From the IMG/VR virus record IMGVR_UViG_3300021356_000043, positions 1 to 42,650 of that record: DNA of 42,650 bases; one strand, written 5' to 3'. Below are positions 1-42,650 of the stretch, piece after piece (position 1 is the first letter of the stretch; each line of letters begins with the position of its first letter). Below the pieces are notes generated by a model that worked only from the letters and a program-made list of their open reading frames with translations, was not told the DNA's origin and made no database searches. A program made the translations under genes and the position numbers. This stretch comes from a virus.

Positions 1-2171
1 AGTAACCTTTACCAGTTCCATGAACATGAGCAAACATACCATGGTAAGTAGATGCACTTGGTAAATCACCTGTAGTTGAATAGACGTTTGCATATAGAAT
101 TTTGTTTGAACCAAAATCTATGTCATTAAGACCAATACGTGTTCTTGTTTGAATATAGTCAGAGTCTATTATTGCTGTTGTTGTGGAAGAGTCGTAATAA
201 AGATTTGTTGAACCTTCAGTAAGATCGTCTGTGGTAAATCCTGTTAAATTACGAGTCTGTGTAAAGACCGCATTACCCATGTAACCATGGTTAACACATT
301 GGTAGTAAAGAACTGGAGGAGTACTTTCACTGATAACAATCTGTGTGTACGCCCCTGCATTACCTGCTACACCGTTATAGGTAACCCCAGATGTGTAAGC
401 AGTTGTTCTTGCAGCATCATAATAGAATCTAAGTTGGTGAGATCCATTGGTTCCGTTTGACTGATCGAATCGATACGTGTTGCCTGGTACTAGTTGTAAG
501 AATGGAGACTCTACACCATCGATCTGATAACCATTAGAAGATCCAGATCCTTGATATCTGTGTGCAGATGTTTTAGATACAACTTCAACAGAGAACGAAT
601 GTTGTGTTCCACCGTCATGTGGAAACTCAAGATACTTAGCATCAACTACCGCACCTGTACTGATCTCATCATCACCACTAGAATTAAAAATATTCTTAAC
701 ATCAGTGGTTGTTAATGTTGTAGGTGTATTTGATAAGTTGTTATAGTTTAGATAGTATGTTCCATCTTGACCATCGAGAGTATCTGCATCCACATTTAAT
801 GCATCAACATATGATTTGTCAACATTTGGTATACTTGGTGTGTTGGTAAAATTATTATAATCTAAGTAGTAAGATCCATGTTGACCATCTAGTTTGTCAG
901 CGTTGAGTGCTTCAGATGCATTGATTGCAGAGTCTGCACCAGACACTCTTGCGTTTACATAATCACTGTCTATTAAATTAATGATGGCGGCAGAGTCTGT
1001 ACCTGCAGTTGTTCTTGCAGCAATGTACGCACTGTCAACTACAAGAGAAACGGTGTTTGAATCTAAGAAGTCAGATGTATTATATTTTATCTGTCTTGCT
1101 TGAACATAGGTTGCGTCAACTGTAGATGTGACCAAAGAGGAGTCTTGGAAACGATCTCTAAGTTGGATGTATGCAGAGTCAACCAGAGCAATGACCAGAT
1201 CTGAGTCAAGGCCTTCAGAATTAATAATGTTAATAACTGTTGCAGAGTCAACGAAGTCGTTACCAAAAGATGGTAACAATGCTTGAACTGTAGTTGAATC
1301 TAAGTAATTTGCATCATTGACAAATGCAGAAACGTTAGTAGGTGCACCAGTTAGCGAACTATATGCAAAATCTTGTGGAGTCTGTCTTGCTTGTACATAT
1401 GTGCTATCGATTAATTGTATTGCATCTGCAGAATCTAAGAATGGTGCTTCTGCAATTCTATCTAACACATATGCGGAGTCAACTGTATCTGTAATATTAT
1501 TTACGATTGTGACTGTTACGTTACTATCAGTTTCAATCGCAGTCGCAATATATGTAGAGTCAATAACTACTTTTACAGACGTAGAGTCAAGATAGTTCGC
1601 ATCATTTGCAAATGTAGAGACTGGTAACGCACTTGCAGTAGCACTTGCCAAAGAGGTAACTACTGAAGAGTCGATCTTATGGTTACCTATATTCTGTGCA
1701 GCAAGTTTTACTTCTGCACCATTATGACGGTTTGTAATTCTAAGTCTACCAGTGTGTTGTGCTAGTTTCAGATCACCGAGTATAATAGTACTTCCTGATA
1801 GATATAAATCTCTCCAGAAATAATTTGAGTCACCTAGATCATATAAACTACCAGATGCAGGAACAATATGTTGATCAACTGCACTGAGATCTATTTGTGG
1901 AGTTCTTGCTTGGACATATGCACTGTCGATTAATTGGATTACTTCTGCAGAGTCCAAAAAGTCATATGTTATCTGTCTTGCGCGAACATAATCTGAATCT
2001 ATAAGTTGAATTGTAAGATTGGAATCCAAATAATCAGTTTGATTAGATTGAATATATGACGCATCAATTAATGTTTGTGCTGTTGTGGAATCAAGGTAAT
2101 TTGCATCATTTGTAAAACTTGAAACATTAGTAGGAACTCCAGTTAAGGAACTATAGGCATAATCCTGCCTT
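1..2171 (-). CDS. Tail fibre, distal part, in shifted frame (partial)
   Basis: Reading the minus strand from about 2171 to base 1 in the frame one base off the upstream fibre gene gives an uninterrupted protein of about 720 residues that runs off the window. It keeps the fibre's repeats ('SSLTG', 'PTNVS', 'NDANYLDS', 'YVQARQ'). It then passes through a collar-like segment (about 1700-1870), a cupredoxin-like domain (about 260-500, with 'GSHQLRF' and 'YYQCVNHGYMGN'), and a block near the edge with 'TYHGMFAHVHGTGKGYY' that is typical of marine T4-like fibre proteins. It has no good ribosome site of its own and simply continues the upstream gene, so I read it as the C-terminal part of one fibre of more than 2050 residues. 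The true C-terminus is outside the window. Confidence 0.82.
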
Positions 2172-5022
2172 CTTGAACATAAGCATTATCAACTCTTGTA
2201 TCGATATCCGTATTCGCACGAGCGGTTGTATAGTAAAGGTTAGAACCTTCTGTCAAATCTGAAGTTGTTTTTTGACTAAAGTCAGAATCAAATCCTGCAT
2301 AGATACCACGAAGTGTTCCAACATTCAATGTGGAGAGTTCAAAGTCAGTAGCAGAACGATTAATTACGTTTGGTGGAAGTGCTGAATCAAACGCAGAGTC
2401 AACCATATTGTTGAAGATATAATATTCTTCGTTTGATGCATCACGGAATATACCAGTATGCCGTCTTTGCCCATCACGATAATAGTGACCAATAGTACCA
2501 ATATCAACCACATCTGATTGTTCGTTACTATCAGCAAGGTGAATCAACGGATCGTTGATCGTGTATGCGATTGTATTAACTTGATATGTATTACCTGTCA
2601 CATTCAGATCACCAGAAACTGTTAAACCAGAAAAGGTGACACTATCTGTTGTTCTAAGATCCTGATCTGTGGGTACTCTATTTCTTACAAAATTTGAATC
2701 AACAACTGATGTAACTGCCGCTGTAAAGTCTGTTGCCACCGCATAGTTTGAATCATTACCTAAGAAGAACTGATCATTATCTAGGTTAGGTGTTGCCGCC
2801 GTACGTCCTGCACCACCAACACGAATGACACCTGCAGACGCATGAGAACGAACAACTTTACCAATGTTTTGTAGTAGATTAGATTCACCTGCAGGTTTTA
2901 CGTTTGTCAACGCACCGTTTGTAGTGTCTACGTACAACGTATCACCCGCACTAAATGCAGATGTGTCTACTCCTGTAAGGTTACCAAATGTAACAACTGA
3001 AACTTCTGAATTGTTATTCGCATTCGCATACGCTAAACCGAATGCAGGCATTGTTGCAGAAGAACCTGCGTTTGCAAGTCTAACAGTTGGAACTTCTCCA
3101 CTAACACCATTCACATAGACTACTTGTCCTTTTGTAATTGTGGAACCTTGTGCGTTCTTTGCAGTAAATACAATTGGTGCGTCTACTGTAGCAAAGTCAA
3201 CTTCAGACGTGGTGTCAAGTGTTTGGTTAGAGGATCTTGCGCGAACATAATCTGAATCTATAAGTGCAATTGCTTCAGCTGAGTCTAGATATGTTGCATC
3301 AATTAGCGTTTGAACATATGGTGCATCTATATGACTTCTTACATATGTTTGATCAATAACACCAGTGACTGTTGTAGAATCTAAATAATTCGCATCATTT
3401 GCAAATGAGGATACATTAGTTGGTGCACCAGTTAGGGAACTGTATGCATAATCTTGTCTTGCTTGTACGTATGCACTATCAACTTGTACAAGTGTGTCTG
3501 AGTCATGACGTGCAGTAGTATAGTATAAGTTCGTACCTTCGGCAACATCTGTTGTGGTTTTAGTCGCAAGTCTTGCATCGAAGTCTGAATCAAACCCAGT
3601 GAATGTACCAGTAACTGTGGCATTAATATTACCTGCAGCAATATCTTTATTAAATTCCCACTTGTCAGATGTCGCATTATATGTTATAGTAGCATTAGAA
3701 CCATTTACTGTAATACCTGCACCGTCTGCTTCTGCACTGTCTGCAGCACTATCTGCAAGTATAATGTTTTTATCATTGATGGTTACAGTAGTTGAGTTTA
3801 CTATAGTTTCTGTACCGTCAACTTGTAAGTTACCTTTAATGACAACCTTACCAGTGTTATCTCCAACTGTATTAGGATCAATGTAGAATATTTCAGGCCC
3901 TGCAATGTATCCACCGATTACTAAGTTTGAATCAATGTGGAGAGACCCGACCATGGAATCTGATTGGTCTGCTCTTAGGAATTGTTGTCTATCTAATCCG
4001 TCAAGTTTATCTGCATTTATTCCAAGTCCATCTACGAATGCTTTGTCAACGTCATTAACAATAATATTAGAAACATCTACTGTATCCAATATAGCAGGTG
4101 GGTTTGTAATATTATTCCAATCAGTATAATAAGATGGTGGTTGACCCCCTAAGTTTTCTGCATTGGTTGCAAGTGTTGCAGTACCAACTGAATCATTTTG
4201 ACGTGCTTGAACATATGCACTGTCAACAAAGTTTGTTACAGAATTTGAATCTAAGTATCTTTTATCATTATCAAATGTACTTACAGGAAGACCTGTAACG
4301 TAACTAGTTACATAATCACTGTCTGTAAAGTCAGATGTATTATACTTTATCTGTCTTGCTTGAACATGAGCTGAATCAATAAGTGCAATCGCTTCAGCAG
4401 AATCCAAGTATGTTGTATCAATTAAGTCTGTAACGTATGCTTGATTAATTACACCCTGTACTGTTGTTGAGTCTAAGTAATTTGCATCGTTTGTAAATGA
4501 TGATACATTAGTAGGTGCACCAGTTAAAGAACTGTATGAAAAATCTTGTGGAGTTTGTCTTGCTTGAACATGAGCTGAATCAATAAGTTCAATCGCTTCA
4601 GCAGAATCTAAGAATGCGGTTGTATCCAGTCTTGCATTTACATAAGTTGAGTCAACAATACTAATAACTTCTGCAGAATCCAAGAATGTTGTGTCAACTA
4701 AACCTGTAATGTATGAAGAATTAATAACTCCTTGTACAGTTGTAGAATCTAGATAGTTAGCATCGTTACTAAATGTTGATACATTTGTTGGAACACCAGT
4801 TAAAGAACTGTATGCAAAGTCTTGTCGTGATTGTACGTGGGCACTATCAATAAGAGCAATTGCTTCTGCAGAATCTAAATAATTTAAATTTACTAAACCA
4901 TCAATATAGGTTGCGTCTACTACGTTTTGAACTGTTACTGAGTCAAGGTAATTTGCGTCATTTGAAAATGTAGAAACATTTGTAGGCGAACCTGTTAAAG
5001 ATGAATATGCAAAGTCCTGTGG
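1300..5022 (-). repeat. Tandem fibre repeats (SSLTG / NDANYLDS / YVQARQ unit)
   Basis: At least six copies of a block encoding 'YSSLTG(A/V/S)PTNVS' plus 'NDANYLDS' lie at about 1300-1378, 2097-2165, 3380-3455, 4470-4548, 4750-4828 and 4945-5022. They are separated by variable numbers of 'YLDSAEAI.LIDSA.VQARQ' units. They are similar at the nucleotide level as well, so recombination or misassembly between copies is possible. Three copies follow a larger 'GFDSDF...LYYTTAR' linker. Confidence 0.85.
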
Positions 5023-6168
5023 AGTTTGTCTTGCTTGAACATAACTACTATCAACTTGTGTTAATGTATCTGAGTTATGACGTGCAGTAGTATAATATAA
5101 ATTGTCACCTTCAGTTAGATCATCTGTTGATTTACTATTAAAATCAGAATCAAATCCTGCATAAGAACCTTCTATCGCACCAGGCGTACCATCAGGGCCT
5201 TCTAGTTTAATATTTGGTGCAACAACTTTTCTGTTAAAATTCCAAGTGTCTGGAGTTGCCTTATAGTAGATATGTGCATTCGCACCCTGAACCGAGATAC
5301 CTGCAGAGTCTGCAGCATTTGCATCTATCGCCCCTCGTGCAAGTTCAATATTCTTATCATCTACTTTAAGAGTTGTTGAGTTAATAGTTGTGGTTGTACC
5401 CTCAACCTGTAAGTTACCTTGAACAACTAATGTACCTTCATCACCGCCTGGAGTTGGATCAAGAACCATATTTCCAGAAAGAGTACTGATAGTATTACCA
5501 TCAATTCTGATATTGTCAACTTCTAATGATGAAAGTCCTGTTACGTCAGAATCAAGATAGATGTCAACCTGTGCACCATCTGCAAGATCGTGACGTTTTG
5601 TATTTGTGTTGAAACTACCCTTGATCTCAAGTCTATCACCTGCAGTAATATTACCTGTTCCTGCAAGGTTTTCATCTGCATTTGCATGAAGTAAATCTAG
5701 GTTATCAACGTAATCTTTGTTTACACCATCTGTACCTGCAGTTGGTGTTGCAACATCTGTAAGTCTATCTCCTCCAAAACTTACTGTACCATCAAAACCT
5801 CTGAGTGTCAATGCACCAGATGTTGCTGCTACAGTTGCATCTGTAAATTCTAAATCATCTATATTTAAAGTGCCAGACTGAGTTTCAATCTTTCCGTTTG
5901 CATCAACGATAAGTGCCTTACCACCTTTTAGTTTACCAATTGGAGCACTTAAAAGTTGGGTGTAATATTCACCTGCGATTGTTACATATTCACCAGCATA
6001 TCCATTACTATTTGCAGGCCCGATACCAATAAAAAGTCTATCCCCACCATCAGAATCACCAGAAACATAAGAGTATCCCATTTCCCCAATCTTGAGGATA
6101 TCGAAACCTTCCTTACCTTCTAGTGTCGCTGTACCAGCGGAAGTTTTTATTTTAAATGTATTTGCCAT
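2143..6168 (-). CDS. Giant tail fibre protein, N-terminal 1341 residues
   Basis: A virion fibre protein, expected to project from the baseplate and touch the host. The N-terminus (MANTFKIKTSAGTATLEG) is followed by modules common in marine T4-like fibres. A 'GNLQV.GT...NSTT' plus 'DKNI.LA' module occurs near residues 250-310 and again near 770-830, and a relative ('GDLNVTGNTYQVNT') lies near 1200. 'GFDSDF...LYYTTAR' linkers follow each module. Between them are tandem repeats built on 'YSSLTG.PTNVS.F.NDANYLDS', 'YLDSAEAIALIDS' and 'YVQARQ'. The natural end is missing: the last residues 'EGRIMPIVP' are out-of-frame sequence after a one-base loss, and the fibre continues in the next frame. The start codon overlaps the previous gene's stop (TAATG). 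Receptor specificity cannot be read from the sequence. Confidence 0.9.
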   Translation of the reverse strand: MANTFKIKTSAGTATLEGKEGFDILKIGEMGYSYVSGDSDGGDRLFIGIGPANSNGYAGEYVTIAGEYYTQLLSAPIGKLKGGKALIVDANGKIETQSGTLNIDDLEFTDATVAATSGALTLRGFDGTVSFGGDRLTDVATPTAGTDGVNKDYVDNLDLLHANADENLAGTGNITAGDRLEIKGSFNTNTKRHDLADGAQVDIYLDSDVTGLSSLEVDNIRIDGNTISTLSGNMVLDPTPGGDEGTLVVQGNLQVEGTTTTINSTTLKVDDKNIELARGAIDANAADSAGISVQGANAHIYYKATPDTWNFNRKVVAPNIKLEGPDGTPGAIEGSYAGFDSDFNSKSTDDLTEGDNLYYTTARHNSDTLTQVDSSYVQARQTPQDFAYSSLTGSPTNVSTFSNDANYLDSVTVQNVVDATYIDGLVNLNYLDSAEAIALIDSAHVQSRQDFAYSSLTGVPTNVSTFSNDANYLDSTTVQGVINSSYITGLVDTTFLDSAEVISIVDSTYVNARLDTTAFLDSAEAIELIDSAHVQARQTPQDFSYSSLTGAPTNVSSFTNDANYLDSTTVQGVINQAYVTDLIDTTYLDSAEAIALIDSAHVQARQIKYNTSDFTDSDYVTSYVTGLPVSTFDNDKRYLDSNSVTNFVDSAYVQARQNDSVGTATLATNAENLGGQPPSYYTDWNNITNPPAILDTVDVSNIIVNDVDKAFVDGLGINADKLDGLDRQQFLRADQSDSMVGSLHIDSNLVIGGYIAGPEIFYIDPNTVGDNTGKVVIKGNLQVDGTETIVNSTTVTINDKNIILADSAADSAEADGAGITVNGSNATITYNATSDKWEFNKDIAAGNINATVTGTFTGFDSDFDARLATKTTTDVAEGTNLYYTTARHDSDTLVQVDSAYVQARQDYAYSSLTGAPTNVSSFANDANYLDSTTVTGVIDQTYVRSHIDAPYVQTLIDATYLDSAEAIALIDSDYVRARSSNQTLDTTSEVDFATVDAPIVFTAKNAQGSTITKGQVVYVNGVSGEVPTVRLANAGSSATMPAFGLAYANANNNSEVSVVTFGNLTGVDTSAFSAGDTLYVDTTNGALTNVKPAGESNLLQNIGKVVRSHASAGVIRVGGAGRTAATPNLDNDQFFLGNDSNYAVATDFTAAVTSVVDSNFVRNRVPTDQDLRTTDSVTFSGLTVSGDLNVTGNTYQVNTIAYTINDPLIHLADSNEQSDVVDIGTIGHYYRDGQRRHTGIFRDASNEEYYIFNNMVDSAFDSALPPNVINRSATDFELSTLNVGTLRGIYAGFDSDFSQKTTSDLTEGSNLYYTTARANTDIDTRVDNAYVQEGRIMPIVP

Positions 6169-6389
6169 TAGAAAGTTCCTGCGTCAAACTCTAAACCATC
6201 TGGTTCGGTAGTTGCTTCAAACTTTCCTGTAGAATTATTAAATTGTAATACAGCACTTGCTGAGAGGTTGGATAAATCTACGTCTGTTAAGTCACCAATA
6301 CCCTGTGCTTGTGCACCAGTTACTTTTCTAACTGGAGTACCAACTGTAATTTTTCGAATATGTGTTTGGACTGGAGGAGTTTCTGACAT
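6168..6389 (-). CDS. Small virion protein upstream of fibre
   Basis: A 73-residue protein without cysteines. Its middle, 'GIGDLTDVDLSNLSASAVL', is the 'GDLTDVDLS' type of short motif found in phage fibre and collar proteins, where it forms short beta turns. Its stop overlaps the fibre start and its own start overlaps the stop of the gene before it, so the three are translationally coupled and probably act together at the fibre base. I cannot assign a specific role; attachment or chaperone functions are both possible. Confidence 0.72.
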   Translation of the reverse strand: MSETPPVQTHIRKITVGTPVRKVTGAQAQGIGDLTDVDLSNLSASAVLQFNNSTGKFEATTEPDGLEFDAGTF

Positions 6390-6733
6390 TATGTTACCGA
6401 TGGGTTAGCTCGTATCTTTCCTTCAAGTACTCTCTCAACTACTGTTGACCCATTAGAGTCAACGAAGGAGATTTCCACATCATAAACGTAGTTACCGACA
6501 CGAAGTGCGTTAGTTTGTTGGTTTGTCAAGGAAAGAGTTACGATACCATCAGTAGGTTGAATTGCTACGGCAAAGTCAGTTGTGTCAGCGGAGTCGGAAT
6601 TGTAGTTCCGTTTCATCTTCGCTGCTGCAGAATAATTGGTTAAATCTTTTGGATTACCACTTAGGTCTACTAGCTCTAGTTGTACTGCTATATCCGACCC
6701 AATGTCGAATGTAAATTTTTCGTATTCTGCCAT
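6389..6733 (-). CDS. Fibre-associated beta-sandwich protein
   Basis: A 114-residue protein with alternating beta-type sequence: 'FTFDIGSDIAVQLELVDLSG' at the start, 'VGNYVYDVEISFVDSNG' near residue 80 and 'VERVLEGKIRANPSVT' at the end. The pattern (a short domain with a 'V..VLEGKI.....VT' ending) resembles the small N-terminal beta domains of phage upper-baseplate/fibre proteins such as the BppU family; that match is by eye only. It is the first gene of the fibre operon, about 40 bases after an exact late-promoter box, and is coupled to the next gene by a stop/start overlap. Confidence 0.72.
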   Translation of the reverse strand: MAEYEKFTFDIGSDIAVQLELVDLSGNPKDLTNYSAAAKMKRNYNSDSADTTDFAVAIQPTDGIVTLSLTNQQTNALRVGNYVYDVEISFVDSNGSTVVERVLEGKIRANPSVT

Positions 6734-6775
6734 TTCCCAATCCGATACTAAGTAACTCGTACATCATGTTACGTT

Positions 6776-6783
6776 TATTTATA
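6776..6783 (-). promoter_or_regulatory. T4-type late promoter (TATAAATA) for fibre operon
   Basis: The minus strand reads TATAAATA inside CTAAACGTTATAAATAAAC, in the short gap before the gene starting at 6733. TATAAATA is the T4 late -10 box used by the gp55/gp33/gp45 system. The extended context CGTTATAAATA recurs before gp25 and gp48. Confidence 0.75.
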
Positions 6784-6799
6784 ACGTTTAGGGTTTTAA

Positions 6800-7288
6800 C
6801 TAATACGGATATTTTACGGTAGGTGTGTTTCTATAATCTTTTTTAAATATTTTTTTTCTTTCTTCTAACTCCATTTCGCCAACATCTTCTAAGTCAACAT
6901 AGTAGATTTTGTCTGTATCTACTTCTCTTATAAAGTTAGTGTGTGTATAGTTTGTTATAGTGAAATCACCTTCTTTTAATACACAATCTTCATATATCAT
7001 CTGCATCTCATGAGATGCTAAATGAACACCTTTAATATATTCCATTTCAATATGAACAGTCTTACCTTCTAAAGAAACAATAAAAGGTGGAATGTGAACT
7101 CTGCCAAACGTATGTTTTTTTAATTCATTTAAATTTTTATGACATATAATTGCATGTGGTTGCCAGTCATAGGTTATTGACTTATGCAACGTAAAACGAG
7201 TACTTTTATTCGAATCACTACCGACACTACGATATATCAAAATACTTCCAATCTCTTGGTTTATTTTGTGCGTGTGTAAAATGAACAA
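6800..7288 (-). CDS. Small kinase-like protein, end of glycan cassette
   Basis: A 162-residue protein with no confident family. The C-terminal half holds a possible degenerate phosphotransferase core: 'HIEMEYIKGVHL' near residue 79 (hinge-like), 'ITNYTHTNFI' at 111-120 where aminoglycoside/choline kinases have H.D....N, and 'IYYVDLEDV' at 128-136 where they have the metal-binding 'iDFg'. It is too short for a full kinase. The ATG start overlaps the upstream gene by 62 bases. A TTG at 7240, preceded by GGAAG, is a plausible alternative start that shortens the overlap to 14 bases. As the last gene of the cassette it might phosphorylate a sugar or small molecule; this is inference. Confidence 0.55.
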   Translation of the reverse strand: MFILHTHKINQEIGSILIYRSVGSDSNKSTRFTLHKSITYDWQPHAIICHKNLNELKKHTFGRVHIPPFIVSLEGKTVHIEMEYIKGVHLASHEMQMIYEDCVLKEGDFTITNYTHTNFIREVDTDKIYYVDLEDVGEMELEERKKIFKKDYRNTPTVKYPY

Positions 7289-7925
7289 ACTTTATATCTT
7301 CATGAAATCCGCCCATCCAGATATAATCATTCCCTGTCTCTTCTTTATATTTCTGAGTCATATTCCACTGCCATTTTTCATATTGATTATCCGAGTCTTC
7401 GAATGTGGTTTTCCATCTAGTAAACCATGAAGAGGGAAGAAGTTTCATATCCAATTGTTTCTTTGCCTGATCCCAAACAAAGTATTGTTCACCGTTTACT
7501 GGGCCTTTTGTTACACCATTCTTAATATAATATTGTTGCCAATGATCTGTGTTTGACATAAACTCATCGTAAATATATCTGCAATCTTTTGGATAGTATT
7601 TGAAGAATCCACCATTCATTGGATAGGGGACTTCATCCTTTGCATCTTCTCTCCACCAGCCTGGCATACATACAAACTCTCCGCGTTTTATCGGATACTC
7701 AAATACTTCTTTATAGTCGTTTGTAAGTATAATGTCAATATCCATTACACATATTGGTTCGTCTATGTCAAGAGACATGCCATACATTTTATTCCATTGA
7801 AGGATGACATCTTCTCTTATGGGTTCTCTTACCCATATAAACTCATACTCTGGCAATTTAGACTCTAAGTATTCTTCGTACTCAGGGCCATACTTGTCAC
7901 CAATTCTTACTGCAACTATTTTCAT
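7227..7925 (-). CDS. Glycosyltransferase-like protein (DxD), paralogue 1
   Basis: A 232-residue protein with a GT-A-like layout. It has an N-terminal strand 'MKIVAVRIGDKYGPEY', then a hydrophobic strand ending in a DxD metal/nucleotide-sugar motif ('VMDIDIIL', D62 and D64), then 'GWW' and 'MNGGFFKYYP' in the acceptor/aspartate loop region. The same start (G-D-K-Y), DxD strand and 'GWW' appear in the gene at 9861-10586, so the two are paralogues. The expected role is transfer of a sugar from an activated nucleotide donor. Its ATG overlaps the preceding methyltransferase stop (ATGA). The acceptor is unknown; fibre protein or host-type glycan are both possible. Confidence 0.72.
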   Translation of the reverse strand: MKIVAVRIGDKYGPEYEEYLESKLPEYEFIWVREPIREDVILQWNKMYGMSLDIDEPICVMDIDIILTNDYKEVFEYPIKRGEFVCMPGWWREDAKDEVPYPMNGGFFKYYPKDCRYIYDEFMSNTDHWQQYYIKNGVTKGPVNGEQYFVWDQAKKQLDMKLLPSSWFTRWKTTFEDSDNQYEKWQWNMTQKYKEETGNDYIWMGGFHEDIKFVHFTHAQNKPRDWKYFDIS

Positions 7926-8476
7926 TTTGTTATTTCTAACCTAGCACAACATTGTCCGAGATCAGATTCGAATAAAAATTCGCAATCATGAACTGTACAC
8001 GCATCTATAAAATTAGAAACATTTTTCGTACCTTTATCTTTTGAATCTTCAAAGTAAAAATCGTGAAAAACAATATTAAATTTATTTGAAGTACAGTTAA
8101 ATATTTCTTTTATATCATCTTCTTTTATGATTCCATCAATAAATATGAAGTCAAACTCATTTTTATTTTGTTTAAAAAATTCAAGTGAAGTCATATTATA
8201 TCTAAAAATATTATGTGTATAGTTTGGAATTTCTACCCACATGTTCATAAATCCATTTTCGTCTATGGTGTGAACTTCTGCAGGATCTCCTGCTAATGCA
8301 AGAGCGTAAGTAGATTTACCAATCCATGTACCTATTTCTAATATTTTTTTAGGCTTGACATTTTTTACAAGGTGATGTAAATAGACACAATCTCTTAAAG
8401 ATGCACTATCTGCTTGTGGTATGTCAGAATATCGATGTAGTAACCATCTCTCAAATTCATGCAGATCTTCGTGCAT
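7922..8476 (-). CDS. Class I SAM-dependent methyltransferase
   Basis: A 184-residue Rossmann-fold methyltransferase of the Methyltransf_24 type, about the family's usual size. SAM motif I is 'ILEIGTWIGKST' (45-56). An acidic residue ends the second strand ('VHTIDENG', D72). 'FDFIFIDG' (108-115) is the motif IV strand, and 'IVFHDFYF' follows as in small-molecule and sugar O-methyltransferases. It overlaps the PP-loop gene by 20 bases and the next glycosyltransferase by 4, so it belongs to the same translation-coupled cassette. Methylation of a sugar or peptide substrate made by the neighbours is the simplest reading. Confidence 0.78.
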   Translation of the reverse strand: MHEDLHEFERWLLHRYSDIPQADSASLRDCVYLHHLVKNVKPKKILEIGTWIGKSTYALALAGDPAEVHTIDENGFMNMWVEIPNYTHNIFRYNMTSLEFFKQNKNEFDFIFIDGIIKEDDIKEIFNCTSNKFNIVFHDFYFEDSKDKGTKNVSNFIDACTVHDCEFLFESDLGQCCARLEITK

Positions 8477-9254
8477 CTGGTTTTATACCTCCATCATAAC
8501 ATCCAAATGCCCATTTCTTTTCATAACACCAAAAACATTTTCCGCAAGGTTCTGTATAATATTTTGAATCTTCGTTATCACCAATACAAGATGCAGTCAT
8601 TGGAAATAATTCGTCCATCAATCCTAATTGTTCATACATACCTGCAATCCATCTTTTATCGATATTGACAAAGGGTTTTACATGAACCATAGTACCAGTT
8701 TCGTTTGGGTTTAGTATATCATAGTGATGTTCTGCATTTCTCCTTGGTTCTGCAACGTGAGTAAATCCCATTTCTTTCTGTACTTCTACAGGTGGATTCC
8801 TTGTGATTCCATGCGTAGACATAGTTATATTATATTTTCTTCTTATTTTAGTTTTTAAATCTCTTGCTGCAACTGCTTTTGCATGACCATATACCGTGGG
8901 ATATTTCCACCCCTCTCCTATCGCTTCAGCTGCTTCAACTTCTTTCCTTGCAACTTCTATATGTTTTAGATCTCTACTGTTGAATACGTAATGTTCGTGT
9001 GCAATTTCTAAATGAGGAAATTGTTTTCTCATCCATATCATGATGTCAGTTGCATATTCACCAACAAAAGGATCTTTACTAGTATCTGTACCAGTATGAC
9101 AAACAATTCTTTTGTCAGACAAATGTGTACATGCCAAGTATAATAACAGAGATGAATCTGTACCAGCGGAAAAAGAAATGAACAGATTATCATGCATACT
9201 ATGATCAAAATCAAAAAAGTCTACTGTCTGACCATTCGCTACTAGTTTTACCAT
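8457..9254 (-). CDS. PP-loop ATPase, QueC-like with Cys4 site
   Basis: A 265-residue adenine-nucleotide alpha-hydrolase fold protein. The PP-loop is 'SFSAGTDSS' (27-35, SGGxDS type), which binds ATP and adenylates a carboxylate or carbonyl. Near the C-terminus four cysteines, C223 and C237-x2-C240-x2-C243 ('EPCGKCFWCYEK'), match the spacing of the zinc site in QueC (7-cyano-7-deazaguanine synthase). Other sugar amidotransferase or thiolation PP-loop enzymes share parts of this. No other queuosine/deazaguanine gene (queD, queE, folE, dpdA) is visible in the window. A deazaguanine role is therefore unproven, and amide or nitrile chemistry on a cassette product is equally possible. Confidence 0.75.
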   Translation of the reverse strand: MVKLVANGQTVDFFDFDHSMHDNLFISFSAGTDSSLLLYLACTHLSDKRIVCHTGTDTSKDPFVGEYATDIMIWMRKQFPHLEIAHEHYVFNSRDLKHIEVARKEVEAAEAIGEGWKYPTVYGHAKAVAARDLKTKIRRKYNITMSTHGITRNPPVEVQKEMGFTHVAEPRRNAEHHYDILNPNETGTMVHVKPFVNIDKRWIAGMYEQLGLMDELFPMTASCIGDNEDSKYYTEPCGKCFWCYEKKWAFGCYDGGIKPDARRSA

Positions 9255-9255
9255 A

Positions 9256-9879
9256 TTATTTTCCTATCACCATAAATCTTTTCATACCATTACTCAAAGT
9301 CTTTGTTCCACTGTAATATATATGACTAATACTAGACTGATCGGCAAGTTCCTCTGGGTCTCTTACACAATTAATATGATCATCATACTTATCTTCATCT
9401 GTGGATTGTAAAACATACATAGGAACATCTTCTATTTGTTCTTCTACTCTTTTTCTCATATGTCTCATAGGAAACATATGTTCACAAGAAGTGTTTACGA
9501 GTAACTCTATATTACCATGCGACAAATGTTGAGAACACATATCTTGAATATTCAAATCTTTTTCAGAAGAAGTAAATTTATCGGATTGATACCTATTAAA
9601 TGTTTTGGATATTTCTACAGCATATGGATCTATTTCATAGTTACACATATATTCTGTATGATTTGATAATGCATAAGCCAAGTATTGACAAAACCATCCA
9701 CCTACTATCGCAGTGTTTTCAAAAATTATTCCTAGTTCATCAAGTTGTTCTTTTATCCATAACTTACCTTCAGCATGAGGTAATATCAGAGACACATCTA
9801 TTCTGTCTGCAACGAAAGGATACCTCTCTTTGCATAAAGTAAGACTATTAAACCAACATGCTAAACGTTCTGCTTCCAT
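9256..9879 (-). CDS. Methyltransferase-like protein (NTSCEHM family)
   Basis: A 207-residue Rossmann-like protein. A degenerate SAM loop 'NTAIVGGWFCQYLAYAL' lies near residues 55-71, and 'YEIDPYAVEI' (81-90) has the acidic residue that would bind the SAM ribose. 'LLVNTSCEHM' (126-135) carries the N-T-S-C-E-H-M signature I associate with small phage proteins annotated as methyltransferases. The glycine loop is not canonical, so catalysis is uncertain. It overlaps the upstream glycosyltransferase by 19 bases and ends one base before the PP-loop gene start. Confidence 0.68.
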   Translation of the reverse strand: MEAERLACWFNSLTLCKERYPFVADRIDVSLILPHAEGKLWIKEQLDELGIIFENTAIVGGWFCQYLAYALSNHTEYMCNYEIDPYAVEISKTFNRYQSDKFTSSEKDLNIQDMCSQHLSHGNIELLVNTSCEHMFPMRHMRKRVEEQIEDVPMYVLQSTDEDKYDDHINCVRDPEELADQSSISHIYYSGTKTLSNGMKRFMVIGK

Positions 9880-10586
9880 ACTTTTTCAATCGCTCTATCA
9901 TCTTTATCAGAACTGTTATTGAATAAACACACGAGATGATCTTTCCTTAACATATTCTTTTGCATGTCCATTGGAAACACGTTCCCTTTATACCAAGAAT
10001 AGATTTTTCTTTTTTCAAATAAATTAAATTTCTTTGACTCATCTTTTTTGATATTATACCAAACTCTGTTCAAATAATTGTCTATAGTCTTGTAAGTAAA
10101 GAAAACATATTCAGCGTTATCATTTACCTGATTATACACATCTAACAGTTGTCCTCTATTCCATCTTATAACAGAAGAGTTTATGAGAGGTGATACGCCT
10201 TTGTTATAGTTTTTTCTACACACATCTATGTCATTCCACCAACCTCGAACAATCCATGGTTTATCCATTTCTAATTGAAAGAAATAGTCTAAGGTTCTAT
10301 GGAAGACAACATCAAGATCAAAGAATAAAAACTCTTGACCTAAAATTCTTGGGAATAGTTTTTCATTGAACATATAAAACTTTCTATATGCCCAAAAGTG
10401 ATTTTTCTCTGGAATGTAATGTTTATCCCAGAGTGTAGGTAATTTTATATGATAATCTTTTTCTGGTTTGTCAGTAAGACAGTAAAAGTTAAAGTCACAA
10501 GAAAGTCTTAATTCTAATTCTTGTTTTAACTTTTCTTCGTATCCATCATACTTGTCACCCCACTTTACACATAATACATTTTTCAT
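9861..10586 (-). CDS. Glycosyltransferase-like protein (DxD), paralogue 2
   Basis: A 241-residue protein that starts 'MKNVLCVKWGDKYDGYEEKL', like its paralogue at 7227-7925. The DxD strand is 'LFFDLDVVF' (D90, D92), followed by 'WIVRGWWNDID' and 'PLINSSVIRWNRGQ', the acceptor-side loop seen in phage and bacterial GT-A transferases. 'KDHLVCLFNN' near the C-terminus could supply the histidine that binds the donor diphosphate. It is the first cassette gene, starting immediately after the stop of a structural gene, so it is probably co-transcribed with virion genes. The likely job is glycosylation late in infection; the substrate is unknown. Confidence 0.75.
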   Translation of the reverse strand: MKNVLCVKWGDKYDGYEEKLKQELELRLSCDFNFYCLTDKPEKDYHIKLPTLWDKHYIPEKNHFWAYRKFYMFNEKLFPRILGQEFLFFDLDVVFHRTLDYFFQLEMDKPWIVRGWWNDIDVCRKNYNKGVSPLINSSVIRWNRGQLLDVYNQVNDNAEYVFFTYKTIDNYLNRVWYNIKKDESKKFNLFEKRKIYSWYKGNVFPMDMQKNMLRKDHLVCLFNNSSDKDDRAIEKVWKQNV

Positions 10587-11090
10587 TTAAAATTCTAAGT
10601 ATAATTTTACCACTTCTTTTATTGACTTAGCCTTACGAAGTTTCGCTTTTAATACTCTATTATCAGAATAGTTTACGTGGTCTCTTTCAAACATTTTTAG
10701 TTTCAAAGAGAATATTTCTTTATCTGCAGTTTTGGTTGTATCGTCTAAGTATTTCAAAAGAAGATTGTGGTCTACACCATTATCATTGATAACATCGACA
10801 TATTCATTATTCTCTTTTGCAATTCTGACTAACTCAGCCTCATAAGAAGTTCTTTGTTCACGAATTCTTTTATATGTTCTTTCGTGAATCCAATCTTCTG
10901 TTACTTGCGTTAAAACACCATCATCATTTCTTTGAGTATTTAAAAATTCTTTATAAATGTCTGGATCTTTATTTACTTCAATATAGAATGGTCTGGTAAC
11001 TTCACCTGTAGGATCTAACCAAAGTGATTCTAAAATTGATCTGTCATTATTAGTAAAGTAAGCATCGACAAAAGTATGTCCTTCAATCAT
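10587..11090 (-). CDS. Conserved structural-operon protein, helical
   Basis: A 167-residue protein of no assigned family. The first 60 residues look globular ('GHTFVDAYFTNNDRSILESL'). The region from about 70 to 167 is charged and helical ('ERTYKRIREQRTSYEAELVR', 'LRKAKSIKEVVKLYLEF') and could form a coiled coil. It lies one base after the virion protein ending at 11092 and is directly followed by the glycosyltransferase gene, so it belongs to the late structural transcript. A small tail-associated or chaperone protein is a guess from position. Confidence 0.65.
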   Translation of the reverse strand: MIEGHTFVDAYFTNNDRSILESLWLDPTGEVTRPFYIEVNKDPDIYKEFLNTQRNDDGVLTQVTEDWIHERTYKRIREQRTSYEAELVRIAKENNEYVDVINDNGVDHNLLLKYLDDTTKTADKEIFSLKLKMFERDHVNYSDNRVLKAKLRKAKSIKEVVKLYLEF

Positions 11091-11091
11091 A

Positions 11092-12108
11092 TCAAGTCCT
11101 ATTTAATCGTAACGTCCATGTATCTACAACGGCTACAGTACCGTTAGGAAATTCTTGAGCACGATAATCATCATTTCCAACAAACCTTGTTCGATAAGCA
11201 CCTGTCACTCCTGTCAACTCTGAGTTAGTCATTGATGTTCCCTTTGCAGTTCCAATTCCGTTAATGTTATATTCTAAAGTATGTCCTGCACCATTATATA
11301 TCTGTGCTCTAATTAACCCACAAAATAACTGGTGAAATTCATTTTGAGTCATTTCTCTTAGACCTGCAGGATTGTTTCTTCCATTACTTGTCTTGTCAAT
11401 CACCAAAGGCAATCTGTAAGTTTCTAATACTCCATCATTTTTAAATAGTCTAAAAGTATTTTGAGTAAGTGCTGTTCCTGATTGATAAGTTCCATCTGTA
11501 CCAATTGCAGCAGGATCAAAAGATTGACCAGACCCTATAGAAGTGTCTGTCACAGTATCTACAAAAACTATACCTAAATCAGAACAATTAGTGTGTGATG
11601 TAGCAGTACTGATAAAAAAAGTTCCACCTGCACGTGCATCTGTTGAACTGAGTTGAATTCTATCAACTACAGGATCTATGAAAGTATCCATAACATCTTG
11701 AAAAGACATTTCTCTTATTGAATTATCATGTTCCATATAAACAGGTTTTGCCGCCCAATCATAATAAGATGGATGACCGCCTGGATTAGTTCTAGTTTGA
11801 GAAATTTTATCGTATGAATTTTCTATGATTTGTTCTGGTTCACCAGTGTCTGTCTCTTGAGGATATTCTGCCGCAAGATCATTAACTGCATCTTGATCAC
11901 CAGTAGATTGTGCAGCAGGCCCTGATCTGTAACGAGTATCATTCATTACAGGTGTAATATTACCATCACTACTGACAACACTTAAATAAACAGTAGGATT
12001 ATCCGCATAACATCTAGCAATGCGTTTGTGAATCTGATCTTTGTCAGAGTCTGTGTATTCTTTTATTGCTTCGTCACTTTTTGTGACTAGTGCTCTGCGA
12101 ACTGTCAT
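11092..12108 (-). CDS. Virion structural protein (fibre/collar type)
   Basis: A 338-residue protein, rich in G, T, S and N as expected for an extracellular beta protein, with a short helical N-terminus ('TVRRALVTKSDEAIKEYTDS'). Mid-protein is 'VDRIQLSSTDARAGGTFFIS'; the end 'NGTVAVVDTWTLRLNRT' is a beta-strand terminus. I do not recognise a defined domain. The start overlaps the stop of the 173-residue 'MARKVTV' protein, placing it among the fibre-attachment genes. Confidence 0.7.
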   Translation of the reverse strand: MTVRRALVTKSDEAIKEYTDSDKDQIHKRIARCYADNPTVYLSVVSSDGNITPVMNDTRYRSGPAAQSTGDQDAVNDLAAEYPQETDTGEPEQIIENSYDKISQTRTNPGGHPSYYDWAAKPVYMEHDNSIREMSFQDVMDTFIDPVVDRIQLSSTDARAGGTFFISTATSHTNCSDLGIVFVDTVTDTSIGSGQSFDPAAIGTDGTYQSGTALTQNTFRLFKNDGVLETYRLPLVIDKTSNGRNNPAGLREMTQNEFHQLFCGLIRAQIYNGAGHTLEYNINGIGTAKGTSMTNSELTGVTGAYRTRFVGNDDYRAQEFPNGTVAVVDTWTLRLNRT

Positions 12109-12629
12109 TATGGTGTACTCATTGTATTCGATGTGGATAAGAAATATCCTGCAAGTACTATATTACCACTTTCTTCTTTGATTGTCAATAGTTTAATATT
12201 GTCTAATGCAGTTTGTACGTTATTGGAATCATCCATGTAAAGAGTTTGTACAGTCGCATCATTGATTGTTGCTTCATCAAAATGTGCACTGTCAACACTT
12301 AAGAAATCAACGTCTAAGTTTTTAATATATGCAGAGTCGATAGTCGCACTATCTGCAATCACTTGACCTGCGTGAACTAGTTTGAAAGATGCAGAGTCAC
12401 AATTAATCCCTTGCATGTGTAGTGGGCCTGCAGACTCACCAAACAATCTCTCATTAATAGAGTCTACGTTATCACCAACTCTATTGAGAGCATCAACTAA
12501 AGTTCCGTCTGCACCATCAAATGTAGAGTCTAAGTCATCTAAGTCGCCCATGTAGTCAGACATGAGATTTGTCTTGGTCATAAATGAACCAACTGCATCC
12601 GTTAAATCTACTGTTACCTTACGTGCCAT
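12108..12629 (-). CDS. 'MARKVTV' structural protein, paralogue A
   Basis: A 173-residue protein. Residues 1-65 ('MARKVTVDLTDAVGSF', then 'SDYMGDLDDLDSTFDG', 'LVDALNRVGD') align with the N-terminus of the next gene (12639-13304), so the pair arose by duplication. The middle contains repeated D-S pairs ('DSATIDSAYIKNLDVDFLSV'), like the repeats of the giant fibre. This suggests an N-terminal docking domain with a short fibre stem. Expected role: fibre or collar component bound to the baseplate periphery. The exact T4 equivalent is not evident. Confidence 0.7.
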   Translation of the reverse strand: MARKVTVDLTDAVGSFMTKTNLMSDYMGDLDDLDSTFDGADGTLVDALNRVGDNVDSINERLFGESAGPLHMQGINCDSASFKLVHAGQVIADSATIDSAYIKNLDVDFLSVDSAHFDEATINDATVQTLYMDDSNNVQTALDNIKLLTIKEESGNIVLAGYFLSTSNTMSTP

Positions 12630-12638
12630 GTCTTACCT

Positions 12639-13304
12639 CTAATTTAATCCAAAGTCTGGTGGGTTTGTATCTACCACACTATCGTCCATTGTATATGCAC
12701 CAAACCTAGTTACATTATTTTGATTTTCTATTCTAAACACTCTTACTCTATCGACCTCAATTGTTGATCCTGTACTGTCTGGTTCTATTGAAAAGTGGTT
12801 TATATATGCATTCGTTATTGTTGCCCTATCATAAACTAAAGCACTATCATTATCTAAGTAATCTAAATGTAAATTATTTATATGTGCACTATCACAAACA
12901 AAATCATATGCATTAGTACCAGGCGAGTCACCCAACCAATACGGTTTATCGTTCTGGTTAAAGTTTGGGCCAGGCATTGCATCATCATAGTTCCATAATC
13001 TATCTGTTCTAAAAATATTTCTAAATCTACCAGAGTCTACATGAAAGTTTGCGGTCACTGGTTTAGGCATAACTCGTTTTGCTTCGAAAAACAATTCATG
13101 TATTTCGTCTACAGGATTACCTAGAGAGTTTAAGGCGGCAACTAAATTAGAATCTTGTCTCGTATCTGGTGGTGGAAAAAACTCATTGGAATCAAACATA
13201 GCACCTAAATCATCCAAATCACCTATGTAATTTGACATGGTTTGAGTCTTGGTTTTCCAAGTACCGATAGTGTTATGTCTTTGTACGGTAACCTTACGTG
13301 CCAT
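12639..13304 (-). CDS. 'MARKVTV' structural protein, paralogue B
   Basis: A 221-residue paralogue of the preceding entry. It shares 'MARKVTV', 'MSNYIGDLDDLGAMFDS' and 'LVAALNSLGNPVDEIHELFF', then has its own region with 'DSAHINNLHLDYLDNDSA', matching the D-S stem of paralogue A. It begins at the stop codon of the small coiled-coil gene. Keeping two tandem copies with different C-terminal parts suggests two related fibre adaptors or a heteromeric collar. Function is inferred from position only. Confidence 0.7.
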   Translation of the reverse strand: MARKVTVQRHNTIGTWKTKTQTMSNYIGDLDDLGAMFDSNEFFPPPDTRQDSNLVAALNSLGNPVDEIHELFFEAKRVMPKPVTANFHVDSGRFRNIFRTDRLWNYDDAMPGPNFNQNDKPYWLGDSPGTNAYDFVCDSAHINNLHLDYLDNDSALVYDRATITNAYINHFSIEPDSTGSTIEVDRVRVFRIENQNNVTRFGAYTMDDSVVDTNPPDFGLN

Positions 13305-13504
13305 TACAACTTCTCTAAAATTTGTTTCATCATATCTTTAAGATCAGAAACATCTTTTTTCAGATCTTCTATCTCTTCTTGTTTTTTCTTCCACGCCTTT
13401 TTACGGGCTCTTGCTGCTTTTATCTCATCAGTACTAGTATTCAAGACTACTCCACGTTCATCCTTCACTAAACCTTCATAACCATCAACTTTTTTATAAG
13501 ACAT
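13304..13504 (-). CDS. Small coiled-coil protein
   Basis: A 66-residue protein: 'MSYKKVDGYEGLVKDERG' then a long charged helix ('KKAWKKKQEEIEDL', 'DVSDLKDMMKQILEKL') with leucine/isoleucine heptads. The N-terminal motif ('YKKV.G.EGLV.D') is one I associate with small proteins beside baseplate genes in marine T4-like phages. Start and stop overlap both neighbours by one base, so it is translated in a fixed ratio with them. A small oligomeric assembly factor is plausible. Confidence 0.68.
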   Translation of the reverse strand: MSYKKVDGYEGLVKDERGVVLNTSTDEIKAARARKKAWKKKQEEIEDLKKDVSDLKDMMKQILEKL

Positions 13505-15093
13505 TATACACTCAATGCGATTACTCTTAAATCCTTTATACTTGGAACTTGTGCAGAGTTAGTAGAAGTCATAACAATTTTCAATTGAAATTTTGTAAAG
13601 GCAGGAACGTTACCTGCTTGTCCACCAATCAGATATTCGTATTCTCTAAATGTTCGTTTATCTGCATCTGGGGGGTTGTTAGAAGATGATGCTTTGTAAA
13701 CCCAATCTACAGAACGAATATCTGTACCTTCATCACAAGTTCTATAATAAAGTTTTATTCCTGCAGGTTTTGGTCTATTAGCGGCAAGAATAACTTTCAA
13801 TCCAACTGCAGTTTCTGCGAGAGTTGTTACAGTTGTAATATGTTTAGCAGGGCCAGATGTACCCTTCGCATTTGTCTCTGCAACAAAATTCAAAGGAACA
13901 TTAAATCCTTGAGTTGCTGCAGAATCCTGATTATCGATAACATTGTCGATTAATGCAAGTGATGTTCTTTGAAGATCAATTACAGGTGAAACGGTATCAA
14001 GTGCAGTAGACATTTTGATTTCCATTTCTGCAGTTGCAGCACCTACTGCAATCTCTACATCTGCAATTGAGTCTGCAGCGACAACATATGGATGTTCTAA
14101 TGCAAAATTATTTTTATTTAAATTTATCCCTGTAAAGTCGGCATCTACTGTATAAGGTGTTTCTGTACCTGCAAGAGATTTACCACTAGTACCTTTGAAA
14201 GAAGCATATAGATCAGTTCCATTTGGTTTTAGATTGGCAATAAAAGGCCATACAACTGAGTATGGAATGTTTTTTGTACTTTGTACTAATGATCCACCAC
14301 CTACTTCGTCAGAATCTGCAAGACCATTTATTTTAAACTGAAATCCACTTGCGTCTATTGCAGTGATGGTATGATCTCCATTAAGTTGACTTGTCGTAAA
14401 TCCACCAACAGCATTAGATCCTGATATGGAAACTGTGTCTCCAATCTGTAGTCCATGGTTTGTGTGATAGACTCTAACGTCACTGTCTGCTTCGTAAGTT
14501 CTAATTGGATTCTCGTTCAATAGTTCACGAGGAACTGAAGCATTTTTTAACTTGACAACTGGCAAAGTTGTGGTAGTATCAAACACCGCACGAACAATAT
14601 CAAACTTCAAGTCTTGCTTTTGGTTTGCTGAGAATGTTGCACCATTCTGCGAGTAAAACAAACTACCTAAGTTAGGGTTTAAGTTTACACGTGCAGATGC
14701 AGAACCTATAATCTGTTCATCGATTTCTGATATGAATATTTCATACTCTGGTGTCTCACAGTAAACTACAATTGCATAGTCTGTCAAACCATCTAAAAAG
14801 ATAGGTTCATTGAAAGTAAACGCTGTTGCAGTCGAACCATCTGTTGATGTTTGAACTGCATTGTGTGCGACATAAACTGTAGACCCAGGCACGACCTCAA
14901 CATCAGAAGGCATACCATTCCTCATTGGTCTGATATGCAACATGACAGGAAGTTGCAATTCTGCAGTTGCAGGAAAAGTTGTTTTAAAGTATAAGTTTAC
15001 TTTAGTTGCAAAAATCCCATCTGTTTCATCGACATAAAATGATTGAGCAATCGGGTTTTTATTTTGTTGATATCCTAAAGAGTTTATTGACAT
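13504..15093 (-). CDS. Baseplate-periphery structural protein, 529 residues
   Basis: The N-terminal 180 residues follow the 'NPIAQSFYVDETDGIFATKV' pattern: an 'AQSF/AQTF' strand, then 'LQLPVMLHIRPMRNG', 'STDGSTATAFTFNEPIFL' and 'LGSLFYSQNGATFSANQKQD'. In marine T4-like phages this domain is found in, or next to, DUF4815 baseplate proteins. A middle beta domain ('YHTNHGLQIGDTVSISGS') follows. The C-terminal part reads like a jelly-roll ('GIKLYYRTCDEGTDI', 'FTKFQLKIVMTST'). It overlaps the following 1340-residue gene by one base; a partner role in fibre attachment, functionally like T4 gp9/gp10, is inference. Confidence 0.72.
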   Translation of the reverse strand: MSINSLGYQQNKNPIAQSFYVDETDGIFATKVNLYFKTTFPATAELQLPVMLHIRPMRNGMPSDVEVVPGSTVYVAHNAVQTSTDGSTATAFTFNEPIFLDGLTDYAIVVYCETPEYEIFISEIDEQIIGSASARVNLNPNLGSLFYSQNGATFSANQKQDLKFDIVRAVFDTTTTLPVVKLKNASVPRELLNENPIRTYEADSDVRVYHTNHGLQIGDTVSISGSNAVGGFTTSQLNGDHTITAIDASGFQFKINGLADSDEVGGGSLVQSTKNIPYSVVWPFIANLKPNGTDLYASFKGTSGKSLAGTETPYTVDADFTGINLNKNNFALEHPYVVAADSIADVEIAVGAATAEMEIKMSTALDTVSPVIDLQRTSLALIDNVIDNQDSAATQGFNVPLNFVAETNAKGTSGPAKHITTVTTLAETAVGLKVILAANRPKPAGIKLYYRTCDEGTDIRSVDWVYKASSSNNPPDADKRTFREYEYLIGGQAGNVPAFTKFQLKIVMTSTNSAQVPSIKDLRVIALSV

Positions 15094-18000
15094 TATGCGT
15101 TCTCCATACCCTTATTGCGTCTCATTAATTTACCAATTGTTCTACATAATGGAACACCTATATTTAACATCAATTTTCCGACCTTATTATCCTTGAACTT
15201 ATCTGGTTCCATTCGGTGTGCAATGTGTTGTGCCCATGCGCCAGTAAATGGTCTGACCCATCCGTGGAAATAAACCTTGGATAGTAGAGACTCTTTCTCT
15301 ATCCAGTCTACCATTGGAACCGCCCATGAGTGGTAACCATTGAATACATCTGGATCGTTTTCTGATACCCATATACCAAACTTGTGATCTTGTTCCCAGA
15401 TCTCTTGTGGTAGATACCCTCTGCGATATAGTAGAGAACATAGAACAGTACCATTATTACTTGGTGTACTTGGAGATCCCTGCGCCTCACTGTGATAGTC
15501 TGCTTTTACAGTTTTAGCCTTTGGTGGTATCTTAATAAGTTTTTGATCCTCATTACTCCACTTATAAGTATTACCTTGAACAGTTGGAGTATTATCCTTG
15601 TTACGATTATGGTTAGTTGAACCACCACCACTTTTTGATGGTGCAGGTGATGTAGTTGAACTCTTAGATCCTTCTACTTCTAGAATTCTTGTTGATTTAA
15701 CATCTTGATGAACAGTATCAAGTGTACCTTGTGCAGTGTAAATACCTCTAGCGATAGTACCTGCAAGTTTTTCTCTATTGACAGAAACGTCCATCAATTT
15801 AATTTCATGTGTACCAGATCTAAATCTAAAGGTACTGTTGTTAGGTATCATGAAAGATATGTCTACTGCACCAGTAATGTCAGTAGTCAATGTACCCGAA
15901 CCATCTATGTGTGAAGTTTTATTAGATAATGTATTACCATAATCCTTCGTTGTAGAAGAGTGTTCTACAAATGTAGCCTCACGAACATAGTCTGCCATGT
16001 TTTTACCATCCATGAACAAGAAAACATTAGAGTTAGGTCTCATACCTTGTGCACGAATACTCACAATACGAGATCTTATGAATGGTAACAATGCAACTTG
16101 CAATACTCTTGAACCAATAACTTCTTCAACAACACTTTCTGAAACAACCTTGTTTACAGTTTTAGTAGTTGTTCTACCTGCAGTTTTTGAAATGGTGTTT
16201 GTTTCATCTCCAACTTTTAGGTCTTCAAGATCTTTACCACCCCAATTCCATTCCCAGTTATTCCAGTTTGCAGCCTGATTAGTAGACAGTTTTTCACCAC
16301 CGTCAATAACAGTTCTACTTTCTACTTTCTTATCTTTCCACTCATCAGAGGCAGGAGATATTCTTAGATTTCCTGTAAATACAGAATTGGAATATGGATT
16401 AACCTTTACTGCTTTTGTTGCAAACTCTTGGGTGATGTATGTTGACTCGGTATAGTTGATATAAACATTATCACCTCTGCGTACAACACCTGTTGAGTTA
16501 TCAGAATCAAATAGTAATCTAATATTGTCTTCTGTAAATGTTGGACGTAAAATACCAACTGAAGGATCTAAAGATGCCAAGTAATCTTGATTGTCTACAT
16601 CAGATAACATATGAGTTGTAAAGTTATCTACAAAGAAACCTGACTTAGTTCTGTTCAATCCTGCAGAGTCAAGAACCTCAAAACTGTTAGTTGCAAGTTC
16701 TAACATGTTAAGAGAAGTTGCTTCCTCTAGATTTGAAATACGTTTTTCTAATTGGTTAATATCATCCATAGTATATCTACGATGATCTATTTTTTGAACA
16801 CTTACATCATTCGCGTTAAGAGTGTTTGGATATAATACAAAATTATAAAGTGGTAAAGTGTTTTCTTGTGCAACAGGGAACTGAGGATCAAACGCATCAG
16901 GGCCTCTGGTTATATCAAGTTCACCATCTGTGTTAATTATTAACTTGTGCGCTCTTGACAAATAGTAAGTATTGTCAGATGTTACCAGATCTGTAGGAGT
17001 TGGTAAGTATGATATGTTCGCCTCTGTAAAGTTTCCTGAAGAATTCATGACAGGACGGAAATCATATGCATCCCTAAGACTTATAATCTCACCAGTAGAT
17101 CTTGTGAAACTTGGAATGTCTGCATAGTCTACGACACCAGTATATGAGTTAACTGCAAAGAAGTTACCTGCACCATGGTTGAAGTGATCAAACTTAACAT
17201 AAACATTTCCTGAAGGTGCCGACTGACCACCGTTCAGAACTAATCTACCTAATCCATAAAAGTTGTCTCTCTGTCCATCATCAACAGTAAACTTGTATGC
17301 AACACTTGCACCATCAGAATCTTGAAGAGTTACACGTTTTACTTTAAAAATGTCTGGTGTTTGTAAGTCAAGGTATTGTTCACCAGTTTGCGGATCTGTT
17401 TGCATAGTGGTGGTTACAGTAGCATTTTCTGTTAATGTTTTTGCACGAACAATAGGTGTTGAAGTAACACCGTAAACATATACTTTAACAGCTGTATTGC
17501 TTGGTAGACCTGTAATTGTTGTCGTATTAGATCCAGTGTTCAATCCACCAAGAGTTCCATTATCTACTTTGCCAGAGGAAGTAAATATTAACCAATCACT
17601 TACATTTGTTAGAGTGTATGCAGTAGGAATACTTACAGTGAAGTTACCTGCGCCATCAGAAGTTCCTGATCTCAATATCTGAACTTCGATTTGTTGAGGA
17701 TCTATAACTCTTGGTCTTTGTCTGAGTGTTTCATATACTAAGGTATTGTTAGTAGGATCTTCTAGTATAATGTTATTAACTGTAGTCTGAGTTGGGTTAA
17801 AGTAAGATGTACCAGAAGTACCAATAGATTTTGCATTTCTAAAAGACTGACCACTATTCATCTTAATGTCAAATAAATGAAATCTTAAATTTGAACCGTT
17901 CTCATGCACCGCACGAACACGTGCAGTACCAATTGTTGAACCACCATAGTTACGTGCACTTCTTAGATTCTGTTGTGCAAATGTTTTAATGTCAGGGCCA

Positions 18001-19115
18001 CCAACTGCAGAGTCACCATGCACATCGACATAGTTACCATAATCAACTGGCATAAATTCACCTTCAACCTCGATATCTGAAGTTGGTTTAGGAACTCTTA
18101 ATTCTGTTGGTGCGAATCTGGCGGCACGATATCCGTTTACTACAACAATACCATCACTTGCTCTCATCAACAAGTGTGTATTTTCTGAGTCTTCTTCGAA
18201 TGTCATACGGAAAGGTTTTACGATGTAGTCACCAGAGTTTTCTTTGATTCTAGTTGCAATCATATCTCTTGGAATATTATAGGCAAGATCTTGTGAAGAT
18301 TTAACTGCAGTAAAGATCGCACCTTCTTTTACTGTTGCAACATGAATAAAGTTTTCATCAGAGGTTAGTTGATCATCTGACGTAAGTCTCAGTGTAACTT
18401 TGTATCTGTCTGCGCCTGGTGCAGTTGTGTTAATAGATGACCCTTGATTGTCATACAACTGTAAATCATCATCAACACTGAATACTTGTTGAATAATTTT
18501 GAAACCAACATTTGTACTAGGCGCATCTGTGTATTTACTAATGATTGCACTTTGTGATTCTGTATATACGAAAAGACCTTGTGTAAAGTAAATACTGTCA
18601 CCAATGGTTGCACGAGTACCTCTACCAACTGCAGGGTTTACAGTTGTGTTTGTAATCTGAACAACTCGACCAGATCCTAGACTTTCGCCTGGTAGGAATC
18701 TAGGCGTGGATGTAGATGTAGATGCTGCAGATGTATCAACGTATCTTACATATACTGTAACTGGATCTCCTGCAAGTGCTGCAACTCTCTGGAGAACTTC
18801 TGCTTTAATACCAGATGTTGCACCTGTTAAGATAGATCCGACATTTGCATTTGTAGATGTTGATGTTGCGTCAAGTTTTACAAATTCATAACTTGTGTCT
18901 ATTTGCAGACCACCAGGCTTGACTGCTGCACCTTCTTTAAATATGTTGTTACCAAATCGTTCAATCTGTTTCTGAATGATTGTTTGCATTTGGGTAAGTT
19001 CACGTGCTTGTAGTGAACGACCACTGTTGAACAATATGCGATAGTAACCATCACTATCGTTGAAATCATCTTTATACTTTGTTTCAAATAAAGTATCTGT
19101 ATATACTGTTGCCAT
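15093..19115 (-). CDS. Large baseplate protein with DUF4815-type N-terminus
   Basis: A 1340-residue virion protein. The N-terminus ('YYRILFNSGRSLQARELTQM', then 'QKQIERFGNNIFKEGAAV') is the signature of DUF4815 virion proteins of marine T4-like myophages. Long beta-rich stretches follow, with a short helix near residues 780-810. A separate domain begins at about 1230 ('VLCSLLYRRGYLPQEIWEQD') and runs through 'HSWAVPMVDWIEKES' and 'HIAHRMEPDKF' to 'IGVPLCRTIGKLMRRN'. I have the impression of similar C-terminal blocks in unrelated phage fibre proteins but cannot verify it. By size and position it may take the role of T4 gp7/gp10 periphery proteins. Confidence 0.82.
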   Translation of the reverse strand: MATVYTDTLFETKYKDDFNDSDGYYRILFNSGRSLQARELTQMQTIIQKQIERFGNNIFKEGAAVKPGGLQIDTSYEFVKLDATSTSTNANVGSILTGATSGIKAEVLQRVAALAGDPVTVYVRYVDTSAASTSTSTPRFLPGESLGSGRVVQITNTTVNPAVGRGTRATIGDSIYFTQGLFVYTESQSAIISKYTDAPSTNVGFKIIQQVFSVDDDLQLYDNQGSSINTTAPGADRYKVTLRLTSDDQLTSDENFIHVATVKEGAIFTAVKSSQDLAYNIPRDMIATRIKENSGDYIVKPFRMTFEEDSENTHLLMRASDGIVVVNGYRAARFAPTELRVPKPTSDIEVEGEFMPVDYGNYVDVHGDSAVGGPDIKTFAQQNLRSARNYGGSTIGTARVRAVHENGSNLRFHLFDIKMNSGQSFRNAKSIGTSGTSYFNPTQTTVNNIILEDPTNNTLVYETLRQRPRVIDPQQIEVQILRSGTSDGAGNFTVSIPTAYTLTNVSDWLIFTSSGKVDNGTLGGLNTGSNTTTITGLPSNTAVKVYVYGVTSTPIVRAKTLTENATVTTTMQTDPQTGEQYLDLQTPDIFKVKRVTLQDSDGASVAYKFTVDDGQRDNFYGLGRLVLNGGQSAPSGNVYVKFDHFNHGAGNFFAVNSYTGVVDYADIPSFTRSTGEIISLRDAYDFRPVMNSSGNFTEANISYLPTPTDLVTSDNTYYLSRAHKLIINTDGELDITRGPDAFDPQFPVAQENTLPLYNFVLYPNTLNANDVSVQKIDHRRYTMDDINQLEKRISNLEEATSLNMLELATNSFEVLDSAGLNRTKSGFFVDNFTTHMLSDVDNQDYLASLDPSVGILRPTFTEDNIRLLFDSDNSTGVVRRGDNVYINYTESTYITQEFATKAVKVNPYSNSVFTGNLRISPASDEWKDKKVESRTVIDGGEKLSTNQAANWNNWEWNWGGKDLEDLKVGDETNTISKTAGRTTTKTVNKVVSESVVEEVIGSRVLQVALLPFIRSRIVSIRAQGMRPNSNVFLFMDGKNMADYVREATFVEHSSTTKDYGNTLSNKTSHIDGSGTLTTDITGAVDISFMIPNNSTFRFRSGTHEIKLMDVSVNREKLAGTIARGIYTAQGTLDTVHQDVKSTRILEVEGSKSSTTSPAPSKSGGGSTNHNRNKDNTPTVQGNTYKWSNEDQKLIKIPPKAKTVKADYHSEAQGSPSTPSNNGTVLCSLLYRRGYLPQEIWEQDHKFGIWVSENDPDVFNGYHSWAVPMVDWIEKESLLSKVYFHGWVRPFTGAWAQHIAHRMEPDKFKDNKVGKLMLNIGVPLCRTIGKLMRRNKGMENA

Positions 19116-19125
19116 TGTTCAACCC

Positions 19126-20472
19126 TTAGAATTGTAGAATAATTTTTATATCTTCTGCTTGTGCTGCAGTCCTTGAAACTGGATTTCTGTTATCTATGTA
19201 AAGAATATCACCAGTACGTCTATCAACCTCTGGTTTAATTAACGCCGAGTCAATAATACCTTGACCTGCACCAGTAACTTCTTCAATAATTTCACCGTCT
19301 TGGAAAGCAGTGAAACCAGTTCCCTTCGTCTGGTGGTAATAAATTTTATCAGAATCAATGTCATCGATATATGCCCTTGCAAATGTTGTTTGACCTTCGA
19401 TTAGTTTGTCTTTTGTGAAAGCATTAACAATACTTGATAGTCGCATAAAATCTAAAACACTTGCAGTGTTTGCAGTGATTTTAGAACCACTATATGCAAG
19501 AGGATCTTTTATTAGTGTGACTTGTCTAAAATCTTGATCGAGAAGGAAGTTACTATCATTACCCTCGATCATTGTGTGGAACATAACGGATGAAGTCTTA
19601 AGGTCTATTCTCGCGTCTGCACCTACACCTGAGTCACTAAATGGAAGAACTGCACGTGCTTTTGCACCTGCACCTCCACCACCAGTAATGCTCACTTGAG
19701 CAACTGTGTATCCTCTACCATGTGCAATGTGTTGTCCACTATCTGCCATACGAATCCTTGAAACAACTCCTGCAGCAGAATCGATATCTGCAATCGCACG
19801 AGCGGCAGTACCATTACCAATAATAGTAACTGATGGAATAGAGGTGTAACCAGATCCACCGTCTGTAAGGACGATGTTTAGGATCTCGCCTGGTTCTACA
19901 CTATCCTGAACTTCAAATTGTTTTAACTCAATACCAGTAGAGTTTGAGTCAACAGAGAATTGTTTTTGTACAGGCATGAAGTTAGAAGATTGGAACTTCT
20001 CTGCACGTGAACCACTGATTGTGTATAAGAACTTCCAGACATATCCATCTGTAGTTCTGAATGAGTCGTTGTTTGCGCCTGTAGGTTCGATTACGGAAGG
20101 TTGTGCAACCCCTAGTCTGTTACGGCCAACTTCTAAACAGACATATACTTGGTTGTTATCGTTCTTCACATAATAAGGTAATGTAGGATACCCACCTATT
20201 GCATCATCATAAGAAGAATATATTCTTCCGTTTGACCAGTTGTTACGAGGAACAACAAGTGATGTTGCGGCAACTTTCTTGATTGATTGAAGACCATCGC
20301 GCAATCTTGCAATGTCCTCTGGACTGTTTATAGGAGTTGGAACAGTTTCGTTTGAATCCCAAGGTTCTGATCTACCAATACCCACATAGTAGTTATGGGT
20401 TTGTTGTTCAAACCTTTCGAAAAAATCACGAGCAATCTGTTGTCTCAGTGTATCTGTAATCGTAGCTGGCAT
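19126..20472 (-). CDS. 8: Baseplate wedge subunit gp8
   Basis: A 448-residue homologue of T4 gp8 (334 residues in T4), longer by an inserted central segment. The family signature is clear: 'ITDTLRQQIARDFFERFE', 'NYYVGIGRSEPWD' (28-40), 'PYYVKNDNNQVYVCLEVG' and 'FRTTDGYVWKFLYTISG'. The inserted region contains 'ILNIVLTDGGSGYTSIPSV' and 'GRGYTVAQVSITGGGGAGAK', glycine-rich beta repeats. In T4, gp8 dimers bind gp10-gp7 and gp6 in the wedge. It is followed 10 bases later by the 1340-residue gene. Confidence 0.9.
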   Translation of the reverse strand: MPATITDTLRQQIARDFFERFEQQTHNYYVGIGRSEPWDSNETVPTPINSPEDIARLRDGLQSIKKVAATSLVVPRNNWSNGRIYSSYDDAIGGYPTLPYYVKNDNNQVYVCLEVGRNRLGVAQPSVIEPTGANNDSFRTTDGYVWKFLYTISGSRAEKFQSSNFMPVQKQFSVDSNSTGIELKQFEVQDSVEPGEILNIVLTDGGSGYTSIPSVTIIGNGTAARAIADIDSAAGVVSRIRMADSGQHIAHGRGYTVAQVSITGGGGAGAKARAVLPFSDSGVGADARIDLKTSSVMFHTMIEGNDSNFLLDQDFRQVTLIKDPLAYSGSKITANTASVLDFMRLSSIVNAFTKDKLIEGQTTFARAYIDDIDSDKIYYHQTKGTGFTAFQDGEIIEEVTGAGQGIIDSALIKPEVDRRTGDILYIDNRNPVSRTAAQAEDIKIILQF

Positions 20473-20482
20473 CTTCTATATC

Positions 20483-21043
20483 CTATGTATTAACTGCTGC
20501 GCCTAAAACAATACGTCTGTAAAAACCACCAGAACTATCGTATACTGCGAGACATGGATTCCCTGCATTACCATCTGTAACGAATATCATTCTTCCATGT
20601 ACGCCTGGAGGGACGGTTGCGACTGAGTAATGTTTAATATCAACATAATCTGGTGTGGGTTCACGAGATCTTTCTGCAACGTAATCAGAGTCTAATGTTG
20701 CAGATAATGCTGCAACTTCGTCTGTGACGTTATGTTTTAATGCGACTGTACCGTCACTATCTGGCAAGAGAATAACTCTATCTGCAGTCGGATCTACTAC
20801 TCCCAAAGAAGTTTCGTGCGAGTCTGCAGTTCCTTCGTAAACAAGGTAAGATGAGTTGTTAGTACTATCGTGTAATTTTATACCAAGTTCTGATGCGGAA
20901 TCTGCACCTATAATAGTACGTATCTGTACAACATCACCATATAACTCTTCAAAGTTATCGTTGATTTTACCTGCGCCTGTGTACAGATCATCACCTGTAC
21001 CATCGTTACCAGTCGTACCTCTGTCTATAATTTGTCTTGCCAT
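20483..21043 (-). CDS. Tail/baseplate-associated structural protein
   Basis: A 186-residue protein. The N-terminus 'DRGTTGNDGTGDDLYTGAGK' followed by 'INDNFEELYG' is a short domain seen at the head of many phage baseplate and fibre proteins. The middle has two strands with D-S pairs, and 'GRMIFVTDGNAGNPCLAVYD' near residue 150 resembles a fibre-head beta domain. It is the first gene after a late-promoter box at 21069 and precedes gp8 by 10 bases. Small size suggests a trimeric fibre-like peg. Confidence 0.72.
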   Translation of the reverse strand: MARQIIDRGTTGNDGTGDDLYTGAGKINDNFEELYGDVVQIRTIIGADSASELGIKLHDSTNNSSYLVYEGTADSHETSLGVVDPTADRVILLPDSDGTVALKHNVTDEVAALSATLDSDYVAERSREPTPDYVDIKHYSVATVPPGVHGRMIFVTDGNAGNPCLAVYDSSGGFYRRIVLGAAVNT

Positions 21044-21068
21044 TTTTATTTCCTAAAAACTGTACCTT

Positions 21069-21076
21069 TATTTATA
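21069..21076 (-). promoter_or_regulatory. T4-type late promoter (TATAAATA) before gp8 operon
   Basis: The minus strand reads ACCTTATAAATAAAGG in the 43-base gap between the gp7/gpI-like gene and the 186-residue structural gene. It lies about 25 bases upstream of the latter's ATG. The exact TATAAATA octamer and its intergenic position support late transcription of the distal structural operon. Confidence 0.75.
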
Positions 21077-21086
21077 AGGTTTTTCA

Positions 21087-22163
21087 CTACTTTGTTCCTA
21101 CAATGTATTCTCTCTGTGAGAATTTATCTCTTGTTGATGAGAACCTTACTGCAGAGTTTACTATACCATTTGATGTTGCACCAGTTGAATCTGCAAATTC
21201 ATCAAATCTAATCTTGAACCCTGCAAACTCATACATGTTACTGTAGTAGTTTTCAACACTATCTATAGTCATATTCTGCCAATCGGATAGTTTACGGTTG
21301 AAACTATATCTATCTCTCATGTAGAATATCTCTTGACCTTTACCTGCATAATTTGGAGCAACGTATCCATGTTGCATGTATCTAAGTGCATCAAGATTAA
21401 TCTGATCAGAATCAAGTCCATCGTAAGTAGGAGCAAAGAAAGAAGTTCTTATTGCACCAACTGCTTCACCCTCTGCATCCATTGACATACTTGCAGTTCC
21501 AAAAACATTGAAGTTTGGATTGACGTATGGAATTGATGTTAGTGTAGTAATATTCAATGCAGGTTCTGCTTCAAGAACAACTGCAGCGCCTAAGTAAAAC
21601 CCTGACGGATGAACATAGTTTCTATACATCGCCTCCCACTCTAGAAGTGGAATTGGGCCTTTTATCAATGTAGAAAATACCTGATAGAGTCTACCATCTT
21701 GTATTCTCTTTGCATCTTCTGTACCAACTGTAGATTCACCCACAACAAATAAACTTTCTTTTGGATGAAAGATTTCTACAGTTTCATTAAAAAATGCACG
21801 AAAGAAACCATGGATAGAATATTCAGAACCCTTAACTCTGAAAAAGTTACCAAAGTTTCTTATAACTTCTCTTGGTGTTGTGAACTGACCATTTGATATA
21901 CCCAGACCAATCTCATCAAAAAGTAAATCTAGATATGATAACTTAGTATCTTCGATGTCTCTAATGGTTTGCAATTCTTCAATGATACCACCAAAATTAT
22001 CTGCAGAATCTAGAAACTCATAGTAAGCATCCAAGAAAGTGATAAGCATAGGATAGTCAGAACGAAAGTGTTCTGGTAATACCTCATCAACTAGACTTTT
22101 TCTTACGTTTACGTCATGTCGATCAAAATGTCTTAATGTTTGTGCAAAACCAGTGTGCGCCAT
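21087..22163 (-). CDS. Baseplate wedge core protein, gp7/P2 gpI-like
   Basis: A 358-residue protein between gp6 and gp8, where T4 has gene 7, but about a third of T4 gp7's length. The N-terminus ('YPMLITFLDAYYEFLDSADN', 'IEELQTIRDIEDTKLSYLDL') and 'FFRVKGSEYSIHGFFRAFF' (about 109-127) follow the tail-protein-I/TssG pattern of 'HR.KGT..AI...L'. That is the partner of gp6/gpJ in the minimal wedge. The C-terminal half is beta-rich. I infer a compact gp7 that keeps the wedge core and leaves the periphery to the larger accessory proteins. Confidence 0.7.
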   Translation of the reverse strand: MAHTGFAQTLRHFDRHDVNVRKSLVDEVLPEHFRSDYPMLITFLDAYYEFLDSADNFGGIIEELQTIRDIEDTKLSYLDLLFDEIGLGISNGQFTTPREVIRNFGNFFRVKGSEYSIHGFFRAFFNETVEIFHPKESLFVVGESTVGTEDAKRIQDGRLYQVFSTLIKGPIPLLEWEAMYRNYVHPSGFYLGAAVVLEAEPALNITTLTSIPYVNPNFNVFGTASMSMDAEGEAVGAIRTSFFAPTYDGLDSDQINLDALRYMQHGYVAPNYAGKGQEIFYMRDRYSFNRKLSDWQNMTIDSVENYYSNMYEFAGFKIRFDEFADSTGATSNGIVNSAVRFSSTRDKFSQREYIVGTK

Positions 22164-24004
22164 TATCCTACCGTAAGTTTAGTATCTTGTCTATCTAGTG
22201 ATGCAGTTGAGAAAGATATTGATGGGTCTAGTCTTAGAACATAGTTGCGTAAAGGTTTTACAACACTTTCATTCAATGGTACTGTAGAAACCTTAATAAA
22301 CTCAGAACCACCAATAAATGCTTGTGGTGCAAATCCTACAATATTAACTTTACCCTTTGTTGGAAGATATTCTCCAACGTTATCTAATAGAACGTCACCG
22401 TCAATATTTTGTATCTGTAATCTTTGAGAGTTTAGTTTATTTCTGATCAATGCAATCGTTCCATCGTATTCAAATACACTAGAAATAACTGTGTATGAAA
22501 AATCATCAGGGCCTTTTAATTGCATTGGGAACTGTAACTCAAAGTTTCTTTCTGTACCAATTGTTGGATTAAATCTAAGTTGTGCTTTGACATCACATTT
22601 ACTTGACAAGATAGCAGGATCAAGTGCATCAACCTCTGTTAAAAGATTACTTCGTCTAAATGTTCTGTCAAACTTGTTTAGATTGTCATTGAAATATTTT
22701 ACCATAAAGTTATAGACTGCACTTTCTGTCGCCGCAAGACTGAAACCTGTAAGTGCAGGATCAAAGTTAAAACTTAATGTGAGTTCGAGGAATAGATCTA
22801 CAGGATCAGTATACTTTGTTGTCATAGAAACAACTGCGAGATTATCAGTAAAGTTTGTAATAATATCAGCCTTTACTTTATCTTTTACACTATCTGCAGT
22901 ACCAGTCGCAAAGTTTAATGAGACATAAACAGATCCATAGTCACGAGGAATATTCTGATCTCCTGACCAGACGTTACAATCTGTAACATCTGTGAAGTTA
23001 CTTAGAATCATACCTTTGTAGTCTAATGATGTAACAAGTCTTGCTTGTTGTGCGTATGCGATAGGTGCAAGTTGACGAATACTGTCAATTGTTTGTCTGT
23101 CTGAACCTCCTGTAGATTCTGTTACGGTTGTACATATTACAGGATAGTTTACATTATTAATAGTGATCTCACTGTTTGGTGTAAATACAGTTCCGTTATC
23201 TGCAACTCCACCTTTTGTTTGTAAGTAACTCACAACAATCTTGTTGCCTGGATCTGGTTTCTTACCAAACGATACACCGTCACCAAAGTTTAATTCATAG
23301 TTTCCATTTGGTGCTTCTCTAATACTGAAAACTCTACTATTCTTATCAATTGTGATTGCTTCTTTTAAAGGAATGTATGTATTAAAATTAGTTGATGTGG
23401 CAGTATCATAAACTAAAACATTTGCAGTTGCGGTGTCTATTGCATTATCTGGAATAACAAATATTTGTCTCTCTTCGTTTTCTCCTGACAAAAAGGTTTT
23501 AGTTTTTGCAACACCTTCAAATATTGGAATGTCTCTGGAACCTGCAGATGTTTTGAACTCGTAGTTACCTGTACCATCATCTTTAGCGAAGTAAGACTCT
23601 TGAGTTTGAAATGTGTAAGATATACCATCAATAGAAGATGCAAATGTAAATGAATCTGCAAGTTGTATTTGGGGTGGTCTATTTGCAACACCTGCAAGGT
23701 TTACACTTAAGTTAACTACTGCTTTAGATGTTTTCATAGATCTTACTTCATAACCTAAAGTCTCAGCGTGAGATACAATAGAAGATCTTAACTGTGCAGT
23801 GTTAAGAAAAGATTCGTTGATTGCAAAGTTGGCAGTCAAACCATTCAAGTGTGTATTGTATGCTAACACGTCTAATATGTTATTGATACCAGCTGCATCA
23901 AAATCATAATCCGCGAACTCTGATTTTTGTTTAAAATAATTTTTTAGTGATTCTTTTATATTCGCAAAATCTAGTTCTGACGATTTAATAACTGTTGCGA
24001 CCAT
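22163..24004 (-). CDS. 6: Baseplate wedge subunit gp6
   Basis: A 613-residue homologue of T4 gp6 (660 residues), the P2 gpJ/TssF-type protein that forms the inner baseplate ring. The N-terminus is diagnostic: 'IKESLKNYFKQKSEFADYDF', 'INNILDVLAYNTHLNGLTAN' and 'NESFLNTAQLRSSIVSHAET'. It continues with 'GYEVRSMKTSKAVVNL'. Later come 'NYELNFGDGVSFGKKPDPGN' and 'VVSYLQTKGGVADNG', the gpJ-like core strands. It starts one base before the gp25 stop and overlaps the gp7-like gene by one base. Confidence 0.93.
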   Translation of the reverse strand: MVATVIKSSELDFANIKESLKNYFKQKSEFADYDFDAAGINNILDVLAYNTHLNGLTANFAINESFLNTAQLRSSIVSHAETLGYEVRSMKTSKAVVNLSVNLAGVANRPPQIQLADSFTFASSIDGISYTFQTQESYFAKDDGTGNYEFKTSAGSRDIPIFEGVAKTKTFLSGENEERQIFVIPDNAIDTATANVLVYDTATSTNFNTYIPLKEAITIDKNSRVFSIREAPNGNYELNFGDGVSFGKKPDPGNKIVVSYLQTKGGVADNGTVFTPNSEITINNVNYPVICTTVTESTGGSDRQTIDSIRQLAPIAYAQQARLVTSLDYKGMILSNFTDVTDCNVWSGDQNIPRDYGSVYVSLNFATGTADSVKDKVKADIITNFTDNLAVVSMTTKYTDPVDLFLELTLSFNFDPALTGFSLAATESAVYNFMVKYFNDNLNKFDRTFRRSNLLTEVDALDPAILSSKCDVKAQLRFNPTIGTERNFELQFPMQLKGPDDFSYTVISSVFEYDGTIALIRNKLNSQRLQIQNIDGDVLLDNVGEYLPTKGKVNIVGFAPQAFIGGSEFIKVSTVPLNESVVKPLRNYVLRLDPSISFSTASLDRQDTKLTVG

Positions 24005-24442
24005 CTATCTTAACCTCGCTAACGATACATCTACTGTAACGATTTCCCTTGTGTTTACAACTTGAAACTCTATAGTTGCATCTATTGAATTTTGATCTGG
24101 TTTTAATTTTACACTAACTGACAACACTCGTGCACGTGGTTCATAATTTACTATGGTGTCGTTTATAATGTTTTGTACATATTCTGGATCAAAGTCCGTG
24201 TCTAATGAAAATAAAGCACTACCAAGATTAGATCCATAATTTGCATCAAATGGTTTTTCACCTCTAGAAGTCAATAAAAGATTCTTCACAGCCTGTTTCA
24301 CTGCCGCTGCATCTGTCTTTTTGTAGATATCACCTGCAGGTTTTGCAGTAAATGATAAATCTACATCTTTGTAGGCGACATTACGAGAACTGATAATCGA
24401 TGTATCGAGTGTTCTATCTTCTATCGAAAAAGCACGTGCCAT
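24005..24442 (-). CDS. 25: Baseplate wedge subunit gp25
   Basis: A 145-residue homologue of T4 gp25 (132 residues), the conserved wedge protein that starts sheath polymerisation and is related to TssE. The family hallmarks are 'LLLTSRGEKPFDANYGSNL' (55-73) and 'NYEPRARV' (99-106), including the E-P-R motif. The beta-rich end 'DATIEFQVVNTREIVTVDV' matches. It is immediately followed by gp6 and is the first gene after the late box at 24466. Confidence 0.95.
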   Translation of the reverse strand: MARAFSIEDRTLDTSIISSRNVAYKDVDLSFTAKPAGDIYKKTDAAAVKQAVKNLLLTSRGEKPFDANYGSNLGSALFSLDTDFDPEYVQNIINDTIVNYEPRARVLSVSVKLKPDQNSIDATIEFQVVNTREIVTVDVSLARLR

Positions 24443-24465
24443 ATAAACCCCTAATTAATTACCAC

Positions 24466-24473
24466 TATTTATA
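24466..24473 (-). promoter_or_regulatory. T4-type late promoter (TATAAATA) before gp25
   Basis: The minus strand reads AAACGTTATAAATAGTGG in the gap between the spike gene stop and gp25, about 25 bases from the gp25 start. It shares the extended CGTTATAAATA context with the boxes at 6776 and 32536. Confidence 0.78.
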
Positions 24474-24477
24474 ACGT

Positions 24478-26544
24478 TTAGTGATGACCTACATCCTCAG
24501 TTTTCTTTATTTGTTCCAATATTTCCAAAAGTTCACCTTTAGTTTGTGTATAATTGTTATATCTTGTTTCTAATTGATTTAAATATCTCATGTTCCAATC
24601 TGCGTTTACAGGAGGCATTTCAATAATTATCTGTGCATTTAGACTATTATCTGGTGCATAAGAATCATAATCAAGTATTAGTTTATTATAATTAACATAG
24701 TCTTTACAGAAGGCAGCAATGTCAAATGTCTTATCTACGTCTATGTTACCACCTCTGTTACGTACTTCATAGACCACTACTTGTCCTCTTGTTGCAAGAA
24801 AGTTAAGACTGTTTGTATCTAAGGTTTCTCCCTCTTGTTTTTTATAGAGACCTTCTGCCACAACCAATCTGTGTTTATTGTCTTTCTCCAGATGTTCTTG
24901 AACTGTTAACATAAACTCTGCATGTGCATAAAGATTTCTTGCAATCTTTAATCTTTCTGTATCATCTGTTACGTGTTCTAATGTAACAGGATCTCCATGA
25001 CCACCTAGAAACTTTGCGAGAGTTATACCTCTAGCCAGTTTTGTTTTACTATTGATTTTACCGTATTTGACAAATTGTAATTCTGGGTTATACAATTGAT
25101 TTGGTATCAATGTCCTTGTAACAATAATGTTAGATTGATTTGAAATTCTTTCAGGAAACACTTGTTCGTTTCCTAGTATTTTACCAGAAGGAAGTTTAGA
25201 TGTTCCTTCAGAACTTAACACTCTACCAATAGTAAATAGTTCTGGTTTCTGTTGAACATATGTTGGTGATAAAAGACCCTCTGAAATGGCACGACCAACA
25301 AATTTTTGATTACGAGATGTATTTGGATCTCTCAACTTACTACGAACCATCTCAGTTGTCAAACCATATTTTGAAACACCACCATAAGAATTAGATTTTA
25401 CAATGGTGTCTTTCATCACATCGCCTGGATCTATCTTTACATTTCTAATACCTAAATTTGAATTATTTAAATAATCGTCCATAGTTGCAGATGTTGGGCC
25501 TGGTGGATTTACCGAACCCCGAACAGTTGTATCAGTTGCAGTATTGTCTGCAGTATAACCTACGGCAGATCCTGTATCGCCGCCAGGGTCTGTGTCTGCG
25601 TAGTTCTGAGAGTTTGTAACGTCTGAAGTAATGGATCTAACAGCTGTACCTTGAAGATCTCCGTGAAAGGCAGGTGCGGTAACTCCGTCAGTATATGTAG
25701 CAGATGTTCCATAATAGTTCTTTGCGTAATAGATTACGTTATCTCCGCCTATTACTCCTGTGGTTGCGATTGCGGATAAATCAGTTGCAGCAATGTTGAT
25801 ACTCTTTGATGTAAAGTTCATGTCATTGGGTGCAGTCATTGTAATATTATCACCGACATACTGTGCAAGTTTAGCGCCAATGCGTTCCGTCTGATTGCCC
25901 TTTACAATTAAATTATTATCTGACAATACTGTATCAGTGTTTGATCCTGCAGTGAACGAAGAGTTATTACCTGAAACAGTTTCCACTTTGTTTTCATGAA
26001 CCGTTGTAGAAGATCCACCATATACTTCTTCTTTCTTATCACCATGTACAGTTAGATTATAATCACCACCTACATCGACATCCATATCACCAGTAACATG
26101 AAGTCTTAAGTTACCAAGGTAATGGATATCACCATCACCTTCTACTAAGATTTTTTGATCACCGCCTGTGATATGAATAGTGTTGTGTCGAGATGATACA
26201 ATAACCGTACCATCAGATCGCATCTCAACACCAGATCCAGTCTTATGTTTCCACAGTAGTCTTTCATTGTTTGGAGTATCGTCAACTTCTGTGACATGAC
26301 CAGAGATAGTTTCTCTTACCTGATTTAAAGGATATTGAGATGTACCATTTTCTCTTAAGTCTAAATTTAGGTTTGTAGATCCCCCACCAATATACAATTC
26401 ATTTTGTTTTAAACCTCTTGAAGCAAGGTTAGTAGAAGCAATATTATCATATTCTTTTCTGGGGTAGTTATTAGAAGGATCTTTGAATCCATCTTTTTCT
26501 ACAACTTCACTCTCGTCTACAAGTTTATCAATATCGTCTGCCAT
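24478..26544 (-). CDS. Tail spike (gp5 C-terminal beta-helix type), separate gene
   Basis: A 688-residue protein. Residues about 130-220 are eight-residue repeats of the gp5C/VgrG beta-helix type: 'ILVEGDGD', 'LHVTGDMD', 'VDVGGDYN', 'LTVHGDKK', 'EEVYGGSS'. In T4 this needle is the C-terminus of gp5; here it is a separate gene starting at the stop of gp5. After the helix come linkers and a globular C-terminal domain (about 480-650: 'KLARGITLAKFLGGHGD', 'KHRLVVAEGLYKKQEGE', 'TRGQVVVYEV'). Its layout recalls a degenerate M15 peptidase but lacks the metal motif. The final 35 residues are helical. Confidence 0.83.
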   Translation of the reverse strand: MADDIDKLVDESEVVEKDGFKDPSNNYPRKEYDNIASTNLASRGLKQNELYIGGGSTNLNLDLRENGTSQYPLNQVRETISGHVTEVDDTPNNERLLWKHKTGSGVEMRSDGTVIVSSRHNTIHITGGDQKILVEGDGDIHYLGNLRLHVTGDMDVDVGGDYNLTVHGDKKEEVYGGSSTTVHENKVETVSGNNSSFTAGSNTDTVLSDNNLIVKGNQTERIGAKLAQYVGDNITMTAPNDMNFTSKSINIAATDLSAIATTGVIGGDNVIYYAKNYYGTSATYTDGVTAPAFHGDLQGTAVRSITSDVTNSQNYADTDPGGDTGSAVGYTADNTATDTTVRGSVNPPGPTSATMDDYLNNSNLGIRNVKIDPGDVMKDTIVKSNSYGGVSKYGLTTEMVRSKLRDPNTSRNQKFVGRAISEGLLSPTYVQQKPELFTIGRVLSSEGTSKLPSGKILGNEQVFPERISNQSNIIVTRTLIPNQLYNPELQFVKYGKINSKTKLARGITLAKFLGGHGDPVTLEHVTDDTERLKIARNLYAHAEFMLTVQEHLEKDNKHRLVVAEGLYKKQEGETLDTNSLNFLATRGQVVVYEVRNRGGNIDVDKTFDIAAFCKDYVNYNKLILDYDSYAPDNSLNAQIIIEMPPVNADWNMRYLNQLETRYNNYTQTKGELLEILEQIKKTEDVGHH

Positions 26545-29222
26545 TATACTTCCTTAAAGGTTCGTGATTGTTTATCATATCGTAAACCATTTTTCAATGC
26601 TTCGGATTTATGATATAAATTGGATGTCAATGTTTGATCTATAGATTTGTCCAGTATAGATGCAGCGTTATTAGATTTACCTGATCCGTCAAGTTCTATA
26701 GATTTTCTTACTTGATCTGCTTTCTGTCTCTGTTCATCTATGACCTTTAGATTTTGAGCTGCATAGTCTTTTGCAATTGCATCAAAATTTACAGGAGTTG
26801 CAGTTGCAACTTTTACTGTTTCGTTTATATTTGGTTTCTTATTATCTTTTTGTGGTACAACAATGTCTTCTGGTTCCCTATCTGCAAGTTCAGATGCAGT
26901 AGGTATGTCTTTGATAGGTTTGTCTCCAAATGTGGAACTCTTACCAAACTTTCTTGCTGTGTAAGTTCTTACATCAAATCCAGGCGCATCGTCTGCTTCT
27001 AGAGGTGCAAGATCATTTAAACCGATGATCTCTCCGCCTGGGAAAACATTTATGAAGGCTTTTATTATTTCATTTAAAGATTCCCACAGTTTTGCGGTAG
27101 GTGGATTATCTGGGGATGAGTTTATGGTGACAAACAAACACTTCTCATATATTTTGTTTCTTTCTTTCGGATACTTTAAAGATATGATTGGGTTACGTGC
27201 AGGCACAACTTTTTTTACTGTACCACTTTGGTGGACATAGAAGTGACTTTGAAAACCAAACTGCTGAGGTCTAGAATTTATAGTATCGATTCCATACTTC
27301 TCTGTATGTTTTCTTACAATAGTATCATGAATTTTATCAACAGTATATGTATCATAACCATATTTTAGATTAGACCAAGAGATGATTAGGTTAGTGATTT
27401 CTCTTTGATCATTTGCAAACTTCATCTCTGCTTCTATATGATCGTAGGTTTGAAGAGACTTGAAATCATAAGTTCCTCCAACGTTTGTTCCTCTACTGTT
27501 CGCACCTGCCCACTTACCATCGTCTAATCCGACTTGGTATGTAATTCTATCATTTGGTGGTTCATCTTCTGGATTTGTTATGACCTTAGATAGATTCGAT
27601 GTTCCTCCACTTTTTATGATGGGTGGTGGTACTACTTTACCACCATTCTCATTTGTAAGTTTTACACCTTTGTTTACAAACGCTACGTCATCTGTTATAC
27701 TAGTCGGGCCTTTTTTACCAAACCCTTGTGATAATAATGTTGGAATAATATTACTAACACCACCACCAATACCACCAAATTCATTCAAGAAACCAAATGG
27801 ATCACCCAACTCTCTTGATACTTTTTTAGATGCAACAACAGCTTTGGAACCTGTGTCTTTTTCTATTCCACCAGTTTGTTGAACATCTACTGCCTGTTTG
27901 ATCTCGTCTTCAATGGGTGATGCTTTCTTTACGATGTTCGCAACCTTTTCGCCTGGCACTCCGACAACTTCTCTCAAAGCGACATCCATACCTTTTGGAT
28001 TTGCCTGAATAACAACTTCATCTAAAACACCATTTGTATTAGATCCACCAGTAAGATCACTTACTGTAGATGCATTAGACATTTTCTTTTCTATATTCTG
28101 AGTTGGGATATCATTTGTCATTACTGCAGCAACAGGAAGATCTTTTATCTCATCATATCCAGTTGTTGTTGATACAGTTGTAAACCCTGTGTCAGAAGTC
28201 TTACCCACATCGTTTGATTTTGTACCTTCTAATGATGCACGTCTATTGACTGACTTTTGTGCTTCCGTGGTAAATTCAGCTGTCGCTTGCGACTTCTCTT
28301 GTATCTTGTTTGAAACAAGTTGTTTGGGTACAGTATGAGGTTCATTAGTACCACCATATTTTAAACCTGCGTTATATGCAGCAGTAACATAGGCAGGAGT
28401 ATTTCCTGATCTCGCATTTCTTCCCCATGTTTTACTTCCTGCACGATCTCCCCACAAATCAATATGAATACCTACACCACCCATATATCCAGGCCCTGCA
28501 CCAATACCTCGTGCACCTGCTGCAACTGCAGAAGCAATAAACTTGGATACAACGGGATGTTCTCTTGCAGTACTTAACCTTTGACCACCAGAATATATGT
28601 GAACGTCTGCAGCAAGTCCTTCATCATGTCGAATAGATCCGACTCTTCTTGGATTTCCAGAATCTCTTCTAAATTGTCCACCACTAAACACAACTACATC
28701 AACACCTGCTTCAGTTGCCGCTCTTTGTAGAATTTGCATAAGTCTAGGATTAAGAGGTTGATTCCTAGTTGCATTCTGGTTTTGCATCGACACTCGACCA
28801 AAACTTTGACCTTTTTGAAATTCAGTATCTGCATCACTGGAAACTTCATTCGAAACATTAGAGTTACCAATAGACTTTTCATTAAATCTTTTTGTCTTTA
28901 GTGCTTCGTTTTTTGGTATAGATCCTAAGATAAGAGGGATCTGAGAGTTTTTACCATCTAGAAAAATACCAAATACTTGTGCACCTTCCTTAATACCTAC
29001 TGAACCACCGAAACCAGAACTACCACCTTCGGTTGTTGGTAGTGTGACAGAGGCCCAAGGTAGTTCATCTAGTGAACAATCTTGTGGACTGTCTGGATGT
29101 ACACCGTAAATTCTAACCTTTACGCGACCAAGTTCTTCTGGATCTCCGTGTACCTGAAGAACCTTACCAATAAACCATCTAGTTTCATCACCGTAGTAAT
29201 CTTTAAACGTATTAGGTATCAT
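26544..29222 (-). CDS. 5: Baseplate hub gp5 with M15-type peptidase and amidase-like domain
   Basis: An 892-residue hub/lysin. Residues 12-105 form the gp5/VgrG OB fold ('RWFIGKVLQVHGDPEELGRV', 'LPWASVTLP', 'QIPLILGSIP'). Residues about 155-290 form an M15_3-type cell-wall peptidase with H199-x2-G-x-A-x-D206 ('SIRHDEGLAADVHIY') and H253 ('GIHIDLWGDR') as likely zinc ligands; T4 gp5 has a lysozyme domain here. A low-complexity linker (290-550) follows. Residues about 605-760 resemble amidase_2 ('HFYVHQSGTVKK', 'PTAKLWESLNEII', 'APGFDV'), but its zinc-ligand positions are W/S616, L735 and A746. Probable role: peptidoglycan cleavage during tail penetration, held by the gp27-like protein. Confidence 0.87.
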   Translation of the reverse strand: MIPNTFKDYYGDETRWFIGKVLQVHGDPEELGRVKVRIYGVHPDSPQDCSLDELPWASVTLPTTEGGSSGFGGSVGIKEGAQVFGIFLDGKNSQIPLILGSIPKNEALKTKRFNEKSIGNSNVSNEVSSDADTEFQKGQSFGRVSMQNQNATRNQPLNPRLMQILQRAATEAGVDVVVFSGGQFRRDSGNPRRVGSIRHDEGLAADVHIYSGGQRLSTAREHPVVSKFIASAVAAGARGIGAGPGYMGGVGIHIDLWGDRAGSKTWGRNARSGNTPAYVTAAYNAGLKYGGTNEPHTVPKQLVSNKIQEKSQATAEFTTEAQKSVNRRASLEGTKSNDVGKTSDTGFTTVSTTTGYDEIKDLPVAAVMTNDIPTQNIEKKMSNASTVSDLTGGSNTNGVLDEVVIQANPKGMDVALREVVGVPGEKVANIVKKASPIEDEIKQAVDVQQTGGIEKDTGSKAVVASKKVSRELGDPFGFLNEFGGIGGGVSNIIPTLLSQGFGKKGPTSITDDVAFVNKGVKLTNENGGKVVPPPIIKSGGTSNLSKVITNPEDEPPNDRITYQVGLDDGKWAGANSRGTNVGGTYDFKSLQTYDHIEAEMKFANDQREITNLIISWSNLKYGYDTYTVDKIHDTIVRKHTEKYGIDTINSRPQQFGFQSHFYVHQSGTVKKVVPARNPIISLKYPKERNKIYEKCLFVTINSSPDNPPTAKLWESLNEIIKAFINVFPGGEIIGLNDLAPLEADDAPGFDVRTYTARKFGKSSTFGDKPIKDIPTASELADREPEDIVVPQKDNKKPNINETVKVATATPVNFDAIAKDYAAQNLKVIDEQRQKADQVRKSIELDGSGKSNNAASILDKSIDQTLTSNLYHKSEALKNGLRYDKQSRTFKEV

Positions 29223-30583
29223 CTACCACCACCCCCAACTGGTTTATAAGTATCACTCTGGTAGTTACCCACCTTTGCACATTCTAAAACCATTTTTACT
29301 TTATTGGTTGTACCTTCCATTACATAGTTCGCAGACATAATTAGATAATCTCCAGATTGTTTTTTATCTATCCTTGCTCTATCACTTATTTCTTGTTTAG
29401 CGCGGATTAATATTTTAACATTGTTTCCAACACCATAATGATTATCACCATGTATAAAGTTATCACCATCGACAATTATTTTTATTCTCGACTTTGTTAG
29501 TAATGCTTTTAGTGCGTTTGATTTTATTTTCTTACGATCATCACCGACATCTATTCCTTCGTCATAAGATTTTACATCATTAAAAACATTACCTGCACTT
29601 ATTTGAGAAAATACTTTAGATTGATAATTAGATATAGATTTATCTTCAAATGCAAGTAAACCATCAATTAACGGTCTTTGTTGTCTTTGATTCAAGGATT
29701 GTAAATCCACTAGTAAATCATTATTAATATTAAAATCTACAATATTAAAATCACCTGTAGTTACATCGTAATATCTTTGTTGAGATCCGACTACACCCTT
29801 TTGCATCATATCGTATAGATTATCAGCTGCTGGCACACTCATCTTTTTTATAACAGAATCACGAGATACTGTAATGCTAGAACTTGCACCCTCGTGATCG
29901 ACAAAAGGTTGGGACTCATTTATTACAGGTTGAGACAAAAGTGTTTCAAGATCTGAGAAAAAATATTCTCCTGTCATTGCACTTTTATAAAAATAAAAAG
30001 GATATCCGTTTTGGTTTAATGCTCTGTCTCTAATCCATTGAGTAGTCTCAATCGGATTCATGTTTGGTACAATAACTCTCATAGAATTAGACATGTCATC
30101 TGTTGCAGATGTCTGTAAGTCTTCTCTATCAAAGTAATCTAACATAATGTCATTAATGATCTGAAAAGGTTGACCTGTATATGCACGATTTACATTATGT
30201 AATCCAGATCTAAATGCCTCTCTGTCTATGACTCTTAATACTACGACACTTGTAAATTCATTTGTCTTATATTGTTTTTCTATCTTTTGTACAATAAAAT
30301 TATTTTTTATTTGTTTTACATTTTGGATATCTGTACTTCTTTTGAAAATCAATTCTATTTCTTCAGCACCTTGGATATCCATATTATCAATTACTCTTTC
30401 ACTATCGATAACTGTGATGTATCCTGTAATATATGGACGTGAAATATTTTCAAATAAAGACACTTCCATGATTACAGAAGTTATGTCAACAGAACCCACC
30501 GCACTGCTTGATTTTAACGATGCAGATATAAACTGAACTGAAGAGGATTGTTCAGAACCTATAGGGTTAGTTTCGTAACTCAT
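29219..30583 (-). CDS. 27: Baseplate hub protein, gp27-like
   Basis: A 454-residue protein immediately before gp5 and overlapping its start by 4 bases. 'VDITSVIMEVSLFENISRPY' then 'ITGYITVIDSERVIDN' is the first barrel strand set of hub proteins (gp27/gpD type). 'WIRDRALNQNGYPFYFYKSA' matches the second barrel's 'A......G..F.F' pattern. The C-terminal part ('VGNNVKILIRAKQEI', 'SGDYLIMSANYVMEG') has the closing strands. T4 gp27 has 391 residues. The assignment rests on fold pattern and synteny more than identity. Confidence 0.78.
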   Translation of the reverse strand: MSYETNPIGSEQSSSVQFISASLKSSSAVGSVDITSVIMEVSLFENISRPYITGYITVIDSERVIDNMDIQGAEEIELIFKRSTDIQNVKQIKNNFIVQKIEKQYKTNEFTSVVVLRVIDREAFRSGLHNVNRAYTGQPFQIINDIMLDYFDREDLQTSATDDMSNSMRVIVPNMNPIETTQWIRDRALNQNGYPFYFYKSAMTGEYFFSDLETLLSQPVINESQPFVDHEGASSSITVSRDSVIKKMSVPAADNLYDMMQKGVVGSQQRYYDVTTGDFNIVDFNINNDLLVDLQSLNQRQQRPLIDGLLAFEDKSISNYQSKVFSQISAGNVFNDVKSYDEGIDVGDDRKKIKSNALKALLTKSRIKIIVDGDNFIHGDNHYGVGNNVKILIRAKQEISDRARIDKKQSGDYLIMSANYVMEGTTNKVKMVLECAKVGNYQSDTYKPVGGGGR

Positions 30584-31332
30584 GATTTCAACGATTCAAA
30601 GTAATTACCAACAATTGATTGAATTGCATCTGGACGAATGACATTTATCTCTTTTAATTTATCATTCTGTCTTATGTAATGATCATAGTTAGTAATTCTT
30701 GTTATCTGTGCTCCTACTTCTTGTCTCGGATCAATGTCTACTCTTTCTCCGTCACCATTCTCATAATGATGTGTAGCATTGTATTCATCACCTGTACCAA
30801 AAACAGTTACAGATGATGTAATTCCACTGTATGCTGTATTGGTCAATTGTTCTGGTACAGTAAAGTCTCTGGAAGATTCTATAATAATTTCACCTAGATC
30901 TAGATTTCTTCTCAGTATTTTACCACCTGCCGCAGAGTTCGATGCAAATGCCCTCTGGCCAGGGATCATGATACCAGTCAAGTCTGCACGTGACCTCACA
31001 AACTTGTGAGGAAAATCTCTTTTGACTTTTTCATCTAGTTGTTTCATAGATAAAGGCCATCCAGATCTACGGATGTGATCATTCATAATGAAAAAAGTCC
31101 AGTGATAATTTGTTGTTCCATATATTTTTTGCGACACTTGATCTGGACGATCATTTTCTAAAATGTAATATGTTTTGTAAAAAGGTGCGAGATCTTTTAG
31201 TTCGTCTATGACTTCTACGTAAGATGTAATGTCTTGGTATCTTTCAAGTGTTAATTCAGATCCACCAACATTTGCGAATTCATCACCAAATGCATAATCT
31301 ACTTTATTAAAGTTTGTAAAGAACTGTGACAT
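30580..31332 (-). CDS. 53: Baseplate wedge subunit gp53
   Basis: A 250-residue homologue of T4 gp53 (196 residues). 'FYKTYYILENDRPDQVSQKI' followed by 'YGTTNYHWTFFIMNDHIR' is the LysM-like core that defines the family, with 'W.FF..N.' strictly kept. 'GWPLSMKQLDEKVKRDFP' follows directly as in cyanophage gp53. In T4, gp53 joins adjacent wedges. It starts at the gp48 stop and overlaps the gp27-like start by 4 bases. Confidence 0.92.
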   Translation of the reverse strand: MSQFFTNFNKVDYAFGDEFANVGGSELTLERYQDITSYVEVIDELKDLAPFYKTYYILENDRPDQVSQKIYGTTNYHWTFFIMNDHIRRSGWPLSMKQLDEKVKRDFPHKFVRSRADLTGIMIPGQRAFASNSAAGGKILRRNLDLGEIIIESSRDFTVPEQLTNTAYSGITSSVTVFGTGDEYNATHHYENGDGERVDIDPRQEVGAQITRITNYDHYIRQNDKLKEINVIRPDAIQSIVGNYFESLKS

Positions 31333-32501
31333 TAGTGTCTTACTCCATCTGGGCCATTACCATCAATGTCTGCCTTATTCAACGTTCTGAACTCTTGAAA
31401 GGCAAGTGACATTTGTATGTTTACTGCCTGTCCATCTTCGTGAAAAGACATACTGTTAGGATTGTAAGATGTACTGACATCTCGTAAAAAACAGTATAAT
31501 GGTTGAGGCATATCAATATCTCTATTTTTTACTCTAAATTTTATTTCAAATAAATTTGGAAACTTATAACCAAGTGGGAAAGAGTTCTGAGGCCCAATGG
31601 GTGGGATTGTTGCAGGATACATTTCTCTTCTAAAGTGATAGATAATATCTTTTACAATTTGTTGTTCTCTTTCAGATGTCGGATGAAAATCATATTGAAA
31701 AGTAAAGTTCCTCACATTTACTCCATTGAATATAGATCTTGTGTTGGGGTTTACTTTAACTTGTAATGCAAGACCTGCTGCCGCTTGTTGACCAGAAGTG
31801 AGAACACCAGAGATTGCAGAAACAAATCTTGCTGCGGCAACTCTTGCCGCTTGACCTTCTGCCGCACTACCAACATTATTACCATAACCAAATATAGATC
31901 CTAGAGACGAAGCAGTTTCACTCACCATTGCACTAATCGCATTACCTGCACTTCCTAGATTATTTGCAGCTTGTAGACCTGCAGCACCTGATGTACCTAA
32001 TCCTACATTTTCATACGAAACGTTATCATTCATCTGTAACGCTTGCGGAAAGTATAGTTTCATTACAAGTTCAGGATCAGTGTATTGTGTTTTAAACCCT
32101 AATAGTCCCTCTTTACCTCCCCTTGATTCAAACTTTTTTCTTTCTTCTTCTATTTTTTTAGCAGTTTTACTATCTGGGGTTGTTGATAATTCGTTTGGAT
32201 TAAATCCTCTATCAAACCTTTTAGCTTGGGCGACTGATTCATTTACAAATGCCATTTCTTTTGGTGCATGTGCCTGATATAAACTATTCAATTGATCTGT
32301 TGCATTGAAAAGTGGAGGAACAACTTCACGTGTTCTGTACTCTATGTAAACAGGATAAGATTCTTCTAATGGATATCTGAGACCGATTCCAGTTCTATTT
32401 CTTCCGACTTGTTCTACAGTCTCTGGTTTATTAAACCTTTTAGTGAAGGTATCTAATGATTCCTGAGCAAATTGATTAAAGTTAAATCTTAAACCCGACA
32501 T
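31332..32501 (-). CDS. 48: Baseplate tail-tube cap gp48
   Basis: A 389-residue homologue of T4 gp48 (364 residues), which with gp54 joins the baseplate hub to the tail tube. The tube-fold end is characteristic: 'GVNVRNFTFQYDFHPTSERE' then 'IIYHFRREMYPA' and 'NLFEIKFRVKN'. The central region (about 165-245) is alanine/glycine-rich and helical, probably flexible. It is the first gene after the divergent promoter region at 32502-32551 and opens the minus-strand baseplate transcript. Confidence 0.88.
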   Translation of the reverse strand: MSGLRFNFNQFAQESLDTFTKRFNKPETVEQVGRNRTGIGLRYPLEESYPVYIEYRTREVVPPLFNATDQLNSLYQAHAPKEMAFVNESVAQAKRFDRGFNPNELSTTPDSKTAKKIEEERKKFESRGGKEGLLGFKTQYTDPELVMKLYFPQALQMNDNVSYENVGLGTSGAAGLQAANNLGSAGNAISAMVSETASSLGSIFGYGNNVGSAAEGQAARVAAARFVSAISGVLTSGQQAAAGLALQVKVNPNTRSIFNGVNVRNFTFQYDFHPTSEREQQIVKDIIYHFRREMYPATIPPIGPQNSFPLGYKFPNLFEIKFRVKNRDIDMPQPLYCFLRDVSTSYNPNSMSFHEDGQAVNIQMSLAFQEFRTLNKADIDGNGPDGVRH

Positions 32502-32535
32502 ATCATTTCCTTAATAAATAAAATTTATGTAATCC

Positions 32536-32543
32536 TATTTATA
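32536..32543 (-). promoter_or_regulatory. T4-type late promoter (TATAAATA) for gp48 operon
   Basis: The minus strand reads GTTTCGTTATAAATAGG in the 50-base divergent gap, about 35 bases upstream of the gp48 ATG. It shares CGTTATAAATA with other late boxes in the window. On the plus strand the same gap has only a one-mismatch version, AATAAATA at 32513-32520, about 32 bases before gp4. Confidence 0.78.
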
Positions 32544-32551
32544 ACGAAACT

Positions 32552-33049
32552 ATGGCATATTCTGGAAAATACAAAGTAAGAAACTTAAAGAAGTACAAGG
32601 GTGACCCTGATAAGGTGACTTATAGATCTCACTGGGAAAAAGAATGTTTTCTCTGGTGCGAAAGAAACCCCAAGGTAAAACACTGGTCTTCTGAAGAGAC
32701 GGTCGTTCCATACTTCTGGGACGTAGATAAACGTATGCACAGATATTTTGTTGATTTAAAAATTACATTTGAATCTGGTGATACAATATTGGTTGAGATA
32801 AAACCAGAGAAAGAAACAGAACTTCCCAAGAACCCCAACAAGTCTAAACGATACATTGGTGAAGCAATGACATATGTGAAGAACATGAACAAGTGGGAAG
32901 CCGCAAATGAATATGCAAAAGACCGTGGATGGGAATTTCAGATCTGGACTGAAAAGACACTGAAGTCCATGGGAATACTCAAAGAGTTTAAGAAGAAACC
33001 TAAACCACTAAAACCTTTAAAACCTTTTCGAAAAAAACCTAAAAAATAG
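32552..33049 (+). CDS. 4: Head completion protein gp4 (nuclease fold)
   Basis: A 165-residue homologue of T4 gp4 (150 residues), needed to finish DNA-filled heads before tail joining. It has 'YRSHWEKECFLWCERNP' (24-40), then 'HRYFVDLKITFESGD' with D68, and 'ILVEIKPEKE' with E82-x-K84. This is the PD-(D/E)xK/TnsA-like nuclease arrangement. The lysine/proline-rich tail (140-165, 'KPLKPLKPFRKKPKK') is likely to bind DNA. It is the first gene of the plus-strand group, divergent from gp48. Confidence 0.9.
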   Translation: MAYSGKYKVRNLKKYKGDPDKVTYRSHWEKECFLWCERNPKVKHWSSEETVVPYFWDVDKRMHRYFVDLKITFESGDTILVEIKPEKETELPKNPNKSKRYIGEAMTYVKNMNKWEAANEYAKDRGWEFQIWTEKTLKSMGILKEFKKKPKPLKPLKPFRKKPKK

Positions 33050-33050
33050 T

Positions 33051-33058
33051 TATAAATA
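33051..33058 (+). promoter_or_regulatory. T4-type late promoter (TATAAATA) after gp4
   Basis: The plus strand reads TAGTTATAAATAGTGTTATG, with an exact octamer starting one base after the gp4 stop and only five bases before the next ATG. Transcription would then begin at or near that start codon, giving a leaderless message for the 195-residue gene or serving mainly the later genes. Confidence 0.65.
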
Positions 33059-33063
33059 GTGTT

Positions 33064-33651
33064 ATGTCTAATTTATTTGCCAAGGTAGAACAAGATGCGT
33101 TTCGTGCAGGGATATCCCCACGAACCAAACAATCGCGTGATTGGTTTCGAAAGAAACTAGGCGCTATGGGTAAAGTCAATAGAAATCAGTTGATGCGTGA
33201 TGAACAGGTAAAACTTGTAAACAAATCACAACCATTGATTGGTTCAATGAATATGTTTTTCTACGATCCAAAACACAAGGACACATTACCTTACTATGAC
33301 AGGTTTCCACTATCAGTAATAGTTGGGCCTGCAAAAGGTGGTTTCTATGGATTAAATTTACATTACCTACCACCTGTACTTCGTGCAAAAATGTTAGATG
33401 CGTTAATGGATGTTGCAAGCAATAAAAAGTATGATGATAGTACAAGGTTTGATATATCATATAAACTATTGAGTGGAACCTCAAAGTTGAGATTCTATAA
33501 ACCCTGTCTAAAACATTACTTGTTTGCACATGTAAAAAGTAGACTTGCAAGGGTATCTGCACCAGAATGGGAAATTGCAACATTCTTACCGACTGCAGAT
33601 TTCGAGGGAAGTAAGACAAAAATATATTCAGATTCTAGGAGTATGATCTAA
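33064..33651 (+). CDS. Conserved T4-like phage protein, function unknown
   Basis: A 195-residue protein between gp4 and the gp54-like gene. 'MNMFFYDPKHKDTLPYYDRF' (63-82) followed by 'GFYGLNLHYLPPVLRAKML' is a conserved block I recognise from marine T4-like phages without a firm function. A helical C-terminus follows ('LKHYLFAHVKSRLARVSAPE'). In T4, genes 3 and 2 lie beside gene 4, so a role in head or tail completion is possible, but I see no signature of gp2. It overlaps the next start by one base (TAATG). Confidence 0.75.
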   Translation: MSNLFAKVEQDAFRAGISPRTKQSRDWFRKKLGAMGKVNRNQLMRDEQVKLVNKSQPLIGSMNMFFYDPKHKDTLPYYDRFPLSVIVGPAKGGFYGLNLHYLPPVLRAKMLDALMDVASNKKYDDSTRFDISYKLLSGTSKLRFYKPCLKHYLFAHVKSRLARVSAPEWEIATFLPTADFEGSKTKIYSDSRSMI

Positions 33652-34295
33652 TGTCAAGTGTTGATGAATTAAAAAGTTTAGCATCTGCTAAATTAGGGTT
33701 CGCAAGATCAAACTCATTTCTTGTAGAACTACCAACAAACTTTGGTGGTAATAGTTTACTAGGTCAACTTGCAACTCTTGGTGGAAATCAACTTAATTTA
33801 CTTTGTAATAGTGTCACTTTGCCAGGCAAACAGATCTTAACCAATGATCGTAGAGTTGGATTAGAATTTCAAAAGGTTGCATATGGATATGCAGTAGATG
33901 ATGTGTCAATGACATTCTATGCACTTAACGATTATGGTATTAAAAAATATCTAGACAACTGGATGGCGACAATAGTCGATGAAGAGAATCACACAGTTGC
34001 GTATAAGAGTGATTATGAGAGAGACATTCGTATACACCAACTAAGAAAACCAATTATAAACAAATCCTTTGACATCGGGCCTCTGGGAATAAATGTGGGG
34101 TTAGGTGCAGGGACTGTATATTCAGTACAACTGTTGAAAGCATTTCCAACAACAGTTAGTGCAATTGAATTGAACAATGAACTTGATGGATTGATACAGG
34201 TAACGTGTCAGTTCTCATACACAAGATGGAAAGCGATTAATGATCCGCAAGGATTCATCTCTGTTAGTGGTGGATTTGGATCTCTATTATCTTAG
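33651..34295 (+). CDS. 54: Tail-tube-fold protein, gp54-like baseplate tube initiator
   Basis: A 214-residue protein with the T4-like tube fold: 'ARSNSFLVELPTNFGGNSLL', 'LNLLCNSVTLPGKQILTNDR', 'YGYAVDDVSMTFYALNDYGI' then 'KKYLDNWM'. The C-terminal strand is 'LIQVTCQFSYTRWKAINDP'. Both gp19 (tube) and gp54 (initiator) share this fold. Its place among hub genes, away from any sheath gene, favours gp54, though T4 gp54 is longer (320 residues). A good ribosome site (AGGAG) follows for gp26. Confidence 0.75.
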   Translation: MSSVDELKSLASAKLGFARSNSFLVELPTNFGGNSLLGQLATLGGNQLNLLCNSVTLPGKQILTNDRRVGLEFQKVAYGYAVDDVSMTFYALNDYGIKKYLDNWMATIVDEENHTVAYKSDYERDIRIHQLRKPIINKSFDIGPLGINVGLGAGTVYSVQLLKAFPTTVSAIELNNELDGLIQVTCQFSYTRWKAINDPQGFISVSGGFGSLLS

Positions 34296-34307
34296 GAGTT
34301 TTAAATT

Positions 34308-35021
34308 ATGGCATTGCCTAAACTAAATGATATGCCGAAGTATTCGGTAACTATACCATCGTCTAAACAAGAGGTTCGGATCAGACCTTTTGTAGTAAAA
34401 GAAGAAAAGATTCTATTAATTGCAATGGAGTCACAAGATCCAAAGCAAATAGCAAATGCAATACTTGACACTATTGTATCTTGTACAGAAGAACAAATTG
34501 ACGCAAATAGTTTAACTTCATATGACGTTGAGTATTTGTTTTTACAGATAAGAGGAAAGTCTGTAGGTGAGAAATCGAATGTCATTTTAAAATGTATGGA
34601 ATGTGGACATGACAACGAAGTGACTATAGATCTTGGTGATATAAAAATTGAAGGAAATATACCTGATAAAAAAATAAAAATAACAGATCAAATATCTTTA
34701 GAAATGAAACCCCCTAGTTATCTACAAGTAGCGGATAATGAAAAGATTATAGGGGAAGGACAAAAAGATGTTGATAGGGTTTTTGGTCTGATCGTTGCTT
34801 CTATTGGTGCAGTACTTACAGAAGAAGAGAGATTTGATTTCAAAGATTACTCATTCGAGGAAGCGACTGAATTTTTAGAATCTATGACGAGTGAACAGTT
34901 TACTAAAGTTCGTGATTACATGGAGAGTCAACCAGCTCTAAGACATCCAGTAGAATATGATTGTGAATCGTGTGGTCATAAAAACAAAATTAACTTGGAA
35001 GGAATGCAAGATTTTTTTTAG
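34308..35021 (+). CDS. 26: Baseplate hub assembly protein gp26 (zero-frame product)
   Basis: A 237-residue member of the T4 base-plate protein family (T4 gp26, 208 residues). It has 'VRIRPFVVKEEKILLIAMES' (23-42), 'DVEYLFLQIRGKSVGEKSNV' and two zinc-ribbon-like pairs, 'LKCMECGHDNE' and 'YDCESCGHKNK'. These are two C-x2-C knuckles, near residues 90 and 220. It has an AGGAG ribosome site. The last codons run into eight T's followed by AG (GAT TTT TTT TAG), and a -1 shift there would add 61 residues. It sits directly upstream of the tape measure, like tail-assembly chaperones. Confidence 0.88.
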   Translation: MALPKLNDMPKYSVTIPSSKQEVRIRPFVVKEEKILLIAMESQDPKQIANAILDTIVSCTEEQIDANSLTSYDVEYLFLQIRGKSVGEKSNVILKCMECGHDNEVTIDLGDIKIEGNIPDKKIKITDQISLEMKPPSYLQVADNEKIIGEGQKDVDRVFGLIVASIGAVLTEEERFDFKDYSFEEATEFLESMTSEQFTKVRDYMESQPALRHPVEYDCESCGHKNKINLEGMQDFF

Positions 35022-35203
35022 TTAGTCTATCTCATACCAGTTTGATGGTGCATTATAAAACTAACTTTGATCTTATGCAACATCACAAATACTCATTGAA
35101 TGAGATAGACGAAATGATACCATGGGAAAAAGAAGTTTATGTTAATATGTTGATTGATTTTATTAAAGAAGAAGAAATGAGAATGCAAACACAAGGAAGA
35201 TAA
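35012..35203 (+). CDS. Probable -1 frameshift extension of gp26
   Basis: In the -1 frame after the T8 run (35012-35019) an open stretch of 61 codons ends at TAA 35201-35203. It reads 'LVSLSHTSLMVHYKTNFDLM' and then 'QHHKYSLNEIDEMIPWEKEV' with a helical end. It looks like real coding sequence. The first in-frame ATG (35045) has no ribosome site and would discard part of the conserved-looking start. Slippage on T-TTT-TTT (P and A sites both Phe) would fuse it to gp26, as with lambda gpG/gpGT. A separate small gp51-like gene is the alternative. Confidence 0.7.
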   Translation, partial: FFLVSLSHTSLMVHYKTNFDLMQHHKYSLNEIDEMIPWEKEVYVNMLIDFIKEEEMRMQTQGR

Positions 35204-35252
35204 CATATTTTATTTGTTTTTAATATTGGTTCATCTGGGTAACGGAGAAACT

Positions 35253-35357
35253 ATGTTAGAAATAGATGAAGGTTTCTGGAATTATAAAATATGTGTTGAG
35301 TATGCAAGTAAAATAAATGGTGAAGCATATTGCATTCCAGTAGAAATAGGAAGATAA
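35253..35357 (+). CDS. 34-residue mini-gene before tape measure
   Basis: ATG at 35253 has a good ribosome site (GGAGA, 4 bases upstream) and runs to TAA at 35355-35357, one base before the tape-measure ATG. The product, starting 'MLEIDEGFWNYKICVEYA' and ending 'AYCIPVEIGR', has no recognised family. The tight coupling to the next start suggests that its translation may set the rate of tape-measure translation as much as make a protein. Confidence 0.6.
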   Translation: MLEIDEGFWNYKICVEYASKINGEAYCIPVEIGR

Positions 35358-35358
35358 A

Positions 35359-37089
35359 ATGGCAGAGGCAACTTTACGAGACCTTATAAAAGTTATGAAT
35401 GCAGATATGAAAGCATCTGCATCTGCTGACGAAAATCAAAAAAGAGCAACCTATGCAGTACGTGATGAAGTACAAAGGTTAACTACTCTATTCAATAAGT
35501 TCTTTCTTGCACAAAAGGCTGCAGAAGGTGACAAACTAGAAGCAGACAGGGAAAAGAGAAAAGTAAAAGACAATCAGCAACGTGCAATGGGTAGTGCGTC
35601 AAGTGGTGCTGGTGGTAAAGTTGGTGGAAGTTTAAAAGAACTTATTCAAGGTATGGGTGGTCTCACCAGTCTTGGAACAATCACCGCAGGACTTGCAGCA
35701 ACTACTGCGGCGCTGGCCGGTTTGCGTGGTTGGGAAATGAAAGCACTTTCGAATATAGATGAACTAGGGAAAGGATTGAAAAGTTTAATTCCTATATCTG
35801 TGGTAGATTCTTTGAAACAAGGTTTTGTAAATCAAAGAGCATCTATCTTAAGAATATTTGGATTTGATCCTGCATTAAAAGCATTTGGTGGTGCAGGTGA
35901 TGATGTAACTTTAAAAACCCCATTGTTAACACAAATCACTGATAGATTTAAAACTCTAAGATCAGAATTTATGTTGAAATATTTTGGTATAGGTGTAGAT
36001 GGTAAAGCGACAGTAAAAGTTACAGGGCCAGGCAAAGCGTTACTTCAGATCGAGGATGGATTTAAAAATATCATTGGCCCATTTAGAAGTTTGGGAAAAG
36101 GTATTGCGACATTCCTTGAGGGAACTGGTAAAGTATTTGTAGATTTCCTAGCACCATATATGAAAGGTGGTGCAAAATTATTTGGAACTTTATTTAAAAG
36201 AATTTTATGGCCAGTCGGTATCATTATGGATCTCTTTGCAGGAGTACAAGCATTCAGAGGTGAAGAAGGTAATTTTTATGATAAGACTGCAGCAGGTATC
36301 TCCACATCAATAGGTAGTTTTTTAGGTTCACCATTAGATCTATTAAAAGGCGCAATCGGTTGGATCACTAAAACAATCTTTGGATTAGAAACAAATGAAG
36401 ACGGAACTGTAAAAGAAGGACAAGGATTGCCTGGCGCATTCGTAAAAGTTCTAGAGGGATTAGATTTCAAAGAGACTATTACTGCAATAGTTAAAGCACC
36501 ATTTACTCTATTAAAAGGTGTGTTTAATTTTGCAACCAGTGCAGAGTACAGAGCAGAAGTTATAGAGGACGGTAAAGAAACAATTAGAGGTTGGGGTAGA
36601 CAATTTGTAGAATGGATTGGTAGCATTCTTCCTAGTATGGAAGGATTAAAACAATGGTTTACTGAAACTGCACAAAAATATTTACCCGAAGCAGTGTACA
36701 AAAGATTATTCAATGTCCCAGAACCAATGCAATCAGTTGATCTTGGGGTTCTTGATTTAGATGGTGATGGAAGACTTTCTGGAAAAGAAATTAGAAATTC
36801 ACGTGATCGCAATGATCCATTGAATGCAACCAGAGAACTTCTAAGAGAAAAACTTATGGCTGATGCAACTGCATCAGTTGGTGCTGCAGGAGCAGGTTAT
36901 GCAGTGGATGGACTTATGCAAAGAGGTATTGCTATTCCACAAAACCTAAGACTGCAAACTGGTGGTGATACTGGTGCAGGTGGTGCATTTATAGTACAAG
37001 GCGGCACTGATAATAGTAGCAGCACCGCCGTGTTAGAAAATGGTTCTATAGTTGTTCAAGACGTAGGTCTTGATGGTCAGTCAAACTAG
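35359..37089 (+). CDS. 29: Tape measure protein, gp29-type
   Basis: A 576-residue protein, close to T4 gp29 (590 residues), that would set tail length and sit inside the tube. The N-terminus is helical and charged (1-85). Hydrophobic segments follow: 'LTSLGTITAGLAATTAALAG' (about 98-117) and 'ILWPVGIIMDLFAGVQAF' (about 284-301). 'LKGAIGWITKTIFGL' lies between amphipathic helices typical of membrane-penetrating tape measures. Near residue 465 is an EF-hand-like loop 'DLDGDGRLSGKE'. It follows the gp26/extension pair, as in other tailed phages. Its stop overlaps the convergent gp32 stop. Confidence 0.82.
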   Translation: MAEATLRDLIKVMNADMKASASADENQKRATYAVRDEVQRLTTLFNKFFLAQKAAEGDKLEADREKRKVKDNQQRAMGSASSGAGGKVGGSLKELIQGMGGLTSLGTITAGLAATTAALAGLRGWEMKALSNIDELGKGLKSLIPISVVDSLKQGFVNQRASILRIFGFDPALKAFGGAGDDVTLKTPLLTQITDRFKTLRSEFMLKYFGIGVDGKATVKVTGPGKALLQIEDGFKNIIGPFRSLGKGIATFLEGTGKVFVDFLAPYMKGGAKLFGTLFKRILWPVGIIMDLFAGVQAFRGEEGNFYDKTAAGISTSIGSFLGSPLDLLKGAIGWITKTIFGLETNEDGTVKEGQGLPGAFVKVLEGLDFKETITAIVKAPFTLLKGVFNFATSAEYRAEVIEDGKETIRGWGRQFVEWIGSILPSMEGLKQWFTETAQKYLPEAVYKRLFNVPEPMQSVDLGVLDLDGDGRLSGKEIRNSRDRNDPLNATRELLREKLMADATASVGAAGAGYAVDGLMQRGIAIPQNLRLQTGGDTGAGGAFIVQGGTDNSSSTAVLENGSIVVQDVGLDGQSN

Positions 37090-37991
37090 TCTTCGTTTGC
37101 CAACTTTGCGAAGTATGACATTGTGTCATCATCTTCACTAGTGTCCTCTACCTGTTCTTTGGTAATAGGTGGTACAACTTCATATGTTGCAGGTTCATTC
37201 ATTTGAACTTCCTGCACCATGGTAGGTGCACCTGCAGATGCTTCCTCACCTAGAACACGCATCAACTTTGCTTTGAGTTCATCGTATGACTTGTAGTTCT
37301 TTGGATCGGTAAACTCACCGAGGTTATGTAGTTTTGAATAGAGATCTTCCAATCTGGAGTCATCTCCATCATAGAGTGCAGATGGTGTAGTAAACTCTGA
37401 CTTATCATAATTACGGTATCCTTCAACGTTTCGGATTTTCAATTTAAAGTCTGCGCCTTCCCACATATCAAATGGGTTGACAGGTTTTTCATCTGCAAAG
37501 TCTGGTTGCATTGCATCCATGATTTTCTCAAAGATCTTTTTACCAAACTTATACAACATTACTTTACCTTCATTAGAAGGGTTGCCTGGATCTGATACTA
37601 CCAGAACGTTTGCAACGTAATGTAATCTACGTTTCTGTCTACGTGCAGTTTCTTTATCTGCCTCGATACCAGAGTTCCATAGACGTGAGTTCAACTCACC
37701 GACTGGATCTGCTTGACCAATCGATGTTAGTGAGTTTTCGATATACCACTGACCAGTTGGGCCTTTGAACCCATGATCCCAATAACGAACCCAAGGTAGT
37801 TCAACACCTTCGGTTGCAGGAAGAAAACGTAAGACTGCATAACCATTCCCTGCCTTATCGACAGTTGGTTTCCAGATACGGTCATCACCGTAGTTCTTCT
37901 TTTCTGCAGGAGCACTCCCACCTGCAGCCTCTGCTGCTTGTACGAGTTTTGAGATTTGGTCGCGGTTGCGTTTTAGATTTTCGAATGACAT
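37086..37991 (-). CDS. 32: Single-stranded DNA-binding protein gp32
   Basis: A 301-residue homologue of T4 gp32 (301 residues). It has a basic N-terminus for cooperativity ('MSFENLKRNRDQISKLVQAA') and an OB-fold core with 'GYAVLRFLPATEGVELPWVR', 'NSRLWNSGIEADKETARRQK' and 'RRLHYVANVLVVSDP'. The C-terminus is acidic, for partner binding ('EDTSEDDDTMSYFAKLANED'). The protein contains no cysteine, so the zinc site of T4 gp32 (three Cys and one His) is absent. It is transcribed from a near-consensus promoter at 38029-38057 and perhaps also from the late box at 38061. Confidence 0.95.
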   Translation of the reverse strand: MSFENLKRNRDQISKLVQAAEAAGGSAPAEKKNYGDDRIWKPTVDKAGNGYAVLRFLPATEGVELPWVRYWDHGFKGPTGQWYIENSLTSIGQADPVGELNSRLWNSGIEADKETARRQKRRLHYVANVLVVSDPGNPSNEGKVMLYKFGKKIFEKIMDAMQPDFADEKPVNPFDMWEGADFKLKIRNVEGYRNYDKSEFTTPSALYDGDDSRLEDLYSKLHNLGEFTDPKNYKSYDELKAKLMRVLGEEASAGAPTMVQEVQMNEPATYEVVPPITKEQVEDTSEDDDTMSYFAKLANED

Positions 37992-38028
37992 CGTCTTGTC
38001 CTTATTTTACTGAAGTATTAACTGAAAT

Positions 38029-38057
38029 ATTATAACACATATGTACTGTATTGTAAA
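38029..38057 (-). promoter_or_regulatory. Strong sigma70-type promoter for gp32
   Basis: The minus strand has TTTACA (38052-38057), 17 bases, then TATAAT (38029-38034). The -10 is perfect and the -35 has one mismatch. The gp32 ATG follows about 40 bases downstream. Confidence 0.85.
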
Positions 38058-38060
38058 GTG

Positions 38061-38068
38061 TATTTATA
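38061..38068 (-). promoter_or_regulatory. Possible late promoter (TATAAATA) upstream of gp32
   Basis: An exact TATAAATA on the minus strand overlaps the gp33 stop and lies just upstream of the gp32 sigma70-like promoter. T4 gene 32 is also expressed late, so a second late start is plausible, but the overlap with coding sequence weakens the case. Confidence 0.5.
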
Positions 38069-38309
38069 CAAAAAGTGAAGAGTCAATTGCATTACCTCTT
38101 GGTAACAAATTCAACTCCATCGCTTCTGCTTCTAACTTGTCTCGAATAATTGGTGAGACAAATTTGCGAACATCCTCTGGTTCGATCTTGTTCTTTTCAC
38201 AAACCAGTAGGATGGCTTCCATATAACCAATAGATTTTTCAATGACTGTCTTTTCTATTAGTTTAGAAAATTTTGATTTAGATAAAAACTGTTCTTCTAT
38301 TTCTGACAT
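38064..38309 (-). CDS. 33: Late transcription co-activator gp33
   Basis: An 81-residue protein that matches the short marine form of T4 gp33 (112 residues). 'FSKLIEKTVIEKSIGYMEAI' is followed by 'NKIEPEDVRKFVSPIIRD' and 'KLEAEAMELNLLPRG'. In T4, gp33 links RNA polymerase (beta flap) to the sliding clamp gp45 for transcription from TATAAATA promoters, which are present in this window. It starts immediately after the stop of the upstream gene (TAGATG) with AGGAG in front, and lies next to gp32 as in T4-like phages. Confidence 0.82.
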   Translation of the reverse strand: MSEIEEQFLSKSKFSKLIEKTVIEKSIGYMEAILLVCEKNKIEPEDVRKFVSPIIRDKLEAEAMELNLLPRGNAIDSSLFV

Positions 38310-38762
38310 CTAATCTCCTTGTCCTAAGTAAACTGTTCCTATATCATTATAGAAAACTCCGTGGGATCTCTTTTCCATCCCTTCTGCATCATAGGCAGGT
38401 GCAACACACCGCCACTTGATTTTATGTTCCATCATTTCACCATAGAAATCGTCAACATAGTCACCACTTCGTAAATAGGTTTCTAGGTTTCGAATATATG
38501 CTTGGTGATTTGCAACACGTGATTCCGCACCTTTTTCTTTCCTTCGTAAGGATTGACGTGCAGATGATAACAACTCCTTCTGAGTTTTGATCCAACCTTG
38601 AACCTTTCGAAAGTAAAAAGGATCGTCCTCGCTTCGAGCGAGGACAGTTGGACAAATGTTTTTGTATTGAGGCGGATTCTCTCTCAATCTTTTCTCACGT
38701 GCCTTTGCAAGTCTCTCTGCTGCAGCAGCACGTTGTTCTGGTGACATCTTACGTTTTGCCAT
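38310..38762 (-). CDS. Conserved protein next to gp33, basic N-terminus
   Basis: A 150-residue protein starting 'MAKRKMSPEQRAAAAERLAK' and continuing with a highly basic helix, then 'PFYFRKVQGWIKTQKELL' and a second helix of lysines and arginines. The end is 'WRCVAPAYDAEGMEKRSHGV'. I associate this arrangement (basic helix, 'FRKVQGW') with marine T4-like phages in the gp33 neighbourhood. T4 has gp59 and DsbA near gene 32/33, but I see no signature of either. DNA or RNA binding is suggested by charge only. Confidence 0.7.
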   Translation of the reverse strand: MAKRKMSPEQRAAAAERLAKAREKRLRENPPQYKNICPTVLARSEDDPFYFRKVQGWIKTQKELLSSARQSLRRKEKGAESRVANHQAYIRNLETYLRSGDYVDDFYGEMMEHKIKWRCVAPAYDAEGMEKRSHGVFYNDIGTVYLGQGD

Positions 38763-38777
38763 ATTTATATGTCCTCT

Positions 38778-38939
38778 CTAATCACATAACCAAGAAAGTT
38801 GCATTTCAACTTCTTCTTCATATTTTGCCTTTCGTTCTTTCCACTTTTTCTGGATGTGTTCAAAGGCAGTGTACCACATCTGTGTACCTTCTAGACCATC
38901 GAGTTGTTCTAGGTCTTCACATATTTCAATTACGTCCAT
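38778..38939 (-). CDS. Small acidic/helical protein, 53 residues
   Basis: ATG at 38939 with a strong ribosome site (GAGAGGAG), TAG at 38778-38780. The product starts 'MDVIEICEDLEQLDGLEG', contains 'WYTAFEHIQKKWKERKAKYE' and ends 'SWLCD'. It is mostly one charged helix. A promoter-like pair sits just upstream (38961-38989). No family recognised. Confidence 0.65.
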   Translation of the reverse strand: MDVIEICEDLEQLDGLEGTQMWYTAFEHIQKKWKERKAKYEEEVEMQLSWLCD

Positions 38940-38960
38940 TACGAATCTCCTCTCAAGATA

Positions 38961-38989
38961 AGCTTACCACATTTTAAAACAAATGTCAA
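38961..38989 (-). promoter_or_regulatory. Sigma70-like promoter
   Basis: TTGACA (38984-38989), 17 bases, then TAAGCT (38961-38966) on the minus strand, about 22 bases before the 53-residue gene. The -35 overlaps the TGA stop of the upstream gene. The -10 is weak (three of six). Confidence 0.5.
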
Positions 38990-39417
38990 GCGGTACATAC
39001 GTACCCCTTGTTCCATTTGCCAACATTGATGTCGTTATACCAAGCAACGTCAAAGTAATCAGTCATGATGTCTGACTTGTTGTACCAACCAGTACCTTTA
39101 CCTGACATTGCAGCAATCAACTCTTTGAAGAAGTTTGCGATCTTGGTCTCACCAATATCTTCCATCCATCGTTCAACCCAATAAACATTGACCTGCATGT
39201 TGTCACCTACGTCATGGGCAGGTACGTCTCGCATCCTTGCATATTCATCATTGTGCTTTTGGAAAGCAGACATGAAGTCCAACTCACCAGATGCGATATT
39301 AACAACTAAACTAGAATGGTGTCGAACTGCGATAGAACCTTTCACACCATACTTTTTAAGAACCTCTTTGATTCCTACTGATAACTCTTTCTTTTTTTCT
39401 TGAGACATATATGCCAT
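38986..39417 (-). CDS. Conserved phage protein of unknown function
   Basis: A 143-residue protein: 'MAYMSQEKKKELSVGIKEVL', 'YGVKGSIAVRHHSSLVVNI', 'VNVYWVERWMEDI', then 'DIMTDYFDVAWYNDINVGKW'. I recognise this as a family widespread in phages and some bacterial genomes ('KYG.KG..AVR.HS', 'SD..TDYF...WY.D...G.W') without known function. It starts after AGAGAGGAAT and a sigma70-like promoter, so it is probably early and monocistronic or first in a pair. Confidence 0.75.
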   Translation of the reverse strand: MAYMSQEKKKELSVGIKEVLKKYGVKGSIAVRHHSSLVVNIASGELDFMSAFQKHNDEYARMRDVPAHDVGDNMQVNVYWVERWMEDIGETKIANFFKELIAAMSGKGTGWYNKSDIMTDYFDVAWYNDINVGKWNKGYVCTA

Positions 39418-39445
39418 TTGTAAATTCCTCTCTAATTACAAATAC

Positions 39446-39474
39446 AGTATTGCATAAAATGATTCGGATGTCAA
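39446..39474 (-). promoter_or_regulatory. Sigma70-like promoter
   Basis: TTGACA (39469-39474), 17 bases, then AATACT (39446-39451) on the minus strand, about 28 bases upstream of the 143-residue gene. A downstream ATTAGAGAGGAATTTACAA leader holds the ribosome site; near copies of this leader precede several other early genes here. Confidence 0.65.
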
Positions 39475-39503
39475 GCGAAAAATGCATTTTTTTTAATTTT
39501 TTT

Positions 39504-39580
39504 TGGCGATTGCGGAAGGACTCGAACCCTCAACCTGTTGATTAGAAGTCAACTGCTCTATCCAGTTGAGCTACGCAACC
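39504..39580 (-). tRNA. tRNA-Arg (anticodon UCU)
   Basis: A cloverleaf can be folded from the minus strand. The acceptor GGTTGCG pairs with CGCAATC (one G-U pair). The D-arm is around AGCTCAACTGGATAGAGC. The anticodon stem GTTGA/TCAAC encloses the loop CTTCTAA, giving anticodon TCT (UCU). The T-arm is AGGGTTCGAGTCCTT. Discriminator G and CCA are encoded. It reads AGA/AGG codons, common in AT-rich phage genes. The first base is shared with the stop codon of the gene before it (39580-39882). Confidence 0.95.
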
Positions 39581-39882
39581 TACTTTTTAATATAAAAATA
39601 TGCATCATCCATTCGAGTACCTTGGATATCTTTTAGTGCATTATCTAAAACAACATCCTCCAGATCTTTAAAATCCATATCAGTAGGTATTCGATCTCCA
39701 ATAGAATCATTTGCAATACCTCGTGCCAACTCCTGCACTTGTTCCAGTAAATGTTTACATGCATCGTGATCATAGTCTTCACGTGCGAGACTCGAATATT
39801 GATTTCGTACTCGGTGTGCTTTGACCGCAAGATCATGCATTGCGTTAATTCTTTCGATCAATTGTTCAATAGAATGGTTCAT
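39580..39882 (-). CDS. Small helical protein ending at tRNA
   Basis: A 100-residue protein rich in helix-forming residues: 'HSIEQLIERINAMHDLAVKA', 'DHDACKHLLEQVQELARGIA', ending 'DDAYFYIKK'. No family recognised. Its start overlaps the preceding gene by 4 bases and its stop TAG shares one base with the tRNA, so protein gene and tRNA appear to lie on one transcript that must be processed. Confidence 0.65.
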   Translation of the reverse strand: MNHSIEQLIERINAMHDLAVKAHRVRNQYSSLAREDYDHDACKHLLEQVQELARGIANDSIGDRIPTDMDFKDLEDVVLDNALKDIQGTRMDDAYFYIKK

Positions 39883-40211
39883 CTTCTCATACGTGCGATT
39901 GCTTTCGCATCCCTATCATTGGTTACTGGTACTGCATTACTTTTGTGCATAGTCGCAATACCCTTGATGAGATCTCCAGTATACTTCTGGGTCTCTTTCT
40001 TTGAACCGTTACTACAAATGACATCACTGGTTGGTACAGTCTCTCTACACTTGTACTCTGGTATCTCAGATCTCCACGTAGACTTTTTACCAGTCACCCC
40101 CATCTTTTTGAGAAATGCCTCGTGTTCGTCTTGTGCTTTCTTCCACCCTGCTTTTCTTTTTAATTTAGATTTTCCGTGGACTTGAACTCCACGTATCATA
40201 TGCATACTCAT
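39879..40211 (-). CDS. Basic conserved phage protein
   Basis: A 110-residue, lysine/arginine-rich protein: 'HGKSKLKRKAGWKKAQDEHE', 'PEYKCRETVPTSDVICSNG', 'KYTGDLIKGIATMHKSNAVP'. Two cysteines lie in the middle, near residues 55 and 66. A similar layout (basic start, 'G...RSEIP.Y', 'TGDLI.GI...HKSN.VPV') is one I have seen in T4-like phages without known function. It has its own promoter (40230-40258) and AGGAGGA ribosome site. Confidence 0.68.
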   Translation of the reverse strand: MSMHMIRGVQVHGKSKLKRKAGWKKAQDEHEAFLKKMGVTGKKSTWRSEIPEYKCRETVPTSDVICSNGSKKETQKYTGDLIKGIATMHKSNAVPVTNDRDAKAIARMRR

Positions 40212-40229
40212 TGATATCCTCCTAAAAAA

Positions 40230-40258
40230 AGTCTACCACAATAATATATAAAAGTCAA
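40230..40258 (-). promoter_or_regulatory. Sigma70-like promoter
   Basis: TTGACT (40253-40258), 17 bases, then TAGACT (40230-40235) on the minus strand, about 20 bases before the gene starting at 40211. The -35 contains the TGA stop codon of the preceding gene. Confidence 0.6.
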
Positions 40259-40470
40259 CCCCCAATGTAAGATTTGTCTGGTCTGAACCAATTCTTTTGG
40301 TGATGGATTCTACCTAACAATTCTTGAATCTCCATCATTTCTTTTTTTAGTTCTTCAGAGGTTTCTCCTTGAGCAATAGCAAGACCACGTCTACCTGCTT
40401 TTGCTCGTAGTGCTTGTTCAATGATCTCAATGTCTCTTATTGATAGATCGAACTTTTTATTTGGTTTCAT
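40255..40470 (-). CDS. Small conserved helical protein
   Basis: A 71-residue protein: 'FDLSIRDIEIIEQALRAKAG' then 'EELKKEMMEIQELLGRIHHQ' and 'KNWFRPDKSYIGG'. Two amphipathic helices and a basic end. The 'RDIE.IE.ALR' pattern occurs in small T4-like phage proteins of unknown role. Its start overlaps the previous gene stop by 4 bases. Confidence 0.65.
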   Translation of the reverse strand: MKPNKKFDLSIRDIEIIEQALRAKAGRRGLAIAQGETSEELKKEMMEIQELLGRIHHQKNWFRPDKSYIGG

Positions 40471-40739
40471 AATTGGTCAACTGTTTTTTGAAACACATCG
40501 AATGCTTCGTTTACACCTGTATATGCATTACTACTTAGACCCTCTAAATGTTTAGGGTTTACTACATACCCATCATCACACTTACCCCAAGTCCACCAAG
40601 TTTTATCAAACCCCTCATCATCTGGAATTAATTCTTTTAACAATACATAACCATTGTGATGATAAAAACCATCATACTCTAAAATACTTTCTCTCTCATC
40701 ATCAGATTGAAAGTTGATATTATATCCCTTCCAACTCAT
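40467..40739 (-). CDS. Small acidic protein, 90 residues
   Basis: Product 'MSWKGYNINFQSDDERESIL' with 'KTWWTWGKCDDGYVVNPKHL' and an end in 'VNEAFDVFQKTVDQL'. Rich in aromatic and acidic residues; no family recognised. ATG overlaps the stop of the preceding 47-residue gene (TAAATG region). Part of the small-gene operon. Confidence 0.6.
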   Translation of the reverse strand: MSWKGYNINFQSDDERESILEYDGFYHHNGYVLLKELIPDDEGFDKTWWTWGKCDDGYVVNPKHLEGLSSNAYTGVNEAFDVFQKTVDQL

Positions 40740-40879
40740 TTACCATCACCTCTCATCAATTCTTTTAACTTGTGTATTTCGTTTCTCAACAATGCGACTT
40801 CGTTTTGGAGCTGGATGATTTTATCATCCATTTCCATAACGTCTACTGATAGTCGATTAGTGCGTTCAATCCCAGTCAT
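40736..40879 (-). CDS. 47-residue leucine-zipper-like protein
   Basis: I choose the ATG at 40879 (GAGG eight bases upstream) rather than a far upstream ATG at 41011. The upstream part lies over another gene (40866-41105) and reads as non-protein. The product 'MTGIERTNRLSVDVMEM' plus 'IIQLQNEVALLRNEIHKLKE' is a clean heptad coiled coil, likely a small dimer. The start overlaps the end of the previous gene by 14 bases. Confidence 0.6.
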   Translation of the reverse strand: MTGIERTNRLSVDVMEMDDKIIQLQNEVALLRNEIHKLKELMRGDGK

Positions 40880-41105
40880 TATCGTACCTCGTTGTCTGTC
40901 GGAAAACATCACCATAATGTTCCTCTGCGTATTTAGATGCATCAGTCCAATGATTGATATTTTCCTGATTATAATATGGATCAAGAGACTTGGTCTCGGT
41001 TTTTCGGACACGTTGATTTCTGTTCAACTTCTTTGTGAACTTCTGAGCATGTTCTCGGATAACCGCGATACGTTCTGCTCGTGTCATGTCTTTTTCAATA
41101 TTCAT
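40866..41105 (-). CDS. Small basic protein, 79 residues
   Basis: Product 'MNIEKDMTRAERIAVIREHA' followed by 'KFTKKLNRNQRVRKTETKSL' and an acidic/aromatic end ('YGDVFRQTTRYDNDWD'). Arginine- and lysine-rich, no cysteine, no recognised family. It follows the 114-residue gene with a three-base gap. Confidence 0.6.
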   Translation of the reverse strand: MNIEKDMTRAERIAVIREHAQKFTKKLNRNQRVRKTETKSLDPYYNQENINHWTDASKYAEEHYGDVFRQTTRYDNDWD

Positions 41106-41107
41106 AA

Positions 41108-41452
41108 TTAATTCTCCACTCTATCATGTACTGGTAAAATTCCTGCGGTCATGCCTTCTGACCTAAATCGACTATCACTGGTTCCTGCATAGTTTCCACC
41201 TGCCATGAACCAACCTGGCGCACGTATCCAAATTTCTTCAACAGTGTCCCAAATTGCAGGAACTAGTTTTGGATATGGTCTACCCATTGGTCTGTCATCA
41301 ACTATCATAACTGGTGGACAATCTGGTTGAGGTTCGAAAGGCCCCGAAACGTTGACCACGTTCAATTTAGTAAACTTACCAGTGATGCCACCGTTTGAAC
41401 AATCGACATCACCAAATTCTGCATTACGATAAACTGAAATATTTAAACCCAT
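41108..41452 (-). CDS. Conserved phage protein 'MGLNISVYRN'
   Basis: A 114-residue protein starting 'MGLNISVYRNAEFGDVDCSN', with 'VSGPFEPQPDCPPVMIVDDR' and 'AGGNYAGTSDSRFRSEGMTA'. Starts of the form 'MGLdI..YRn' are common in small phage proteins of unknown function. The sequence is globular and beta-rich with two cysteines. ATG overlaps the preceding stop. Confidence 0.65.
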   Translation of the reverse strand: MGLNISVYRNAEFGDVDCSNGGITGKFTKLNVVNVSGPFEPQPDCPPVMIVDDRPMGRPYPKLVPAIWDTVEEIWIRAPGWFMAGGNYAGTSDSRFRSEGMTAGILPVHDRVEN

Positions 41453-41730
41453 TACGAAACCCTCTTTAGATTATAAGTTTTAGGAGTAGGGAAAACTAAA
41501 CCAAAATCCCTAATCATCATGTCTCTGATATGTTCACGATCAAGACTATCTCCAGAGAAACCTAGACTGTTTTCTTCGGAGTACATACCAACTTGGTTGA
41601 TGTACTTTTGTGTGGTTGTTAGAATTTGTGATGCTGTCGCACCCATATCATAAACACCACCTTTACTGTAGAAACTTTCCACATAAGCAACAAATTCTAC
41701 AATCTGATCTACAACTTTTTCTACACTCAT
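41452..41730 (-). CDS. Small helical protein, 92 residues
   Basis: Product 'MSVEKVVDQIVEFVAYVESF', 'ATASQILTTTQKYINQVGMY', 'DSLDREHIRDMMIRDFGLVF'. A helical protein without known domains. The 4-base overlap with the preceding gene and one-base overlap with the next place it in the same operon. Confidence 0.62.
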   Translation of the reverse strand: MSVEKVVDQIVEFVAYVESFYSKGGVYDMGATASQILTTTQKYINQVGMYSEENSLGFSGDSLDREHIRDMMIRDFGLVFPTPKTYNLKRVS

Positions 41731-41942
41731 TGAACTCTCTCCAATTTTACAAACGCATATACAGGAGTCTGGAACTCACTGTCAAACATACCAACTTCAT
41801 CAAACCCATAACAAACCATACCATCTTCTGGTGGTGTACCCTGTTCAAATACAGTCAAATCAAATCCTGTAGGGATAGTTCCCTCGTAGGTATCGATGTT
41901 GGGTATATCAATTGTTTCAACATTAAATTGCATAACGAACAA
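41727..41942 (-). CDS. Small acidic protein, 71 residues
   Basis: Product 'MFVMQFNVETIDIPNIDTYE', 'LTVFEQGTPPEDGMVCYGFD', ending 'TPVYAFVKLERVQ'. Mostly short beta strands, acidic. It is preceded by AGAGAGGATT, the ribosome-site leader shared with other genes here. No family recognised. Confidence 0.62.
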   Translation of the reverse strand: MFVMQFNVETIDIPNIDTYEGTIPTGFDLTVFEQGTPPEDGMVCYGFDEVGMFDSEFQTPVYAFVKLERVQ

Positions 41943-41949
41943 ATCCTCT

Positions 41950-42183
41950 CTAACTAATGTTCCACTTTAATTCTAATTTACCTTTTCTCAAACAATCGGC
42001 AATATGTTCGATGTGTCTGATTGCTGCTTCTTTCTCATCAGAAGCACCTTCTCTAAGATTGATTGCAGAGTTCTCAAGGTTTTCTGCCATCTGAAGTTCT
42101 GCTTCAGCAAAGTTCAACATGAACTGACCATCTATTTCAACAGTCATTTTCTTGTCTTTCCAATCTTGGTAAAAATACGCCAT
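41950..42183 (-). CDS. Small acidic helical protein, 77 residues
   Basis: Product 'MAYFYQDWKDKKMTVEIDGQ', then 'FAEAELQMAENLENSAINLR' and 'AAIRHIEHIADCLRKGKLEL'. An acidic helical bundle candidate without known domains. It starts at the stop of the 83-residue gene and is followed seven bases later by the 71-residue gene. Confidence 0.62.
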   Translation of the reverse strand: MAYFYQDWKDKKMTVEIDGQFMLNFAEAELQMAENLENSAINLREGASDEKEAAIRHIEHIADCLRKGKLELKWNIS

Positions 42184-42434
42184 TAAACTAACTCCTCTAC
42201 TTGGTTATATAAATCGATGCCTTCTTGTAACAAGACTTTTGCACCATCTGCAGTAGCAAACCCATATTCATCTGCGAAGTCCATAGAACTACTCATCCAT
42301 GCTTCATCCATACCATGAGTCTGGATTAAGTAACAAACCATGTTCGCATTAGTCGCAAACCCAACCAAACCGTGGTTACCGTCATAAAACTCGACACCAC
42401 CGTTTTCCGCACTTATGAACTCTATATTTGCCAT
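42183..42434 (-). CDS. Small acidic protein, 83 residues
   Basis: Product 'MANIEFISAENGGVEFYDGN', 'HGLVGFATNANMVCYLIQTH', 'DFADEYGFATADGAKVLLQE'. A compact alpha/beta protein, acidic, no recognised family. It is first in its operon, with an AGAAAGGAAT ribosome leader and the promoter at 42463-42491. Confidence 0.64.
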   Translation of the reverse strand: MANIEFISAENGGVEFYDGNHGLVGFATNANMVCYLIQTHGMDEAWMSSSMDFADEYGFATADGAKVLLQEGIDLYNQVEELV

Positions 42435-42462
42435 TTCTAAATTCCTTTCTGATTACATATAT

Positions 42463-42491
42463 GTTATCGCATATTTTGAAAGGAATGTCAA
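42463..42491 (-). promoter_or_regulatory. Sigma70-like promoter for the small-gene operon
   Basis: TTGACA (42486-42491), 17 bases, then GATAAC (42463-42468) on the minus strand, about 30 bases before the 83-residue gene. The same layout recurs upstream of 39417 and 40211. The 106-base stretch 42435-42540 holds this promoter and nothing else I can identify. Confidence 0.62.
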
Positions 42492-42540
42492 TCAAAAAGT
42501 GAAAAAAAGATTTGTTTAAAATCAATCACTTATAATTTTT

Positions 42541-42650
42541 TTAGGAATTGTATATTTTTCTTAAATGATCCTCGAACTGGTCAACCTTTTCGATTCGGTT
42601 CGGCCAGAGAATATATTCTTTTTCTGGATTCTTTTTAAGATTCTGCAATA
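42541..42650 (-). CDS. C-terminal end of a gene cut by the window edge
   Basis: The minus strand from the window edge is open for 35 codons to TAA at 42541-42543. It reads 'ILKKNPEKEYILWPNRIEKV' followed by 'DQFEDHLRKIYNS'. The composition (K, E, aromatic, helical end) is normal coding sequence in the same orientation as the other small genes. The start lies outside the window and I cannot name it. Confidence 0.6.
   Translation of the reverse strand, partial: LQNLKKNPEKEYILWPNRIEKVDQFEDHLRKIYNS

Follow-up and report, generated by a model that had tools for sequence, protein, structure and literature searches.

In the window analyzed here, the whole 42,650-nucleotide stretch of IMG/VR virus record IMGVR_UViG_3300021356_000043, the gp26 gene of a marine T4-like phage ends inside a run of T's and a second open frame begins at the same place in the -1 register, which raises the question of whether the locus encodes two proteins or one protein and a longer form of itself. 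An earlier note on this sequence had favored the latter, proposing that a programmed -1 frameshift joins gp26 to a gp51-like tail to give a G/GT-type pair of tail assembly chaperones (TACs) just before the tape measure. The features that bear on this question are as follows.

34308-35021, plus strand: gp26, short form (TAC-N-like), 237 aa, stop TAG at 35019-35021; profile matches to PF12322 (E 2.6e-61) and phrog_150 (E 2.8e-62).
34999-35003, plus strand: AAGGA, an SD-like element separated by 8 nt from the heptamer that follows; anti-SD duplex of -5.7 kcal/mol.
35012-35018, plus strand: slippery heptamer T_TTT_TTT, phased for -1 slippage, with the gp26 stop TAG directly 3'.
35018-35203, plus strand: gp51-like C-terminal tail in the -1 frame, 61 codons and a TAA stop at 35201-35203; profile match to phrog_634 (E 6.2e-26), helical model with pLDDT 85.6.
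35020-35066, plus strand: possible downstream RNA fold with an inner hairpin, in which AGUUAGU (35020-35026) pairs with ACUAACU (35060-35066); MFE -10.2, z -1.62.
35359-37089, plus strand: 576-aa ORF in the inferred tape-measure position; E 0.001 to an ORF of HTVC008M.

The 3' end of gp26 is as the earlier note described it, reading GAT TTT TTT TAG within an eight-T run (35012-35019), and the heptamer inside this run is in phase for tandem -1 slippage. The layout of a programmed -1 site, an in-phase X_XXY_YYZ motif with overlapping open frames, is thus present in the window, as it is in 174 of the 176 distinct junctions considered below. The -1 frame had been said to run for 61 codons with no usable start and to resemble gp51, and both statements hold. 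It is open from 35018 to 35200, where it encodes LVSLSHTSLMVHYKTNFDLMQHHKYSLNEIDEMIPWEKEVYVNMLIDFIKEEEMRMQTQGR, and its earliest start-like codons are a TTG and an ATG at codons 9-10, which lie within a conserved block and have no visible SD-like sequence upstream. The 61-residue product matches the 'baseplate hub assembly catalyst' (gp51) profile. Given that gp26 belongs to the T4_baseplate family (PF12322), the short form of a T4-like TAC pair, reading on in the -1 frame would yield a long form predicted at 298 aa and composed of a gp26 domain and a gp51 tail, both of which are also found in T4 gp51. Structural and family searches were less informative about chaperone relationships. The AlphaFold model of gp26 (pLDDT 92.7) returned no significant match to solved chaperones in the PDB, the HK97 chaperone 2OB9 being the sole match above 0.5 probability among the matches listed (0.63 and 0.54; E 1.2, rmsd 3.0, 56 columns). 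For the tail, a Foldseek search of the model against the PDB gave no significant match, and 51 tails compared with Pfam matched no chaperone family even at permissive E-values.

Comparison with relatives, which the earlier note had proposed as a check, indicates that this arrangement is maintained. In the first 37 relatives, the gp51 tail is in the -1 frame and gp26 closes on TTTTTTT or TTTTTTC. In a wider set of uncultured viral contigs and annotated phages, 213 loci possess both gp26 and gp51 parts, and gp51 is in the -1 phase in 212 of them, across independent assemblies that include isolates. An in-phase T_TTT_TTN heptamer accompanies the -1 frame in all of the 176 distinct gp26/gp51 junctions except those of T4 and Cygsa01, and the slip-type junctions span Kyanoviridae, Emdodecavirus, Pootjesviridae, Menderavirus, Busanvirus, Aeromonas PX29 and a KVP40-like Vibrio phage. 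For codon statistics, we grouped junctions chosen for having the heptamer into 134 clusters at 70% identity, a selection that excluded only one -1 junction with detectable gp51. The codon before the Phe pair ends in T in every one of these clusters, against a gene background of 73% (log10 P -19.9), and TTT is the only codon used for the first Phe, against 68% (log10 P -25.8), a fixation that holds even in a phage of 59% GC. The gp51 tail is itself strongly conserved among relatives, with the peptide xLSHxSLxxYYxTNF beginning no more than four codons from the slip site. Collectively, the conservation of the -1 phase and of the heptamer is far beyond chance.

The principal alternative is that gp51 is translated on its own as a small protein, through termination and reinitiation just after the gp26 stop, with no fusion being produced. 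GenBank records do list gp51 as its own gene, and there are lineages whose junctions look suited to such coupling: Vibrio phage K393, Pseudomonas phage Cygsa01 and Dickeya phage JA15, the last a member of Ackermannviridae, have no heptamer, and in them the gp26-type gene overlaps the gp51-like frame at a TAATG, and TAATG or TGATG overlaps also occur in RL2RES, phiM19 and K566. K393, Cygsa01 and JA15 group together in the gp26 tree (100/98); the K393 and JA15 tails fall below the search threshold and hence lie outside the count of 176 junctions. A start codon for the second part, which the earlier note had named, together with an intact ribosome site, as evidence against frameshifting, is indeed present within four codons of the slip site in some relatives (P-SSM2, ACG-2014f). 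However, in the window, as in 105 of the 134 clusters, the -1 frame opens with eight codons that include no ATG, GTG or TTG, yet the conserved block begins there, and the annotated gp51 genes start at internal codons that cut the domain. Moreover, reinitiation would not account for two slippery codons fixed at 100%, and T4 possesses the gp51 tail only within a gp26-like fusion. Because start codons are missing and slippery codons are fixed, reinitiation is weakened as an explanation, and we regard it as unlikely for the window.

Further evidence comes from the sequences that surround the slip site. Across the family, the stretch upstream of the heptamer pairs with the anti-SD better than its synonymous recodings do, by 1.4 kcal/mol (P 1e-10), and no SD-like pairing gain was found at ten other gp26 positions. 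The Glu codon before a conserved Gly (GAG-GGN) is GAG in 43 of 64 cases as compared to a background of 29% (P 3e-10), and the spacer between the SD-like element and the heptamer measures 7-9 nt in most clusters. Downstream, 48-nt segments beginning at -1 codons 0-8 exceed their synonymous recodings in stability by 1.5-2.4 kcal/mol in the 134 clusters (P 1e-8 to 1e-13), while the same comparison in the gp26 body gives an excess of approximately 0.3 kcal/mol. This excess stability does not correspond to a single downstream fold conserved family-wide, and no covariation was detected for the predicted downstream stem in the window's own clade. A hairpin that pairs the SL and KT codons is seen in many relatives; we rejected it as a candidate since it is barely above the synonymous null (P 0.006). 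Stimulatory elements of both kinds, SD-like and structural, are thus found family-wide, and the window itself has AAGGA together with a fold of z -1.6 that lacks covariation. Across the 134 clusters, the frameshift signal has three classical parts: slippery codons, an upstream SD-like sequence and an excess of downstream structure.

These elements also bear on whether it is RNA polymerase, and not the ribosome, that slips on the T8 run to give the fused frame. Polymerase slippage begins near runs of about eight T's, so that the window's run of eight is close to the onset length, but the run consists of only six T's in 71 of the 134 clusters, and ribosomes, but not the polymerase, would be expected to respond to an SD-like element and to downstream structure. 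With the run this short in half of the clusters, we reject transcriptional slippage and consider it very improbable. Another reading is that an ancestral in-frame fusion, such as the long form found in T4, has decayed and left the second frame behind, or that one gene was split by a sequencing error. It is scarcely tenable, since the -1 phase recurs across independent assemblies in 212 of the 213 loci and the tail is strongly conserved.

Overall, we consider it highly probable, judging from sequence, that a programmed -1 ribosomal frameshift yields both gp26 and a gp26-51 fusion from one gene, and the earlier note's assignment of this T4-like phage to the frameshifted chaperone scheme is supported by conservation of the T-run and of the downstream frame, the lack of a usable start in most relatives, the gp51 identity of the tail and the short/long relation. 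In the mechanism that we propose, most ribosomes would terminate at the TAG at 35019 to produce the 237-aa gp26, and a minority, stalled by the SD-like AAGGA that lies 8 nt before the heptamer and by folded mRNA in front of them, would slip one base back on T_TTT_TTT and read the gp51 tail to produce the 298-aa fusion. We infer that slippage does occur, at a rate that would make the fusion the minor product, and that gp26 and the fusion would be the short (N) and long (NC) members of a tail assembly chaperone pair that keeps the tape measure soluble. On the model of lambda G/GT, the short form may cover the tape measure, and the C-terminal tail of its longer counterpart may recruit tube or hub subunits.

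The placement of this pair just before the tape measure, also part of the earlier note, is less certain. The next ORF, 35359-37089, is in place for a tape measure and weakly matches an HTVC008M ORF annotated as 'putative tail tape measure', but it has no match among tape-measure families or to T4 gp29, and an optional segment of approximately 152 bp intervenes. The tape-measure label is thus putative and draws on position and one weak match. The optional segment (35204-35357) lies between the gp51 stop and the next gene and is flanked by a 13-nt direct repeat (AGGAAGATAACAT at 35194 and AGGAAGATAAAAT at 35348). It is present in relatives L006, L007, L010, L011, L014, L016, L017 and L020 and absent from L015 and L005, the latter despite a gp26 99% identical to that of the window, and it contains a conserved short frame, ...LVHLGNGET(I/M)LEMDEGFW...INGEAYC.P.E.GR, with no obvious start in most copies. 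Elsewhere in the neighborhood, the head-closure (gp4-like) protein at 32552-33049 matches the Pfam TnsA-like endonuclease N-terminal family (5e-19).

The T4 proteins show what the two predicted products correspond to. T4 gp26 consists of PF12322 only, T4 gp51 has PF12322 at residues 1-201 and the phrog_634 tail after it, and the two are paralogues (E 2e-6). Since T4 gp51 is a gp26-like domain plus the tail, T4 encodes the short and long forms as separate paralogous genes, which agrees with the earlier reading of gp26 and gp51 as a short/long pair and makes the slip-type locus the equivalent of T4's two genes. The gp26 and gp51 genes are divergent neighbors in T4, S16 and 44RR, and a T4-type gp51 match occurs in 1339 phage records. 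Klebsiella phage CP-p-KP-21068 (L222, 1501-2792) differs from T4 in having long gp51-type and short gp26-type genes in tandem with a 4-nt overlap, located behind the tail tube gene; this may represent the arrangement just after duplication. In a tree of the gp26 and gp51 family, the T4-branch gp26 and gp51 lie apart from the slip-type genes (support 89/89, where long branches meet), which is consistent, at modest support, with one duplication in the T4 branch. On balance, we favor a history in which SD-enhanced, structure-stimulated -1 frameshifting was ancestral in T4-like phages, was kept from cyanophages to KVP40-like Vibrio phages, and was replaced once by the T4-branch duplication and by a TAATG overlap in the JA15 group. 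If true, there would be three directly comparable natural solutions to one problem of short:long chaperone stoichiometry. That gp26 and gp51 are short and long forms of one chaperone would also explain why T4 needs both, and the presence of slip-type loci in most surveyed T4-like lineages as opposed to two genes in T4 makes the required short:long ratio testable.

Several known systems resemble this locus. The lambda G/GT tail assembly chaperones are reportedly the subject of work by Xu, Hendrix & Duda from 2004. In lambda, a -1 slip on G_GGA_AAG near the end of the short gene, before the tape measure, gives a long form with an extra C-terminal domain. The window shares the slip near the short-gene end and the C-terminally extended long form, but differs in its slip site and in a gp51 tail with no detectable sequence relation to Pfam chaperone families. 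Escherichia coli dnaX frameshifts by -1 on A_AAA_AAG with an upstream SD-like stimulator and a downstream stem, and is alike in combining an SD-like sequence, a slippery run and downstream structure to give short and long forms; it differs in the site, in a shifted product that is the shorter one and in encoding an unrelated protein.

Closest to the window are the TACs of T4-like phages, which are said to be treated by Vladimirov, Gautam & Davidson in Virology 566:9-15 (2022). Its title, two papers that cite it and the domain make-up of the T4 proteins lead us to read its TAC genes as gp26 and gp51. As reported by these citing papers, some T4-like phages encode the short protein and the fused long one in separate genes (PMC10885494, reporting Vladimirov et al. 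2022), and the same study is credited with poly-T slip signals in T4-like TAC-N genes (PMC12846349). The tie that the earlier note drew between T4 hub-assembly proteins and lambda-type chaperones is therefore sound but, to the extent that these accounts convey it, already published (Vladimirov et al. 2022, via PMC10885494 and PMC12846349). The TAC locus of Vandenendeviridae and Andersonviridae, with an invariant GTTTTT and a second frame wrongly recorded as a gene of its own or as hypothetical, is alike in its T-rich -1 slip and differs in phage family (PMC12846349). The public records that we inspected likewise give gp51 as a separate, often truncated gene or omit it from the annotation; the GenBank records of S-WAM1, ACG-2014b and ACG-2014d leave the gp51 coding region unannotated. 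With the T4-like TACs as relayed in these citing accounts, the window has in common a short and a predicted long chaperone form and a poly-T slip signal, whereas T4 itself uses two genes where the window has one gene with a slip site. Frameshifting at this site is very likely, and the window adds a well-supported and previously unannotated example to a scheme that earlier work had reported in T4-like phages.
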